Source of the DNA: a virus
DNA length: 64,000 nt
Direction: 5' to 3' (one strand)
IMG/VR virus record: IMGVR_UViG_3300032675_001827
Coordinates: 1 to 64,000 of that record
Positions 1 through 64,000 of the stretch are shown piece after piece. Positions within the stretch are counted from its first letter, which is position 1. Every line of letters begins with the position of its first letter. Position numbers and translations under genes: made by a program. The notes beneath the pieces are model-generated. The model ran no database searches and was not told where the DNA came from. It was given only the letters and a program-made list of their open reading frames with translations.

Positions 1-1
1 C

Positions 2-241
2 ACCGAAGAATGGTGGATACGCGATCAACTGCATAGGCTTGATGGACCTGCCGTGGTCTGGTCAGATGGCAGGCAAGAATGGTGGGTGTGTGGTGAAGAC
101 ATCACACTTGGGGCGGCTGCATGGATGAGGTCCATTCACATCACCTGGCCCTGGGACGATCAAACACAAATACTGTTTTTGTTGACATGGGATGAATGCA
201 TCGAGCCTGGCATTGGTATTTCTGGCAATATCCAACCGTGA
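2..241 (+). CDS. C-terminal part of an HR-DGPA repeat protein (cut by window edge)
   Basis: The frame is open from base 2, so the gene starts outside the window; 79 residues are visible. The segment LHRLDGPAVVWSDG followed by a WWVCG turn matches a short repeat (W..G..HR.DGPA) that I know from many large-phage proteins of unknown function. It is rich in tryptophan and looks like a small beta-repeat protein. An internal ATG at 53 exists but the homology-like pattern starts upstream of it, so it is not the true start. Function unknown. Confidence 0.55.
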   Translation, partial: TEEWWIRDQLHRLDGPAVVWSDGRQEWWVCGEDITLGAAAWMRSIHITWPWDDQTQILFLLTWDECIEPGIGISGNIQP

Positions 242-266
242 TTGATGCTGCAGGCTGTCATCTATC

Positions 267-273
267 ATAAATA
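267..273 (+). promoter_or_regulatory. T4 late-type promoter box (ATAAATA)
   Basis: ATAAATA lies five bases before the ATG at 279. With T4 late-promoter geometry transcription would start at or next to that ATG, giving a leaderless mRNA. No Shine-Dalgarno is present between the box and the ATG. Confidence 0.45.
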
Positions 274-278
274 CTCGC

Positions 279-1550
279 ATGAGAATATTTGAGTTACTGC
301 TTGAATACGATGTCAGCAAGGTCAACTCGTTGGCCAGCAAGCTACGATCCCGGACCAAGGATCCCAGTGCCCCGCCAGCGCAAACACCCGTTGATCTGGC
401 CACCGTACTGGAGAATATGGGCATTACCAACGGAGAAACCCTGTTCTGGATATTGCATAGATATCTCACCGCGGTGGGCAATGGCTATGGAATCAATCGC
501 TGGGAGGACATTGCCAGCCGGCTGCTGCCCGCCCTGGAAAAATTTGCGGTGTTGAAGCGCAAACCGAAGCTCAACCCGCCACTACCCACAAAAGATTTGA
601 ATCAGATCAAGTCATTGGGCCAACTGGAAGATATCACCGAAAAATATCAAGAGAAGGAACTGGCCAGCAAAACACAAAAAGCCGGCGAGGAAGAACGGGC
701 ATTCTATGATTCAAAACAAGCCACCCTGCTGTATAACGATGCCACCGTCAAAGTGGTAGTTCCGCATACCGAGGCAGCCAGCTGTTATTTTAGCGTCAAT
801 ACCCGGTGGTGTACGGCTGCAAAAAATAACAACCAGTTTAACTATTACAACAAAATAAGTCCGCTTTATATCGTGTTGATCAAGCCAATAAATCAGCGAT
901 TCCAATTTTATTGGGGAGCAGGGCCGCAGTTCAGGGATGAACAAGATAACGAAATCAATCCCAACGAGTTAGCTGACAAATATCCTGTGCTGTGGAAGAT
1001 ATTCACGCCTATTGCCACAAAATACAAGAGTTTGGTATTGAATCAAAACCCATCGCCTGAAGTGCAAATGGCAGCGGTAAAACGGGACGGCTGGGCCATC
1101 GGTCCCATCAAAAACCCATCGCCTGAGGTGCAAATGGCGGCGGTACAACAGAACGGCTGGGCCCTCCAATTCATCAAAAACCCATCACCTGAGGTGCAAA
1201 TGGCGGCGGTACAAAGTGATGACAGGGCTATCCAATTCATCAAAAACCCATCGCCTGAGATGCAAATGGCGGCGGTAAAACAGGACGGCTGGGCCATCCA
1301 ATACATCAAAAACCCATCACCTGAGGTGCAAATGGCGGCGGTAAAACGGGACGGCTGGGCCATCCGTTACATCAAAAACCCATCGCCTGAGGTGCAAATG
1401 GCGGCGGTAAAACAGGACGGCTGGGCCATCCAATACATCAAAAACCCATCGCCTGAGGTGATAGCACTGGCTCGATCACAGGGCTATCCGGTCGCCTATG
1501 CCTATTTGCCCGCCCAGAAGATCCATGAGGGTCAGATCACAGGGATATGA
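279..1550 (+). CDS. Repeat protein with seven NPSPEVQMAAV units
   Basis: A 423-residue protein of unknown function. The N-terminal ~150 residues are helical and charged. The middle (around residues 165-215) has an NTRWCTAA segment and an aromatic stretch ending in LYIVLIKP, a pattern I associate with uncharacterised proteins of large phages. The C-terminal part is seven tandem 22-residue units starting NPSPEVQMAAV with a GWAIQYIK half, like short helical repeats of the DUF4116 kind. Base composition is visibly richer in G+C than the rest of the window, which suggests recent acquisition. The N-terminus MRIFELL resembles MRIVEII of the minus-strand gene at 41319-42044. The stop is TGA followed by another TGA. 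Confidence 0.75.
   Translation: MRIFELLLEYDVSKVNSLASKLRSRTKDPSAPPAQTPVDLATVLENMGITNGETLFWILHRYLTAVGNGYGINRWEDIASRLLPALEKFAVLKRKPKLNPPLPTKDLNQIKSLGQLEDITEKYQEKELASKTQKAGEEERAFYDSKQATLLYNDATVKVVVPHTEAASCYFSVNTRWCTAAKNNNQFNYYNKISPLYIVLIKPINQRFQFYWGAGPQFRDEQDNEINPNELADKYPVLWKIFTPIATKYKSLVLNQNPSPEVQMAAVKRDGWAIGPIKNPSPEVQMAAVQQNGWALQFIKNPSPEVQMAAVQSDDRAIQFIKNPSPEMQMAAVKQDGWAIQYIKNPSPEVQMAAVKRDGWAIRYIKNPSPEVQMAAVKQDGWAIQYIKNPSPEVIALARSQGYPVAYAYLPAQKIHEGQITGI
1047..1508 (+). repeat. Tandem 66-nt coding repeat, six close copies plus one diverged
   Basis: Units begin with AACCCATC(G/A)CCTGA at 1047, 1113, 1179, 1245, 1311, 1377 and 1443. The first six are nearly identical at DNA level, differing at a few codons in the second half; the seventh diverges after NPSPEV. 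Near identity indicates recent expansion or ongoing unequal recombination. Confidence 0.9.
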
Positions 1551-1590
1551 TGAAAAAGGCAACAAAATCGCATGAGAATTAATTAAGCAG

Positions 1591-1618
1591 TTTACAGCTA
1601 TGGTAAATGTGCTATAAT
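1591..1618 (+). promoter_or_regulatory. Sigma-70-like promoter
   Basis: TTTACA, a 16-base spacer and a perfect TATAAT. It points into 1619-1739, where only a 20-codon ORF lies before the opposite-strand endonuclease gene. Confidence 0.6.
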
Positions 1619-1652
1619 GCTCCTGGCAACATAAAAGCAGTAGGAATAATCT

Positions 1653-1715
1653 ATGAAAAATACGAGATCAAACACTGGTCCGATAGCCGGCTGGACAATT
1701 TGCTGTGAAATATGA
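1653..1715 (+). CDS. Possible 20-residue leader peptide or truncated gene start
   Basis: ATG at 1653 follows TAGGA at a suitable distance and lies just downstream of the strong sigma-70-like promoter; the ORF ends at TGA 1713-1715. The peptide (MKNTRSNTGP...) resembles nothing I recognise. It could be the 5' stub of a gene cut by insertion of the neighbouring endonuclease gene. The rest of 1551-1739 holds nothing I can identify. Confidence 0.25.
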   Translation: MKNTRSNTGPIAGWTICCEI

Positions 1716-1739
1716 TCCTACAAATTCCATAATGAAACG

Positions 1740-2204
1740 TTATGTTGTTGCAACCTTGTACGACCTGGCTGTATTGCGTTGCCATGTTTCCCTTTTTTGA
1801 TTTGCAAGATTTTCTTTTTCATCAGGTGTCATAGTAGCTAGTCGTTTGCGGCTTGCATCTTGCCATTTTTGATACAATGTATTTTGCGCTTCTTTTGATA
1901 AATGACCATGATTATAACCTCCTGTAGCATTGGGCGATACGTTGTAGTATTGTTTGTTATTGACGATGTTATCAACGGAATCTAAATAATGTTGCTCGCG
2001 AGCTTTAAGCTCTTTTACCCCTCCTTGAACATATTCCAATATGGTTCGTACAAATCTATCTGTATTTTTATTAAATGCTCGTAAGAAGTATTTGCCCGAT
2101 CCTATATATCCATCGTCATCTTTACCACAATGTGACCCTATATATTTCTTTTGATTTTTTTGGTTAGTCCATTGGTAGACGAATCCAACATATTCGCTTG
2201 ACAT
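1740..2204 (-). CDS. GIY-YIG homing endonuclease (free-standing)
   Basis: A 154-residue protein with the GIY-YIG nuclease core: VGFVYQWTN for the first strand, KKYIGSHCG for the YIG element, then DGYIGSGKYF and a conserved ER-type helix. The C-terminal part (LSKEAQNTLYQKWQDASRKR) resembles NUMOD-type DNA-binding helices of phage endonucleases. GIY-YIG enzymes make a site-specific DNA break that drives copying of their own gene into uninfected alleles. It lies between a promoter with no clear gene and a nucleotidyltransferase-like gene that lacks its catalytic half, so it may have inserted into that locus. GGAGAG precedes the ATG. Confidence 0.85.
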   Translation of the reverse strand: MSSEYVGFVYQWTNQKNQKKYIGSHCGKDDDGYIGSGKYFLRAFNKNTDRFVRTILEYVQGGVKELKAREQHYLDSVDNIVNNKQYYNVSPNATGGYNHGHLSKEAQNTLYQKWQDASRKRLATMTPDEKENLANQKRETWQRNTARSYKVATT

Positions 2205-2261
2205 ATCTCTCTCCGTGCTGTAAATTTACTTATCATGTTGTTTATTTAGCAAGGATATGCC

Positions 2262-2726
2262 ATGTTAGAACATCTTACCGATGAAGAACTATCCAAGCTT
2301 GAGAAGCTGTATCAAGAGTATCCGCTGAAACAGAATTTAAAGCGTCGATCGGATGCCGTCGAATACGGATATTCTACCAAGTTCGCTTACCATGTGGTAC
2401 GATTGCTCAACGAAGTAGAACAGATTTTGGTTGAAGGTGATCTGGATCTACAGCGTAACAACGAGCAGCTTAAAAGTATCAGACGTGGCGAGTGGACACT
2501 AGAACAGCTTGAAGCTTGGTTTGTTAATAAGGAAAAGATCCTTGAAACAACTTATGCAAACTGTTCATTGCCTCATAGCCCTGATGAGGAAAAGATCAAA
2601 GGACTGTTGATGAACTGTCTAGAAATGCACTACGGCAGTCTTGGATCTGCAGTAGTGCGTGTTCCTCAACTGGATCAGCTTGTTAATGATCTCAGTGCAC
2701 TAGTTGATCGATATTGTGTAAAGTAA
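2262..2726 (+). CDS. C-terminal helical domain of a phage nucleotidyltransferase-like protein
   Basis: 154 residues. The block YGYSTKFAYHVVRLLNEVEQIL, then GDLDLQRNNEQLKSIRRGEW and LPHSPDEEKIKGLLMNCLE, closely matches my memory of the C-terminal half of predicted phage nucleotidyltransferases of the polymerase-beta superfamily. The catalytic N-terminal domain, with its GSxxxG/DxD signature, is not present, and the ORF begins with its own ATG behind AAGGA. It may be a surviving fragment after loss of the N-terminal part near the endonuclease gene at 1740-2204, or a stand-alone helical protein. Catalysis is unlikely. Confidence 0.6.
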   Translation: MLEHLTDEELSKLEKLYQEYPLKQNLKRRSDAVEYGYSTKFAYHVVRLLNEVEQILVEGDLDLQRNNEQLKSIRRGEWTLEQLEAWFVNKEKILETTYANCSLPHSPDEEKIKGLLMNCLEMHYGSLGSAVVRVPQLDQLVNDLSALVDRYCVK

Positions 2727-2746
2727 GCGCTTTAGGCGCTTACTTT
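2720..2746. terminator. Bidirectional hairpin between convergent genes
   Basis: AAAGTAAGCGC, loop TTTAG, then GCGCTTACTTT: an 11-bp perfect stem that contains the stop codons of both converging genes. The U-tract is short in either direction, so efficiency is uncertain. Confidence 0.6.
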
Positions 2747-3490
2747 ATTGGCTTCCCATTCATATGCCTTTTGTAGGTCACGCATATAATTATCATATGC
2801 ACGTTGCCTGTAGGCAATTAACTTATCAGGGGGCATTTTCATTGGAACCATTTGAAAGGTTTGAAGGTCAATTACCATTGGATCAAATACTTCTGCTTCT
2901 TTGTCTTTAGACGTAACTCGCAACATTGTGTGGCAAGATGTTGCAACTTGCATGCCTTGTGGCATCTCTGTTGCGACACGTTCTAATTCAGCAATTAGGC
3001 GTTTGTTCCAATCATAAAATATTTTCCAATTTTGTTCGTTTTCTTTATCGCTGGCAATGTTCTCAAGTGTTGCCCTGTCAAAATTTTCGAGTATATCAAT
3101 TACTTTGGTTTTTGCTGCTTCTAATGAATCGTACTTGGCTAGTAGCTTTGAAACATCATCACGATTTTTCACAGTTATATGTTCATTATAGTAATTATAG
3201 GTTTGAACATGCTTGACAGTTTCAGCAAGCACTTCTTTCATAATTTCTACTCGTTTAGCAGCAGTGCTGTTCCACATTTTACAAAATATAGAATGTGCAT
3301 CGTCGTCCCATTCAGCTGCCTGTTTAAGTAACTGCTGTGAGGTTTTATTTTCCACGTCTTTGGCCCATTCTGGTGCGTTTTCTGCGGACTCTTCTGCAAT
3401 TTCTTTTTTACCTGTGTAATTGGCCAACGCAATAATGCGTTGAATCTCGGAATCATCAACTTCAGGTTTTTTTTGGTTTGACTGCGCCAT
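2732..3490 (-). CDS. Hypothetical helical phage protein
   Basis: 252 residues, mostly charged alpha-helix, with no domain I recognise. Internal features are a DDDAHSIFCKMWNSTAAKR helix, a NYYNEHITVKNRDD segment and a C-terminal MPPDKLIAYRQRAYDNYMRDL helix. It overlaps the end of the upstream gene (3462-3911) by 29 nt and probably forms a two-gene late operon with it behind the TATAAATA box at 3971. A structural or assembly role is possible from the late promoter but is only inferred. Confidence 0.65.
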   Translation of the reverse strand: MAQSNQKKPEVDDSEIQRIIALANYTGKKEIAEESAENAPEWAKDVENKTSQQLLKQAAEWDDDAHSIFCKMWNSTAAKRVEIMKEVLAETVKHVQTYNYYNEHITVKNRDDVSKLLAKYDSLEAAKTKVIDILENFDRATLENIASDKENEQNWKIFYDWNKRLIAELERVATEMPQGMQVATSCHTMLRVTSKDKEAEVFDPMVIDLQTFQMVPMKMPPDKLIAYRQRAYDNYMRDLQKAYEWEANKVSA

Positions 3491-3911
3491 CTTCTTCCAG
3501 AAACTGTTCTACAGTTTCTCTGACACCTGGAAATTTGTTTTCCCAATATTCTTCCATTGGTGATGTGCCGGCTAGTTTGCCAATTTTTGAATCCATAGTC
3601 TTAACTACAGATATTAAATCTGCCATACCTTTTGTATATCTATCCACAGCAATAGCATTCATTTGCTCGTAAACATTGTTAACCAATATTTCAAACCTAT
3701 CACTGGTTTTATTATTGGTTTCAGGATGCAGCTTTACAGTCTTGCAAATTTCCAATAATTGTGCAATTTCTGGACAGCGACTGAGACAACTGGTTGTCTC
3801 TTCTTCTGCTAGTTTAGTATCTATTTGACCGACTAACCCTTCAATATTTTTAAGATTAGCCACAACTTCGTTACGCAGAGACTCTAGCTCTGCTTTTATG
3901 TTTTTGTCCAC
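3462..3911 (-). CDS. Hypothetical phage protein, GTG start
   Basis: About 149 residues if started at GTG 3911, which has AGGAGGT six bases upstream; the longer ATG readings at 3929 or 3983 lack such a site and the last begins upstream of the presumed transcript. The protein is predicted coiled coil at the N-terminus (AELESLRNEVVANLKNIEGL) with a CLSRC pair and a C-terminal MEEYWENKFPGVRETVEQFL helix. No known family recognised. First gene of a late operon with 2732-3490. Confidence 0.6.
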   Translation of the reverse strand: MDKNIKAELESLRNEVVANLKNIEGLVGQIDTKLAEEETTSCLSRCPEIAQLLEICKTVKLHPETNNKTSDRFEILVNNVYEQMNAIAVDRYTKGMADLISVVKTMDSKIGKLAGTSPMEEYWENKFPGVRETVEQFLEEDGAVKPKKT

Positions 3912-3970
3912 GTTTTTACCTCCTGCCATGTTGTAAACACAATTGTTTACAACCCGTTCGTTGACATGTG

Positions 3971-3978
3971 TATTTATA
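3971..3978 (-). promoter_or_regulatory. T4 late-type promoter TATAAATA
   Basis: A perfect TATAAATA on the minus strand about 60 bases before the GTG start at 3911, leaving room for a normal leader with AGGAGGT. Confidence 0.7.
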
Positions 3979-4000
3979 TGCATAGTTAATTTTCTGACTA

Positions 4001-4029
4001 TTGACTGATCGAAATTTTTAGTTTATAGT
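4001..4029 (+). promoter_or_regulatory. Sigma-70-like promoter
   Basis: TTGACT, 17-base spacer, TATAGT. It precedes the plus-strand run 4065-5273 and diverges from the minus-strand late promoter at 3971. Confidence 0.6.
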
Positions 4030-4064
4030 GTTACGATATACTTTCATAGGATTTGAATTCTAGA

Positions 4065-4415
4065 ATGAGTGTTTCTCAATGGTTATTAACGCGATGGTTA
4101 TTGTTATTGGCATTTTTGCGGCGAACAGACGTTGTTATGGTAAGAGAAGAAATTTCTAAAAAAATAAGTTTTCACTTGGTTAGGTCTGGTAGTTGGGATC
4201 CATTTGAACACAATACGCATAGATATATTTCAATAAGATCCAATGGAGCGGGAAAAGATTTGTTAAAACTTGAAAAAGATGGAACAATACTTGCGCCCTA
4301 TCCTTATAGCATAAAGTTGTCTTATGGCAAAGCTGAACCCATACCAAGGTATAGATGGATTTATCTTAATCAATCCAAAGCAGTCTTTATGAATCTACGT
4401 GGCGAAGACGAGTAA
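4065..4415 (+). CDS. Hypothetical protein, paralogue of the next gene
   Basis: 116 residues from ATG 4065 (a TTG at 4053 is an alternative). The N-terminus WLLTRWLLLLAFLRRTD could be a short membrane or amphipathic helix. The rest shares its layout with the next gene: a basic EEISKKISFHLV strand, a DPF/DPW turn, an aromatic strand, a DGT turn, and a closing Y.W.Y.N..K..F..LR. The two look like an old tandem duplication. Family and function unknown. Confidence 0.6.
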   Translation: MSVSQWLLTRWLLLLAFLRRTDVVMVREEISKKISFHLVRSGSWDPFEHNTHRYISIRSNGAGKDLLKLEKDGTILAPYPYSIKLSYGKAEPIPRYRWIYLNQSKAVFMNLRGEDE

Positions 4416-4418
4416 TTT

Positions 4419-4766
4419 ATGATGACTAAACTCTGGTTCAGATTAATTCAACTATGGTGTTTTGTCACACGGCAGGACGCTGTGTGGCTCAAAACAGAAC
4501 AATTGAAAAAAAGAATTCATTTGCGTATTGTACACAAAGAATACGACCCCTGGAAATCAGACCCACTGCTATATGTTAATTTTCGTTTTAGACGTTTTTA
4601 TCTAGATGAGGATGGCACATTATATGTACGAGCGGCTAGTCTAGGGACATTGTATGGTAATGTAAAATCTGGTAATGTAAAATTTGTAATAATAAATTAC
4701 AAAGATCAATGGAAATACGTGAATAAACAAAAGCAGATGTTTTATGATTTGCGAAATAGAGCATAA
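4419..4766 (+). CDS. Hypothetical protein, paralogue of the previous gene
   Basis: 115 residues, three bases after the previous stop and immediately followed by the CYTH gene, so the three are probably cotranscribed. The domain order mirrors 4065-4415 (see the shared DPW, DGT and K..F..LR positions). There is a short in-frame repeat, NVKSGNVKF, from a duplicated ATGGTAATGTAAAATCTGG-type segment at 4653-4682. Function unknown. Confidence 0.6.
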   Translation: MMTKLWFRLIQLWCFVTRQDAVWLKTEQLKKRIHLRIVHKEYDPWKSDPLLYVNFRFRRFYLDEDGTLYVRAASLGTLYGNVKSGNVKFVIINYKDQWKYVNKQKQMFYDLRNRA

Positions 4767-5273
4767 ATGGCAAAAGAAATTGAACACAAGTATCTTGTTG
4801 TAGACCCTTCGCTTGTCAAACAAACCTGTCCTTTACCTTGGTCTATACAGCAAGGATATCTGTCAACAGATCCAGACGGCACTATACGGCTGCGTCTGGC
4901 AAACTGGAGGACTTGGCATTATAAAGCAACTCTTACAGTAAAAAATAAAACACGCGGAGCTGAAAGAGATGAATGGGAATTTAACTTGGCAGACTGGGAC
5001 GCTGCACAGGCTCTTTTCAATGCTCAGTGCAAATACTCTATTCGTAAAAACAGATACACAATAACATCTGGTCCGCACAAATGGGAAATAGATGAGTTTT
5101 TAGGTGATAATACTGGATTATGGTTAGCTGAAATAGAGCTTGAAAATTCTAATGAGATCTATAATATACCAAACTGGTGCGGACAAAATGTTACTGACGA
5201 TTCTAGGTACTATAATTCTAATCTAGCAATGGTACCATTTAACTCGGCTAAATTTAACGCAGATAAGTCCTAG
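4767..5273 (+). CDS. CYTH-domain triphosphatase-like protein
   Basis: 168 residues beginning MAKEIEHKYLV, which contains the ExExK signature of the CYTH superfamily (inorganic triphosphatases and class IV adenylate cyclases). The following IRLRL strand, KATLTVKNKTRGAERDEWEF, KWEIDEF and LWLAEIELE supply the alternating acidic and basic residues that line the CYTH tunnel and bind metal-triphosphate. Length fits a bare CYTH domain such as YgiF's catalytic domain or ThTPase. Most likely activity is hydrolysis of a triphosphate; the substrate cannot be told from sequence. Last gene of the 4065-5273 run. Confidence 0.85.
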   Translation: MAKEIEHKYLVVDPSLVKQTCPLPWSIQQGYLSTDPDGTIRLRLANWRTWHYKATLTVKNKTRGAERDEWEFNLADWDAAQALFNAQCKYSIRKNRYTITSGPHKWEIDEFLGDNTGLWLAEIELENSNEIYNIPNWCGQNVTDDSRYYNSNLAMVPFNSAKFNADKS

Positions 5274-5730
5274 ACATCATGGGGTTTAGTTCATCTCTTG
5301 GACCATCCTCTGAATCGGGATGATAAACGGCTAAGCTCATGTTATCCTCAAGTGTAATAAATCTATGTAAAGTGTGCCGGTCTAAAACAAACACTGTGTC
5401 TTGTTCCAGCGGCACAGATTCTACTACATCTTTTGATCGCTTTATCTCTGCATAACCTTTACCACTAAGCACGTAACCAATTCTAAAGCTAGGATGAGTA
5501 TGGAAAGTTTGTTCTATTCCAGCTGGGAAAAATAGATAGTTTAAACAAGGATCTCCATTACGATATGGATCAATTAGGTTACTGTTTGAGCATCCGTCAA
5601 TATAAGACAACTGGCCAGGCTTATCTGGAATAAAGTCTGTTAACTTGGTTTCTGTATACGAAAGTCCTTTGTTTTCAATAACCACAGCGGGTCCGCATAC
5701 ATCTAGCGTTTTGTGTCCTGCACTTACCAT
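5254..5730 (-). CDS. Cupin-fold protein
   Basis: 158 residues with a single cupin barrel: EQTFHTHPSFRIGYVLSGKGYAEI gives the first metal-binding motif (H.H...E-like position replaced by R/G) and LDRHTLHRF the second histidine. The preceding part has NYLFFPAG. Cupins bind metal and small sugars or acids; no substrate can be assigned. It overlaps the convergent CYTH gene by 20 nt. Confidence 0.65.
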   Translation of the reverse strand: MVSAGHKTLDVCGPAVVIENKGLSYTETKLTDFIPDKPGQLSYIDGCSNSNLIDPYRNGDPCLNYLFFPAGIEQTFHTHPSFRIGYVLSGKGYAEIKRSKDVVESVPLEQDTVFVLDRHTLHRFITLEDNMSLAVYHPDSEDGPRDELNPMMSRTYLR

Positions 5731-5758
5731 ATAGCAAGGATTATTTACAGTTATTTTA

Positions 5759-5875
5759 TTGTCGAAAACAGCAGATGAATTTGCAAATATTCCAAATAGA
5801 CTACCTATAGTTTTAATAGATTTCGTTCGTTGGCTTTTACCATATGGATGGTTGCAATATGACGCTGTTCAATAA
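5759..5875 (+). CDS. Possible small ORF with hydrophobic helix
   Basis: A 38-codon frame from TTG 5759 encoding IPNRLPIVLIDFVRWLLPYG near its end, which looks like an amphipathic or membrane helix. AAGGA sits upstream but rather far from the TTG. Weak evidence; otherwise 5731-5924 holds nothing I can identify. Confidence 0.25.
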   Translation: MSKTADEFANIPNRLPIVLIDFVRWLLPYGWLQYDAVQ

Positions 5876-5924
5876 CCAAGGTATTGAAAGATTTTAAACA
5901 TGTCAACATGGTACTGAACTATTA

Positions 5925-6461
5925 TTATAGATACTTTATCAACATCACAATATCATTGTAACTATTTGTATCTGGATCGTACATAGCTTGCTTTTCAGTG
6001 TGTGTGATTTCAAAACCGACGGCTAGACACATTCTAATGCTCAATGTATTTTCAGCGGCAATTCCAGCGGTAACAATTTTAATGCCAGACCTTTTAAGAT
6101 GTTCCATCATGGCGTTCATAAGTTGCTGACCTAAATTGGTAACATTGCTTGAAACAAAATTAGGTTGTGAAATAAGCTTGTACTTGTCTATAAAAGCACC
6201 CCAGCAGATTGCTCTGTGTGCAATTTTCTTTTTTGTTCCGCCGCTGTATCTTGAAGCAATTACATACCCACATAAGATGTCATTGTAGTACAAACCAATA
6301 ACAAAATTGTCTCGCAGCATGCACATGAAATGAACCAGTGTTTTGCTGCGTTCTTCACTGTACAGATCTCCCATAGATCTACTGTGTATTTTAAGAGATT
6401 TTAAACGCAGTTCTTGGAAGACTTCAACTTCGTTGAGTCTAACAAGCCTAAACAAAATCAT
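5925..6461 (-). CDS. GNAT-family acetyltransferase
   Basis: 178 residues with the GNAT core: YNDILCGYVIASRY for strands 3-4, NLGQQLMNAMMEHLKRSGIK for the acetyl-CoA loop and helix 3 region, and TAGIAAENTLSIRMCLAVGF for the typical N-x-S-I-x-x-x-x-x-GF ending. It would acetylate a small molecule or protein amine; the substrate is unknown. It is followed on the same strand, upstream, by the small gene at 6474-6770, from which it is separated by 12 nt, so the two are likely one operon. Confidence 0.75.
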   Translation of the reverse strand: MILFRLVRLNEVEVFQELRLKSLKIHSRSMGDLYSEERSKTLVHFMCMLRDNFVIGLYYNDILCGYVIASRYSGGTKKKIAHRAICWGAFIDKYKLISQPNFVSSNVTNLGQQLMNAMMEHLKRSGIKIVTAGIAAENTLSIRMCLAVGFEITHTEKQAMYDPDTNSYNDIVMLIKYL

Positions 6462-6473
6462 AAAAACTACCTA

Positions 6474-6770
6474 TTATGAACTGGCGGTAGACAATGTTTC
6501 AGTTATGTTATTCTTTTTGTCATACGCAGTTCTAGCAGCCATAAATGCCGCAATTACCGGATCCGCTAGAAAAGAATTCCAATCGGCCTCTTCTTTCCAC
6601 GTATTTACAATGGTTTTGGTTAGTTTGTCAGGCGTTAGACTTTCACTACGTGATACAAGCAGCCCTGTGGTTACATAAGTAGTGGTCCAATGACTGAGTG
6701 TTGCAGCATCAACCGCATGGAAAGGTGTACTGGTATTTTGACGAGTCAAAACTAATTGGGATGTAAACAT
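6474..6770 (-). CDS. Conserved hypothetical phage protein
   Basis: 98 residues (MFTSQLVLTRQN...FMAARTAYDKKNNI). I recall similar small ORFs in T4-type phages but know no function. AGGAGATATAC precedes the ATG, and an AATAAATA late-type box lies 22 nt further upstream. First gene of the operon with the GNAT gene. Confidence 0.6.
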   Translation of the reverse strand: MFTSQLVLTRQNTSTPFHAVDAATLSHWTTTYVTTGLLVSRSESLTPDKLTKTIVNTWKEEADWNSFLADPVIAAFMAARTAYDKKNNITETLSTASS

Positions 6771-6792
6771 GTATATCTCCTATTCGTATGTG

Positions 6793-6800
6793 TATTTATT
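6793..6800 (-). promoter_or_regulatory. T4 late-type promoter (AATAAATA)
   Basis: Minus-strand AATAAATA with a normal leader and AGGAGA before the start at 6770. Confidence 0.5.
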
Positions 6801-6846
6801 CAAGATACGAGTGTAACTTTAAAAAAGTTTTTTCAAAATTAAGCAG

Positions 6847-6875
6847 TTGACAGATCGCTGGCTAGATTCTACTAT
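6847..6875 (+). promoter_or_regulatory. Sigma-70-like promoter
   Basis: TTGACA, 17-base spacer, TACTAT. Transcription would begin at about the ATG at 6882, so the first gene may be leaderless or use a start slightly downstream. Confidence 0.6.
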
Positions 6876-6881
6876 TGTTGT

Positions 6882-7196
6882 ATGTCAAATCATTTCTTAA
6901 AAAATCTAGAAAAAATCGCAGAGGATTGGTCGAAAGCTGAAGAAGCCTATGACGCTGATTGTGATGCGTGGTGGAATAGTCTTCCACAGGATCAACAACT
7001 GCAGGCGTTTTACTCTGTAATTAAGCGAGTGACAAAAGCAGAACTAGGTGAACACGGGTCATATAGATATATTTTGTATGATGTTTTTGGATTTGGACCA
7101 GGAAGTTATACTGTGGGTATGCAATGTGGATTTATGGATTTGCATAATGCAATCTACACACCAGATGATATTGCAAACATAAAGGATAAAAAATGA
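6882..7196 (+). CDS. Conserved hypothetical phage protein
   Basis: 104 residues. The C-terminal half SYRYILYDVFGFGPGSYTVGM followed by GFMDLHNAI is a pattern seen in small conserved proteins of T4-type phages of unknown role; the N-terminal half has an acidic WW..LPQDQQ helix. It overlaps the next gene by 4 nt (ATGA), so they are translated together. Confidence 0.65.
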   Translation: MSNHFLKNLEKIAEDWSKAEEAYDADCDAWWNSLPQDQQLQAFYSVIKRVTKAELGEHGSYRYILYDVFGFGPGSYTVGMQCGFMDLHNAIYTPDDIANIKDKK

Positions 7197-7612
7197 AAGT
7201 AGGTCTTAGTTTTAGTAGATGTTTAGTAGATATTGTCGATGGTCGTGTAGATATTGAGGACGTACTGGTTATTATTTCACGCACAAATTTTGATCCGCAT
7301 GACGACGGGCAATGGAAACAAATATGGAACGGGTATCGCTTTGGCGGTAGGTCCGAGGCTGTATGGGCAAATTATGAAGAATCACAAGAGGACCTATTTA
7401 GACAAACCACCCTTGCTTTATACACACAAGGTAAATTGCATCAACCTCGACGGTTTGGTAGCTACAGAGAGCGTCTTAATTTCATATGGCTAGAAACTGT
7501 TTTGTTTGATAAGGATCTAGAATCAAATCCAGCTTTGAAAGATGCATGGGAAACCTTTCAGGTTATGGCAGAATTAACAGAGCTAAACATGAACAAACAA
7601 GTAGGATCGTAA
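7193..7612 (+). CDS. Conserved hypothetical phage protein
   Basis: 139 residues. The closing segment ESNPALKDAWETFQVM reappears in the broken ORF at 21830-22057 (ENNPALNDAWETYQTL), indicating a shared domain in two places of the genome. The middle part has LYTQGKLHQPRRFG. No function known to me. Confidence 0.65.
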   Translation: MKVGLSFSRCLVDIVDGRVDIEDVLVIISRTNFDPHDDGQWKQIWNGYRFGGRSEAVWANYEESQEDLFRQTTLALYTQGKLHQPRRFGSYRERLNFIWLETVLFDKDLESNPALKDAWETFQVMAELTELNMNKQVGS

Positions 7613-7627
7613 TAGTAGCACACAGGT

Positions 7628-8653
7628 ATGACCCTTGTAAAACGCATACATATAGAACTGTCAACTAGGTGCCAAGCTAGTTGTCCAATGTGTCCAAGAA
7701 ACCATTCTGGAGGTATCACACGCAGCTTTGTAGGGCCAACTGATATAAGTTTTGAACAATTCAAAAAATGGTTTACTGACAATTGGTTGTCTCAGTTAGA
7801 ATATTTTTTGGCATGCGGGAATTATGGCGACCCTGTAATGAACAAAGACAGTTTGCCAATTCTCGAGTATCTGAGATCGCATAACCAAACCTGCAAAATA
7901 AGTTTTCATACCAATGGAAGTGCTCGTGATAAAGACTGGTGGCAGCGATTAGCAGAGATAATTGGTAAACAAGGTCAAGCTGTATTGGCTATTGACGGTT
8001 TCCATGACACACATTCTCTGTATCGAATTGGAACTAACTGGGATCATGTAATGAATACAGCTGATATTCTTATTGCATGCGGAATCGATGTGTGGGCGGA
8101 AACTTTGATTTTTGATCATAATAAACACGAAATAGATCAACTCAAAGAATTTCTATACAATCGTGGCTTTAGACATATAAATGTCAAATACACACAGAGA
8201 TTTGCCGGAGGATCAGAATTTCCAGTGGCCAACGGATCAATTTTGAAATCTGCAGAAAACAAACCTTGGCAGTCTGTAATCACAGGCGATACCTATGAAA
8301 ACTGGTTGACCAATACTGAAATTGATCCAAAATGTCAGCAAAATGGTGGTGAAATTTATGTAGATGTAGCTGGACGATTATGGCCTTGTTGTTGGGTAGC
8401 AGATTCTTACACGCGGCTCACAGATCCTGATCATGGAGATCATAATTGGTCTAAATGGAGTAGAATTCAAGGACAGGAAATCAAAAAGATCGTTGAGCAG
8501 TCAATACCATTATACTTACGCGATAATAATATTGAAATTACGTTAGAAAACTATGCAAAGCAATTGGATATTTGGAAAGATCTGTGGTTATCTGATCGCA
8601 AACCATGTGAATGCGTAATACATTGTAAGAAAAAATATATAAACAGGGTCTAG
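7628..8653 (+). CDS. Radical SAM protein with SPASM-like C-terminal cysteines
   Basis: 341 residues. CQASCPMC near residue 14 is the CxxxCxxC motif that binds the catalytic 4Fe-4S cluster and S-adenosylmethionine; the following GNYGDPVM matches the GGEP-type SAM-binding turn. The C-terminal part has GEIYVDVAGRLWPCCWV and later CECVIHCKK, a cysteine arrangement like SPASM or twitch domains that bind auxiliary clusters. Such enzymes modify peptides or sugars by radical chemistry, and phages carry many of unknown substrate. The next gene starts six bases downstream. Confidence 0.85.
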   Translation: MTLVKRIHIELSTRCQASCPMCPRNHSGGITRSFVGPTDISFEQFKKWFTDNWLSQLEYFLACGNYGDPVMNKDSLPILEYLRSHNQTCKISFHTNGSARDKDWWQRLAEIIGKQGQAVLAIDGFHDTHSLYRIGTNWDHVMNTADILIACGIDVWAETLIFDHNKHEIDQLKEFLYNRGFRHINVKYTQRFAGGSEFPVANGSILKSAENKPWQSVITGDTYENWLTNTEIDPKCQQNGGEIYVDVAGRLWPCCWVADSYTRLTDPDHGDHNWSKWSRIQGQEIKKIVEQSIPLYLRDNNIEITLENYAKQLDIWKDLWLSDRKPCECVIHCKKKYINRV

Positions 8654-8659
8654 TACACC

Positions 8660-8866
8660 ATGACAAAGTCTCCCATCGAGTGGAAAATTCGCGGCTACCC
8701 GTACATAGTTAATTATAATTGTAACAACAGTAAAGATGGCGATATCTTAGACTGGTTCGATGAAAATCTTGATTCAAACGCTTGGGTAAGAATAAACCAT
8801 TATCAAATTGTTTTTTCAAATCAAGAATCTGCTGCACTATTTCAGTTGACATTCTCATATGAATAA
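8660..8866 (+). CDS. Small conserved phage protein
   Basis: 68 residues ending IVFSNQESAALFQLTF, a form of the F....dA..F.L.W ending that recurs in small T4-type phage ORFs and twice more in the next locus. It overlaps the following start by 8 nt. Function unknown. Confidence 0.55.
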   Translation: MTKSPIEWKIRGYPYIVNYNCNNSKDGDILDWFDENLDSNAWVRINHYQIVFSNQESAALFQLTFSYE

Positions 8867-9254
8867 ACAAGTGACGCAATTTCTCAGTCAGAATGAAATA
8901 GCTGATAGAATTATGTGGTGTTCAAATAGCTTGTCTCGCAATGCATATTCATATGCATTGAAAAATTTTATTTGGGCACCAGATAAAGGAATTGTCTATC
9001 CTGTAACATGGGAATTTTATGACGAGTCTTCCTATCTTTTATATTTTTTAACGTGGGTAGACAGTGCATAAAATACTTGTTGGGATCCAGAAAATTACTC
9101 AGAATTATGCAAGTGGGCTAATCTCAATTGCCATGATAGATGGTACGCTGAATGTGTTGATGTATCAGATGTTTCGTTAACATATGATAAAATGGCAGAA
9201 TTTACTTTTTGCAATTTAGCTGATGCGTGCTTCTTTGCAATGGTATGGTTGTAA
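8859..9254 (+). pseudogene. Small phage ORF split by an in-frame TAA
   Basis: The first part (8859-9071, 70 residues) ends YLLYFLTWVDSA at TAA 9069-9071. The same frame continues without a start codon for 60 codons (NTCWDPENYSELC...ADACFFAMVWL) to TAA 9252-9254. The second part again ends in the F....A..F...W pattern, so it is protein-like. Either a nonsense mutation cut one gene, or the second part is the decayed remains of a neighbouring paralogue. The first part may still be expressed. Confidence 0.5.
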
Positions 9255-9291
9255 CGAAGCGTGCCCTGAGGAAGAACTATAGAAATTTATG

Positions 9292-9323
9292 TTGACAATA
9301 GATAACAAAATAAGACATAAATA
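9292..9323 (+). promoter_or_regulatory. Promoter region of dnaK (TTGACA plus late-type ATAAATA)
   Basis: TTGACA at 9292-9297 is followed at 9317-9323 by ATAAATA. The first lacks a good -10 at the right distance, so the ATAAATA late-type box is the stronger element. The dnaK leader then has AAAGGAGAT before ATG 9382. Confidence 0.45.
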
Positions 9324-9366
9324 TTATTGATGATGCTATATAGGCCATCAATATTATCTTGCTTAG

Positions 9367-11204
<1,838 letters not shown>

Positions 11205-12368
11205 GAAGACTTTGACGAGCGTCTTGTTAATTACATGGCAGACGATTTTAAAAAGACTAACGGCATAGACTTACGCAATGACAAACTGGCTTTGCAGCGT
11301 CTACGCGAATCAGCTGAACGTGCCAAAATTGAACTGTCAAGCACAACAGAAACAGAAGTAAACATTCCATATGTTACTGCTGACGCAAGCGGTCCAAAAC
11401 ATCTTTTGTTAAAAATTTCAAGGGGTAAATTTGAAAGTTTAATAAGCGATCTAATTGAAAGAGCTATAGCTCCTTGCAAAGCTGCACTAGCCGATGCTGG
11501 TTTAAAGCCCGGTGACATAAAAGAAGTTATTCTAGTTGGTGGTTCAACACGTATTCCTGCAATTCGCAATGCTGTTAAAAACTTCTTCGGTAAAGAACCT
11601 AGCAATGCTGTAAATCCTGATGAGGCCGTTGCCATAGGAGCTGCCATTCAAGGTGGTGTTCTTCAAGGTGACGTTAAAGATGTACTACTTCTTGACGTTA
11701 CACCTCTTTCACTTGGTTTGGAAACATTAGGCGGAGTGTTTACACGATTGATAGATCGGAACACTACTATTCCAACAAGAAAGAGCCAGGTTTTTTCAAC
11801 AGCAGAAGACAATCAAAATGCAGTTACAATAAGAGTTTTCCAAGGGGAACGCGAAATGGCTGCTGATAACAAGCTTCTTGGGCAATTTGATTTAACAGGT
11901 ATACCGCCTGCACGCAGAGGAACACCTAAAATCACTGTCACCTTTGATATTGATGCTAATGGAATTGTTTCAGTAAGTGCCAAAGATGAAGCAACAGGAA
12001 AAGAGCAACAAATTACTGTCACTGCAAACGGTGGACTGTCAGACGAAGACATTCAACAAATGGTAGCCGATGCTGAGAAAAATAAAGCAGCTGACCAGGC
12101 TAAAAAAGAAATGGCAGACGCACGCAATGCAGCACAGGCCGCTATTAATTCAGCTGAACGTCAAGTTGAAGAAGGTGAAGATCTTGATCAAAATCTAGTA
12201 GATCAGCTGAATGCTGCTAAAGCAGAACTGCAGAATCTACTAAATGATGACGCTGTTGCTTTAGATCAATTACGAGAAGCAAGCAGTAAACTGATTAATG
12301 CATCAATGGCTCTTGGTCAAAGTCAGTATCAAACAATTAATCCAGAAACGGCTTCAACTGAGCAATAA
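11205..12368 (+). CDS. dnaK: DnaK (Hsp70 chaperone), exon 2
   Basis: 387 residues completing DnaK. It opens [17 protein letters not shown] and contains [22 protein letters not shown], the [14 protein letters not shown] adenosine-binding strand, [11 protein letters not shown], the linker-like [19 protein letters not shown] and the beta substrate-binding domain (ENQN-type [16 protein letters not shown]). The helical lid is present ([15 protein letters not shown]...) but the protein ends ASTEQ without the EEVKDKK tail of E. coli DnaK. An upstream ORF extension to 11088 is intron sequence. The gene ends in a strong bidirectional terminator shared with the convergent release-factor gene. Confidence 0.95.
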
Positions 12369-12370
12369 TA

Positions 12371-12401
12371 AAAAAGGTGTAGCTAAAAACTACACCTTTT
12401 T
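12371..12401. terminator. Bidirectional intrinsic terminator
   Basis: AAAAAGGTGTAG, seven-base loop, CTACACCTTTTT: a 12-bp perfect stem with A-tract and U-tract on both sides. It ends both dnaK and the convergent release-factor gene. Confidence 0.9.
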
Positions 12402-13092
12402 ACCATAATAAGTCAATCATTCCTTTTGACAATTGTCTTGTGTTAATAGTTTTATTATTTCTATGATCACAAATTTCATCATGCTGTAAACGATAGGTGC
12501 GTATTTTATCACCTCTCTGGCCAGACCCAACTTGTGCCTTTTTTTCTGAGCTTATTTTTTCATGCTGCTGTATACCAAAGTATTGTCGCAGTTTAGCAGT
12601 TAGATCGTTTTTAGCTTGGGTATAACTAGTTTCTCTACTGCGAGTCTGAGCCGTAACTGTGATTCCAGTTGGCGTATGGGTAAGCCTTATACTATTCTGA
12701 TGTTTATTTCTGTGCTGGCCTCCTTTACCTGTACCGCTGAACCACGATAAACTTAGATCTTTTTCATCTAATACAAACTCATTGGTCAAGTTTGGATCTA
12801 TAACACTAACGGTAACAGTACTGGTGTGCACTCTACCTTTTTTCTCAGTAGGTGGCACACGTTGCCATCGATGACCTCCGGCTTCTGCTTCAAGTTTTTC
12901 TAAATTTTGTCCTGAAAATTCAAGTGAGATGGCAAAATTGCCGTGCCCTTTTGTGCTGGGTCTCACATCTGCCCAGCGGCACTTTCAACCAACTCTGGTT
13001 GCTAGATTAAAATAGATGTCTGCTAAATCTTTAACTAACAGCTGACTATCAGCACCGCCTTCGGCAGCGTGTATTTCTATTATTCTACGCAT
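12400..13092 (-). CDS. RF1-type peptide chain release factor with in-frame UGA
   Basis: Starting at ATG 13092 (AGGAGA upstream), the frame encodes MRRIIEIHAAEGGADSQLL... and meets TGA at 12985-12987 (codon 36), then continues in the same frame to 12400 with KCRWADVRPSTKG. The product, 230 residues counting the UGA, contains GGHRWQRVPPTEKKGRVHTS, where PPT sits at the PxT stop-recognition motif of RF1 (UAA/UAG), and GTGKGGQHRNK with the universal GGQ that triggers peptidyl-tRNA hydrolysis. The N-terminal domain 1 of cellular RF1 is missing. In related sequences I recall a Trp at the UGA position (KGW). Options are UGA readthrough, a TGG-to-TGA mutation, or sequence error. Translation restarting at GTG 12966 would lack part of domain 2. 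Confidence 0.88.
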
Positions 13093-13157
13093 GCTACGTC
13101 TCCTTTTACATGGTTTCTATACTATTTAATTATTGTCTAAGAATGTCAAGAAAAGAC

Positions 13158-13186
13158 TTGACATCTATAATGGCTCATGGTATTGT
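13158..13186 (+). promoter_or_regulatory. Sigma-70-like promoter
   Basis: TTGACA, 17-base spacer, TATTGT, about 34 bases before the GTG start at 13220. Confidence 0.6.
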
Positions 13187-13219
13187 GAAGTCAATCGCAT
13201 TAGTGAAAAGGAGATAGAT

Positions 13220-13558
13220 GTGGAAAAAACTTTTACTATCGTTGGCGTAAGTACTATTGGAACTCCGACCAACAACCAGACAAAATTTCGCGTTGCCAAT
13301 GGCGATCTTGCTGCTCGACGTAAGGTGCTTGAGCGAGTAGGACATTTTGATATTAATCTTATTGATCTTCCTACTCCAATGACCAAGCTGGCAGCTATTG
13401 AATATTATAAATCACTTTATCCAGAAGCAGCTGGCATTCGAATGCTAAATCAAAAAGAAGTTTCACCAAAAGCCAAAACAGTTGTTCTGCGAGGAGCGAA
13501 CAAAAAGTCCGTAGCAGACGCTGCGTCAGAACTTTTGCGAGCGATCGAAGAAGTATAA
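13220..13558 (+). CDS. Hypothetical phage protein, GTG start
   Basis: 112 residues from GTG 13220, chosen because AGGAGATA lies just upstream and the promoter at 13158-13186 excludes the ATG at 13133. The protein opens VEKTFTIVGVSTIGTPTNNQTKFRVANGD and has a GHFDINLIDLPTPMTKLAAIEYY stretch. It looks like a small mixed alpha/beta fold. I do not recognise the family. Confidence 0.65.
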   Translation: MEKTFTIVGVSTIGTPTNNQTKFRVANGDLAARRKVLERVGHFDINLIDLPTPMTKLAAIEYYKSLYPEAAGIRMLNQKEVSPKAKTVVLRGANKKSVADAASELLRAIEEV

Positions 13559-13563
13559 TAAAG

Positions 13564-13592
13564 TTGGCTTATCGGAGTTAATGCTGTATAAT
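13564..13592 (+). promoter_or_regulatory. Sigma-70-like promoter abutting a repeated start codon
   Basis: TTGGCT, 17-base spacer, perfect TATAAT ending at 13592. Transcription should begin about 13599, the first ATG of the 15-nt repeat, giving a leaderless mRNA. Confidence 0.65.
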
Positions 13593-13598
13593 TTGCAT

Positions 13599-13688
13599 AT
13601 GGATAAAGTAGAAATGGATAAAGTAGAAATGGATAAAGTAGAAATGGATAAAGTAGAAATGGATAAAGTAGAAATGGATAAAGTAGAA
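13599..13688 (+). repeat. Six exact copies of a 15-nt repeat at a gene start
   Basis: ATGGATAAAGTAGAA repeated six times in tandem, encoding (MDKVE)6. Every copy begins with an in-frame ATG. The copies are identical, which points to slippage or unequal exchange; copy number changes keep the frame. Confidence 0.95.
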
Positions 13689-14087
13689 ATCATATTCAAA
13701 AAACAAATAGCTAATTCTCCGTGTATGGCAATGATGTTACAAGCTCATGCTGAACTAATTGAAAAAAGCTGGGCAATGAATATACTTCCGTTTGGGCATA
13801 AAAGCAGTTGCATTTATGCTCAAATTGAAAATGACATTGCAGGTGCTATAGTTTTTATTTTTGACCCTGATATTGAAGTTGTACACACTCAGTTATCCTA
13901 TGTGAAACCACAGTATCGTGGCCGGCGCATATACCAGTCAATGCACAAATACCTGCATGATTATGCACGTAAAGTCGGAGCGCATAGAATAACCAGTACA
14001 GTTCATATAGACAATCAGCCACTTTTGCAAGCAAGTACACGAAGCGGCATGACTACTCGCTGGGTTGCACAGATTTTAGAATTGTAA
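13599..14087 (+). CDS. GNAT acetyltransferase with N-terminal (MDKVE)6
   Basis: 162 residues. After the six-fold MDKVE repeat comes a GNAT core: IYAQIENDIAGAIVFIF, then LSYVKPQYRGRRIYQSMHKYLHDYARKVG with the R/Q-x-x-G-x-G/A-like acetyl-CoA loop (YRGRRI), and VHIDNQPLLQASTRSGM near the end. It should transfer an acetyl group to an unknown amine. The natural start is uncertain because each repeat supplies an ATG; the last, at 13674, leaves an intact GNAT domain. The promoter geometry suggests leaderless translation. The next gene follows two bases after the stop. Confidence 0.75.
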   Translation: MDKVEMDKVEMDKVEMDKVEMDKVEMDKVEIIFKKQIANSPCMAMMLQAHAELIEKSWAMNILPFGHKSSCIYAQIENDIAGAIVFIFDPDIEVVHTQLSYVKPQYRGRRIYQSMHKYLHDYARKVGAHRITSTVHIDNQPLLQASTRSGMTTRWVAQILEL

Positions 14088-14088
14088 T

Positions 14089-15063
14089 ATGGTTACACTT
14101 TCATATACAAATAGTTTTAAATTTGGCTATAACGGTGAGTGGTTCAACTCACGAGTATCAAAAAATGACCAATGGATGACACAGTATGATCCAATTGAAA
14201 GACCTGTAGTTGATTTTGGAACAGAGTGTATAAACACAGCAAAATTAATACGTGAAACAGCTACTGGTCCGATAGATGTTTTGTTTTCAGGTGGACAAGA
14301 CAGCGAGGTGTGCTTAAACGCATTCTTGCTAGCAGGGATATCTGTTAATGTATTAATCATGCGTTTTAAAGATGGGTTTAACGCATTTGATACAGCTTAT
14401 GCAACCAAATATTGTCAAGCACACAATATTGAACCAATTTATGTAGACCTGGATATTTGTAAATTTTTAGAAACAGATGCCTGGGATTATGCTGCACTTA
14501 CGCAGTGCACCTCTCCGCCGTTGTTACCTCATTTGTGGCTAATAGATCAAAGCGATCACTATGTGGTAATTGGGTCAGGTGATGTTTTTTTGTATAAAAA
14601 TATTTTAATTGCTCAAGGCACAGTACCAGATACAGAATTTTACACAATTAACCAAAAGATTACACCTAAAACAACGTTTGATAACAAATGGTATTATAGG
14701 GAACACGAGTCAATTGCAGCATTGCATCGTCTGTTTATGTTACGTAATAGAGACGGATGCCCAGGATTTTTCCAGTACAATCCTGAGCTAGTTCTAAGTT
14801 GGCTAAATGAACCAGAGGTCAACAGAGACTTAAGTGGATCAAATGACAGAGTCAGTACACTGTATACCAAATACGAAATTTATCAAAGGATTTGGCAGAT
14901 TCAAAATAGACCTAAATTTGATGGATTTGAAATAGTTCGGCATGCTGTCAGCATTCCAAAAATGCGGCAGAGTTTGGAAACACAGAATGCAGATTTCATG
15001 CAAACCTACAAAGTACAAGTTGACGATTTGCGCAAACAATTACAAGGCGATATAAATGGATAA
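14089..15063 (+). CDS. PP-loop ATPase (asparagine-synthase/AANH type)
   Basis: 324 residues. IDVLFSGGQDSEVCLNAFLLAG is a PP-loop (SGGxDS) that binds ATP pyrophosphate in N-type ATP pyrophosphatases such as asparagine synthetase, QueC and tRNA thiolases. A second conserved stretch is YVVIGSGDVFLYK, equivalent to the substrate-binding GxGxDE region. No glutaminase or zinc domain is fused. It likely activates a carboxylate or carbonyl by adenylation before transfer of nitrogen or sulfur; the substrate is unknown. It overlaps the next gene by 8 nt in a long plus-strand run. Confidence 0.75.
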   Translation: MVTLSYTNSFKFGYNGEWFNSRVSKNDQWMTQYDPIERPVVDFGTECINTAKLIRETATGPIDVLFSGGQDSEVCLNAFLLAGISVNVLIMRFKDGFNAFDTAYATKYCQAHNIEPIYVDLDICKFLETDAWDYAALTQCTSPPLLPHLWLIDQSDHYVVIGSGDVFLYKNILIAQGTVPDTEFYTINQKITPKTTFDNKWYYREHESIAALHRLFMLRNRDGCPGFFQYNPELVLSWLNEPEVNRDLSGSNDRVSTLYTKYEIYQRIWQIQNRPKFDGFEIVRHAVSIPKMRQSLETQNADFMQTYKVQVDDLRKQLQGDING

Positions 15064-15349
15064 GAAGGCGATTTTTGTATGCCAGTGTCATTCACATGAA
15101 CATATGGTATCAGTTGATTTGTACGATTGGGATAATGGCGATGTAGATTTTTGTTTGTCCGTAACAGCAGAAACACATCTATCATGGCTAAAACGATTGA
15201 AAATCGCTGTGAAATACCTATTTGGCTTACCAGGACTATCCTGGCACGATGTAATGCTAAAGGACGAAGATGTGCTAACATTGTCACAGTTGATTGCAGA
15301 TTATAATGCGTTAAAAAACAGCCAACCGGAAAATAACCGACATGTCTGA
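15056..15349 (+). CDS. Conserved hypothetical phage protein
   Basis: 97 residues opening IFVCQCHSHEHMVSVDLYDWDNGDVDFCLSV, with a CxCxSxEH start that could hold a metal, then a basic KRLKIAVKYLFG helix. It resembles small uncharacterised ORFs of T4-type phages. Overlaps both neighbours by 8 nt. Confidence 0.6.
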   Translation: MDKKAIFVCQCHSHEHMVSVDLYDWDNGDVDFCLSVTAETHLSWLKRLKIAVKYLFGLPGLSWHDVMLKDEDVLTLSQLIADYNALKNSQPENNRHV

Positions 15350-15473
15350 AATTATTTCATACAAAGGTGACCCTTGGTACGCCGACGAAAGTGACGACTG
15401 TGTGCGCCTATTTAGAGGCAACCTCCAAATACTCAAAGCGCCAAAGAACGGAACCCCTTACGAGGAATATTAG
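15342..15473 (+). CDS. Small hypothetical protein
   Basis: 43 residues, MSEIISYKGDPWYADESDD and so on, beginning inside the end of the previous gene (8-nt overlap) and ending 12 nt before the next. The tight packing supports it being translated. No function known. Confidence 0.45.
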   Translation: MSEIISYKGDPWYADESDDCVRLFRGNLQILKAPKNGTPYEEY

Positions 15474-15485
15474 CCCGAGCCAAAA

Positions 15486-15746
15486 ATGCTAAAGTGGATG
15501 CTTGATGCATTGAATGAAAAAGAACGTAGTGAAAGATTGGCACCTGTATTGAATGGAACTGATACCTGCTGGTGCTATCATTGCATGGAAAAGAGAACGG
15601 ATCCAAACACGGGATGGCCGATGACCTTATCAACATTTATCACCTGTCCCAACTGCGGAAACAAGCGTTGTCCACGAGCTACAGACCACAATTTAGCCTG
15701 CACCGGCAGCAATGAACCAGGACAAAAAGGCAGTAGATATGAGTGA
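15486..15746 (+). CDS. Zinc-ribbon-like conserved phage protein
   Basis: 86 residues with a four-cysteine pattern: CWCYHC, then TCPNCGNKRCPRATDHNLACTGSNEPGQ. The cysteines look like a zinc ribbon, and the CPNCGNKRCP...C.GSNEPGQ ending is familiar from small proteins of several large phages. Probably nucleic-acid or protein binding; no role is established. It overlaps the dCMP deaminase start by 8 nt. Confidence 0.65.
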   Translation: MLKWMLDALNEKERSERLAPVLNGTDTCWCYHCMEKRTDPNTGWPMTLSTFITCPNCGNKRCPRATDHNLACTGSNEPGQKGSRYE

Positions 15747-16206
15747 GCGTCCTGATATTGACACCTGGGCACTGGATCTAGCAGACCTAGTCGCAACACG
15801 TAGCCGTGACCCAAACACAAAGGTTGGCGCAGTAATCCTTAGGCCTGATAACACTATTGCAGCGGCTGGCTATAATGGCTTTCCAAGAGGTACTTACGAC
15901 GACGATGAGATTTATGCAGATAAAACACGTAAACTGCTGAGAGTGGTCCATGCTGAGTTGAATGCAATTTTAACCAGCCGAGAGCCGTTACATGGTTACA
16001 CACTTTACGTTTCGCCATTACATCCTTGTAGCCAATGCGCTGCGGCTATTATACAAAGCGGAATTAAAACGGTGATTGCGCGAACTGATCCTTCTAGAGA
16101 AAGTACAACATGGCGCGAAAGTTTTGCCGAAGCCGGCCGGATGTTTAAAGAAGCAAATATCAAAGTAAAACTATTGACAGACTCGCATATAGAAATTAGT
16201 TTATGA
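15739..16206 (+). CDS. dCMP/cytidine deaminase-family enzyme
   Basis: 155 residues from ATG 15739; the earlier ATG at 15712 lies further inside the previous gene. HAELNAI and PCSQC supply the zinc-binding histidine, two cysteines and catalytic glutamate of the deoxycytidylate deaminase family. DPNTKVGAVIL and GYNGFPRG are the other family signatures. The enzyme converts dCMP to dUMP, feeding dTMP synthesis during phage DNA replication, as T4 Cd does. Length is a little below T4 Cd (193). Promoted with the 13.6-17.5 kb run. Confidence 0.9.
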   Translation: MSERPDIDTWALDLADLVATRSRDPNTKVGAVILRPDNTIAAAGYNGFPRGTYDDDEIYADKTRKLLRVVHAELNAILTSREPLHGYTLYVSPLHPCSQCAAAIIQSGIKTVIARTDPSRESTTWRESFAEAGRMFKEANIKVKLLTDSHIEISL

Positions 16207-16223
16207 AATAAGGGAGTTGCAAA

Positions 16224-16415
16224 ATGCACAAGGATAAACTACAACATCATCTAGAACATCTTAAAGAAAAGCATGCCAAACTAGATGATCAAATAGATAA
16301 AATGGAATCTTCTGGAGTTTTCCAAGATTTTCAACCTAATGAAATGAAAAAACAACGGCTGTTGATAAAAGATGAAATGTCTATTACAGAACAAAAAATT
16401 GCAGGCTGTGCATGA
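16224..16415 (+). CDS. DUF465/YdcH-like small coiled-coil protein
   Basis: 63 residues: HLEHLKEKHAKLDDQIDKME, then a linker, then EMKKQRLLIKDEMSITEQKI. This two-helix pattern with the closing KxxxLxxKDE is typical of the YdcH (DUF465) family, small bacterial proteins of unknown role that form helical hairpins. AGGGAG precedes the ATG, and the stop overlaps the next start by 4 nt. Confidence 0.7.
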   Translation: MHKDKLQHHLEHLKEKHAKLDDQIDKMESSGVFQDFQPNEMKKQRLLIKDEMSITEQKIAGCA

Positions 16416-16801
16416 GCAAATTGAATCTAATTGATGTGTCTAAGGCGTTAGGTTGGCGCATCGCCGAGGGCAGCAGTTATAACTGGCTGAGTTATGGTCC
16501 TCAGTGTCGGTATTTTGATTTTTCTGATTCAATTGAAGAGTCTAAATGGTACATTAGTATTATTGCTAATGTAGAGACACTTGAGATTCGAGAAGTTACA
16601 GGGTACGGTTCTATCTATGAATTGGTTGCAAGTCCATGGAAATGGATTGATAATCAGTATTCTGACGCATATCTCAATGAATGCAAAGAACGTCAATTAC
16701 GTCCTGATATCGCCTGGGACGATGTAAAATATTACAATGTTGAATCTGTGGACGAACTGCAAAAACTAATTGATATGGTAGGTGCCATAGACAATGTTTG
16801 A
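16412..16801 (+). CDS. Conserved hypothetical phage protein
   Basis: 129 residues with WRIAEGSSYNWLSYGPQC and a closing YNVESVDELQKLIDMV. Rich in tryptophan and tyrosine, cytosolic. I recognise no domain. It overlaps the next gene by 8 nt, so it belongs to the same transcript. Confidence 0.6.
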   Translation: MSKLNLIDVSKALGWRIAEGSSYNWLSYGPQCRYFDFSDSIEESKWYISIIANVETLEIREVTGYGSIYELVASPWKWIDNQYSDAYLNECKERQLRPDIAWDDVKYYNVESVDELQKLIDMVGAIDNV

Positions 16802-17189
16802 ATGTATTATTTTAGGTGATAGTATTGCAGTAGGTACACATCAAGCAAAAACAGAATGTGTTGCTTATGCACAAGGCGGTATCAGCAGCTATCAATGGAA
16901 TAGAAAATACAATCACACAAATCTGGAAGCGAAAATAGTGGTTATATCGTTGGGCTCAAATGACTCAACGGCTATTCACACTGAACAAGAGCTGCGGACA
17001 TTGCGTAATAGAATAACATCTGCACATGTGATGTGGATAGTTCCTAATGTTAAACCTTATATTCAGCAGATTGTTAAAATGCTAGCTAGAGAATACGGCG
17101 ATAGCGCTATACCTATTAAACACTCTAGTCCAGATGGTATTCACCCTACAGTTCCAGAATACAAGTCTATAGCAAGGGCTATTCAATAA
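16794..17189 (+). CDS. SGNH/GDSL hydrolase
   Basis: 131 residues. IILGDSIAVG is block I with the nucleophilic serine; the glycine of AQGGISS fits block II; SLGSNDS is block III with the oxyanion Asn; SSPDGIHPTVPEY is block V with the Asp and His of the catalytic triad. The protein is shorter than most SGNH esterases (about 180-220) but holds all blocks. No signal peptide is seen, so it acts in the cytoplasm or is packaged. It could de-acetylate or hydrolyse a glycan or lipid ester. The stop overlaps the next ATG by one base. Confidence 0.8.
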   Translation: MFECIILGDSIAVGTHQAKTECVAYAQGGISSYQWNRKYNHTNLEAKIVVISLGSNDSTAIHTEQELRTLRNRITSAHVMWIVPNVKPYIQQIVKMLAREYGDSAIPIKHSSPDGIHPTVPEYKSIARAIQ

Positions 17190-17503
17190 TGTATACGGTT
17201 GTAAGTGATTATTATGGAACAGGCGAAGGACGTACCATTATGATGTGTATTTGCAGAGGTTTTCCAGATGCAACGCATCCTAAGTACGATACTGAAACTG
17301 ATCCAAAATTTTGGGCATTAGAAAGTTTTAAAAAGCAATTTGGTGAATTTTATACCTATGGCGCCGATCTGCACGAAGGTTTATTTTTAGACTTTGAAGG
17401 AGCAGAGTTTTTGATTTCAGACCAATTAAGGAAATCGTTAACACAATGGCAAAGCTGCGCAAATCTATTTTACGCTGCTAAATTTCATTTTAATTTCAGC
17501 TAA
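17189..17503 (+). CDS. Conserved hypothetical phage protein
   Basis: 104 residues; the DPKFWALESFKKQFGEFYTYGADLHEG segment followed by LISDQLRKSL is characteristic of a small family in T4-type phages without known function. Last gene of the plus-strand run that begins at 13.6 kb; the next gene converges on it. Confidence 0.6.
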   Translation: MYTVVSDYYGTGEGRTIMMCICRGFPDATHPKYDTETDPKFWALESFKKQFGEFYTYGADLHEGLFLDFEGAEFLISDQLRKSLTQWQSCANLFYAAKFHFNFS

Positions 17504-17505
17504 AA

Positions 17506-18237
17506 CTACCTGCGTATCCAAATTCCAACATCTGGACGATTACTCCAGGGAATTCCAAATTCATGAAAGTGAGCTGACAACCATTCATGTGGTCCTAAAC
17601 TAAGTGTGCCGGCTCTAGCAAGTATGTCAAGGCTTTCAAATTGTTTCCCCCATTTATGCATTAGATCACTTGGTCCGCATGCCCATGCATCTGAGATAAC
17701 GTCTGGCCCGTACATCCCGTCGAGAGATACTATTGTACTATCAAGATTATCTAGATCAATTGGGTGCAAATAATCTATATCATATCTAGTGCAAACTATA
17801 CGATCAAATTTTTTGCCCAACTGATTTTCATAATCTCTTGCCATGTTTAGACTTGTTGATCTACTATAGACCTGGCCTAATGTCCCTTTAGGTCTATGGT
17901 GCGGATCTGGGTGATGAAAGGATTTATATTGTTCTACCAGTTTACTAAACATAGCGTCATGTAGATGATACCTGTCAAATACTAGAGAAACAGGTTTTAA
18001 TCTATCAAAAAGCTGCACAATATAGTCTGTATCTACTGACGCACTGTTTCTATCGTAGCCTACATGAGCTAGAGGATTAGATGCTTCAGTCGGATGCTGA
18101 AAAAACCCCATGCTGTCTGTCCATGCCATTATGAAAATTTTATCTATGCTATTGCATGCAATAAGATTTGCATGCAGTTGTGGCCAACATTCATTAAATG
18201 ATCGAAAATGTCCATACAGACAAAGTGCGGTGTTCAT
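17506..18237 (-). CDS. Glycosyltransferase-like protein of the CLxGHxR family
   Basis: 243 residues. It opens MNTALCLYGHFRSFNECWPQL and has KIFIMAWTD, IVCTRYDIDY (a DxD-like metal site) and DAWACGPSDLMHKW. The same layout (K.AL..SG..R at the start, a DI.IR.R.D stretch, a closing location-check region) is found in the genes at 43306 and 45853, so the three are distant paralogues. Proteins of this kind sit in capsule and O-antigen clusters and are thought to be glycosyltransferases, although activity is mostly unproved. Operon with 18246-18533. Confidence 0.65.
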   Translation of the reverse strand: MNTALCLYGHFRSFNECWPQLHANLIACNSIDKIFIMAWTDSMGFFQHPTEASNPLAHVGYDRNSASVDTDYIVQLFDRLKPVSLVFDRYHLHDAMFSKLVEQYKSFHHPDPHHRPKGTLGQVYSRSTSLNMARDYENQLGKKFDRIVCTRYDIDYLHPIDLDNLDSTIVSLDGMYGPDVISDAWACGPSDLMHKWGKQFESLDILARAGTLSLGPHEWLSAHFHEFGIPWSNRPDVGIWIRR

Positions 18238-18245
18238 GCTACAAT

Positions 18246-18533
18246 TTATAATAATCTTTTTGGATTAACCAAATATGAAAAAGCAGAATTTTCTAATTGT
18301 AATGTAATTTGGTCATATATTGACTTTAATTCGCACAGCATTGCTTTATTAGGAAAGTCTAAAAAATCTACAAATGCTATTTCAAAAATTTGAGATAAAA
18401 ACCCCACTGCCGATGCTGCGTCTAAATCTATAACTGCTGACGAGTTATCAAGATAATCTTTGAATACCATAACGCGCCTGCGCATTGTACAAGCAGCATT
18501 AATAGACAAACTGATCCATTCTTTGTGTATCAT
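18246..18533 (-). CDS. Hypothetical protein preceding a glycosyltransferase-like gene
   Basis: 95 residues with no recognised domain (MIHKEWISLSINAACTMRRR...). It is supported by a perfect TATAAATA box at 18554 and a TAGGTGATC ribosome site before the ATG, and by tight spacing (8 nt) to the next gene on the same strand. Confidence 0.55.
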   Translation of the reverse strand: MIHKEWISLSINAACTMRRRVMVFKDYLDNSSAVIDLDAASAVGFLSQIFEIAFVDFLDFPNKAMLCELKSIYDQITLQLENSAFSYLVNPKRLL

Positions 18534-18553
18534 ATGATCACCTATATATTAAA

Positions 18554-18561
18554 TATTTATA
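18554..18561 (-). promoter_or_regulatory. T4 late-type promoter TATAAATA
   Basis: Minus-strand TATAAATA followed by about 20 nt of leader with a ribosome site before ATG 18533. Confidence 0.7.
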
Positions 18562-18582
18562 TTGAAACATGCTGGATATCTC

Positions 18583-18610
18583 TTGACTTACCATACAATT
18601 ATTGTATGTT
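18583..18610 (+). promoter_or_regulatory. Sigma-70-like promoter
   Basis: TTGACT, 16-base spacer, TATGTT, 26 bases before the Nudix start at 18636; it rules out the longer ORF start at 18525. Confidence 0.6.
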
Positions 18611-18635
18611 TTCTAATAGTTTGGAGGGGATAGGA

Positions 18636-19055
18636 ATGGCAAAAAGTCTCAGTGCCGGTGTTGTAATTACCAATGGAACTAGTATTCTGTTATGTCATGT
18701 AACAGGTAATAAACATTGGGATTTGCCAAAGGGTAAAGTAGAATCTGGCGAACATGTTCTTAATGCTGCGATTAGAGAATGTTTTGAAGAAACCAGCATC
18801 AAATTGCAAGAAGATCAGTTGGTCGATTTGGGCATATTCAAATATAAAAAAGATAAGGACCTTCATCTTTTTCTACAACTTACTGCTGACATGCCTGACA
18901 CTGATAAACTGGATTGTTCAAGTACGTTTGATAGTGGTAAAGGCATACACAAAAAAGAAATGGATGCATTTGCAAACGTTACATGGGATAAAATTCACAA
19001 AAAAGTATTACCTGACATGTTACGTGTGTTAATGGAAGTAAAAGACCAACTGTGA
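18636..19055 (+). CDS. Nudix hydrolase
   Basis: 139 residues from ATG 18636, which follows GGAGGGGATAGGA. GKVESGEHVLNAAIRECFEETSI is a Nudix box (G-x5-E-x7-R-E-x2-E-E); the glycine after EE is replaced by threonine, which occurs in the family. DLPKG precedes it. The enzyme should hydrolyse a nucleoside diphosphate derivative such as Ap4A, a dinucleotide or an oxidised NTP. T4 NudE is a functional parallel but similarity is limited to the box. Its stop overlaps the next GTG start. Confidence 0.85.
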   Translation: MAKSLSAGVVITNGTSILLCHVTGNKHWDLPKGKVESGEHVLNAAIRECFEETSIKLQEDQLVDLGIFKYKKDKDLHLFLQLTADMPDTDKLDCSSTFDSGKGIHKKEMDAFANVTWDKIHKKVLPDMLRVLMEVKDQL

Positions 19056-19588
19056 AACCAAAAACACTATTTGATAAAATAATTACATTTTGGTGGATAT
19101 TCTGTTGCGTTGCAGGAATAGCAATAGGCTTTCCACTAAGCGTGTATTTTGATACGTGGTACCTGATTTTATTACAACTTGTACCATTATGTGTCTCATT
19201 TTTTTCTTTTTTAATTCATAGTATGCACTCTTGCCAAGACAGAGTTTGGTTAGTTAGGTTGGTATGCTCATTATCTAGAAATCTTACGCCTGTAGAATTA
19301 TATAGTTACCGTGCAGAAAAAACATACTCGGTAGCCAAAATAGATCAAGATGGATTATTGCATGCATACTGCTGTTGGTTTTATGAAATCGGTGATTGTA
19401 TTTTGCTTCCAAATGGTCATATTAGTGAAAATTCCGACGTAAGTTATCAGTTTTTCTGGATGCCATTGCGCAGAAACGAAAGGGTTGAATTTATCTTACG
19501 CAACGATTTACCTGATTTTGCACAGATTGCACAACTGCCAAAAGCGGAACGCTGCCGTCTTATGTCCCAGTATAAGGATAAACAATGA
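19052..19588 (+). CDS. Predicted membrane protein, two N-terminal TM helices
   Basis: 178 residues from GTG 19052 (GTGA overlap with the Nudix stop). FWWIFCCVAGIAIGFPLSVYF and WYLILLQLVPLCVSFFSFLI are two clear membrane spans; the remainder is a soluble domain with a DGLLHAYCCWFYEIGDCILLPNGHI stretch. Function unknown; a role at the inner membrane is inferred from topology only. Confidence 0.6.
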   Translation: MKPKTLFDKIITFWWIFCCVAGIAIGFPLSVYFDTWYLILLQLVPLCVSFFSFLIHSMHSCQDRVWLVRLVCSLSRNLTPVELYSYRAEKTYSVAKIDQDGLLHAYCCWFYEIGDCILLPNGHISENSDVSYQFFWMPLRRNERVEFILRNDLPDFAQIAQLPKAERCRLMSQYKDKQ

Positions 19589-19614
19589 GCAACTATGGAT
19601 TAGCTAATTTTTCG

Positions 19615-19643
19615 TTGTGCATTACCTGATACTAGTGTACAAT
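19615..19643 (+). promoter_or_regulatory. Sigma-70-like promoter
   Basis: TTGTGC, 17-base spacer, TACAAT, with a 27-base leader to ATG 19671. Confidence 0.55.
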
Positions 19644-19670
19644 GTTTTTAATATTTTTTTTGGGGATAAC

Positions 19671-20495
19671 ATGACTGATAATACAGCGTTAGGTGATCGT
19701 ATGAAGGAATACGAATCCTATGAAACAAATAGAAAGTTCATGCCTGGACTACCAATCTACGCACGGGTAGACGGTCGCGGATTTTCTAGATTCACAAGAG
19801 GCATGGAACGGCCCTATGACATTCGTATGAGTAATGCAATGATCGAAACAACCAAAGTGTTGGTTGAACAAACGCATGCTACTATCGGCTATACTCAAAG
19901 CGATGAAATTTCATTGGTATGGATCCCTAATGAACACGGGCACAATTGGTTTGACGGTAAAGTAATGAAAATGACCAGTGTGCTGGCAGGTCTAGCAACT
20001 GCTGCGTTTGGCCAGGCAATTTTGCTGGAATTCAGCAACATGCACGGTCTTCCTTTGTTGCAAAAAATGCCTCACTTTGATACCCGTGTGATCAGCATGC
20101 CTAGTGAGATTGAAGCTGCTAACATGTTGCTGTGGCGAAATCAGGATTGCGCAAAAAATAGCATAACAATGGCAGCAAGCTCTCTTTACAGTCATAAAGA
20201 ACTTCAAGGTAAGAATTCAGCTAACAAGCACGACATGCTATTCGACAAGGGCATAAATTGGTCAACCGACTATCCGTATTTCTTTAAGCGTGGGACATTT
20301 GTTAGACGACGCTCTGTTGAAAGATTGTTGGCCGAACACGAGTTGAATTCTATACCAGAAGAATATCGACCTGCATCAAATGAGAGAGTTGTTAGATCAA
20401 CGGTTGACCCGTACGATCTACCTCCACTTTCTAAAATAGAAAATTTAGTCCCTGTGTTGTTCAAGGATGCTGACCCTGTGTTACGATCTGGGTAA
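19671..20495 (+). CDS. Thg1-like 3'-5' nucleotidyltransferase (tRNA-His guanylyltransferase family)
   Basis: 274 residues from ATG 19671 (GGGGATAAC upstream). YARVDGRGFSRFTRGM carries the first metal-binding aspartate (RxDGRxFxxF motif); TIGYTQSDEISLVW carries the second pair (SDE). SVLAGLATAAF, RNQDCAKNSITMAASSLYSH and LFDKGINW...FKRGTFV match later family motifs. Thg1 adds G to the 5' end of tRNA-His; bacterial and phage Thg1-like proteins mostly repair truncated tRNA 5' ends by templated 3'-5' addition. In this phage it fits with the other translation genes. Its stop overlaps an opposite-strand endonuclease gene, and a second copy of its C-terminal third lies downstream. Confidence 0.9.
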   Translation: MTDNTALGDRMKEYESYETNRKFMPGLPIYARVDGRGFSRFTRGMERPYDIRMSNAMIETTKVLVEQTHATIGYTQSDEISLVWIPNEHGHNWFDGKVMKMTSVLAGLATAAFGQAILLEFSNMHGLPLLQKMPHFDTRVISMPSEIEAANMLLWRNQDCAKNSITMAASSLYSHKELQGKNSANKHDMLFDKGINWSTDYPYFFKRGTFVRRRSVERLLAEHELNSIPEEYRPASNERVVRSTVDPYDLPPLSKIENLVPVLFKDADPVLRSG

Positions 20496-21224
20496 CACAG
20501 GGTAATACAATCTTCTTTCAATCCATCCGTCGCCTGGATGCTTAAATGATATTTTATTTGTTATACCATTATTATACCATTTTCGACCAACTCGTGCATG
20601 ACTTAGTTTTCTTTTAGATTCTGTTGTGTGTGGCGTACCAGATCTACCTTTTAGTTTGCTCGGTTTACCTTTTTTCGCAAAACTTATCTTTGCACATCTC
20701 TCTGCGATCCATATCTGATTTTTACCCGCATCTCGTATTTTTTCAATGGTTTCTGGTGTATGACGTTGTAGACCAATCTTACCTTTATTCCACGGAACAG
20801 ATCCTAATTTTAATTGAGATATTTTAGCACACGTTTCGGCAGTTACAACTCGGTTACGTTTTGCAACAGACATCTTGTGTTTTGTTTCGTTGGATATAGG
20901 CGCATCTCGCCTGAAAGCTACCCCTCTAATATTTCCGTTTAGCCATTTTGGGTCTTGTAACACTTTCATCCGGCGTAATACTTTTTCTTCCCAGATAATT
21001 GCGTCGTTGGGTGTGTCAAACTCGCGTCGAATTTCAAATAGAAATGCTGAATCTCCGTATTTTTTTCTTAATTTTGCTATTTTCTTACTACTGGTAAAGT
21101 AATGAATCCAAAAATCTTGCTTTGCCTGTAGACGATTTCGCCATCTTACCCCATAATAGTATTGATTTGTTGGAATACACTTCAACAGGTATGTATAAGG
21201 TCTAGGACCTGCATAAGTAGTCAT
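20481..21224 (-). CDS. GIY-YIG homing endonuclease with NUMOD repeats
   Basis: 247 residues. PYTYLLKCIPTNQYYYGVRW is the GIY-YIG start (YLLK...YYGV), followed by a basic KKYGDSAFLFEIRREFDT helix and a WEEKVL acidic residue. The C-terminal half has repeated NUMOD3-like modules: SNETKHKMSVAKRNR, TAETCAKISQLKLG, TPETIEKIRDAGK, TTESKRKLSHARVG, each a predicted DNA-binding helix. AAGGAGCAACAGC precedes the ATG. It separates the complete Thg1-like gene from an extra C-terminal piece of a Thg1-like gene, so it probably entered this locus by homing. Confidence 0.9.
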   Translation of the reverse strand: MTTYAGPRPYTYLLKCIPTNQYYYGVRWRNRLQAKQDFWIHYFTSSKKIAKLRKKYGDSAFLFEIRREFDTPNDAIIWEEKVLRRMKVLQDPKWLNGNIRGVAFRRDAPISNETKHKMSVAKRNRVVTAETCAKISQLKLGSVPWNKGKIGLQRHTPETIEKIRDAGKNQIWIAERCAKISFAKKGKPSKLKGRSGTPHTTESKRKLSHARVGRKWYNNGITNKISFKHPGDGWIERRLYYPVLPRS

Positions 21225-21292
21225 GTGCTGTTGCTCCTTTCAAGCAATAGAGTGGTCGGAGAGTGCGAATCTCGTGGACCACACTTATTTAG

Positions 21293-21634
21293 CTCTATAG
21301 TCTGCAGGATAACATGGCCACTAGGCACTATTACAGCCACAAAGATATGCATCTTAAGAATCAAGCTGTCATGAATGAAATGCTTTTTGCCAAGGGAGTT
21401 AATTTTAACGACTATCCTACTTTTTTCAAAAGAGGTACATGGGTTCGAAGAGTAACTGAAGAACGGATTCTCACAGCCGAGGAATTGGATAGAATTCCTG
21501 AGAAATATCGCCATATGTCAACAGAATTGCATTTACGGAGTAAGATGGTAGATTTTGATTTGCCTCCTCTTAATAAAATTGCCAACCTAAGGGATTTGCT
21601 CTTTTATAGTAAATCTATCGTTAACAAAACCTAA
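21293..21634 (+). pseudogene. C-terminal fragment of a second Thg1-like gene
   Basis: The frame opens after TAG 21290 and has an internal ATG at 21314. It encodes YYSHKDMHLKN...MLFAKGVNFND..TFFKRGTWVRR and IPEKYRHMS...DFDLPPLNKIANL, collinear with residues from about 165 to the end of the intact Thg1-like protein but clearly diverged. The catalytic N-terminal part is absent. It is most simply the displaced 3' end of the original recipient gene after co-conversion around the endonuclease gene at 20481-21224. It has no good ribosome site. Confidence 0.75.
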
Positions 21635-21644
21635 GGAAAATAAC

Positions 21645-21833
21645 ATGAAGACAATGCTATTAATGTTTATGACACTAAACGGAAACCCTGTTGGACCAAC
21701 AGAATACATTTTACCTGTATCTGATTCATGCAGGTCAGAACTTAATTATATCAAAGGTATTAATCAAGTATACGAACAAGGAAAAACTGGCATGTTTATC
21801 TATGCCAGTTGCGAACCTGTTAAAATCAAATGA
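21645..21833 (+). CDS. Small conserved phage protein
   Basis: 62 residues with an AAGGAAAATAAC ribosome site. Hydrophobic start MKTMLLMFMTLNGNPVGP could be a short signal-like segment; later CRSELNYIKGINQ and MFIYASCEP. Resembles small ORFs in T4-type phages. Stop and next ATG overlap by 3 nt. Confidence 0.55.
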   Translation: MKTMLLMFMTLNGNPVGPTEYILPVSDSCRSELNYIKGINQVYEQGKTGMFIYASCEPVKIK

Positions 21834-22057
21834 TTACAATTTCAAACGATCGACCGGATTGGTGTCACATCTCTGTTACTGACACATAGGGCGGCAAGAA
21901 TATTCATGTGACATGGAGTTTGGAACTTGAACAAATAATTCAATGGGCTAAAAAGAAAATGCAGTATGAAAAACAGGAAATAGCTGTGCGAGAAAATAAC
22001 CCTGCACTGAATGATGCGTGGGAAACCTATCAAACGCTCTATAAATTGATTAGGTAA
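21830..22057 (+). pseudogene. Small phage ORF interrupted by in-frame TAG
   Basis: ATG 21830 overlaps the previous stop. The frame reads MITISNDRPDWCHISVTDT, then TAG 21887-21889, then GGKNIHVTWSLELEQIIQWAKKK and ENNPALNDAWETYQTLYKLIR to TAA at 22055. The second part shares NPAL.DAWET(F/Y)Q with the intact gene at 7193-7612, so the whole frame is a real gene. The TAG could be a TGG (Trp) or CAG (Gln) codon changed by one base, an amber readthrough site, or an error. Confidence 0.6.
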
Positions 22058-22102
22058 AAATAACATACCTGCCTGGTATTGCATTTTATGTTGCAATGCA
22101 GC

Positions 22103-22109
22103 ATAAATA
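22103..22109 (+). promoter_or_regulatory. T4 late-type promoter (ATAAATA)
   Basis: ATAAATA with GGGAGACTAGGT and ATG 22130 at a normal distance downstream. Confidence 0.5.
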
Positions 22110-22129
22110 ATCTACTAGGGAGACTAGGT

Positions 22130-22231
22130 ATGTTAAAGAAATGGTTCAAATGTTTTATCACTGCGGTTATCACAGCACAACAAGCCAGAGCCGATAAGGT
22201 GATACAAGAAGGACGCCTTTTTGTTTTTTAG
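22130..22231 (+). CDS. Small basic/hydrophobic phage protein
   Basis: 33 residues, MLKKWFKCFITAVITAQQAR and so on, a helical peptide like the short ORFs found throughout T4-type genomes. Good GGGAGACTAGGT ribosome site and a late-type promoter support it. Function unknown. Confidence 0.5.
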   Translation: MLKKWFKCFITAVITAQQARADKVIQEGRLFVF

Positions 22232-22238
22232 ATTTTGA

Positions 22239-22266
22239 TTGACCTTGTGTATTACTGTGCTATATT
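22239..22266 (+). promoter_or_regulatory. Sigma-70-like promoter of rIIA
   Basis: TTGACC, 16-base spacer, TATATT, with a 30-base leader to the rIIA start. Confidence 0.65.
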
Positions 22267-22296
22267 GACTGCATAGACAACATACACAAGGATGTA

Positions 22297-24438
22297 ATGA
22301 TGAAGATTAACGCGACAGAAACGGCAATTGTCGAGCGCAATGGTATTGCATCTGATGGTGCATTTACTATTCAGTTCAATGCCAAAATGGCTAAGATCCT
22401 CAGCGATGGTCTTTACAGCGATAAAATTCAAAGCATCATTCGCGAACTTACCTGCAATGCTATTGACAGTCATGTTGAAGCCGGCAAGGCAGATGAACCA
22501 ATCGAAGTCCATCTTCCTACCATTTTTGAACCATGGTTTTATGTGCGAGATTTTGGCGTAGGACTTGATCACGAGCAGGTGATTAAGATTTATACCTGCT
22601 ATGGAGCATCTACAAAAACAAATTCAAATGAATTTATTGGACAGCTTGGGCTAGGCAGCAAGAGTCCGTTCTCATATGTAGATGCCTTTGACGTTACAGC
22701 ACGTAAAAACGGCATTGAACGGCAGTATTCAATGTATAAAAATGAAGAGGGCATGCCTAGCGTTGCTCTTTTGCACGAATCTTCTACAACAGAACCCAAC
22801 GGCATTACTGTCAAAATGCCTGTCATTAATGGGGATTACAACCGATTTATTGACAAAGCCAGGCAGGTATTTCGCTGGCTGTCAGTTAAGCCTCTTGTAA
22901 CAGGTGTTAGTGAGTTTTCTGTTATGCCTGTTGAAAACATGTGGGAAGGTGATGGGTGGGCTGTTCGTCGCAAGAGTATTGACAGCTACTACAATTCAAG
23001 TGCTAATTTTGCTGTTGCACTTATGGGAAAAGTTGCATACCCTATTGCAAGTAATAGTATTTCAAATCTAACCGATGTGCAGCGAGCTGCGTTGTCGTTA
23101 CCTATCACGTTGACGTTTGATATTGGCGAACTTGACGTGGCCGCCAGTCGTGAAGCACTTGGCTATAATGCCTATACTCAACAAAATATCAAAAACAAGC
23201 TTGATGTAGTGGTGCGCGAGATTGGTAAGGTATTTGAGGAAAAGGTTTCTAACGCCAAAACTGAATGGGAGGCACGAGAGCTCTTTGGAAGGATTTTTGA
23301 TCGAAGCACTGGCTTTCGTCATGAACTGGAAACAATTTATGGCAAACAAGGTCTAAATTGGCGAGGAATCGTAATTAAAAACAATTATATCGAACTTGAT
23401 ACCAGTGAGCTATGGGATAAAAGTATTACTCCCGGAGTATACAGTTTTCTTGGTGGTTACAAGAACCTGCGACAGTTCACCTATCATGATAAAATTGCTT
23501 TTCGGTGTTCCAGCCAGATTCGGATTGTATTTGATGACATGCCTGTTGGCGGCAAAAACCGCATGAAATATTTGCGTGAATGTGTAGGCCCTGATCCGGA
23601 TATCTTCTATTTGGAACCAAGCCCGCTCAAAACTGTTGAAGAAGTCGCTGCAATGCTTGGTAATGCACCTTACACGTTTACCAGTATGCTTCCTAAGAAG
23701 CCGGCTGAAAAGCGGGAACGTGTGCACATGCTGCGGTTTACTGGTTATGATAAAGCAAAGAAGGCTTGGGCGCCCGTTGATATTGAAATTGATGACGGCG
23801 GATTTTATGTGCAACTGTCACATTACGATGTGATGGACGGTGAGCAGGTTCATAGCAATTTTGAGAGCACAATTCAATGGGCACAAAAATGCGGAATTAT
23901 CTCAAGCGATACTGTCATTTATGCTCCTCGATATGGATTGAAGAATAAAGTTGCTGAACACGACGATTGGGTTGAATTTTTTGGCTGGTTGCGTAATCAA
24001 ATCACGCAGAAGCTCAGTGTAAAAGTTGCACAAATCGCCGCAGACAGTCATGAATATAGGCAATTTACCGCAAATATGCGTGACAAAACGCTTTGGCAGT
24101 CGCATATGCAACTTGTCACAGCCAACAGCCTGTTTGCCAGGTTTAGATCAGCAATGATGCTGCTTGAAGCGAAACATCAACAAGCAGATAAAAACGAAGC
24201 ACTTGTTTCTCTAGCACTACGGTTTGGGCATGATACCAACAAAGTTCCGCCAAGCGAAAATGTCCATCAACTGTGGGAAATGATCAAACAAGTTTATCCT
24301 ATGTTGCCATTGGCACTAGATCGGTATGGCTATTCAGCATATGGCAATAATCAGCACGTTATCAACTATATCAACATGGTTGATAAAATGACTGAAGTTT
24401 CTATAGAAACAGCAGTGTCAGACGTAATTAACGCTTGA
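22297..24438 (+). CDS. rIIA: RIIA-like protein (GHKL ATPase fold)
   Basis: 713 residues. The N-terminal ~200 residues form a GHKL ATP-binding domain: IIRELTCNAIDSH (N-box), VRDFGVGLD (DxGxG) and IGQLGLGSKSPFSY (G-x-G-x-G lid). This is the family of T4 rIIA, with matching size (T4 RIIA is 725). rIIA and rIIB affect lysis inhibition and membrane integrity and allow growth on lambda lysogens in T4; the biochemical activity is still unclear. AAGGATGTA precedes paired ATGs at 22297 and 22300. Followed directly by the rIIB homologue, each with its own sigma-70-like promoter, so expression is early. Confidence 0.9.
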   Translation: MMKINATETAIVERNGIASDGAFTIQFNAKMAKILSDGLYSDKIQSIIRELTCNAIDSHVEAGKADEPIEVHLPTIFEPWFYVRDFGVGLDHEQVIKIYTCYGASTKTNSNEFIGQLGLGSKSPFSYVDAFDVTARKNGIERQYSMYKNEEGMPSVALLHESSTTEPNGITVKMPVINGDYNRFIDKARQVFRWLSVKPLVTGVSEFSVMPVENMWEGDGWAVRRKSIDSYYNSSANFAVALMGKVAYPIASNSISNLTDVQRAALSLPITLTFDIGELDVAASREALGYNAYTQQNIKNKLDVVVREIGKVFEEKVSNAKTEWEARELFGRIFDRSTGFRHELETIYGKQGLNWRGIVIKNNYIELDTSELWDKSITPGVYSFLGGYKNLRQFTYHDKIAFRCSSQIRIVFDDMPVGGKNRMKYLRECVGPDPDIFYLEPSPLKTVEEVAAMLGNAPYTFTSMLPKKPAEKRERVHMLRFTGYDKAKKAWAPVDIEIDDGGFYVQLSHYDVMDGEQVHSNFESTIQWAQKCGIISSDTVIYAPRYGLKNKVAEHDDWVEFFGWLRNQITQKLSVKVAQIAADSHEYRQFTANMRDKTLWQSHMQLVTANSLFARFRSAMMLLEAKHQQADKNEALVSLALRFGHDTNKVPPSENVHQLWEMIKQVYPMLPLALDRYGYSAYGNNQHVINYINMVDKMTEVSIETAVSDVINA

Positions 24439-24462
24439 CATTAACATAAACACTGCTACACT
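24435..24462 (+). promoter_or_regulatory. Sigma-70-like promoter of rIIB
   Basis: TTGACA overlapping the rIIA stop, 16-base spacer, TACACT, 36 bases before ATG 24498. Confidence 0.65.
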
Positions 24463-24497
24463 TACAACGCAACAACAGCTCAAAGGAGAGCAACACA

Positions 24498-25661
24498 ATG
24501 ACAATTACTGCAAGTATCGTTGGGCCTACGTTTGTTACCGTCATGGTAAACGGACAAACCCATACTATCAATTCAGATCATGCGAATTACAATAAAATTC
24601 GTGAAGCACTGAAAACCAAAGATCTTGATTTGGTTGAAAAGCTTATTAACGTAGCGAAGGCTGTAACAAAATACGTAGCTGGGCGAGTTACTGTAGTCGG
24701 CGATAAGGTCATGTACGGCGACCATGAAGTCAAAGGCAGTGTTGTGCAGCGCATCATTGCCATGCTAAATGAAGGATTTGATGCAGAGCCAGTTATCAAG
24801 TTTCTTGAAAATCTCATGTCTAATCCATCTAAGCGTGCAGTTGACGAGCTTTACGGCTTCCTAGAAGCAACATCACTGCCTATTACCGAAGATGGTTGTT
24901 TCCTTGCTTACAAGAAGGTAAACAATGATTACATGGATTTCTATACCAGGCGTATTAGCAACAAGCTAGCAAGTCTTATGTCTCCACAAGAGCTTGCTGC
25001 ACTACCAGTTACTGTGGGCAATGTCACTACTGAAGTTGTAAATGGTGTAACCACACTAAGTATGCCTCGCAATCAAGTGGATGACGAGCGTGATCGCACT
25101 TGCTCATATGGTCTGCATTTTTGCAGTCTTTCATATTTGCCACATTATCACGGTGGTGCCGGCTGTGTTCTAATTGTAAAAATTAATCCAGCGGATGTTG
25201 TTAGTATTCCATCGGATTACAACAATGCAAAAGGACGCACATGTCGCTATGAAGTAATCGGTGAACATACTTCAGAATACTCCGAAGCCTGGACAAAGCC
25301 AGTATGGGTAGATTCAACTGATGATCTTGACGATGACATCGGTGAAGATGAAGATGATCAGTTTGATAATGGATATGATGCTGGCCAGTTAGCTGCTGAA
25401 AATGCAAGTAATGCTCTCAGCGCATATGACGCTACACCTCCTTCTGGTAGTTCTACAAGTTTTGTAAGGGGTTACGTAGAAGGCTATGCCGGTAATTATC
25501 GTGTTGACTGGTATGATGTTGGTTATGCAGCAGGTCAAGACGATGTAAATGATTCTAACAGTTACGAAGATTTGGTACCAGCTGCATGCGATGACTCAAA
25601 TCAGTATCGCGAAGGCTATGCAGATGGCTGGCGTGATGCTAAAGTTGAAAAACTAGGTTGA
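24498..25661 (+). CDS. rIIB: RIIB-like protein
   Basis: 387 residues. Recognised by the central block ITEDGCFLAYKKVNNDYMD, the RDRTCSYGLHFCSLSYLPHY motif and VVSIPSDYNNAKGRTCRYEV, all typical of T4 RIIB and its relatives. It is longer than T4 RIIB (312): an extra C-terminal region has an acidic linker (DDLDDDIGEDEDDQFD) and three similar units with G.DAG, GYVEGYAGNY and GYADGW, a repeat of unknown role. AAAGGAGAGCAACACA precedes the ATG. It lies directly upstream of lpxC. Confidence 0.9.
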   Translation: MTITASIVGPTFVTVMVNGQTHTINSDHANYNKIREALKTKDLDLVEKLINVAKAVTKYVAGRVTVVGDKVMYGDHEVKGSVVQRIIAMLNEGFDAEPVIKFLENLMSNPSKRAVDELYGFLEATSLPITEDGCFLAYKKVNNDYMDFYTRRISNKLASLMSPQELAALPVTVGNVTTEVVNGVTTLSMPRNQVDDERDRTCSYGLHFCSLSYLPHYHGGAGCVLIVKINPADVVSIPSDYNNAKGRTCRYEVIGEHTSEYSEAWTKPVWVDSTDDLDDDIGEDEDDQFDNGYDAGQLAAENASNALSAYDATPPSGSSTSFVRGYVEGYAGNYRVDWYDVGYAAGQDDVNDSNSYEDLVPAACDDSNQYREGYADGWRDAKVEKLG

Positions 25662-25675
25662 TCCAAGCAACTGGC

Positions 25676-26572
25676 ATGTCAGACAAAAAACTAATCTGGC
25701 ATGCCAGTACAATGGTTACTAGACAACAAACTATTAAAAATCCAATATGGTGTTGCGGCAACGGGTTGCATTCTGGAGAGAATACTAGAGTGCAACTTTG
25801 TCCTGCTAAAGAAAATACAGGAATTGTGTTCCATGTTATGGAACATCATGATATCAAAGGAATAATTCCTGCTAGTATTTCATCTATAAAATCTGGACAG
25901 TTTAGAACTGTTTTACAGAATGGCAACCATTCAGTACAAACTACCGAACACTTGCTTGCAGCAATTTCTGCTTTTGGAATTTCAAATTTAATAATCGAAG
26001 TATGGGGTAATGAAATACCCATACACAACGGAAGTGCCAATGCATGGACATTGCTTATCGAAATGGCAGGAATTGTTGAGCAACAGGAAATAGTTCCAAA
26101 AATTCGTATATTGAGGACCATTGAAGTAGATGATAAAAATGGATGGTGTAAATTTATACCTTATCCACATTTTGAAATTGAATATCATTTGAACTACACT
26201 TGTCAGCCAATTGGTGTTCAACACTTTAAAATTGTACCGAACAAAAAGAATTTTGTAGAACAAATAGCAGATGCGAAAACGTTTGGACTGCTATCAGATT
26301 ATCATATCCTACTTGAAAAAAATCTAAGTAACGGTTCTAATCTGCAAAATACTTTGGTATTTACGGAGACAGGACTATTAAATCCACATATGTCTAAATG
26401 GGATAACGAACCTGTGCGACATAAAATACTAGATGCTATAGGTGACCTTTCGTTAATTGGAAAACCAGTAATTGGAAAATTTATAGGACATCAAAGCGGG
26501 CATTGTTTAAATTTAAGATTAGCTGAAAAATTGATCAACAGTAGTTCAAATTGGATGTTGGAAGACTGTTAA
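25676..26572 (+). CDS. lpxC: LpxC, UDP-3-O-acyl-GlcNAc deacetylase
   Basis: 298 residues from ATG 25676, near the 305 of E. coli LpxC. LpxC is the zinc enzyme of the committed step in lipid A synthesis. Visible signatures are GLHSGENTRVQLCPA, TTEHLLAAISAFGISN (E and zinc His of the TxEH motif), EIPIHNGSA (D in most members is N here), AKTFGLLSDY (the Thr-Phe of the active site), VRHKILDAIGDL (second zinc His, catalytic Lys and zinc Asp) and GHQSGHCLN (general acid His). All metal and catalytic residues I can map are present, so activity is expected. It lies in phage DNA between rIIB and a 2OG-type oxygenase. The start is unclear: a TTG at 25658 overlaps rIIB, and neither has a good ribosome site. 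Confidence 0.95.
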   Translation: MSDKKLIWHASTMVTRQQTIKNPIWCCGNGLHSGENTRVQLCPAKENTGIVFHVMEHHDIKGIIPASISSIKSGQFRTVLQNGNHSVQTTEHLLAAISAFGISNLIIEVWGNEIPIHNGSANAWTLLIEMAGIVEQQEIVPKIRILRTIEVDDKNGWCKFIPYPHFEIEYHLNYTCQPIGVQHFKIVPNKKNFVEQIADAKTFGLLSDYHILLEKNLSNGSNLQNTLVFTETGLLNPHMSKWDNEPVRHKILDAIGDLSLIGKPVIGKFIGHQSGHCLNLRLAEKLINSSSNWMLEDC

Positions 26573-26583
26573 ATAATTGCGCT

Positions 26584-27150
26584 ATGACTCCTCATCCTGA
26601 TTATTGTTATAAAACCAATATAAACATAGACAACGCTTTTAAACCAGATTGGGTTCTGCCTGGTGCCGGTAATGTCAACGGAGTTTGGACATTTAATGCG
26701 CAGCAAATATTTCAATCAGAATGGCTGGACTATATGAAAAATATAGGGTATCCGGTTGAGTTTGTTCTTGTGTTTTATAGACCAGCTGGCTTTCAACATG
26801 CAAGTGCGCATGTAGACATTACTGACAAACAAGTTGAAGTAGCTGCATTAAACTGGATCATTGGCGGTAGAGATAGTGTAATGAAATGGTACCGTGGTGA
26901 TCAGAAAGATTATGAACTAAGATACACTGAAAACCGTATACCATTTGTTTATATACCTTTTGATAGAATTACTGAGCAGCACAGCACTAATATAAATGGT
27001 GTAGTAAGTTTAGTACGTGTCGACGTTCCCCACGCAATTTTTTTAGATCATGAACCACGTTGGTGTATTAGTCTAAGAAATACGCAGCCACGTAGTTCAT
27101 GGGAAGAAACTGTAGAATTTTTCAAAATACTAAATTTATTAGTGGACTAA
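26584..27150 (+). CDS. 2-oxoglutarate/Fe(II) oxygenase-like protein
   Basis: 188 residues from ATG 26584. SAHVDI gives an HxD, followed about 80 residues later by VDVPHAIFLDHEPRWCISLR, where the distal histidine and the arginine of a 2OG-binding double-stranded beta helix are expected. ALNWIIGGRDSVMKWY is a pattern I know from phage members of this group. The substrate is unknown. Since lipid A hydroxylase LpxO is also an iron/2OG enzyme, a link with the neighbouring lpxC is tempting, but the sequence here does not show a specific LpxO relationship. Confidence 0.65.
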   Translation: MTPHPDYCYKTNINIDNAFKPDWVLPGAGNVNGVWTFNAQQIFQSEWLDYMKNIGYPVEFVLVFYRPAGFQHASAHVDITDKQVEVAALNWIIGGRDSVMKWYRGDQKDYELRYTENRIPFVYIPFDRITEQHSTNINGVVSLVRVDVPHAIFLDHEPRWCISLRNTQPRSSWEETVEFFKILNLLVD

Positions 27151-27165
27151 TTTGATTTTATCTCC

Positions 27166-27195
27166 TTGATAATTTTATAATTAATAATGTAAGAT
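27166..27195 (+). promoter_or_regulatory. Sigma-70-like promoter
   Basis: TTGATA, 18-base spacer, TAAGAT, before an AAGGATTTAG ribosome site and ATG 27210. Confidence 0.45.
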
Positions 27196-27209
27196 TACAA
27201 GGATTTAGA

Positions 27210-27923
27210 ATGAATATTGATCAACGTCAATTAGACTACTTGCGCACATTACGTATACATTTTTGCATACCTTGTTATGGCGGTATGCTAAATGAATGTT
27301 TTTTTATTAGCATGCTAAAGTTCATGGCAGCAGCTAATCAATTGCATTTACAATTTACAATTGACACAATGGTCAATGAAAGCCTAATTCCCCGAGGGCG
27401 TAATAGTTTGGTAGCTAAATTTCTAGCATTTGAACCAAAAAGCACCCACCTTATGTTTATTGATAGCGATATCGGGTTTGAGCCAGAAGAAGTGATAAAA
27501 CTAATGTTAGCTCAGAAAGATGTTGCTGGAGGACTTTATCCAAAAAAGGCTCTTCCGGTGCAGTATGTGGTGAACAAAATTCCAAACAGTTCAAAAGAAG
27601 GCAATTTAGTTGAAGTTGCTAATCTTGGTACAGGATTTATGTTAATTAAACGTGAAGTTATTGAAACACTAATTCGTGCAAAACCAGAACTACATTATCA
27701 AGATGCGATTGGTCTTGACGAAAAATATTCACCTTATAAATATGCTTTGTTCGATACTCTTATCGATCCTGTAACAAAGGAGTATTTAAGTGAAGACTAT
27801 TATTTCTGTAAATTGTGGAGAGAGATGGGAGGAAAAATCTGGGCAGATCTTACCATCAAACTTGATCACGCAGGATACTACAAGTTCGGAGGAGATGCAA
27901 CACAACTTGCTCCTCACCTGTGA
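27210..27923 (+). CDS. Glycosyltransferase, GT-A fold
   Basis: 237 residues. HLMFIDSDIGFEPEEVIKLM contains a DSD metal site of GT-A enzymes; LIPRGRNSLVAKFLA and VANLGTGFMLIKREV are typical of a phage glycosyltransferase group seen in T4-type cyanophages and relatives, and LSEDYYFCKLWREMGG supplies a catalytic-base-like acidic pair. It would move a sugar from a nucleotide donor to DNA, protein or a cell-surface glycan; the target is unknown. The end of this gene overlaps the start of the next, a homing endonuclease in another frame. Confidence 0.8.
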   Translation: MNIDQRQLDYLRTLRIHFCIPCYGGMLNECFFISMLKFMAAANQLHLQFTIDTMVNESLIPRGRNSLVAKFLAFEPKSTHLMFIDSDIGFEPEEVIKLMLAQKDVAGGLYPKKALPVQYVVNKIPNSSKEGNLVEVANLGTGFMLIKREVIETLIRAKPELHYQDAIGLDEKYSPYKYALFDTLIDPVTKEYLSEDYYFCKLWREMGGKIWADLTIKLDHAGYYKFGGDATQLAPHL

Positions 27924-29784
27924 TTGTATTAATTGGGTAATATCAGAAAATACAAAACTAAGAGTATCATATGATAATTTGAAGAATGGTCCGTTTGGAC
28001 CATTCTTCAAATACCTTTCTGATTTACTACATACCACAGAACCTAGACAGTTGATGTGGCATGTTATACACGAAAACATTGCCCCCGCATTATGTAAGTG
28101 TGGTTCCCCACGTAAATGGGTTAAAAACAATAATGATTATAGATATACCTGTGGCCCAAAATGTGCAGGCGCTGAGAAATCTAAAAAGAAACCTAGAAAA
28201 CCTAAATTTCTAAAAGGATTGTATTATAACGATCCAGATCGACTTGCAGCAGCTTTGAAAAAACGTCAGGAAAATAGTTTAGAAAAATATGGCACCGATT
28301 GTCCAACAAGCCGGACCGAAGTGTATGAAAAAAGAAAAAAGACAAATCTAGAAAGATATGGAGTAGAGCATCCATTTCAAAATTTAGAAGTGCAGACTAA
28401 GGCTGCAACCACTTTTAAAGAAAATCACAAAAAGGGCAGTGAAAATCATACCAATCTTATAGATAAACGAACAAAAACCAGTATTAAACGATATGGCACT
28501 GAACATCCTATGCAATCTGATCTGATAAAGGATAAGCAACATGCAACTATGATAGATTTATATGGCAATTCGCATGCACTATTAGTACCAGAATTGAATA
28601 ATAAACGTAAAAGGACAAATTTAGAAAAATTTGGTTGTGAAGAAGCTATCGCATCATCAGCAGTTAGACAGAGTATTTCGACTTCTAATCAAGCCAAATA
28701 TGGTGTTGATAATTGGACGCAAACTTTATATTCCGATTATACAAAAGAAATATTGTTTGATCCTTCAAAATTTGAAATAACATTGTCAGGAAAAACATTA
28801 GATGAATCGCGAGATTTATTACAGGTATCGTTACGAACAATATTAAATTTTGCATCGAAATACAGTCTTAGACATATATTCTCTAGAGTTAAAACAACAT
28901 TAATAGAAGCTAAAATAGACAATCTACTATTTGAACATCTCGGAAATACCGGATATATACGAAACAGTAAATCAATAATTCCGCCAAAAGAATTAGACTT
29001 CTATATAGACCGTTATAAATTAGCAATTGAAGTCAATAGATTATACTGGCACAGTGAACTAGGTGGTGCATCACGTGATAGAAATTATCATATAAATAAA
29101 TGGAAGATTTGCAACGAAAAAAATATCACACTATTACAGTTCAATAGTATCGACATCGAGAATAACTGGCATATTGTAGAATCAAAAATAAAAAGGCATA
29201 TTGGTGTACCAATACAAGTAATAGGTGCAAGAAAACTATCTATACAAGTATTGTCTGATACTAAAATTGAACGAGAATTCTTAAATCAATGGCACCTACA
29301 AGGTGCAACAACTAATCGCAATTTCATCATCGGAGCATATTATGAGAACAATTTAATTGGAATCAGTACATGGAAATATATTGGTAATAAAGCAGAGTTA
29401 GTTAGATTTGCTACAAATATAAATTTCAGTTTTCCAGGTCTACTTTCAAGAATGATTAAACGATTTATTCAAGAAACAGGATTTTTTGGAAAACTATTGA
29501 GTTATTCTAGTAATAATCACGGTGATGGCAAGGTTTATAGAGCGTGTGGATTTACATGTGACGGTAATACTGCTCCAGGATATCTTTATACATGTGACTA
29601 TCTACATCTAGAATCAAGAGTTAAATATCAAAAACACAAATTGCAAAAAATGTTTAATTTGACTGACGAGCAGATTAAAATGAAATCTGAATGGGAAATT
29701 ATGCAAGAGCAAGGTTACGATAGAATTTGGGATTCAGGAAACACCAGATGGGTGAAAATAGTAGGATGTGGTGATGCGCAGTAG
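27895..29784 (+). CDS. Vsr-like (EDxHD-type) homing endonuclease
   Basis: About 629 residues from ATG 27895; the frame is open from 27790, so the start is uncertain. A zinc-ribbon-like CKCGSPRKW...YTCGPKC precedes repeated modules of the type RKKTNLERYGVEHPFQN (four or more copies, e.g. LEKYGTDCPT, IKRYGTEHPMQ, LEKFGCEEA), a DNA-binding repeat common in phage endonucleases. The nuclease part is PKELDFYIDRYKLAIEVNRLYWHSE, with the acidic and WH residues of Vsr-type homing nucleases, followed by INKWKICNEKNITLLQF. The C-terminal ~180 residues (EREFLNQWHLQG...IGAYYENNLIGISTWK) look like a GNAT-like fold. It overlaps the glycosyltransferase gene, a likely insertion target. Confidence 0.85.
   Translation: MQHNLLLTCDCINWVISENTKLRVSYDNLKNGPFGPFFKYLSDLLHTTEPRQLMWHVIHENIAPALCKCGSPRKWVKNNNDYRYTCGPKCAGAEKSKKKPRKPKFLKGLYYNDPDRLAAALKKRQENSLEKYGTDCPTSRTEVYEKRKKTNLERYGVEHPFQNLEVQTKAATTFKENHKKGSENHTNLIDKRTKTSIKRYGTEHPMQSDLIKDKQHATMIDLYGNSHALLVPELNNKRKRTNLEKFGCEEAIASSAVRQSISTSNQAKYGVDNWTQTLYSDYTKEILFDPSKFEITLSGKTLDESRDLLQVSLRTILNFASKYSLRHIFSRVKTTLIEAKIDNLLFEHLGNTGYIRNSKSIIPPKELDFYIDRYKLAIEVNRLYWHSELGGASRDRNYHINKWKICNEKNITLLQFNSIDIENNWHIVESKIKRHIGVPIQVIGARKLSIQVLSDTKIEREFLNQWHLQGATTNRNFIIGAYYENNLIGISTWKYIGNKAELVRFATNINFSFPGLLSRMIKRFIQETGFFGKLLSYSSNNHGDGKVYRACGFTCDGNTAPGYLYTCDYLHLESRVKYQKHKLQKMFNLTDEQIKMKSEWEIMQEQGYDRIWDSGNTRWVKIVGCGDAQ
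27978..28011. other. Perfect 15-bp hairpin inside the endonuclease 5' region
   Basis: TTTGAAGAATGGTCC, loop GTTT, then GGACCATTCTTCAAA. It lies 55 bases after the glycosyltransferase stop and is translated in the endonuclease frame (KNGPFGPFF). It could be a transcription attenuator or mRNA structure controlling the endonuclease. Confidence 0.75.
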
Positions 29785-29808
29785 TTTACCTAACCAAGGC
29801 TTTGATCT

Positions 29809-30327
29809 ATGTTTGACTATATTAAAAAATACATTTATGATAACACCACCGTTCATCATCATGACACCATATATTATAACAACAATATTGATGGACATTT
29901 AGTAGTAGCATCAAAAACCGATACAGAATTACTTGGATACGCGGTATGTGTAATAAAAAATAATTTAAAATACACAACTATCCAAAATTATATAGTTCCT
30001 CAAAATCTATATTCCTGGGCAAACGATCATGGAAAAACTGCGTTGTCTATCATTAAATCAGTCATTAATATTTCCAATGTACCAGTCCTTAGTGATCTAG
30101 AGTTAAGTCCTAGTGCCAAAAAATTTTTAGAGCGGTCAATAGATAGTAATCAACTCCGTGCAAAAACATTCAATCTCACAAATGGCGATGTTACTGCGTA
30201 TGACCCTAGTATATGGAAACACGATGATACATATAGAGTTTTGATTATGAATGAACACGGAACGAATCCACATACGAGCAAATTTCCAATCTATGAAGGA
30301 ACATGGAATTGGTCGCAGTTGATGTAA
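29809..30327 (+). CDS. Hypothetical protein, possibly acetyltransferase-like
   Basis: 172 residues. LLGYAVCVIKNNLKYTTIQNYIVPQNLYSW, then KTALSIIKSV and VPVLSDLELSPSAKKFLERSI resemble the strand-helix order of GNAT-type proteins in phages, but no clear acetyl-CoA loop is seen. I cannot assign a function. It lies 24 nt after the endonuclease stop. Confidence 0.55.
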   Translation: MFDYIKKYIYDNTTVHHHDTIYYNNNIDGHLVVASKTDTELLGYAVCVIKNNLKYTTIQNYIVPQNLYSWANDHGKTALSIIKSVINISNVPVLSDLELSPSAKKFLERSIDSNQLRAKTFNLTNGDVTAYDPSIWKHDDTYRVLIMNEHGTNPHTSKFPIYEGTWNWSQLM

Positions 30328-30428
30328 TAGAAGGACAAGGCAGTGTTGAATTTAGGAATGGCATTAAAAATATCACTGTAAAACAATTCAAAGCATATTC
30401 GATTGACAAATTTTTCAAAAAACTTTAG
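30303..30428 (+). CDS. Small hypothetical protein
   Basis: 41 residues, MELVAVDVIEGQGSVEFRNG and so on, with a basic C-terminus (KFFKKL). It begins 25 nt inside the previous gene in another frame, with GAAGGA just before the ATG. The compact VxVIEGQGSVEFRNGIK stretch looks protein-like. Moderate to low support. Confidence 0.4.
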   Translation: MELVAVDVIEGQGSVEFRNGIKNITVKQFKAYSIDKFFKKL

Positions 30429-30460
30429 ATTTAAGATAGTCATTTTTGAAGGAAAATTTA

Positions 30461-30628
30461 ATGTGGTTATTTGAATACGTAGCGTTAGGTACTTGGGGGT
30501 TCTGGGCGATACTTGCAATTATGGATTTTTGAAGAAATCTATGCGTTGTCAGGCCGAGCATTTCAAAAGATAGCTGACAGCGTTTTCAAAGATATTGAAA
30601 TTGGTAATAAATAAAATACAGCGGAGAT
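30461..30628 (+). CDS. Small membrane peptide, perhaps with a +1 frameshift extension
   Basis: ATG 30461 after GAAGGAAAATTTA gives a 23-residue membrane peptide (MWLFEYVALGTWGFWAILAI...) ending TTT TGA at 30532. Skipping one T of the T5 run (30526-30530) would continue EEIYALSGRAFQKIADSVF to TAA 30626-30628, an amphipathic helix in keeping with the first part. The first part alone is a plausible gene; the extension is a hypothesis. Confidence 0.4.
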
Positions 30629-30632
30629 TACT

Positions 30633-30827
30633 ATGGCAAAACCGGCATCTATAACAGTTCAATTAGTGAACGAAGAAAATCCAGAAACTGGCACAAAATA
30701 CCTTGTTAAAAAGAGTACCAAAGGTACTAAATCTGGAAACAAATTGAGATTTCGTAAATACGACCCTGTTCTTAAAAAACATTGTATTTTTATAGAAAAG
30801 CGTCTTCCTAATCCTAAAGCTAAATGA
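30633..30827 (+). CDS. rpmG: Ribosomal protein bL33
   Basis: 64 residues. VQLVNEENPETGTKYLVKKSTKG followed by LRFRKYDPVLKKHCIFIEKRL aligns with bL33 of E. coli (KKFDPVVRQHVIYKE in the same place) over its whole length, with a slightly longer N-terminal and C-terminal tail. bL33 is a small protein of the 50S E site region. The cysteine-free form is the zinc-independent type. It has a CGGAG ribosome site 13 nt upstream of ATG. Phage-encoded copies of small ribosomal proteins are known as a rare phenomenon; a phage version could exchange into host ribosomes. Stop overlaps the next ATG by 4 nt. Confidence 0.92.
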   Translation: MAKPASITVQLVNEENPETGTKYLVKKSTKGTKSGNKLRFRKYDPVLKKHCIFIEKRLPNPKAK

Positions 30828-30955
30828 AGAAGTGGTTTACAGAACATAAACCTTTAATTAAAAAATGGGGGCTTGTTGCTGTTGTAATTTATACAGCTAA
30901 AGCCCTCATTTATATTTCCATTATAGTTTGGGCATCAATCAAGTTTGTACATTAG
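30824..30955 (+). CDS. Small single-span membrane protein
   Basis: 43 residues: MKKWFTEHKPLIKKWGLVAV, then VIYTAKALIYISIIVWASI, a basic start with one membrane helix. ATGA overlap with rpmG supports translation. Its stop overlaps the convergent fibre gene by 4 nt. Function unknown. Confidence 0.6.
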   Translation: MKKWFTEHKPLIKKWGLVAVVIYTAKALIYISIIVWASIKFVH

Positions 30956-33066
30956 CCCATTTGTACCCAATGATCACCGTTATCATCTGTAATATAAGTG
31001 AATAAAACACCTGACACTGTATTATACCATCTGTCGCCGTCAACAGGTATTGGAAAAACAGGTGGCACAGGACTTTCAGTAATCTGACTGTGATTTAGAT
31101 ATTGTAAGCCGTTACCGTCTAAATTTACACCTAAAACCTGTCCCGGTGTTCCAATAGTTGTATTTCCTGTACCGCCGTAGGGATAATCAATTGTTGTTGC
31201 ATTCCATACACCAGATGTGATGGTACCTAGCCCTGTTATTGTAGGCTGATTGCTGTTAATACTTATTGCGCCGGTAGAAATATTATAACTAAGCCCAGTT
31301 CCGGCTATTGAACTTGAAATACTAATTGCATTATTGTTTGCAATTAACGCACTATTTGGATCAAGCTGAATTTCTATTATTGGATAGCCATCTGGTCCAC
31401 TAATGGTTTTTAGACCCGATGTTGTATCAACAAAGGCAGCAGCATTGACATTGAAATACTGGCCGCTTTGGGTAAGTCCAAAACCTGGAAGAATTACACC
31501 TGCTTCGCTAAACTGTGTCCATACGATAGGCGATACATTTATTGTAATAGGATTTGGTGTTGTTTCTACCCATCCGGTACCGTGATTAGTATATCCTTGT
31601 TCAACAAATACGAAATCACCTGCTGAAATCTTACCTGTGGTACCTTGCCCATTAAAATCACTGGTTCTTGTTAAAATCCAGTTTTCACTTAGGCCGCCTG
31701 TTTGTATGACTTCATAGATGCCATTTTGTGTTTGATCTATTTGATTTTTAACAAGAATTCTGTCACTAATCGCCGGTGCAATAGTGTCTACTATTAGTTG
31801 TTCATATGCATTACTTGTTAATGCACCATAAGCTATTAAAGGGTTAAAAGATGCATCCAGATTATCTGTTGTAGCAACAACAACAGTAGCTTTTACGTTA
31901 AGTCCGCTTGCTACAGTATCTACATAAGATTTAGTTGCAACATCTTGAGAATTAATAGGATCCTGAGCATTTATAATTCTATTATTGCTCATATCCAATG
32001 TGTTAACAATTTGTACGTTAGCCGCGTTTGCAGATAATACTAAATTTTGACCAGGTGATCCTGTGGTAATATAGTCGCTGCTTATTTGAACTTGACCAAC
32101 TGACAGTGTTGATTCAACTGCGTTAAAAGTTAAGGCACTGTTACCTACAAGCTGTCCATCAGGGGCACCAAATGCTATTTGACCCTGCGTAACATTGAAT
32201 GCGCTGCCACCTGTACCCGATGTGAAAATTGCACTGTTGTCGGTTATTTTTATGTAAACAGGTATTTGATCGCCAGATGTAATTACATTAGATACGCCAC
32301 CGGGGGATGTGCTACTGATATATAAAATATCACCAGGATACCCTGGTAAGGTAGGAAGATTTGTTACATAACGGTTAATGGGTCTATAGGTAAAATCTCC
32401 AATATCTGGCTGATTTACACTTGTTACTGTACCAATACTCTGAGTAGACCTCATCTCGGTGGCAACACTAAGAGAATAAGATCCATCTTCATTTAAGTAG
32501 ATAAAGTCTCCAATTTGGAAATTGTTACCAAATTGAGTGGCCTGAATATAATCTTGGATATAGTTATATGATTGGAAACGATTGACAATATCAGGTATTA
32601 GATTAATTGGCACAGCGTAATCAGGTATCGTAGCGAATACAGGAATACCTTCGCTGTTAAGATTGATAATCAGATTATCATACACACCAAGGTCGCTTAT
32701 ATTGCCAATCCCTATACCGCTTTGAGTAGGATCGTTAACAATATTGCTGAGTCCCACATCTTCTACAATAAAAGTTAGTATCGAATCTGTTTGCGATACA
32801 ATGCTTATAATTTCAACAGCTATACTAGATGATGCGAAAACCAACCAATTACCAACTGTTACGTCAAGACCATTATAGGTAAATGGTATTGGTGTATTTG
32901 GATCGCTGTGAGTTTGCGATTGAACATCAACGGTTACTTGCCATTGATAAGGATAACCCGACCAGGGATCGGATGGATTGAGAGGGTCGTTCCAATTGGC
33001 ATACGGAACAATACTTGAAACATTTGTAAAAAGAGTTAGAGGGACACGAAAACTTTGAGCTGTCAT
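30952..33066 (-). CDS. Large virion/tail-fibre protein
   Basis: 704 residues, beta-rich and low in charged residues. The middle contains GQIAFGAPDGQLVGNSALTF and DMSNNRIINAQDPINSQDVATKSYVD, the latter being a motif found in many phage fibre proteins (LSNxRI...PxxxxDAxTKxYVD). The C-terminal end SPVPPVFPIPVDGDRWYNTVSG...TDDNGDHWVQM matches a short cap domain seen in fibre proteins. It probably forms a trimeric fibre used in host recognition. A promoter-proximal neighbour on the same strand is the collagen-like protein at 33076, with which it is likely cotranscribed. Confidence 0.8.
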   Translation of the reverse strand: MTAQSFRVPLTLFTNVSSIVPYANWNDPLNPSDPWSGYPYQWQVTVDVQSQTHSDPNTPIPFTYNGLDVTVGNWLVFASSSIAVEIISIVSQTDSILTFIVEDVGLSNIVNDPTQSGIGIGNISDLGVYDNLIINLNSEGIPVFATIPDYAVPINLIPDIVNRFQSYNYIQDYIQATQFGNNFQIGDFIYLNEDGSYSLSVATEMRSTQSIGTVTSVNQPDIGDFTYRPINRYVTNLPTLPGYPGDILYISSTSPGGVSNVITSGDQIPVYIKITDNSAIFTSGTGGSAFNVTQGQIAFGAPDGQLVGNSALTFNAVESTLSVGQVQISSDYITTGSPGQNLVLSANAANVQIVNTLDMSNNRIINAQDPINSQDVATKSYVDTVASGLNVKATVVVATTDNLDASFNPLIAYGALTSNAYEQLIVDTIAPAISDRILVKNQIDQTQNGIYEVIQTGGLSENWILTRTSDFNGQGTTGKISAGDFVFVEQGYTNHGTGWVETTPNPITINVSPIVWTQFSEAGVILPGFGLTQSGQYFNVNAAAFVDTTSGLKTISGPDGYPIIEIQLDPNSALIANNNAISISSSIAGTGLSYNISTGAISINSNQPTITGLGTITSGVWNATTIDYPYGGTGNTTIGTPGQVLGVNLDGNGLQYLNHSQITESPVPPVFPIPVDGDRWYNTVSGVLFTYITDDNGDHWVQMG

Positions 33067-33075
33067 TTAGAGTCC

Positions 33076-34356
33076 TTATTGAATATAGACTGCAATTCTA
33101 GCTTGTCCACCATAGACTGTTCCTACGTTATTTGCAGTTATACCGCTTAAAACAAATTGGCCAGGTATTGTTGTATCATAACTTATATTCATGATCGCAG
33201 TTGGCCCTCTGCTAACGTATACTGTACCTCCAACTGTTGTCTGCCCGTAGGCTATGAAGTTTTGAGGTAGACCAGAGATAGTATAACTAACTGTTATATA
33301 ATTAGACCCAATTGTAGCTTGCCAACCATCAGGTAAATCTGTTATCGAATCTATTGCACCAGCACTGGAATAATTTACAGTGAATTCATATTGATTAACA
33401 CCTATAGGTCCTGTTGGTCCTATAGGTCCTGGTGGGCCGCCTCGTGGCCCAGTTGCTCCTTGTGTACCTGTATAACCAGTTGGACCGGTATAACCCCATG
33501 GTCCTTGTTGACCAGTTGGTCCAGTAATACCAGTTGGTCCAGTAACCGTTGAGGGTGCCCCGGTAGGACCTGTGGCCATTGGGCCTGTAGAACCGGTTGG
33601 TCCAGTGATATTTGATGCATTACCTGTTGGACCGGTTGGACCTCCGGCTGGACCAGGCGGTCCTTGTGGACCCGGAGGACCGGGTTGTCCAACTACGCTA
33701 GGTACCCATGTGTTTTGATAGCGTATATACAGATTGCCATCAGTATCATTCCACCACAAATCACCTGTAATAAGGCTATTACTGACAGGTGCTACATTCG
33801 TAACATAAGTTTGTGTTTCTGTGATCCAAATGGTATCGTAATTTGCATCGCTATTTTTAGCCAAGACTTGGCCAGCGGCGCCGCCGGCTGGTAAACCATT
33901 TATAACTGTGTTTTGGCCGCCGCCGTTGCTAGTGGCTGCTGGACTCACTGCACCATAATTTAATAATATAGTTCTTACTGCACCTACAAGATATGGATCA
34001 GTTGGTGGAGGAACCAGATACGTACGATCCAGTGCAGCTCTTATCCAGATATAGTTTCCACTAAAACTATAAACGAAAACTCCTGTATCACCATTGTTTG
34101 TACCAGATGGTGCTGCAGGGTTTAAAGGAAATTGAACAAACGGAATATTACCTACCAGCGGTATATTAAACCAATCGTTAGGTCCCGGTTGGGAAGCCAA
34201 TGATCCTTGTATGTATATACGGCCAATAAAATTAACTACTGATATACTAACCGTGTGATTACAGCCAATGGTATTGCTATAACCGGCGCCCTTTTGCTGG
34301 ACGCCTATTGCGTTAATCTGTGTAGTTGTAGAACCAAGTAAGGTTACGCTGAACAT
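33076..34356 (-). CDS. Collagen-like tail-fibre protein
   Basis: 426 residues in three parts: a beta-rich head ([17 protein letters not shown]... to about residue 215) with a [19 protein letters not shown] cap-like motif, a Gly-X-Y collagen-like stretch of about 95 residues ([20 protein letters not shown]...), and a C-terminal domain of about 105 residues. Collagen-like segments form stable triple helices in phage fibres. Location on the minus strand just upstream of the other fibre gene suggests both belong to one fibre or its attachment. Confidence 0.8.
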
Positions 34357-34400
34357 GCCAAGCCTCTATGTGATAGAGTTATTTAGCTATGTACTATACG

Positions 34401-34583
34401 TTATTCCAATTCCATAACTTCGACTACAACTGCACTGTCGTTTATTACACTTTCCGCTAATTCTGGTATACTGTTTATCAAAGTTTGCTTTGCATCATCA
34501 TCTAAAACACTAGTAACACCGTCACTGTCTTTTACAATTTTGCTTATTTTGATCGCCAAAACCTGTTCTAAAACTCTTGCCAT
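34401..34583 (-). CDS. Conserved small phage protein
   Basis: 60 residues, MARVLEQVLAIKISKIVKDS and a following LDDDAKQTLINSIPELAESVI. AGGAGAAAAT precedes the ATG. Similar short ORFs next to fibre genes occur in T4-type phages; role unknown. A TAAATA element lies upstream at about 34611. Confidence 0.6.
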   Translation of the reverse strand: MARVLEQVLAIKISKIVKDSDGVTSVLDDDAKQTLINSIPELAESVINDSAVVVEVMELE

Positions 34584-34624
34584 TTATATTTTCTCCTGCA
34601 AATGCAGAAGTATTTAGCTATTAT

Positions 34625-34969
34625 CTAGGTATTTAATGTTTGTTTTGGCTTCCTACCGCGTTTTCTTCCAATTTTTTTATTTGACCCATCTGGAAGAAGA
34701 TCGTAAATGTCTGCATATCGAACAGGATCCATTCCTTCTATAGACTTTATATTGCTTCCATTTGATTTGACAATTTTTTTGGTTTCATCACCTAGTTGTA
34801 GTTCAAAAATTGGTTCTTCAGATTCAAGAACTATATTCCTAATTTTAAATTCACCTAGCTTTGAAAAAACCCTGCCAGAAACATCAGTACTATTGTAATC
34901 TGCGATTACAATAGTATCTGTAGCTAACGCATTTTTTCTTACAAGTGCTGAAATTAATGATATCTGCAT
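34625..34969 (-). CDS. Hypothetical protein with basic C-terminal tail
   Basis: 114 residues. Beta-rich body (DTIVIADYNSTDVSGRVFSKLGEF) and a very basic end GRKRGRKPKQ that could contact nucleic acid (AT-hook-like GRKRGRKP). 16 nt downstream of clpA on the same strand. No family recognised. Confidence 0.55.
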   Translation of the reverse strand: MQISLISALVRKNALATDTIVIADYNSTDVSGRVFSKLGEFKIRNIVLESEEPIFELQLGDETKKIVKSNGSNIKSIEGMDPVRYADIYDLLPDGSNKKIGRKRGRKPKQTLNT

Positions 34970-34985
34970 ACGTTGTCCTTTTGTT

Positions 34986-37247
34986 TTAAATCTCGTTGTT
35001 TACTAATTCAATATCTTGCTGTTGAAAATTGGTTTCAATTATGTGATGTACTAGATTTCCATTATCAGCTGTGAATAAAACTCCGCCGCCATTTTTAAGT
35101 TTACCAAATAAAATTTCTCTGCTCAAAGGCTTTTTAACGTGCTCCTGCATGACTCTTGCCAATGGGCGTGCACCCATGTTTTTATCAAACCCTTTGTCAA
35201 TCAACCATTGCTTGGCTTGTGCATCAAATGCAATAGTTACACTCTTATTTTGACTTAGGTCATTGAGCTGATTGATAAATTTATCTAGCACTTTGACCAT
35301 GCTATCTTTTGTCAATCTGTTAAAATGAATAGTAGCGTCAAGACGGTTGCGGAATTCAGGAGTAAACCACAACTTGACTGCCTCTTGCCCTGCATCATTG
35401 CGTTCTGAATTACCAAAGCCAATTGAATTTTTTTCCATATCTGAAGCACCGAGATTTGATGTAAAAATCAAAAAGACATTGCGAGCGCTTGCAGTTTTAC
35501 CTGCTTGACTGGATATCATTCCGTTGTCCATTACTTGTAAGAAAATAGATACAATATCTGGATGGGCTTTTTCAATTTCGTCGCATAAAATAACTGCATG
35601 AGGATGTTGTTCTAGTTCATTTATGAGAATTCCAGATCCTGCCGAACCGTCGCCGTAACCTACATAACCGGGCGGCGATCCGATAAATTTGCTGACGCTG
35701 TGTTTTTCCATAAATTCACTCATATCAAATCTTATAAACGGGATATTAAGAGTAGCTGCCAATTGTTTTGCAATTTCTGTTTTTCCTACTCCTGTTGGTC
35801 CGGCAAACAAAAAGGATCCAAGTGTTTTGTTACCTTCGCGTAGACCAGATTTACTGATCAGTACAGCATCTGTTAGATTTAATACAGCTTCGTCTTGACC
35901 AAAAACGGTAGATTTTAGTGTGTTTTCCAATTGTTCAAGATCAACTATCTCTTGTTCACTATCTGATTTGATAGGTATCTTAGTCATCTGACTGATTTCA
36001 TAGGCTATTTCCTCAGTACCAATGCTTTCAACACGTTCATGTAAAGGTTTAATTTTCTGTCGTGCGCCTGCTGAATCTACTATGTCAAGTGCTTTGTCAG
36101 GCAAGCGTTTATCATGTATATATTTTACGCTTAAGTCAACTGCGCTGTCCAAAGCAGCTTTGGTGTAATTTACACCGTGAAATTGACTATAGTATTCACT
36201 TAGAGCATTTACAATGGTTTTAGAATCTTTGATTGATGGTTCTAGTACATCAATACGTTGAAATCTACGCATCAATGCGCGATCTTTTTCAAAATGTTTG
36301 CGAAACTCTTCTTGTGTTGTACTGCCAATGCACCGAATATCACCTCTGCTGAGTGCAGGTTTGAGCAGATTAGCTGCATCCATTGCACCGTTGCTGCCGC
36401 TGCCGGCGCCCATAATCATATGAATTTCATCAATGAATAAGATTGCATGTGGAAGTGCAGTAAAAGCTGAAATAATGTTTTGCATACGTTCTTCAAAATC
36501 ACCTCTAAATTTTGTACCAGCTATTACACTGCTTATATCTAGGCTATAAATGATTTTGTCATTTAGTGTATCAGGAACTGTGCCTTCAACAATATTCTTG
36601 GCCAAACCCTCTACTATCACTGTTTTTCCAACACCCGGATCGCCTAGAAGAATGCCATTGTTTTTATGCCTTCTAGCCATGATCTGTGTAATTTTTAGAA
36701 TCTCAGTTTCTCGACCAATCAATGGATCAATTTTCTTTTGTTTTGCTTTTTCATTGAGATTCACACAGTAATGTTCTAGAATTTCGCGAGCTTCTTTAAT
36801 ATTTGTAGTTGTTTGCTGCTGACTTTTTGTCTTTTGCAACAGTGATAGAACAATTTCTTTCTCAAGACCTGCTGCATTTAAAAAATATGATGCATGGCTA
36901 TTTTCGATGTTGAACATAGCGAGAAATAGATCCATACATCCCATATCACTGCGTGAAGAAAAAATGGTCTGAGTTTTGGCTTTTTTAACTGCTGTTAGCA
37001 GCAGTGAAGTATGACGCGGTTGATAAGATCCGGTTTTCACTAATACATGATTAGTTGCATCATGAATGTAAGCACGAACATCATCGGTTAATTTTTTAAG
37101 ATCTCCTGATGCTTGTGTTATTAAGGCTTGAATATCCTCTAACTCTAACAGAGCCATCAAAAGATGTTCTAAGGTAACAAATTCGTGCCTTAATCCAGCA
37201 GCAATTATATAAGCACGCTTTACAACATCTTCAAAACTATTTTGCAT
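34986..37247 (-). CDS. clpA: ClpA, AAA+ unfoldase of the ClpAP protease
   Basis: 753 residues, against 758 in E. coli. Order: double Clp-N repeat (HEFVTLEHLLMALLE...HTSLLLTAVKKAK), first AAA+ module with GDPGVGKT, LFIDEIH and an arginine finger (RRFQRI), second module with GPTGVGKTE, RFDMSEFMEKHSVSK, GSPPGYVGY and ILCDEIEKAH, then FTPEFRNRLD. A MEKNSIGFGN loop carries IGF, a form of the IGL/IGF tripeptide that docks ClpP, so it should work with a ClpP peptidase. None is encoded in this window, so host ClpP is the likely partner. No middle domain is present, so this is ClpA rather than ClpB/C. It overlaps the deformylase gene by 11 nt. Confidence 0.95.
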   Translation of the reverse strand: MQNSFEDVVKRAYIIAAGLRHEFVTLEHLLMALLELEDIQALITQASGDLKKLTDDVRAYIHDATNHVLVKTGSYQPRHTSLLLTAVKKAKTQTIFSSRSDMGCMDLFLAMFNIENSHASYFLNAAGLEKEIVLSLLQKTKSQQQTTTNIKEAREILEHYCVNLNEKAKQKKIDPLIGRETEILKITQIMARRHKNNGILLGDPGVGKTVIVEGLAKNIVEGTVPDTLNDKIIYSLDISSVIAGTKFRGDFEERMQNIISAFTALPHAILFIDEIHMIMGAGSGSNGAMDAANLLKPALSRGDIRCIGSTTQEEFRKHFEKDRALMRRFQRIDVLEPSIKDSKTIVNALSEYYSQFHGVNYTKAALDSAVDLSVKYIHDKRLPDKALDIVDSAGARQKIKPLHERVESIGTEEIAYEISQMTKIPIKSDSEQEIVDLEQLENTLKSTVFGQDEAVLNLTDAVLISKSGLREGNKTLGSFLFAGPTGVGKTEIAKQLAATLNIPFIRFDMSEFMEKHSVSKFIGSPPGYVGYGDGSAGSGILINELEQHPHAVILCDEIEKAHPDIVSIFLQVMDNGMISSQAGKTASARNVFLIFTSNLGASDMEKNSIGFGNSERNDAGQEAVKLWFTPEFRNRLDATIHFNRLTKDSMVKVLDKFINQLNDLSQNKSVTIAFDAQAKQWLIDKGFDKNMGARPLARVMQEHVKKPLSREILFGKLKNGGGVLFTADNGNLVHHIIETNFQQQDIELVNNEI

Positions 37248-37746
37248 TTTTATTCTGCTTCCTTTTCTTATCTAGTTTTTTCTTAGCCATGCTAAGACTT
37301 AATTTTCCTACACGATCTGTAAAGCATATTCCTTGACAGTGATCAAATTCGTGCATCCATACTCTAGCTTCTAACCCTTCTAGCCTTTCAGTTGTTTCTG
37401 TACCTTCTAAACTGAAATACCTTGCAATCACACCTTCTGGACGTTTTACTTTGAGTAGCAGGCCTGGAAAGCTGAGGCAACCTTCCTCCATTATAATCAT
37501 GTTGAAACTGGCTCCAACTATCTCTGGATTAACGCAGATTCTTATTTTATCGTTAACAAGCATAGCAAACATAGCTAAATCTATGCCCAATTGGCATGCG
37601 CTTACACCAAGCGCATTTTGCTCATAAATTGTTTTAACAAGCAACGAGGCTATTGGTTGCAGTGTATTTTTGTATGTGTCAAATTGTTCTTGAGTTACCA
37701 ATTGTGTTTTGGTATGTAACACTTTATTTGTTGATTCAACTAACAT
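37237..37746 (-). CDS. def: Peptide deformylase
   Basis: 169 residues with all three deformylase motifs: GVSACQLG (motif 1, GxGxAAxQ with S and C substitutions), EEGCLSFPG (motif 2, metal-binding Cys) and WMHEFDHCQG (motif 3, HExDH). The enzyme removes the N-terminal formyl group from new proteins. Phage deformylases are known in marine T4-type phages, where they are thought to support translation of photosystem or phage proteins, but this one is longer than the shortest of those and keeps a C-terminal basic tail (KKKLDKKRKQ). It is followed by clpA, which it overlaps. Confidence 0.93.
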   Translation of the reverse strand: MLVESTNKVLHTKTQLVTQEQFDTYKNTLQPIASLLVKTIYEQNALGVSACQLGIDLAMFAMLVNDKIRICVNPEIVGASFNMIIMEEGCLSFPGLLLKVKRPEGVIARYFSLEGTETTERLEGLEARVWMHEFDHCQGICFTDRVGKLSLSMAKKKLDKKRKQNKNAK

Positions 37747-37767
37747 GTATAATTTTTAACCTTACTA

Positions 37768-38658
37768 CTAATGGTTGTCAATGCTACGATTTTTTTGGAT
37801 TTGACTTAGTAAACTTAAATTTTCTGCGGAAAGATTCTGCGGTATTTCTAATTCTATAATCAAATACAAATCGCCGTGGGTGCCTGGATGTTCTCTTAAT
37901 GGCATACCTTGATTAACTATTCGCAATTTAGTTCCATGTTGAGTCCCTGGCGGGATCGTTACTGAGATTTTATGACCGTTAATTGCATAAATGTGCAATT
38001 TGGTTCCAACAATGGCTGAAATAGCGTCAACTTTGCAATGATGTTCTAAATGATTCCCGTGCCTAACAAATTTAGCATGCGGTGCGATTTCTACATGAAT
38101 GTACAAATCACCAGGCGGTAAACTGGTATTGCTATGATCGCCTTGCCCGGCATATCTTATTCTAGTGCCGTTGTCAATACCTTTGGGAATATCTATTACC
38201 AAATCAATTTTTCTACCACTGTTGGTAGTAAATCCAAGTGGTATCTGCTTTCCGTTATAGGAATCTTCTAGACTTATGTTAATGTTTAAATTTACATCTC
38301 TATTACGCTGAGGAGCTCTTCCAAAACCAGGAAAACCATGTTGACTGAAAAATTGTGCTACAAAATCATCAATATTAGTTGGATTATCAAAAGGACGACC
38401 ATTTACATTTACATTCCAATGAACTCCTCCATGATTTCCATGAAAAGGGTTCTTACGAGTTTGATCGTATTCTCTACGTTTGATTTCGTCACTTAGAATT
38501 TCATATGCTGCACTTATTTCTTTAAATTTAACTTCAGCGTCTTTATTGCCAGAATTGCGATCAGGATGCCACTGCATTGCAAGTTTCCGATAGGCTGCTT
38601 TAATTTCATCAGCTGACGCTGTTTCGTTAATGCCTAATGTTTCATAGTGTGTTGCCAT
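37768..38658 (-). CDS. DnaJ-family co-chaperone (CbpA type)
   Basis: 296 residues. The J domain is at the start: HYETLGINETASADEIKAAYRKLAMQWHPDRN with the HPD that stimulates DnaK ATPase. A G/F-like linker (HGNHGGVHWNVNVNGRPF) follows, then two beta-sandwich client-binding domains (PLGFTTNSGRKIDLVIDIPKG and TIPPGTQHGTKLRIVNQGMP). There is no CxxCxGxG zinc domain, so it is the CbpA/class B kind. With DnaK at 9382-12368 the phage has both halves of an Hsp70 system, although they lie 26 kb apart. Upstream neighbour is the GAF-like membrane gene on the other strand. Confidence 0.92.
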   Translation of the reverse strand: MATHYETLGINETASADEIKAAYRKLAMQWHPDRNSGNKDAEVKFKEISAAYEILSDEIKRREYDQTRKNPFHGNHGGVHWNVNVNGRPFDNPTNIDDFVAQFFSQHGFPGFGRAPQRNRDVNLNINISLEDSYNGKQIPLGFTTNSGRKIDLVIDIPKGIDNGTRIRYAGQGDHSNTSLPPGDLYIHVEIAPHAKFVRHGNHLEHHCKVDAISAIVGTKLHIYAINGHKISVTIPPGTQHGTKLRIVNQGMPLREHPGTHGDLYLIIELEIPQNLSAENLSLLSQIQKNRSIDNH

Positions 38659-38725
38659 ATGTATATTTTATTTTTGCAAAATTATTTGTCAACTGTAGTG
38701 AGTTTTTTTGGTTATAGTCCAAAAA

Positions 38726-38732
38726 CTAAATA
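38726..38732 (+). promoter_or_regulatory. T4 late-type promoter (CTAAATA)
   Basis: CTAAATA followed by TTCTGC and ATG 38739, so the transcript would be leaderless or nearly so. A box one base off the TATAAATA consensus. Confidence 0.4.
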
Positions 38733-38738
38733 TTCTGC

Positions 38739-39446
38739 ATGTCAGATTCCTCGTTAGTACCAACCAATAAAGCTAGTATTCTAGAACTTGTATTGTCATA
38801 CTTATCAAATACTAAACCAGTATTAATGTTTATCCACCTTGTTTGGTTTACCATTGTGTGCGCCATTTTAAGCATAACCTATCTTGTATCGTTTCATTTT
38901 ACTAATTTAATAGATATATATCAAGAAGCACATAATATTCAAAAATTTAACTCCAATTTAGTTTTCAGCATGCAACAAGATTCCGCAATAAATGCGAATC
39001 TAAATGAGCTTGTTAGCAAAACACATGCTAATCGTGCTTATCTTTTTAGATATCATAATGGCTTAGCCGCTGTAAGTGGCGTTCCGTTTTTCTTTCAAAC
39101 TAATACGCACGAAGTGATAAGTCCGGGTACGCCTCGCGTAATTCAGTTTGAACAGCATATTCCTGCAAGTATAAATTTGGCCATAAACAACAAATTTATG
39201 ATGAACCAATGTGCTATCATCCCTAAGGTAGACGAAGATAAGGACAGCCAAAATTACTGGTTTTTTCAAAATCGAGGTGCAAAAAGCATTGTACGCTGTC
39301 CAGTGTTTATGCCAAATGGTGATCTTTTCGGGTTTGTTGGAGTAGATTTTACCGATAGGGTTGATATAAAAGATTTAAATCAAATTGAAAATGAAATTAA
39401 GATAGTAGCTAACTCTCTAGCATTAGTATTTGCAACCAAACATTAA
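38739..39446 (+). CDS. Membrane-anchored GAF-like protein
   Basis: 235 residues. A membrane helix (MFIHLVWFTIVCAILSITYLVSF) is followed by a coil and a soluble domain with RAYLFRYHNGLAAVSGVPFFF, IVRCPVFMPNGDLFGFVGVDF and a long closing helix. The strand order and YLFRYHNG / F(G/V)FVGVDF motifs suggest a GAF-like sensor domain. No ribosome site is visible, in agreement with leaderless expression. It could sense a small ligand at the inner membrane; this is inference. Confidence 0.6.
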   Translation: MSDSSLVPTNKASILELVLSYLSNTKPVLMFIHLVWFTIVCAILSITYLVSFHFTNLIDIYQEAHNIQKFNSNLVFSMQQDSAINANLNELVSKTHANRAYLFRYHNGLAAVSGVPFFFQTNTHEVISPGTPRVIQFEQHIPASINLAINNKFMMNQCAIIPKVDEDKDSQNYWFFQNRGAKSIVRCPVFMPNGDLFGFVGVDFTDRVDIKDLNQIENEIKIVANSLALVFATKH

Positions 39447-39484
39447 TTCGCTAATAATTAAAAACCAAATAGGAGAGTTTTACC

Positions 39485-40225
39485 GTGCAAATATTGATCC
39501 CCATGGGCGGTGCTGGTAGCAGATTTTCAGCTGCCGGATATGATCGTCCAAAACCATTTATAGAATTTCATGGTCAAACAATGATAGAAAATGTGGTTGA
39601 AAATCTTGGGCTTGATAATGAATATATCTTTGTAACGCAGCGCAGCCATTATGATGAATTTAGACTGGTTTATGAACGTATTCGAAACAAAGTACAGAAG
39701 CTACAGGTAGCAGTATTAGAAGGAATGACACGCGGGGCTGCAGAAAGTTGCTTGTACGCAAAAGATTTTCTTGATTTAGATATGCCACTAATGATCGCTA
39801 ATTGCGATCAGATGCTCGAATGGAACCCTGTTGTATTTAAAGCCTGGCTGTTTGATACAAAGATAGATGGCGCTATAATGACATTTGAAAGCCAAAGCCC
39901 TAAGAATAGCTTTGCAAGGCTGGACGAAGATGGGTTTGTAGTAGAAACAGCTGAAAAAAAAGTTATAAGTCCTTACGCAACAAACGGAATTTACGTGTGG
40001 AAACGTGCAGCTGATTTCGTTTCAGCTGCAGAAGAATTGATTGCTAGAGATTTACGAACGAACAATGAATTTTATGTAGCCCCTTGTTATAATCTTAATA
40101 TTGAACGTGGGCAAAAGATCAAAATCTATCCCATTAACGGTCACTGGCCTATTGGTACACCGCAGGATCTAACCATATATCTGGATCATTTTGGAGGAAA
40201 GCGTAATGCAAATACACACAGTTGA
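39485..40225 (+). CDS. Sugar nucleotidyltransferase
   Basis: 246 residues from GTG 39485 (TAGGAGAGTTTTACC before it). QILIPMGGAGSRFSAAGYDRPKPFIEFHGQTMIENVV is the NTP-binding signature of sugar-1-phosphate nucleotidyltransferases (GGxGxR...KP); LMIANCDQML gives the metal-binding aspartate. NSFARLDEDGFV and TNGIYVWKR are later family features. The enzyme would make an NDP-sugar. It opens a run of glycan and carbohydrate-type genes (39485-47575). The cupin start is nested in its end. Confidence 0.85.
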   Translation: MQILIPMGGAGSRFSAAGYDRPKPFIEFHGQTMIENVVENLGLDNEYIFVTQRSHYDEFRLVYERIRNKVQKLQVAVLEGMTRGAAESCLYAKDFLDLDMPLMIANCDQMLEWNPVVFKAWLFDTKIDGAIMTFESQSPKNSFARLDEDGFVVETAEKKVISPYATNGIYVWKRAADFVSAAEELIARDLRTNNEFYVAPCYNLNIERGQKIKIYPINGHWPIGTPQDLTIYLDHFGGKRNANTHS

Positions 40226-40541
40226 TAGTTTAGTAGGTGGTTGGTTTGTTGGTGCATTTTCTGGCGCAGTGTATCGCACCAGTGCGGTAGAAGTTTCATA
40301 CAAACAGCATTATGCAGGCGAAAAATGGCCTGCACATTATCATAAAATAGCTGACGAAATAAACTATCTAATAAGCGGCAAAATGGAAGTTGGCGGGCAA
40401 ATGTTAGAAGGACCTGTTATTTTTACAATTCCCAAAGGAGAAGTTTCAGCACCAGTATTTCACACAGATGTAACACTAATTGTAGTCAAAGTCCCTGGTG
40501 CACTCAACGACAAATATAATCTGGATGATCCAACAGTATGA
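40206..40541 (+). CDS. Cupin-domain protein
   Basis: 111 residues from ATG 40206 (GGAGGAAAGCG before it; the TTG at 40191 is not needed). KWPAHYHKIADEINYLISGKMEVGG holds the cupin metal motif (H.H....E), and the second motif is less clear (APVFHTDVTLIVVK). The gene overlaps the nucleotidyltransferase in the previous frame, so the two are coupled. In sugar pathways such cupins are isomerases or epimerases, but no specific reaction can be inferred. Confidence 0.75.
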   Translation: MQIHTVDSLVGGWFVGAFSGAVYRTSAVEVSYKQHYAGEKWPAHYHKIADEINYLISGKMEVGGQMLEGPVIFTIPKGEVSAPVFHTDVTLIVVKVPGALNDKYNLDDPTV

Positions 40542-41086
40542 TAGTAGAGCGCGAAGATCACAAATATTGTTTAGATATTGGAAGACCAACATTTTATACA
40601 GATGAACACAGAGATTTTTACAAAAAGATTTTTGATGTAATTGAAAACTCGCCAATACCTATGGTTGTAAACGGTATTTATAATCGGATAAAAAAAATGC
40701 TTTATGCAGGGTCTGGATATGGCGGGGGAGGTTTTGCTTTTTGCTTTTGGTTCGCAACCAAAGAAGACAGAAGAGAATTTGCACGATCGATGAAAGGCAT
40801 TGAAGTATCTATAGAAGACTGGCGAAATGTTACGTGGTATCAACCTTATCAATCTAAAATTTTGGTTTTGAAGTTCAACGGCAAGTATCTAGATCATGTG
40901 CAGCAATTTGCACAAAACAATGACATTACCATGCAACCATATATGAGTCCGCCACAAGGATTTGGCCGGGAATTGGATAAATCTCAATGGGATGTTATTC
41001 CAGGTCTACATGTGGCATCAGGTGATTACAAATTATTGTTAGAGTTAAAGCATCATCTCAATGATGTATTTTTAGATTTTGATTGA
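40538..41086 (+). CDS. Hypothetical phage protein
   Basis: 182 residues (MIVEREDHKYCLDIGRPTFY...). Contains YAGSGYGGGGFAFCFWFATKEDRREFAR and a long aromatic stretch; ATGA overlap with the cupin gene. I recognise no domain. The stop is TGA (41084-41086) with a TAA a few codons later in frame. Confidence 0.6.
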   Translation: MIVEREDHKYCLDIGRPTFYTDEHRDFYKKIFDVIENSPIPMVVNGIYNRIKKMLYAGSGYGGGGFAFCFWFATKEDRREFARSMKGIEVSIEDWRNVTWYQPYQSKILVLKFNGKYLDHVQQFAQNNDITMQPYMSPPQGFGRELDKSQWDVIPGLHVASGDYKLLLELKHHLNDVFLDFD

Positions 41087-41104
41087 CATTTTGGAGTTGC
41101 ATAA

Positions 41105-41308
41105 ATGAATAAAGAACTGTTCCGTACACTGTTATGGCGAGCAAGTGAGGGCTACAACGATAGCTGGAGTGCTGTTGATCCAGAAGTACTGGAAAATTTC
41201 GCAGAGTTAATTGTCCGAGAATGTGCAAAAATTGTTAATGACAATAATTTTGCAGGCAGCACACTAGGTGATAGGTTGCTGTTTCCTTATTTTGGAATTG
41301 AACAATGA
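41105..41308 (+). CDS. Small conserved phage protein
   Basis: 67 residues ending ELIVRECAKIVNDNNFAGSTLGDRLLFPYFGIEQ, a pattern repeated in many tailed-phage ORFs of unknown function (LIVRECA...G). GGAGTTGCATAA precedes the ATG. Confidence 0.65.
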   Translation: MNKELFRTLLWRASEGYNDSWSAVDPEVLENFAELIVRECAKIVNDNNFAGSTLGDRLLFPYFGIEQ

Positions 41309-41318
41309 TGTCGTGAAA

Positions 41319-42044
41319 TTACATTTTAATATTACGACGATCTAGTTCTCTTTTCAATGCAACAAGTTTATTGTTATCGCGCGAAATAGCATTGCGTATT
41401 TCACCTGCTACACCCGAAGGCAATGCACGCAGAACAGCATTAACTAGTTGTTCTGCTTGTGTTTGCGATTTTGCATGTGCTGCCTTTTTTTCAGCAGTTT
41501 CTTTGTCTTTTTTCTCTGCATATTTGTCTGAAATACTTAGCCCTGTTGCTGTTTTATCTTTAGATCTTTTCTTGTCTGATTTAGCATAATCGTCTAGACG
41601 ATCTAAAACATCTTGGTATGCCAGATCCTGTTTATGCCATGCTAATGCATTACGTGCCAGATGTTCGTAATTTGTATCTTTTCCAATCTTAACTAAAATG
41701 GGTGTTAGTGCTTCTGCCATATGCCTTAAATTTTCAGCCGATGGTTCTCGTAGGAACATACGTAATGCACTAGATGATTGACTGGGAGCTTGGTCAGCTA
41801 GATGATGCAAGTGAGAGATTAAATTTTTGCCGTCTTCGTTTAACCATTTTGAAATTACTCCCTTTTCCAACAAACGGAAGCCGCCCATACTGTCATTGTT
41901 TTCGGCATATTTCTGTGCCATGGATTCTAGTTTACTGTACAGTTCGGTTACGGGATTTCCAATGTCACTGGCAAGTAATTTTAAGGTGCTGGCTAGAGAG
42001 ACACTTTCAAGCATCACTCCGTCAATTATTTCAACTATACGCAT
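41319..42044 (-). CDS. Hypothetical helical protein (MRIxEI start)
   Basis: 241 residues, helical, with a lysine- and alanine-rich coiled coil near the end (SKDKTATGLSISDKYAEKKD...AEKKAAHAKSQTQAEQ). Its N-terminus MRIVEIIDGVMLESVSLASTL resembles MRIFELLLEYDVSKVNSLAS of the gene at 279, which suggests a shared N-terminal tag, as seen for proteins sorted into T4-type heads; that is speculation. GGAGTCTAGAC precedes the ATG and GATAAATA lies upstream. Confidence 0.6.
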   Translation of the reverse strand: MRIVEIIDGVMLESVSLASTLKLLASDIGNPVTELYSKLESMAQKYAENNDSMGGFRLLEKGVISKWLNEDGKNLISHLHHLADQAPSQSSSALRMFLREPSAENLRHMAEALTPILVKIGKDTNYEHLARNALAWHKQDLAYQDVLDRLDDYAKSDKKRSKDKTATGLSISDKYAEKKDKETAEKKAAHAKSQTQAEQLVNAVLRALPSGVAGEIRNAISRDNNKLVALKRELDRRNIKM

Positions 42045-42070
42045 GTCTAGACTCCGTTTCTTGATAGGAT

Positions 42071-42078
42071 TATTTATC
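42071..42078 (-). promoter_or_regulatory. T4 late-type promoter (GATAAATA)
   Basis: GATAAATA on the minus strand, about 26 bases before ATG 42044 with GGAG between. Confidence 0.5.
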
Positions 42079-42100
42079 TCAATAGTTTGTGCCTAAGTAA

Positions 42101-42130
42101 TTGACAGAAAAGAAGCCTTATGACTAAAAT
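42101..42130 (+). promoter_or_regulatory. Sigma-70-like promoter of the RuBisCO-like gene
   Basis: TTGACA, 18-base spacer, TAAAAT, 30 bases before ATG 42161. It diverges from the late-type box at 42071. Confidence 0.55.
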
Positions 42131-42160
42131 TAAATTTATTTGTAACAGCAAAGGGCCGCG

Positions 42161-43300
42161 ATGACAATTGACATTGTTCAAGATAAAAAAGATTTAGACA
42201 ATTACTTTTATGTAAAATATTTCCTTAAGAGTGCAACTTCACTCTACGATGCAGCGTTTGATCTTGCAGTTGGTCAAAGTATCGGTAATCCAAGCATGAG
42301 AAGTGTTTGGGAAACCCCAGAAATGATTGCCTCTTATTGTGCAAAAATTCTACGAAGCCCTGATTTAGACCTAGCAGAAGGCCAAGTTGAAATAGGTTTT
42401 CCTTTGGTTAATATTGATTGGGCAACAGATGGTATAGCTCAGCTTCTGTGTACCATAGCGGGCGGACAAGTTGATATAGATCGTATCAAGGGCTGCCGAG
42501 CAATAGGCTTGGAATTTAGTGAAAGTTTTATAGAATCTAATTTCAAAAAACCTAAATTTGGATTAAGCGGATTTAGAGCTTTAACCGGGCAGTATAACAA
42601 GCCACTATTTGGTGGCATTATTAAACCAAAAACTGGAATTACCCCTGATCAATTACTTGATATGACCAAGCAGTTAGTCGACGGAGGCTGTGATTTTATA
42701 AAAGAAGATGAGATTATGGCAAACCCTGCTGTTTGCAGCCTTGAAGACCGTGTAGAATTAATTAGCCGGTACATAAGCAACACCAAAACAGTATACTGTT
42801 TTTGCATCAATGCAGACCCTGCATATATTGTACCAAGAGCTAAGTTTGTTGCTGAAAATGGTGGGCGCGGTGTACACATTAATGTATGGAGCGGTCTTGG
42901 CTCATACAAAAGCATTCGTGATTTAGACTTACCCCTTTACATACACTATCAAAAGAGTGGTGATAGAATATTTACAAGCAAATACAATCCATTTTCTATT
43001 TCGTGGCAACTTTGCTGTCAGCTGGCAGCTTGGTGCGGAGTTGATACTATCCACGCTGGCATGTGGGGTGGTTATCTGTCAGATCCAGAAGATGAACTAC
43101 GCGAAACACTGAAAATACTAACTGATAGGAACGTTACCCCTGCGCTTAGTTGCGGATTAACAAGTGAAAGTATAAGGCCAATAGTTGATAAATTTGGCGT
43201 AGACTGGCTGGGAAATAGTGGTGGTGGAATACATAGCCATCCAGAAGGTAGTCAAACCGGGGCGGCAAAAATTAGAGCTGCTGTAGACCAAATAGGCTAA
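42161..43300 (+). CDS. RuBisCO-like protein (form IV type)
   Basis: 379 residues. KPLFGGIIKPKTGIT matches loop 1 of the RuBisCO large subunit, with both lysines (K155, K157). GGCDFIKEDEIM matches the metal site: K181 (carbamylated Lys), D183 and E184. IHYQKSG gives H262, but the usual Arg after it is Y. GVDTIHAGMWGGYL gives H298, but the loop 6 lysine is Y305. LSCGLTSE and NSGGGIHSHPEG are the phosphate-binding loops. Missing Arg and loop 6 Lys rule out normal carboxylase activity and point to a form IV RuBisCO-like protein, which do enolisation, isomerisation or decarboxylation of phosphorylated sugars. At 379 residues it is a little short. It lies in a run of sugar and glycan genes. No strong ribosome site. 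Confidence 0.93.
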   Translation: MTIDIVQDKKDLDNYFYVKYFLKSATSLYDAAFDLAVGQSIGNPSMRSVWETPEMIASYCAKILRSPDLDLAEGQVEIGFPLVNIDWATDGIAQLLCTIAGGQVDIDRIKGCRAIGLEFSESFIESNFKKPKFGLSGFRALTGQYNKPLFGGIIKPKTGITPDQLLDMTKQLVDGGCDFIKEDEIMANPAVCSLEDRVELISRYISNTKTVYCFCINADPAYIVPRAKFVAENGGRGVHINVWSGLGSYKSIRDLDLPLYIHYQKSGDRIFTSKYNPFSISWQLCCQLAAWCGVDTIHAGMWGGYLSDPEDELRETLKILTDRNVTPALSCGLTSESIRPIVDKFGVDWLGNSGGGIHSHPEGSQTGAAKIRAAVDQIG

Positions 43301-43305
43301 AAGCA

Positions 43306-43923
43306 TTGAAAATAGCAGTATCATTCAGTGGGTTACCTAGGTTACATCACAGGTCTATGTATGCGTGGGAAGGTTTAATCAAAAATACTTCAGCTGATGT
43401 CTACATGCACCTGTGGAACACCGGCGATGGTGCAGCTGAAAAAATGGTTGAGATTTATTCACCTGTTTCTTATAGTATTGAAAATTTCAGAAATTTTGAT
43501 GTGTCTCAGTATACAGAACGTCTGCAGTATTCAAATCCGTACAACGTTTTAAGTATGTGGACTAGTATATCAGAAAGCATTAATTTGGTATTAGGATCTA
43601 AACAAACATACGATATAGTAATTCGTGCAAGATCTGATGTGGAATTTGATCAATTTCAATTCCTAAACAACCACGGAGTAATAATACCCGGAAAACCAGC
43701 TGAAATATACGAGTATAATGGCGAGAGGTACCCTGGCTGGCACGACATGATTGCTTATGGTAATTTAAGTAGCATGCGCGAGTACGCAAATACCTTGTAT
43801 TCAATACCTACGATTTATTCAGAAGGCAGTCCATTTTTTAGTGAATTTTTTCTTAGCACGCACCTTTATAGAACGAAAACAAACGTTACACATCATAACA
43901 TATATGCAGATATAGTAAGATAG
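43306..43923 (+). CDS. Glycosyltransferase-like protein of the CLxGHxR family, copy 2
   Basis: 205 residues from TTG 43306, six bases after the RuBisCO-like stop. MKIAVSFSGLPRLHHRSMYAW and ADVYMHLWN open it; YDIVIRARSDVEFDQF is the DxD-like site; HDMIAYGNLSSMREYANTLYSIP follows. The gene at 45853-46497 has the same order and many identical positions, and 17506-18237 is a more distant copy. Likely a glycosyltransferase, reaction unknown. Confidence 0.7.
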   Translation: MKIAVSFSGLPRLHHRSMYAWEGLIKNTSADVYMHLWNTGDGAAEKMVEIYSPVSYSIENFRNFDVSQYTERLQYSNPYNVLSMWTSISESINLVLGSKQTYDIVIRARSDVEFDQFQFLNNHGVIIPGKPAEIYEYNGERYPGWHDMIAYGNLSSMREYANTLYSIPTIYSEGSPFFSEFFLSTHLYRTKTNVTHHNIYADIVR

Positions 43924-43936
43924 CAAGGATTTTTAA

Positions 43937-45853
43937 ATGGTAGATTTTATGCAATACGAGGACAATCCTGATAGTCCTGAAACTCTTTTGACATTTAGCA
44001 ATGAACTGGCAAATGATAGATTACATAATCTTTCAGTTCTTATTGCAGAACGGGGTTTAGAGCGTACTGTAGATCATACAACACGAACAAAATTATTAGA
44101 ACAAATTAGTATAAGTGGTTTTTATACAAAAGGGCCAGATGGTAAAAAACGAGGTAAAGAAGCCTGTGAAGAATTAGCATTAGATCGCAAAAACAGCTGG
44201 CATACCAAAAATTTAGCCCGCCAGAACAGCACTTACTATGCTAGAAGTTTGTCTTCACTATTACCAAAGACTGAATGCAAACCGTTTGTCTATACTCCGC
44301 CAGATGATTATAAACCTATGAATCCTAGTATTACCAATAAAGGTAGCGAGTTATGGATGATTCAACGAACTGTAAATTATGTTATTAGGCCCGATGGCAG
44401 CTATAACATGCGAGGCGACAGTGCTATTAGAACACGCAATTATCTCTGTCAATTAGATGAACAATTACAATGTGTGTCTGCTAGAGAAATACTACCTCCG
44501 CTAAATCTGCCGCCAGCACAATATGGGGCTGTAATTGGATGGGAGGATTGCAGACTGTTTTACTGGAATGATAGTTTTTGGTGTACTAGCACGGTTCGAG
44601 AATTAAATGCAGAAGGTTACTGTGAAATTGTTCTTTCTAAAATTATAGAACAAGATGGTTTTTTATATTTTTCCGACTATTGTGTAATACAGCCGCAATT
44701 TTGTGGTAGAGAGCATCAAAAAAATTGGATGCCAATGGTGGTAGGCACAGATTTATATTTTATGTACAGCAGTGATCCAGCAAGAATCATTGATGTAAAT
44801 GGAAACTTGATAAGCAGCAAAGCGACACATATTGCAGCCGACAGTTTTAGAGGAGGTAGTCAACTATTGCCGTTTAATGGAGGTTGGCTAGCCATAATAC
44901 ACGAAAGTCATATAATGCCTGATAACAAAAGAAGGTATATGCATAGACTTGTATGGTATGATAACATAGGACGATTATCCAAATACAGTGAAGCTTTTTT
45001 TATACACACACTTGGTATAGAATTTGCAGCTGGATTGGCCTTTAAAAAAGACAGCGGCCAAATTGTTATAAGCTTTGGTTTAGCTGATAAGGAAAGCTGG
45101 GTGGCATTGATTGACGAAAACGAACTTTGTCAAATACTTCAACCGGCAGGTGTAATCCTGCCAAGACTAGGCGACTTAAATGATACAAGCTGGATTATAA
45201 GTCAGACCAACCGTTCGCTGCTTGACAGCGATAGCGTCAGCAAAGCAACTGGTATTGCGTTGCGAGCTGGCATATCTAGTCACGAGGATGCAGCCAAAAA
45301 TTGGGATAACCTTGTAGCAGTTTGGCATGCAACTATGACAACTGATATCGATAGTCCAGTTATGGATGTAGCTGCTACAGAAGGCAGTGCGTTTCTTCCT
45401 GCCTTAGAAAGATTTGGCTATCAACATTTATTCAGTATAAACATTGATGAACCAAATCCACGCACAATTGGAAAAATTCATTATCAACATGGCGATTGTA
45501 CCAACACAAGTTTCGAAGATAATTACTTTGGATTTATATCCTGTTTGAGTGTTATAGAACATGGAGTTGATATTCAAAAATTCATGCAGGAATCTGCAAG
45601 AATTCTCAAGTCAGGTGGCTATCTCTTGGTAAGCACAGATTATTGGCAAGACACTGTTGATACATTTGGGCAAACTGCATTTGGATCACCTGTGAAAGTT
45701 TTTACAGCTCAAGAAATCGCTGAATTAATAAATTTTGCTCAATCAGCAGGCTTACAAATTACCAGCAATGTTGATTTAACCTGCAACGAACGAGTGGTTA
45801 ATTGGATAGGCATGGATTATACATTTATTAATTTGCTTTTTAGGAAGCCTTGA
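43937..45853 (+). CDS. GH130-like beta-propeller fused to a SAM methyltransferase
   Basis: 638 residues. The N-terminal part to about residue 390 looks like a five-bladed propeller of the GH130/GH43 kind: PSITNKGSELWMIQRTVNY, VIGWEDCRLFYWNDSFWCTSTV, NWMPMV, RGGSQLLPFNGGWLAIIHE and FFIHTLGIEFAAGLAF, matching the repeated E-D-x-R and G-x-x-x-L-P strands of mannoside phosphorylases. The C-terminal ~170 residues are a class I methyltransferase: SPVMDVAATEGSAFLPAL (motif I is degenerate), YFGFISCLSVIEHGVD and ARILKSGGYLLVSTDYW (promoter-typical type 11 order). The two domains together are unusual. Likely acts on a nucleotide-linked or lipid-linked glycan. Confidence 0.75.
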   Translation: MVDFMQYEDNPDSPETLLTFSNELANDRLHNLSVLIAERGLERTVDHTTRTKLLEQISISGFYTKGPDGKKRGKEACEELALDRKNSWHTKNLARQNSTYYARSLSSLLPKTECKPFVYTPPDDYKPMNPSITNKGSELWMIQRTVNYVIRPDGSYNMRGDSAIRTRNYLCQLDEQLQCVSAREILPPLNLPPAQYGAVIGWEDCRLFYWNDSFWCTSTVRELNAEGYCEIVLSKIIEQDGFLYFSDYCVIQPQFCGREHQKNWMPMVVGTDLYFMYSSDPARIIDVNGNLISSKATHIAADSFRGGSQLLPFNGGWLAIIHESHIMPDNKRRYMHRLVWYDNIGRLSKYSEAFFIHTLGIEFAAGLAFKKDSGQIVISFGLADKESWVALIDENELCQILQPAGVILPRLGDLNDTSWIISQTNRSLLDSDSVSKATGIALRAGISSHEDAAKNWDNLVAVWHATMTTDIDSPVMDVAATEGSAFLPALERFGYQHLFSINIDEPNPRTIGKIHYQHGDCTNTSFEDNYFGFISCLSVIEHGVDIQKFMQESARILKSGGYLLVSTDYWQDTVDTFGQTAFGSPVKVFTAQEIAELINFAQSAGLQITSNVDLTCNERVVNWIGMDYTFINLLFRKP

Positions 45854-46497
45854 TGAAAATAGCACTGGCTTTAAGTGGGCTGACACGGATACATGCCATA
45901 TCAGCTGCAAGCTGGGGTAGAATTATCGGAAAGTATCAACCAGATGTTTATATTCATTCATGGTGCTTGCCTGCAGATATGTCTGTTATATATGACCAAC
46001 TAGGCCGGGTGTTCAAACCTAAACAAATATTGCTGGAAGAGCCTATAAGTATTGACACAGCCCCTTACCCAGACCGGCACTGGCCCTATATAAATGTTGA
46101 CCGCAGCTTAAGTATGTGGCATAGTATTTGTAGAGCTTATAGTATGGTAATTGAGCATGACGTAAATTATGATATAATTATAAGAGGCAGAATGGATTGG
46201 CATGTTCACAGCTTAGATTTAATTGATCATGATGGTATTGTTTTGCCGTATGATAGAGATAAGATTCCTTTAAAATTTAACTATAATGGTAACAACATGC
46301 ACGGCTTAAACGATCATTTTGCTTATGGGTCGCCAAAATGGATGAAATGTTACACAAATACTCTTGCACTTATACCGCAACTATACTCTCAAGAGGGTGT
46401 GGATTACTGTCCTGAAAATTTTCTTGCAGCAAGTCTGGCCAAACAACATGTACCAGTAATGCTACAAAATCTTGAACATTGTTTAATACGGAGTTGA
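45853..46497 (+). CDS. Glycosyltransferase-like protein of the CLxGHxR family, copy 3
   Basis: 214 residues from ATG 45853, sharing its first base with the previous stop TGA (ATGA-type overlap). KIALALSGLTRIHAIS, PDVYIHSWCLPAD, DIIIRGRMDWHVHSL and LNDHFAYGSPKWM match copy 2 (43306-43923) in order. No signal peptide or membrane segment. Probably a cytosolic glycosyltransferase. Confidence 0.7.
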   Translation: MKIALALSGLTRIHAISAASWGRIIGKYQPDVYIHSWCLPADMSVIYDQLGRVFKPKQILLEEPISIDTAPYPDRHWPYINVDRSLSMWHSICRAYSMVIEHDVNYDIIIRGRMDWHVHSLDLIDHDGIVLPYDRDKIPLKFNYNGNNMHGLNDHFAYGSPKWMKCYTNTLALIPQLYSQEGVDYCPENFLAASLAKQHVPVMLQNLEHCLIRS

Positions 46498-46498
46498 A

Positions 46499-47575
46499 AT
46501 GAAAATAGGAATATATGGTCCGGCTAAAAACGAACGACACCATGTAGATGCTTGGTTTGAAAGTTGCAAAAATGCCGATGTAATTTGCATTGCTGATACA
46601 GGAAGTACAGATGGTACACGAGAACGATTGATAGAACTAGGTGTAAATGTAACTGATGTAAGAATAGTACCATGGAGATTCGACGATGCTTTTAATATGG
46701 CAATGTACCTTTTGCCAGATGATGTTGATGTCTGCATTCGCCTTGATATAGACGAACGACTCCAGCCAGGATGGCGAGAAGCGTTAGAACGAGATTGGAC
46801 ACCAGAAACTACAAGATTACGATATCCTTACGTTTGGAACTGGAATCCAGATGGCACACCTGGCAGGCAATGGTATAGTGATCGTATCCATGCTAGATCA
46901 GGTTACAGGTGGGTCGGTGCAACACACGAAGGTTTATGCAGTAGAATACCCGAGGTTCAAACATTTACAGATGATGTTAAAATTTGGCAATTTCCAGACG
47001 CCAAAGACAAGAAGAATGATTTATCATTGTTGCTAGAAAGTGTGAGAGACTGGCCACAAGATGCAAGACTATGGGCATACTTGGGTAGAGAATATATGTA
47101 TCAAGGTCTATATGAAAAGAGCGTTGAAACTTATAAACAGTTTTTAACTATGAGCTGGGATAAAGTAGAACGCGGCCAGGCTATGGTCAATCTAAGCATT
47201 ACTGATTCAGGTAATAAAGAGTTTTGGCTTAGAATGGCCAGTATTGAAACACCAGGACACAGAGAACCGTTGGTCAATCTTGCACAATACTATTACGATA
47301 AAAAAGATTGGACAAAATGCTATGAAGCATCTAAAAAGGCATTAGAAATAACTGTTCATCCTATGGATTATACTTGTACTCCCGAAGCATGGGGTTGGCA
47401 ACCACATGATTTACTGAGTATAGCTGCATGGAATCTTGGATTATTTCAAGAAAGTTATGAACAAAGCCTGATAGCTCTTGAGAAAAATCCGCATGATCAA
47501 CGACTGCAGAGTAATCTAAAATTGGTAGCCGATTTTATAACAGAAAATAATCTAAATTCAAACAAAACCAGCTGA
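46499..47575 (+). CDS. GT2 glycosyltransferase with C-terminal TPR-like repeats
   Basis: 358 residues, one base after the previous stop. IYGPAKNERHHVDAWFESCK and DVICIADTGSTDGTRE are the GT2 start with the first conserved aspartates; DVCIRLDIDERLQPGW carries the DxD; YRWVGATHEGL is the acceptor-loop motif of this group. From about residue 180, helical pairs (LWAYLGREYMYQGLYEKSVETYKQFL, and similar) form TPR-like repeats. This is the domain layout of many phage and bacterial GT2-TPR proteins. Last gene of the 39485-47575 glycan run, convergent with infA. Confidence 0.85.
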   Translation: MKIGIYGPAKNERHHVDAWFESCKNADVICIADTGSTDGTRERLIELGVNVTDVRIVPWRFDDAFNMAMYLLPDDVDVCIRLDIDERLQPGWREALERDWTPETTRLRYPYVWNWNPDGTPGRQWYSDRIHARSGYRWVGATHEGLCSRIPEVQTFTDDVKIWQFPDAKDKKNDLSLLLESVRDWPQDARLWAYLGREYMYQGLYEKSVETYKQFLTMSWDKVERGQAMVNLSITDSGNKEFWLRMASIETPGHREPLVNLAQYYYDKKDWTKCYEASKKALEITVHPMDYTCTPEAWGWQPHDLLSIAAWNLGLFQESYEQSLIALEKNPHDQRLQSNLKLVADFITENNLNSNKTS

Positions 47576-47577
47576 AA

Positions 47578-47802
47578 TTATGATTTATGTCTAAAGGTAA
47601 TTCTGCCTTTAGACACATCATAAACGCTTACCTCTACAGTTACTCTATCCATCAATCTGATATTGATGTTATGAATACGCATCTTGCCTTTAAGATGGCA
47701 CAAAATAGCTGCGCTATTGTCTAGTTTGACTCTAAATAAAGCATTAGGAAGGGTTTCAATTACCTGCCCTTCTAATGTAAAAGTGGATTCATCTTTACTC
47801 AT
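47578..47802 (-). CDS. infA: Translation initiation factor IF-1
   Basis: 74 residues covering the whole of IF-1 (E. coli 72). TLEGQVIETLPNALFRVKLDN, HLKGKMRIHNINIRLMDRVTVEVSVYDVSKGRITFR follow the E. coli protein almost position by position ([48 protein letters not shown]). IF-1 is an OB-fold protein that sits in the ribosomal A site and works with IF-2 and IF-3. A TATAAATA box lies six bases before the ATG, so the gene is predicted to be a late gene with a leaderless transcript; no Shine-Dalgarno is visible. Convergent with the GT2 gene (2-nt gap). Confidence 0.94.
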   Translation of the reverse strand: MSKDESTFTLEGQVIETLPNALFRVKLDNSAAILCHLKGKMRIHNINIRLMDRVTVEVSVYDVSKGRITFRHKS

Positions 47803-47808
47803 ATGGAG

Positions 47809-47816
47809 TATTTATA
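47809..47816 (-). promoter_or_regulatory. T4 late-type promoter TATAAATA of infA
   Basis: Perfect TATAAATA, then CTCCAT, then ATG 47802. The spacing predicts transcription starting at or next to the ATG. Confidence 0.65.
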
Positions 47817-48206
47817 TTGAAAAAACAATATTATTGCGAATTTAAAACATGGGCAGAAGGAACTGTTGATTGTCCATGGGATTTGGCTAAATTTGAGGAG
47901 TTGCCTGAGTATAGACTGCGTAGCGATCTAAGCATTTTAGCATCTGCTAACAAGGTAAAAGGCATCTTTCTTTCATTAGATAGTAATGCTTGCACAAAAT
48001 TTCTCAAGGATTATGTTGCTGCTTTAGTTTTGGGAGTAGTGCTTGATATAGACGACTTATCTGAAATCAAAAATCTAATTACAAATGTGTTTGGTTATTG
48101 TGAGATAATAGGCATTATGCAAGTTACAGAGGAAAACAAAGCCAAGATTGATAAAGTTATGTCCGGTGCTCGTATTACAACAAACACCGGATCTAGCATC
48201 AGTTAA
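47817..48206 (+). CDS. Hypothetical phage protein
   Basis: 129 residues from TTG 47817 with GGAG nearby at 47805. MKKQYYCEFKTWAEGTVDCP... includes an LALVLGVVLDIDDLSE-like hydrophobic helix. No domain known. It diverges from infA, and the two starts are only 14 nt apart, so their control regions overlap. Confidence 0.55.
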   Translation: MKKQYYCEFKTWAEGTVDCPWDLAKFEELPEYRLRSDLSILASANKVKGIFLSLDSNACTKFLKDYVAALVLGVVLDIDDLSEIKNLITNVFGYCEIIGIMQVTEENKAKIDKVMSGARITTNTGSSIS

Positions 48207-48409
48207 ATACGTGACCTACGACTTGCACGGCGTGCCTCGTCTTCGGTGTACCCAACGTACACCGGTACCCAAACTTGGGGAATAGGAAGGCCGCTCTTAC
48301 GATGCCAGTCAAGATCAGCAAAAGGGCTGTCAATCATTGACCACACAACCCATCGGCCGTCATGCTGACGCTGTACAATGTCGTGCTTCTTTGTATTTTC
48401 AATGCTCAT
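48203..48409 (-). CDS. Small conserved hypothetical protein
   Basis: 68 residues from ATG 48409; the longer frame to 48508 begins in a region without gene-like sequence. HDGRWVVWSMIDSPFADLDWHRKSGLPIPQVWVPVYVGYTEDEARR shows it is protein-like. Overlaps the convergent gene by 4 nt. Confidence 0.5.
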   Translation of the reverse strand: MSIENTKKHDIVQRQHDGRWVVWSMIDSPFADLDWHRKSGLPIPQVWVPVYVGYTEDEARRASRRSRI

Positions 48410-48544
48410 GTGTATTTTTCCTATGTTACATGAGGTTGTCGCATTTCTTATGCGCTGCAAGCACCATGCTTGCAAACATAAATATATAGCATTTGTTTTC
48501 ATTGTCAAGCAAAATTATAGCATACGATAGTGAAGTTGATTATT

Positions 48545-49258
48545 ATGAGTCAAAATGATAAAGCACTAACCAGATGGGAATACAGCAAGCAATTCAGCAA
48601 CTACCACTTTGATCCTACAATAAACGAGGATCAAGATCCCCATTGGAAATATCTTGGTAGGGTAGAGGGCGATTTAGCAGGCATTTTTTATTCTGCTTTA
48701 GAACAGGGCAAAATAGAACCAAATGGATTTTTAAATAGATTGTCTGTTCAAATTGGTTTGACTGAAAAACCATTTACGTACGAATACGATAAAGCGGAAT
48801 TAGAATACTTAAATTTAGACCCAAATCATACTTTTTTTGATAACTTGAACTGTAAACATCTTGAAGGTGTTCAAAAAATTATGTCAGCTTTCCATTGTCA
48901 ACATGCTGGTGCAACATTTCATATACAAAGACCTGGTCAAACGTTTCCATTTCATATTGACGAAATACCGGGTGTTAAAAATAATAGGCATGGAAGCTTA
49001 TTAGATAAACATCCTAAATGGGGTTGCAGATTTGAAATTCCTATTTTTGACTGGCAGCCTGGACATGTATGGGCAGTAGGTAATACATACTGGAAACAAT
49101 GGAAAGCTGGTGATATTTTTTGGCACGATTGGCGAAACACACCGCACAGAACTGCTAACATTAGTAGGTGTGACAGAGTGACACTACAAATTACCGGTTT
49201 ATGTTCTGGTGAAACCATTGAAATAATAGAAAATGGTGGTTTAACAATACATGTATGA
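48545..49258 (+). CDS. 2OG/Fe(II)-type oxygenase-like protein
   Basis: 237 residues from ATG 48545. FPFHIDEIPG (HxD), FEIPIFDWQPGHVW and DIFWHDWRNTPHRTANISRCDRVTLQITG (distal H, then R) follow the order of the 2OG-dependent double-stranded beta-helix fold, near AspH-type hydroxylases. The substrate is unknown. It overlaps the next oxygenase-like gene by 8 nt, so the two are made together. Confidence 0.7.
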   Translation: MSQNDKALTRWEYSKQFSNYHFDPTINEDQDPHWKYLGRVEGDLAGIFYSALEQGKIEPNGFLNRLSVQIGLTEKPFTYEYDKAELEYLNLDPNHTFFDNLNCKHLEGVQKIMSAFHCQHAGATFHIQRPGQTFPFHIDEIPGVKNNRHGSLLDKHPKWGCRFEIPIFDWQPGHVWAVGNTYWKQWKAGDIFWHDWRNTPHRTANISRCDRVTLQITGLCSGETIEIIENGGLTIHV

Positions 49259-50030
49259 TCTATTTGACAGCAACCATTATGGCTTCAATTTCAAATACCT
49301 ATCAAGCATAGATATAGATTTAGACCATAGTCTGCTTCAAAAAATATTAGAATATTTGGTGCAAAATGCTTCTGTGTCTATGCCACTAGGAAAACAAGAT
49401 CCATTTTGGTTAGGACAAAGAATAAGGGGTGTGGATATGGATACTGTACCTGAAGAACTAAAAAGCTTGAATCCTGCACAAATTGAATTCTTTTTACGAC
49501 AACGCACCGATGTCAGTTGGAATTGGGTTGATACTCCAATTACGCAAACGGTGTATAAATTACTTGAACCAATTAGTTCTTTGTATAAAACTCTAACAAG
49601 AGTTAAAATTTTTGCTCAAATTCCGACTAAAGCCATTTTGCCACACAGAGATTTAGTAGCCGGTGCAATGTACAACAGGATGCATGAAGATACCGTTACT
49701 AGACTTGGAACAAATCTTCTTAGATATAATGGCGAGGAATGGTTCAAAAAAATTTATACAGTTCCTGATAATTTTACTCATGCTGAGCAAGGCTATCTAG
49801 CATTAAAAATACCATTGGATTTTCTCCAACCAGGGAGATCATATCTTTGCGATTTTGAAAATAATAGATATTATTACGATCCATCTAATAAGCCATATTT
49901 GCTTAACGAATACGAAATTCTACATGGTGTTGATGCAGTTGATCAATGGAGAGGTGTAGTGTTTCTCGACGGGATACTAGATATAAGTAAAATTAATTGT
50001 ATGCAGAAACCTATGCACAGAAATTCTTAG
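49251..50030 (+). CDS. 2OG/Fe(II)-type oxygenase-like protein, second
   Basis: 259 residues. AILPHRDLVAG gives HxD, and LHGVDAVDQWRGVVFLDG gives the distal His and Arg of a 2OG oxygenase. The first third (FNFKYLSSIDIDLDHS... ) is specific to this protein. Shares a layout with the preceding gene rather than close sequence. Probably a paired hydroxylase system with an unknown substrate. Confidence 0.65.
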   Translation: MYDLFDSNHYGFNFKYLSSIDIDLDHSLLQKILEYLVQNASVSMPLGKQDPFWLGQRIRGVDMDTVPEELKSLNPAQIEFFLRQRTDVSWNWVDTPITQTVYKLLEPISSLYKTLTRVKIFAQIPTKAILPHRDLVAGAMYNRMHEDTVTRLGTNLLRYNGEEWFKKIYTVPDNFTHAEQGYLALKIPLDFLQPGRSYLCDFENNRYYYDPSNKPYLLNEYEILHGVDAVDQWRGVVFLDGILDISKINCMQKPMHRNS

Positions 50031-50521
50031 TGTGTCTCCCATGGAAACACAATCCATCTAGGGTTGCTATTTTTATTCACAGATAGTCCGTAAAAATCAA
50101 CAAAAAAATCAGAAACTAGGTTGTCAACTAAAACGGCAGATCGCAGATTATTTTGACAAACTGTTGTCCAATCCTCTTGCGACATTACGCCTGCAACATT
50201 AGAGTACCAATCCTCTTGAATCCACTTGAATGTAGCCCCTGAATCATTTATATCGTCTACTAATAGAATTTTTTTACCGCCAATTAGATCCTCTGGCATC
50301 CAGCAATTTGTTTCGCAATCTTTGTCATCGCGCAGGCTTACTTTTAAGCCGTACATAGGAACTTCCAATATATGGCTCAACATTACTGCCGGAACCGCGC
50401 CGCCTCGTAATATTCCTACTATATAATCAGGCCTCCACTTGCTTTTCAAAATATCAAAAGCAAGCTTGTTGGTTAAATTCTGAAACTTTTTCCAAGAAAA
50501 AACTCTAGTTTTTAGGTCCAT
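50027..50521 (-). CDS. Phosphoribosyltransferase (hypoxanthine/xanthine type)
   Basis: 164 residues. YIVGILRGGAVPAVMLSHIL is the flexible-loop start and KILLVDDINDSGATFKWI the 13-residue PRPP-binding motif (two acidic residues then DSG-T). The size fits a type I phosphoribosyltransferase such as Gpt or Hpt. It would salvage a purine base for nucleotide supply. Convergent with the oxygenase genes, and its ATG overlaps the upstream gene's stop by 10 nt. Confidence 0.85.
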   Translation of the reverse strand: MDLKTRVFSWKKFQNLTNKLAFDILKSKWRPDYIVGILRGGAVPAVMLSHILEVPMYGLKVSLRDDKDCETNCWMPEDLIGGKKILLVDDINDSGATFKWIQEDWYSNVAGVMSQEDWTTVCQNNLRSAVLVDNLVSDFFVDFYGLSVNKNSNPRWIVFPWETH

Positions 50522-51300
50522 AAATTTTTCCTAATCTTTACAAGCCGAATCAGCATATCCTGATCTTCTTGATCATACTCATTTTCAATTTGTCGGCATT
50601 TATCTAGTATTTGTCTAGTTTGCTCTCTGTCATCTTCGGAATCATCTTCAAAGTCTAAAATATCCTTACCGCTCTTCTGTAACTGATCACAGTAATCGGA
50701 CCATCCGCTTGCGTCATACGGATCTGGTCTTGCAGGTCGTGTATATTTCCACCAATGGTAGAGCTCCCAGATTTCTCGCGCTGCATGTGCTTGCTGATCG
50801 CAACGCGATGTAGCATCAAGATTGGGGTCATCTAATGACATTTCCCATGTGAGATAATCCAGCCCTGCTTGCGGATCTCTAAACGCTTTAAACCTGGTTT
50901 TTCCTAAGCTCCACCAAGGATGCTTGCGTTTGTTACGTTCTTCTTTACTAAAGACCACTTGCATCCAGGCCTTTTCAACTTCCACAAAATCTACAAGTAG
51001 ATTAAACATACCGTGTAGCATGCGTGTGTCCCCGTCAGCATATCCTGGTTTTAGTCCGGTGTTAATTACGTGATACCGATCAAAAACACGCACACGAATT
51101 CCATAGCGTAATTCGCTAAGCGGACGTGTAAAGAATTTTACACAATCGTCAAATTTATCAGGCAATGTTTCGGCTAGAAAATATGCTAACGGCCGTTCAG
51201 CTTTAGTCTTTTCGTGCCAGATACGCCAACCTTTCCAGGTTTTTGCCTCAGGTTTTTGTAAATTAAGATATTGTTTTACTTTGTATAGAGTGTTTTTCAT
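50512..51300 (-). CDS. Conserved hypothetical phage protein
   Basis: 262 residues from ATG 51300. Tryptophan-rich stretches WKGWRIWHEKTKAERPLAYF and HAAREIWELYHWWKYTRPARPDPYD are recognisable from T4-type phage ORFs of unknown function; the C-terminus is acidic. Overlaps the phosphoribosyltransferase gene, so the two are coupled. Confidence 0.65.
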   Translation of the reverse strand: MKNTLYKVKQYLNLQKPEAKTWKGWRIWHEKTKAERPLAYFLAETLPDKFDDCVKFFTRPLSELRYGIRVRVFDRYHVINTGLKPGYADGDTRMLHGMFNLLVDFVEVEKAWMQVVFSKEERNKRKHPWWSLGKTRFKAFRDPQAGLDYLTWEMSLDDPNLDATSRCDQQAHAAREIWELYHWWKYTRPARPDPYDASGWSDYCDQLQKSGKDILDFEDDSEDDREQTRQILDKCRQIENEYDQEDQDMLIRLVKIRKNLWT

Positions 51301-51333
51301 GCTATCGTAGTATAGCATTCAAGATGCTGGCTG

Positions 51334-52158
51334 TCAAGCTTGGGGTTTTAATAGTATTAAGTTTTGCTCGTTTTCAATAATGAATCCGTTGTTTACAGCA
51401 TAAACCCCGTACGCTGGTCCAAGTAAGCGTTGCAAATTACGACCTTGTTCGCTTTCTAATCTTATATCAAGATTTTCTGGAATACTATCTGCTATATAAA
51501 AACTGAATATGTTGTTATTTTTTAGAAAGCTTACAGTTCTGCCTTCTAACATTACACTGTCAGCATTGCTATTGATCCAAAATTCTTTTAATGATTCTTC
51601 GCTTTCCGGTTCTTCGCTTTCCGGTTCTTGATCTTGATCTTGGTCTTGGTCTTGGTCTTGGTCTGTGTCCGTTTTATCTTCTATAGAGTTTTGCTCATCA
51701 TCATTTGTGTCGTCCGTAGGTTCAGAAATTGGTTCAATAATTTTGCTTTGATCAAGTTCTATAGACTTGTTGAGATTTTCTAAGTTTACATCTGCTGGTG
51801 ATTTTTGTCGAGGCGATTGAAACTGCCATTGATCTACATTGGTCAAGTTATCAACGTCTTCTAAAATGTTAATTAAAATTTGTGGAAAATTCTTTGTGCG
51901 AGAAATTTCGACCCAGACGACATAAAAGCCATCTGGTGTTGGAGCAGGACTGACTTCTGTATCTAATATAGGTTGGCTACTCCTATCTATAAAATTACTT
52001 AAATCACGTGCAGGATCGGCATCCCCGCAGTAAAAGCCGACCACGATACATTTTTTGTCTGAAATTTTACTTTCAAACTCATCAATACTGATAACAGGTT
52101 GTACCAGATATTCAAGGGATTTTCGAGAAAGCCCTTCGTTAAATTTCTGCTTGCTCAT
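51334..52158 (-). CDS. Acidic repeat protein, probably structural
   Basis: 274 residues from ATG 52158. Two folded ends flank a very acidic linker (about residues 145-200) made of DQ pairs (TDQDQDQDQ...) and an EPESEE duplication, encoded by short tandem repeats. The N-terminal part has KKCIVVGFYCGDADPARDLSNF; the C-terminal part has EGRTVSFLKNNNIFSFYI. The adjacent gene (52139-52666) begins a late operon. Role unknown; a virion part is possible. Confidence 0.6.
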   Translation of the reverse strand: MSKQKFNEGLSRKSLEYLVQPVISIDEFESKISDKKCIVVGFYCGDADPARDLSNFIDRSSQPILDTEVSPAPTPDGFYVVWVEISRTKNFPQILINILEDVDNLTNVDQWQFQSPRQKSPADVNLENLNKSIELDQSKIIEPISEPTDDTNDDEQNSIEDKTDTDQDQDQDQDQDQEPESEEPESEESLKEFWINSNADSVMLEGRTVSFLKNNNIFSFYIADSIPENLDIRLESEQGRNLQRLLGPAYGVYAVNNGFIIENEQNLILLKPQA

Positions 52159-52666
52159 TGTTCCCCATTGTTGCGTTTTCTTCTGTAGCACCTTCTGCAT
52201 TGGCATCTTCGACGGTCTCAGCGTCTTCGATCCGATCATCATATAGGTTCATAACTTCATCTTCTATGTCTTCTATGAAACGTCTTGGAATAAGCATTTC
52301 AACTATCCATACTTTTTCAACTTTAATCTTTGGCTTGTGTGTACCAGGTTGATAATCTGAAGGAGTTTTAACTTTAATAGGAACTTTTTCGTTTACCAAT
52401 TGGAATTTGATTTTAGTTCCATGCCCTAGTAATCGTACTCCGCCCATTGGGTCAGGCATCTGTTTGTGAGGCCATTTAAACGTAACACCTATCCAATAAG
52501 GTTTAACATAAGGGCCACCGATTAGCTCGCCATGCATCCAATTTTTAAACGCATATAGATCATTTCTATCAAGGTAGTCTTCAATAGAAATCATGATGTC
52601 TATAAGGTCTGGGCTATCACTAATCCTTTTTATGACCTGCAAAACTGTGTTGTTTGTATTATCCAT
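52139..52666 (-). CDS. Conserved T4-type phage protein, possibly virion
   Basis: 175 residues: SDSPDLIDIMISIEDYLDRNDLYAFKNWMHGELIGGPYVKPYWIGVTFKWPHKQMPDPMGG is a strongly conserved-looking block that I remember from T4-type phages as a hypothetical or virion protein. The C-terminus is acidic (DAETVEDANAEGATEENA). The ATG follows TATAAATA by seven bases, giving a near-leaderless late transcript. Confidence 0.7.
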   Translation of the reverse strand: MDNTNNTVLQVIKRISDSPDLIDIMISIEDYLDRNDLYAFKNWMHGELIGGPYVKPYWIGVTFKWPHKQMPDPMGGVRLLGHGTKIKFQLVNEKVPIKVKTPSDYQPGTHKPKIKVEKVWIVEMLIPRRFIEDIEDEVMNLYDDRIEDAETVEDANAEGATEENATMGNNEQAEI

Positions 52667-52673
52667 TGCAATG

Positions 52674-52681
52674 TATTTATA
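52674..52681 (-). promoter_or_regulatory. T4 late-type promoter TATAAATA
   Basis: Perfect box, seven bases before ATG 52666. Confidence 0.65.
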
Positions 52682-52697
52682 ATAACAACATCGTAAA

Positions 52698-53652
52698 TTA
52701 TTGTTTGTATTTTGTTATAACGACATCGCCGGGCTCGATACAAGTACTTTTGGTGCAGATAACAGGTTCTGTTAACAGTTGCACATTAGATAAATCACCA
52801 ATCAATTTAATTCCGCAAATTCCTGCATAAACTATACCCGATGGCACAACGCAAATGGTTTCCTGTCCAGCATGACATTTCCAACCTGTAAAATGATTGA
52901 GATCGTTTCTTATAATCCAATTTCTAGCATATATACGATTGAATTCTTCTTTTTCATCACTTTCGTTTATTAATGAAATTTTATCAAATGTTTTTGATTT
53001 CCATTTAGCGACGTGTAATTTTGTTATTTCCGGAGTTGTGTCATGTGTAGAGTCTTGTGTAGTTAGATAATTTCTTTGTGATTCTGTATAGCTCTGTGGA
53101 TCCTTTCTTTTTCCATTTGCATCTAGAGCGTTAATTACTTTTCTATTGGCCCTGTTACCAAATTTATCCCGAATAATTTCATATCGTTTCACACTGGCAT
53201 CCCAATCCTCTGCATCCATTGAGCAATTAAATCTCACGTCGCATTCTCTAGCCAACAGAAATTCTCCTAAAGCAACTATTTTTCCAATATCTGTTTCATT
53301 ATGTGTGGATAATATGACATTATCTGGTATTCTTTTTAGATTTTGCCACCATTGCACTGATCTTGACCCATTTGAGATTAGAACTGTATAGATTTCTGGG
53401 TCTAGCACTTCTATTATATCAGGCAAATGTTTATAGGTTGTGGGTTCTCCGCCTGTCAAAACCAGTGTTATTTTCTTGCCTTGTTTCTTTTGTTCGTTTA
53501 ACCAGTTACAAAATCCAAGGACTTTTTCAATAGGCTGAGAATTAAGACTTTTTACATCCTTTTTTATGCTGCCATTCTTCACAGTATGAACATGAAAAAT
53601 TGCAATACTCAGTTAATACCCAAAAAACTTCTAGATGTAGCTGTGTAGGCAT
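52698..53652 (-). pseudogene. Radical SAM protein gene with a frameshift
   Basis: The 5' part from ATG 53652 reads MPTQLHLEVFWVLTEYCNFSCSYC..., which has the CxxxCxxC cluster motif, but goes on to a stop after GCKKS. The rest of the protein is in the next frame (from 53582): VLTGGEPTTYKHLPDIIEV (GGEP SAM-binding motif), VILSTHNE, then HAGQETICVVPSGIVYAGICG with further cysteines. Removing one A from the A6 run (plus-strand 53560-53565) joins both as HKKDVKSLNS. As it stands the gene is broken unless a frameshift occurs; a sequencing error in the homopolymer is also possible. Substrate unknown. Confidence 0.75.
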
Positions 53653-53706
53653 AATACCGCACAGCTGAGAAAATTTACTGTTCATATAAAAGCTTTTATA
53701 ACCTTT

Positions 53707-54459
53707 CTAAGATTTTGCATACCATTTCAAAATTGTAGAAATTACAGGATGACGTTCTACATCATTTTTAGTAAATTCTATAACTTTAATACGATCGTGC
53801 GATTCAAATCTATTTAGAAAATCAGTTAATCCGTTTTTTTGTCCTCGATCACTTTGGTCAATGTCTCCGGTAACAATGATCTTGCTACCTTCGCCAATTC
53901 TAGTCAAAACGCTTACCATACTATTAGGTGTTGTATTTTGGCCTTCATCTACTATCACTATGCTGTTTTTCAAAGTACGTCCTCTGACAAACGCCATTGG
54001 TAGCAGTTCTATTACATTTTCTTCTATCATAGCCTGTATTTCTTTTACAGAATAATATTCTTCGAAAATTTCTAAAATAGGTCTGGTCCAAGGAGCCATT
54101 TTAGCATAAATGTCGCCTGGCAAAAATCCTATGTCCCTGTCATCTAATGCAATGTTAGGACGTGTTATAACAATTTTATTGATTACGTGTTCTTTGAGTT
54201 GTTGAATTGCATAAAGTGTGGCTATGTAACTCTTTCCAGTTCCTGCTGGACCGGTAGCAAAAACAATGTCTACCTTTGGATTATCAAGCGCATCTATGTA
54301 AGCTTCTTGCGCTAGGTTTTTAGGAAGTAAAATAACTTTTTGTTTTATTGGCTTTCTATAGTTGTTTATATCTATTATATTTTCTTTTGATTGATTGTTT
54401 GAATAGCTGCGTGTTTTCTGATCTGCCTTATAACCGGCGTGCTTTAAACGTCTGCTCAA
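53707..54459 (-). CDS. phoH: PhoH-like ATPase
   Basis: 250 residues from TTG 54459, which has AGGAGAATCAA before it. VFATGPAGTGKSYIA is Walker A; SIVIVDEGQNTTP is Walker B; KIVITRPNIALDD and IIVTGDIDQSD are the other typical motifs. PhoH proteins are P-loop ATPases common in marine and freshwater phages; an RNA-helicase-like role is suggested but not settled. The family's usual length is about 250-350. Divergent from the fibre gene at 54587. Confidence 0.93.
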   Translation of the reverse strand: MSRRLKHAGYKADQKTRSYSNNQSKENIIDINNYRKPIKQKVILLPKNLAQEAYIDALDNPKVDIVFATGPAGTGKSYIATLYAIQQLKEHVINKIVITRPNIALDDRDIGFLPGDIYAKMAPWTRPILEIFEEYYSVKEIQAMIEENVIELLPMAFVRGRTLKNSIVIVDEGQNTTPNSMVSVLTRIGEGSKIIVTGDIDQSDRGQKNGLTDFLNRFESHDRIKVIEFTKNDVERHPVISTILKWYAKS

Positions 54460-54494
54460 TTGATTCTCCTTAATACAAAGGGTTCATGTCTATT

Positions 54495-54523
54495 TACCAG
54501 TTTGAATCAAATTCAAACTGGTA
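54495..54523. other. 12-bp inverted repeat between divergent genes
   Basis: TACCAGTTTGAA, loop TCAAA, TTCAAACTGGTA. It lies in the 5' region of phoH and upstream of the fibre promoter. No U-tract, so it may be an operator or an mRNA structure rather than a terminator. Confidence 0.6.
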
Positions 54524-54532
54524 TCGCTATAG

Positions 54533-60508
<5,976 letters not shown>

Positions 60509-60521
60509 AAGGCAACTAAAA

Positions 60522-60869
60522 ATGGCAGGTTTACCACTTAATACATTTAAAAGCGTTCCGGTTCCGGTTACTACAGAAACTCAAGTTATATATACGGCAC
60601 CTTTGGGGATAACAAGTATAGTCCTTATGGCACAGGTATCAAATGTTGTACCTACTGCACCAGCTCCAACTGTTAATTTTATGCATTACAGTTATAAAAC
60701 AGGATTAACTACCTATATCGTTTACCAAGCAGTTGTTCCACCAAATGATGCTCTTATACTTTTAGGTGGAAAATTAGTTTTAGAGACCGGGGATCAAATA
60801 TCTGTAGTCGGCAGTGCAAACAGTGCTATGCAGTTTATAGCAAGCATATTAGAAACTGCAAACCAATAG
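60522..60869 (+). CDS. Small virion protein
   Basis: 115 residues. FKSVPVPVTTETQVIYTAPLGITSIVLMAQVSN, then GGKLVLETGDQISVVGS and IASILETANQ. This is a small beta-structured protein found near fibre genes in T4-type phages, with an otherwise unknown role. AAAGGCAACTAAAA precedes the ATG; directly follows the giant fibre gene. Confidence 0.75.
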   Translation: MAGLPLNTFKSVPVPVTTETQVIYTAPLGITSIVLMAQVSNVVPTAPAPTVNFMHYSYKTGLTTYIVYQAVVPPNDALILLGGKLVLETGDQISVVGSANSAMQFIASILETANQ

Positions 60870-60924
60870 CATAATATATTCATATTCTCGCTAAATACCT
60901 AATAATTAAATCTTAAGGTTCTAA

Positions 60925-64000
<3,076 letters not shown>

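Follow-up and report, generated by a model that had tools for sequence, protein, structure and literature searches.

A conserved in-frame UGA in RF1-type release factor genes of phages, and its possible role in sensing translation termination

Introduction

To our knowledge, the textbook case of a release-factor gene that senses termination in bacteria is that of RF2 only. In a review of 2016, an RF2 gene with readthrough of an early in-frame UGA was described as expected and never found, and an RF1 counterpart of such a control was unknown (PMC5009743); in a survey of 2025, prfA showed no programmed control (PMC12421855). Among viruses, autoregulatory recoding of release-factor genes is known for the giant viruses of amoebae (PMC3521657), and our search of the open-licence literature gave no earlier report of release-factor recoding in phages.

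Here we report on a viral DNA of 64,000 nucleotides (positions 1 to 64,000 of the IMG/VR record IMGVR_UViG_3300032675_001827), hereafter the window. A sequence-only reading of this DNA had pointed to an RF1-type release factor gene interrupted by a UGA at codon 36, and had proposed that the synthesis of the phage factor is tied to scarcity of the host RF2. We compared this gene with its relatives in viral contigs, bacterial genomes and plasmids.

Results

The release factor gene of the window

The gene occupies 12400–13092 of the minus strand, from an ATG at 13092 to a TAA at 12400, and would encode a short RF1-type factor devoid of domain I, of 230 residues if codon 36 is read through. In the sequence, a Shine-Dalgarno-like element, AAAGGAGA (13099–13106, minus strand), is found 6 bases 5' of the ATG. 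The release factor frame is open except for the TGA at codon 36 (12985–12987, minus strand), which is aligned with the conserved Trp of cellular RF1. The coordinates, the PPT motif and the single interruption at codon 36, as initially read, were all confirmed on the sequence. The first 35 codons (12988–13092, minus strand) correspond to a strand and a long helix of the decoding domain and are followed, after the UGA, by its 3' context, codons 37–41 (12970–12984, minus strand). Sequence and alignment placed the PPT stop-codon recognition motif, of the RF1 type PxT, at 12847–12855 and the catalytic GGQ motif at 12715–12723 (both minus strand), and the Pfam domains PCRF and RF-1 (E-values 1.6e-21 and 6.3e-20) extend across the in-frame stop.

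The gene is convergent with dnaK, and a terminator-like hairpin, GGTGTAG/CTACACC followed by a T run (12370–12396, minus strand), separates the two. The dnaK gene (9382–12368, plus strand) is split by a group I intron region (about 10041–11170) with two Rfam Intron_gpI matches (E-values 5e-8 and 7e-4), which contains a GIY-YIG homing endonuclease-like ORF. On the other side, an acetyltransferase-like ORF (13581–14087, plus strand) begins with about six tandem copies of the peptide repeat MDKVE, visible as 62-base self-matches. No tRNA was found in the window; in many phages the release factor gene is located amid tRNA genes, in some of them with a tRNA-Trp(CCA) or a tmRNA close by, and thus in a neighbourhood of translation genes.

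As for the kind of factor, the nearest NCBIfam match is RF1, with 182 bits against a cut-off of 400 and 177 against 423, below equivalog level because domain I is absent: the match to the RF1 profile begins at profile position 107–115. The window protein shows the RF1 hallmarks PxT, the Gln ahead of PxT and GGQ. It falls outside RF2 (PPT in place of SPF; 112 bits against 370 for prfB) and outside PrfH (52.8 bits against a cut-off of 166.65). Among the members with UGA at codon 36, PPT or a close variant, the Gln and GGQ are conserved with few exceptions. Accessory factors have GGxD (97/97 and 59/60) in place of the GGxE of cellular release factors; in some of the sister genes described below, PPT is replaced by PPN, SPT or SPL. 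An AF2 model of the product (mean pLDDT 85.7) assigns residues 2–11 and 13–34 to a strand and a helix of the decoding domain, respectively, and places codon 36 in the turn ahead of the next strand; in structural comparisons the model was matched best by RF1 on the ribosome. On the basis of its RF1 motifs, the product would be expected to release at UAA and UAG.

Conservation of the UGA at codon 36

In the first scan of viral contigs the query carried X at codon 36, so that relatives were picked without any condition at this position. All of the 80 relatives recovered (46–100% identity) have TGA precisely at codon 36 and no further stop, and two further aligned scans gave the same result in 14/14 and 39/39 new viral loci. 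The same TGA is present in the five best short copies from bacterial genomes (Thalassospira, Jiella, a Rhodospirillales MAG, a Sphingomonas MAG and Gemmobacter caeni), each of which has two other full-length release factor genes, intact and stop-free, and in plasmid copies of Bosea and Rhizobium. Thalassospira xianhensis and Gemmobacter caeni DSM 21823 are among the carriers of a genomic copy. Bacterial and plasmid copies included, the total is about 145 loci, forming 97 clusters at 90% identity. A tally of 146/146 came from a parser that required a stop and is not independent, the unconditional counts being those of the 80, 14 and 39 loci; one of the parser's 146 (L255) is a member of the sister clade. 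A locus with another IMG sample id is identical to the window over 10,690 bases, TGA included, and may be the same phage; the nearest distinct relative has the TGA at 64% nucleotide identity. A distant DNA search in named phages gave no match.

Elsewhere in the genes of the family Trp is always encoded by TGG (211 TGG versus one TGA per gene), also at positions 117 and 230, where Trp is likewise invariant in an alignment of 24 diverse members. In cellular RF1 the residue aligned to codon 36 is Trp in 64 of 70 sequences; thus the initial statement that related proteins have Trp here holds for cellular RF1 but not for the closest phage relatives, all of which have UGA. Sense codons at this place in relatives had been named as an observation that would speak against the initial reading, and the opposite was found, in the 80 relatives as in the later loci. 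A few members of the family (L259, L262, L303, L109 and L084) are stop-free, and therefore the control is not essential everywhere.

Two further observations concern the bacterial copies and their annotation. The Gemmobacter caeni copy lies in a stretch (L107, 1–10675) with 18 tRNAs, a Pth2-like peptidyl-tRNA hydrolase, and Thg1-like and Sir2-like ORFs; this stretch resembles an integrated phage or a mobile element. Public annotation misses the genes at L183 6001–6681 and L185 5971–6675, with an antisense ORF given instead in Bosea and the gene split at the in-frame TGA in Variovorax.

Selection and RNA context

Comparison of the cluster representatives gave a dN/dS of 0.07 over codons 1–35 and of 0.12 from codon 37 to the end. 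Strong purifying selection therefore acts on both sides of the UGA, and it is the full-length product that is maintained. The in-frame UGA of the window gene is real, not an error, and its conservation is far beyond chance. This conservation and the selection on both flanks support the proposal of a programmed UGA in a phage gene of RF1 type, and exclude an error or a pseudogene.

The synonymous constraint is highest in the gene just after the stop: at codons 37–41 the identity of synonymous codons is 2.2–2.9 times the expected value, compared to a mean of 1.17. The UGA is followed by A, G or C and in no case by T, and +4U is reported to lower readthrough (PMC5289835). The constraint is raised also at codons 9, 12 and 16 (within codons 9–16, 13045–13068 of the window, minus strand). 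A consensus fold of 32 relatives gave only two small hairpins, one of four pairs that encloses the UGA and a conserved one at codons 9–13, with hardly any covariation, and a hairpin directly after the UGA of the window, strong by eye, was no better than shuffled sequences (z = −1.14); neither the window fold nor the consensus of 32 relatives thus revealed a convincing conserved RNA structure after the UGA. In a candidate pairing of codons 12–13 with 38–40, the glycine bases are invariant. The marks of programmed readthrough, namely conservation of the in-frame stop and of its context and coding selection before and after it, are all found here.

UGA as an ordinary stop codon

In the window, TGA ends 17 of the 58 long ORFs, and three of these overlap the next start as ATGA (19052, 40538 and 45850). 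The same holds more widely: TGA ends 220 of 702 ORFs in 90 phage loci, and 127 of 290 and 108 of 287 ORFs in two phage records read whole (336 and 364 kb, respectively). No tRNA with a UCA anticodon was found in these two records, nor among 1,500 tRNAs across all loci, and no in-frame stop was found in the ribonucleotide reductase of 12/12 related phages. The view that UGA is a normal stop elsewhere in this DNA, and a simple code change unlikely, was therefore well founded, given the stop usage of the window, its ATGA overlaps and the lack of a UCA tRNA.

Four related jumbo phages encode tRNAs with the anticodon CUA, of the amber suppressor type (L070 6837–6911, L078 8851–8926, L321 7560–7635 and L353 3408–3482). 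Both wholly read records are among them, and in these two TAG is scarce as a stop (16/290 and 11/287 ORFs).

Sister genes with frameshift cassettes

A wider search recovered short RF1-type genes that are out of frame after the stop, so that a +1 shift is needed, in 60 clusters. The slip codon is CTT in 60/60 and, with one exception, is aligned to codon 36; the stop that follows is TGA in 47 clusters, TAG in 11 and TAA in 2, and an SD-like GGAGG or similar sequence stands just 5' of the CTT in 52/60. As judged from these elements, the cassette is a predicted prfB-type frameshift placed in RF1-type genes. A published record of a 485-kb phage (LR745208) has such a gene (L087), which contains CGGAGGGGTCTTTGA. 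The window gene does not belong to this type, as the sequence after its stop stays in frame 0. In a third group, TGA or TAG occurs in frame at codons 45–47, about ten codons later. Within the frameshift clade, which of the three codons serves as the regulatory stop showed no association with the recognition motif.

A quick tree unites the accessory factors in one clade apart from cellular RF1 (SH-aLRT 99), within which the codon-36 readthrough group is also one clade (support 99), and the recoding state changes at least 11 times. Since the deep branches are weakly supported, the direction of these changes is left unsettled. Taken together, the conserved UGA at codon 36, the sister cassettes and the stops at codons 45–47 argue that programmed stop-codon recoding is probably widespread in the accessory RF1-type genes of phages. 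The idea of the sequence-only reading is thus broader than stated, as it extends to a whole family, to two recoding mechanisms and to versions with UAG.

Discussion

We consider it probable that the codon-36 genes produce an accessory RF1-type factor through readthrough of the UGA by Trp when RF2 is low, and that this factor feeds back on termination. Host RF2 would normally end translation at codon 36, giving just a 35-residue fragment. If RF2 were scarce or busy, termination at UGA would be slow and the near-cognate tRNA-Trp(CCA) could read the codon, in a competition between RF2 and this tRNA that would be tuned by the 3' context. Insertion of Trp, the residue present there in cellular RF1, would then allow the full factor to be produced. 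UAA termination is common to RF1 and RF2. The new factor could then take over termination at UAA (and UAG), which would free RF2 for UGA and close the loop, and the supply of phage RF1 would track termination capacity. The loop would be indirect, because the factor has RF1 motifs and should not read UGA. Trp insertion, gating by RF2, UAA/UAG specificity and feedback are what we infer from the genes and their distribution. A precedent for gating by RF2 exists in prfB mutants of B. subtilis, in which UGA suppression rises from 6% to 19–54% (PMC7918605).

The predicted prfB-type cassettes of the sister genes strongly support a release-factor-dependent control of the codon-36 family. In the frameshift clade, a UAG or UAA at the regulatory stop is not explained by scarcity of RF2 alone. 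Since UAG and UAA occupy the same position in the sisters, the general theme may be the sensing of termination capacity, with UAG suggesting a direct autoregulation by RF1.

Other explanations have to be weighed against readthrough gated by RF2. Code change, pseudogene, assembly error, selenocysteine codon and restart downstream could each yield one in-frame TGA in a lone sequence, but as a general account they are refuted, and we give them practically no weight. The use of UGA as Trp (genetic code 4) is ruled out by the TGA stops, by the intact ribonucleotide reductase and by the lack of UCA-anticodon tRNAs, which, with a hairpin after the UGA that is not significant, speaks also against a selenoprotein. 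Sequencing error and pseudogene are discarded on the basis of 97 conserved clusters and a dN/dS of about 0.1 on both sides. For a restart 3' of the UGA, in-frame start codons are present in only 20/97 clusters, at scattered positions, and the N-terminal 35 residues belong to the decoding domain. A switch dependent on the stage of infection appears very unlikely. In this view, which follows the model of code-switching phages, the UGA would become readable late and turn the factor on, through tRNA modification, RF2 inactivation or extra tRNA-Trp of phage or host origin. The gene is often within tRNA arrays, some with tRNA-Trp(CCA), and RF1-encoding phages with UGA = Trp are near the codon-36 group in the tree, but no UCA suppressor tRNA occurs among the 1,500 tRNAs, ribonucleotide reductase has no in-frame UGA, and the chromosomal and plasmid copies bear the codon-36 UGA as well.

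The UGA could also be a constitutive leak, which limits the amount of a release factor that would otherwise be toxic and senses nothing. One leaky stop in a fixed context would suffice for this, and release-factor overexpression has a fitness cost in B. subtilis, far more for RF2 than for RF1 (PMC12421855); yet a weak ribosome binding site would be equally good, one and the same codon is kept in 97 clusters, and in the sisters its place is taken by a sensing cassette of prfB type, which makes a mere leak improbable. Somewhat less improbable, though still unlikely, is a true autoregulation in which a factor of widened specificity terminates at UGA, also at UAG and UAA, and represses its own synthesis as RF2 does. 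Such a broad factor could sense each of the regulatory stops of the sisters (TGA, TAG or TAA), and both the change of GGxE to GGxD and the replacement of PPT in some sisters would be in line with it. Nevertheless, PxT with Gln is the RF1 signature and is retained in the readthrough members with few exceptions, and recognition motif and regulatory stop show no link.

In a wider perspective, phages and mobile elements may have evolved release-factor sensors repeatedly, by UGA readthrough at codon 36 or about 46 and by CTT frameshifts at UGA, UAG or UAA, with a factor that may read all three stops; we regard the arguments for and against this as evenly balanced. If true, the UAG versions would be the missing autoregulation of RF1, and the UGA readthrough version the circuit foreseen for RF2 before sequencing and never found in bacteria. 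Both designs, readthrough and frameshift, are found in RF1-type genes of large phages, and this suggests a monitoring and repair of termination capacity by phages while infecting. With its readthrough, frameshift, UGA, UAG and stop-free versions, the family would also provide a natural series for testing how one control becomes another, and it is a warning that annotation pipelines split or miss such genes.

Among the known systems, the +1 frameshift of RF2 (prfB) resembles the window gene in having an early UGA in a class I gene, with the full product made only past the stop. The sister clade shares its cassette (SD-like sequence, CTT, stop and often a C next), whereas in the clade of the window the factor is of RF1 type and the predicted event is in-frame readthrough rather than frameshifting; moreover, some sisters have UAG as the stop, which was seen for prfB in 0 of 8,164 bacterial genomes (PMC12421855). 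In the release factor gene of Mimivirus and Megavirus, a viral class I factor is likewise expressed through internal stops, by readthrough and frameshift (PMC3521657), but there the factor is of eukaryotic/archaeal type, a single gene of these giant amoebal viruses combines both events, and neither the protein nor the hosts are related. PrfH, which acts on damaged ribosomes, is also a short class I factor without domain I, with distant homology and a structural match to the window factor; the latter has the RF1-type PPT motif and scores under the cut-off of the PrfH profile. Finally, phages using code 4 (UGA = Trp) have RF1-type genes with in-frame UGA and are near the codon-36 group in the tree. 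Huge-phage genes of RF1 type with in-frame TGA, mostly two per gene (L082, L083, L085, L086, L227 and L294), form a group of their own, in phages where UGA apparently stands for Trp. In the code-4 phages the UGA codons of the RF1 gene are at other positions and TGA ends only 5 of 47 ORFs, whereas in the window UGA is a normal stop and the release factor gene has it at codon 36 only.

Follow-up and report, generated by a model that had tools for sequence, protein, structure and literature searches.

A RuBisCO-like protein of large T4-type phages and its possible role in nucleotide-sugar synthesis

The window analyzed here, 64,000 nucleotides (positions 1 to 64,000) of the IMG/VR virus record IMGVR_UViG_3300032675_001827 (74,604 bases), encodes a RuBisCO-like protein (vRLP) that, on balance, appears to be a non-carboxylating Mg-carbamate isomerase or epimerase of a phosphorylated sugar, feeding the neighboring nucleotidyltransferase. 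More tentatively, and with somewhat less than even confidence, we propose that vRLP belongs to nucleotide-sugar biosynthesis: this one enzyme would supply the sugar phosphate that otherwise comes from an isomerase/kinase/phosphatase set or from a HAD enzyme, so that large T4-type phages would obtain an uncommon NDP-sugar for glycans of their own or of the host. To our knowledge, no other member of the RuBisCO superfamily has a role in nucleotide-sugar biosynthesis. A preliminary description of this DNA had suggested that the infecting phage uses a new reaction on sugars, and the evidence on gene replacement presented below gives this suggestion a sharper form.

Family, active site and phylogenetic position of vRLP

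According to our analysis, vRLP is a genuine protein of the RuBisCO superfamily: its sole Pfam match, PF00016, is over the cut-off (99 bits, E = 4e-28; cut-off 30.1), a RuBisCO fold is predicted and the K-x-D-E residues of the carbamate site are kept. The AlphaFold model, for which 48 aligned family members served as input, had a pLDDT of 93.8, and its closest solved fold was the form III RuBisCO of Pyrococcus (2d69; TM 0.88, 26% identity). None of the NCBIfam equivalog cut-offs was reached; the top score was that of rubisco_III (154 bits versus 497), followed by the OiaX model NF042437 (119 versus 700) and the MtnW models TIGR03332 and NF007095 (95 and 105 versus 514 and 409, respectively). 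No PHROGs family matched vRLP, and the fold search of BFVD revealed no viral RuBisCO-like protein (top TM about 0.4). A chance reading frame is ruled out by the intact homologous frames in 84 other fetched loci and by the low pairwise dN/dS (NG86), which was about 0.07–0.16 in the four pairs with an estimable dS; in two others, including the window's own pair, dS was saturated.

The residues of the active site were mapped by pairwise alignments, an alignment of 86 rows and 73 distinct family sequences (the carboxylase residue is given first). In agreement with the preliminary description, the loop 1 lysines (K175 = K155, K177 = K157), the Lys-x-Asp-Glu metal site (K201 = K181, D203 = D183, E204 = E184) and the phosphate-loop residues (S379 = S330, G381 = G332, G403/G404 = G354/G355) are retained in vRLP, and the loop 6 lysine is replaced by tyrosine (K334 to Y305). 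The metal-site residues K181, D183 and E184 are invariant in all 73 family sequences. Two other readings had to be revised. Both active-site histidines were described as kept, but the H294 position is occupied by Gln264, invariant in the 73 sequences, and the H327 position, His298 in vRLP, is histidine in 61 and glutamine in 12 of them; His262, which had been read as the catalytic histidine, precedes the H294 position by two residues in both the pairwise and the family alignments. The arginine beside the first histidine, previously read as tyrosine, corresponds to Lys265 (R295; lysine in 64 of 73). Apart from H294 and K334, the invariant replacements are E60 to G38, T65 to N43, W66 to P44, N123 to G102, T173 to I153 and G380 to C331, so that the eight carboxylase residues E60, T65, W66, N123, T173, H294, R295 and K334 are all replaced. 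Judged by sequence, the metal and enolization core is intact, and the CO2-handling shell and much of the RuBP-binding shell have been rebuilt. As both H294 and R295 are changed, the substrate binding of vRLP should differ from that of the characterized members. Carbamylation and catalysis are predicted for vRLP from the same residues.

In the phylogenetic tree, with references from forms I, II, II/III and III, MtnW, OiaX-like and other RLPs and without IV-GOS and IV-AMC, the viral sequences formed a single clade (support 100/100) with a long stem (1.6–1.8 changes per site), which was excluded from the clade of bona fide carboxylases (99/97). Instead of the placement with the OiaX or MtnW groups that had been considered earlier, vRLP thus has its own clade; the OiaX side is likewise a separate clade (100/99), and vRLP joins it with a support of only 77/47. 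Membership in MtnW or OiaX was rejected, given the scores far under the cut-offs and the different clade, apart from the MtnW entries 2zvi and 2oek. With its carboxylase residues lost and its position outside forms I–III, vRLP can be classified as a RuBisCO-like protein, form IV in the broad sense, and the non-carboxylase profile recognized in the preliminary description is borne out.

Comparison with the known groups shows what vRLP shares with each of them. The form III RuBisCOs (Pyrococcus 2d69 and 2cwx, Thermococcus 3a12, and 8dht) have the same fold, carbamate Mg-site residues and K175/K177, but are separated from vRLP by the eight replaced residues and by the bona fide clade. The OiaX-like RLPs, together with the form IV RLP of Burkholderia fungorum (3nwr), are the nearest, weakly supported cellular group (about 26–30% identity); they are non-carboxylating, as is predicted for vRLP, but are cellular or plasmid genes with partners in sugar-acid catabolism, and they retain HxHR (3nwr also the GK loop), whereas vRLP differs at the H294 and K334 positions. 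MtnW and the R. rubrum-type RLP (YkrW/DeepYkr, form IV) perform enolase/isomerase chemistry on phosphorylated ketoses, as proposed for vRLP; however, K177 is lost in MtnW and kept in vRLP, the clades are separate, and sulfur salvage genes were not seen among the vRLP neighbors. GOS RuBisCO homologues outside forms I–IV, 65 of them unplaced, were reported in 2007 (Yooseph et al., 2007; PMC1821046), and a IV-GOS subgroup has been named (PMC10173188). The passages of these two papers that concern such homologues link them neither with viruses nor with a sugar-nucleotide module, and the GOS sequences may include vRLP.

Two kinds of RLP were observed in Bacteroidota. Short RLPs of about 367–424 aa (L161–L179) occur in roughly a tenth of the sampled genomes; they were rejected as cellular kin of vRLP, as they fall on the MtnW side of the tree and score 53–90 bits against the viral profile, and the nearest PDB entry of one of them (L170) is 3qfw. 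The other RLPs, of about 435 aa (L147–L159), form a distinct clade present in many sampled genomes, and its tested member falls below all NCBIfam equivalog cut-offs.

Gene neighborhood of vRLP and its replacement by other enzymes

Table 1. Features of the window discussed in the text (positions are those of the window).
Feature	Position	Strand	Remarks
Homing/HNH endonuclease gene	10079-11146
Homing/HNH endonuclease gene	27790-29784
Clp ATPase, peptide deformylase and DnaJ, consecutive	34986-38658	-
RmlA-type sugar-phosphate nucleotidyltransferase (c1)	39485..40225	+	stand-alone, 246 aa; best PDB relative 4evw
Small cupin (c2)	40191..40541	+	phrog_24762; predicted cupin barrel, pLDDT 93.9
182-aa protein between cupin and vRLP	40538..41086	+	no relatives in fetched loci
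241-aa ORF between cupin and vRLP	41319-42044	-	no relative in fetched loci
RuBisCO-like protein (vRLP)	42161..43300	+	ATG ORF, 379 aa
Glycosyltransferase-like protein (c4 family)	43306..43923	+	phrog_13607; putative glycosyltransferase
638-aa protein with C-terminal SAM methyltransferase domain	43937..45853	+	Pfam match in C-terminal half only
Second c4-family protein	45850..46497	+	weak DUF7796 match
GT2-like glycosyltransferase with TPR	46499..47575	+	phrog_13126, beta-1,4-glycosyltransferase

As described before, and as confirmed by Pfam and PHROG matches, a sugar nucleotidyltransferase and glycosyltransferases adjoin vRLP (Table 1); the 638-aa protein, previously taken for a GH130-like fusion, a reading that finds no support, has its Pfam match in the methyltransferase half only. 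Among 54 dereplicated vRLP loci, the RmlA-type nucleotidyltransferase was found in 53, the cupin (about 108 aa) in 45, a GDPD-like protein (about 153 aa; motif HRG..EN..E.D..HD) in 43, the c4 family in 33 and NDP-sugar epimerases in 22; additional neighbors were GT2, FkbM and other methyltransferases, WavE and GT10/GT11. In a wider set, the nucleotidyltransferase lies within 6 kb of vRLP in 140 of 142 loci. H49 and E56 of the cupin are invariant and H51 nearly so, and its fold matches, phosphomannose isomerase and KdgF among them, are generic and point to no single function. The PDB profile matches of the GDPD-like protein to GDPD were weak, and its gene was absent from the window; the PDB profile search with the c4 family gave no match. 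The two reading frames between the cupin and vRLP in the window are perhaps a recent insertion that split the cassette.

The same module also occurs with other enzymes in the place of vRLP. The locus counts overstate independence, because most loci without vRLP came from one bait and are related (72 of 95 were fetched by one cyanophage cupin): among 146 dereplicated module loci, 97 contained vRLP (88 without any alternative enzyme, 9 with a HAD enzyme and none with RpiB, PfkB or KdsC), and all 49 loci without vRLP carried at least one alternative, a HAD enzyme or the RpiB/PfkB/KdsC set. Hence, over these loci, vRLP and the RpiB set never occurred together, and no locus lacked both vRLP and an alternative. 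This pattern is what matters; given the related loci and the biased baits, the Fisher p-value is not to be taken as a probability. In the cupin-profile set alone, 33 dereplicated loci had vRLP (5 of them also HAD) and 17 did not. No HAD, RpiB or PfkB homologues were found in the window. The nucleotidyltransferase of the vRLP loci almost always stands alone (about 240 aa); at the other loci it is mostly part of a fusion (about 365–460 aa). On the FastTree phylogeny of the nucleotidyltransferase, the presence of vRLP changes at least five times, four of these changes being forced by well-supported branches.

The alternative enzymes are best seen in cultured Synechococcus phages, which lack vRLP but share the nucleotidyltransferase (identity up to 45%) and the GDPD-like protein with the vRLP loci; two of them share the cupin as well. 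Phage Bellamy encodes a fusion of the nucleotidyltransferase with an RpiB/LacAB isomerase (TIGR00689 over the cut-off), adjoined by genes for a PfkB-like kinase and a KdsC-like phosphatase, with that of an HddA-like heptose kinase nearby; the fusion partner in S-CAM9 is a HAD protein of the beta-phosphoglucomutase type, and other virus contigs show a C-terminal HAD fusion (weak GmhB/HAD-IIIA matches). The Bellamy and S-CAM9 modules have the nucleotidyltransferase, GDPD-like and c4 families in common with the vRLP loci (Bellamy also the cupin), but carry a HAD enzyme or the isomerase/kinase/phosphatase set instead of vRLP. The synthesis of NDP-heptose proceeds in the order isomerase, kinase, phosphatase and nucleotidyltransferase, and the cyanophage set follows this logic. 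Since the replaced modules differ among themselves (HAD only versus isomerase, kinase and phosphatase), “replacement” may mean another sugar rather than the same step.

Distribution and carrier viruses

A pattern scan of IMG/VR with the vRLP of the window revealed 230 relatives, and a profile-led scan revealed 355 vRLP contigs, which sets the number of environmental virus contigs at no less than 355; because the scans rely on short peptide patterns, distant members are undercounted in these numbers. Identity within the fetched vRLP sets was 49–79%. The earlier description considered such a gene unusual in phage DNA. This holds for isolates, as no vRLP was found by tblastn in INPHARED (50,697 phage records), but not for environmental viruses, in which the gene is common. 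In a pattern scan of 84,980 cellular genomes (one per species), only four contigs with vRLP were found. One of them (142 kb, in a “Sphingobacteriales” MAG; L085, G004:C58) bears the T4 gp23 capsid gene and thus comes from a phage, although it was binned with bacterial DNA, a misplacement that would lead surveys of host genes astray; the other three, of 3.3, 6.3 and 42 kb, may be viral or cellular. Given these four contigs, one of them from a phage, vRLP was rejected as a cellular family.

The phage origin of the DNA, stated in the preliminary description, is upheld. The carriers of vRLP are large T4-type phages, because gp23 was present in all eight tested RLP-bearing virus records over 150 kb (the largest of 518 kb) and the window itself encodes T4-type rIIA, rIIB and tail-fiber genes. 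The only lead from host prediction for the window was the distant similarity of its rIIA to that of Ruegeria phage RpAliso. A chimera with host DNA, which would have undermined the earlier description, is ruled out by the T4-type genes, the flat GC content of the region (35–40%) and the left flank shared by five related contigs from separate metagenomes, all with the Clp ATPase and DnaJ and four with the deformylase. This consecutive row of Clp ATPase, deformylase and DnaJ genes is a phage protein-quality set. Two homing/HNH endonuclease genes were also observed in the window (Table 1).

Proposed function of vRLP and its alternatives

In the mechanism that we propose, a carbamylated Lys181 would hold Mg2+ together with Asp183 and Glu184, with Lys155 and Lys157 beside the metal, and Ser330, Gly332 and Gly354/355 would bind the phosphate. 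vRLP would deprotonate a phosphorylated ketose and return the proton at another position via an enediolate, resulting in isomerization or epimerization; the neighboring nucleotidyltransferase would then activate the sugar phosphate to an NDP-sugar, and the cupin, the GDPD-like protein and the glycosyltransferases might finish the product or attach it to a glycan of the virus or the host. The type of reaction, the order of the steps and the use of the product are predictions from sequences and gene order. A role as ketose-phosphate isomerase or epimerase appears the likeliest because an enolization site stands in place of the isomerase/kinase/phosphatase set, and a building block for glycans is suggested by the adjacent sugar-nucleotide gene and by the slot of a sugar-phosphate isomerase, kinase or phosphatase. 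This reading is supported by the invariance of the metal and enolization residues in the 73 sequences, the replacement of the CO2-handling residues, mostly by invariant ones, the fold match to RuBisCO, the linkage to the nucleotidyltransferase, the module replacement and the repeated changes on the tree; against it stand the 9 of 97 vRLP loci with a HAD enzyme and the lack of the GDPD-like protein in the window. The kinase and phosphatase steps, absent at vRLP loci, may be supplied by the host; alternatively, a different phosphate may serve the nucleotidyltransferase. A precedent for the isomerase reading is the R. rubrum RLP, which isomerizes 5-methylthioribulose-1-phosphate by proton transfer, a cupin enzyme taking the product (PMC4958253).

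Within the same sugar-nucleotide module, vRLP might catalyze another reaction, namely decarboxylation, aldol-type cleavage or enolization with loss of a group (as OiaX), which would give a shorter or branched sugar. We consider this unlikely, although the weakly supported sister of vRLP is the OiaX-like decarboxylase side (77/47), the top single RLP structure by sequence, 3nwr, belongs to that side, and four-carbon acid sugar kinases are found among the OiaX-like plasmid loci; 3nwr keeps HxHR and GK where vRLP differs at the K334 and H294 positions, and the listed recurring neighbors of vRLP include no kinase, oxidase or acid-sugar family. It is improbable that vRLP is an RLP of the methionine-salvage or apiose type (MtnW, MTRu-1P isomerase, OiaX) that serves host catabolism as an auxiliary metabolic gene (AMG): its 95–119 bits against cut-offs of 409–700, its separate 100/100 clade and its nucleotidyltransferase, glycosyltransferase and methyltransferase neighbors, instead of mtn or oia genes, outweigh the common superfamily and the matches to NCBIfam models at E values from 1e-27 to 1e-34. 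It is also quite improbable that vRLP is a passenger, independent or without catalysis, whose linkage to the nucleotidyltransferase reflects nothing but the packing together of glycan genes in phages. The region is indeed rich in varied glycan genes and vRLP is at times separated from the cupin, but the linkage to one nucleotidyltransferase family in 53 of 54 loci, the low dN/dS, the invariant metal site and the repeated swap with sugar-phosphate enzymes argue against it.

Viral rbcL has been listed as an AMG for carbon fixation, with activity claimed once, for a soil gene (PMC12615777), and one viral gene was reported as “RbcL-like” (PMC12607003). These reports, and the fact that rubisco_III is the best NCBIfam match of vRLP by bit score, would agree with a true carboxylase that boosts CO2 fixation by the host; we regard this as extremely improbable, in view of the score far below the rubisco_III cut-off, the eight replaced residues, mostly invariantly so, and the position outside the bona fide clade. 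Carboxylation does not follow from a RuBisCO HMM match of a viral gene, and the active site of an “rbcL” from virus surveys needs to be checked before CO2 fixation is read from it.

If the isomerase/epimerase reading in nucleotide-sugar synthesis is true, vRLP would add to the RuBisCO superfamily an almost wholly viral and widespread clade tied to the building of glycans instead of to sulfur salvage or carbon fixation. Because vRLP and the isomerase/kinase/phosphatase sets replace each other, its function can be tested in vitro: the nucleotidyltransferase provides a coupled assay, and a candidate for the sugar comes from the cyanophage set. That set, composed of a KdsC-like phosphatase, a PfkB-like kinase, the nucleotidyltransferase-RpiB fusion and the cupin, was observed in Bellamy (L186; 6788-9466) and in 72 IMG/VR contigs (L284–L355); its genes are annotated mostly as hypothetical or “phosphatase,” and it looks like a previously undescribed viral NDP-sugar route.
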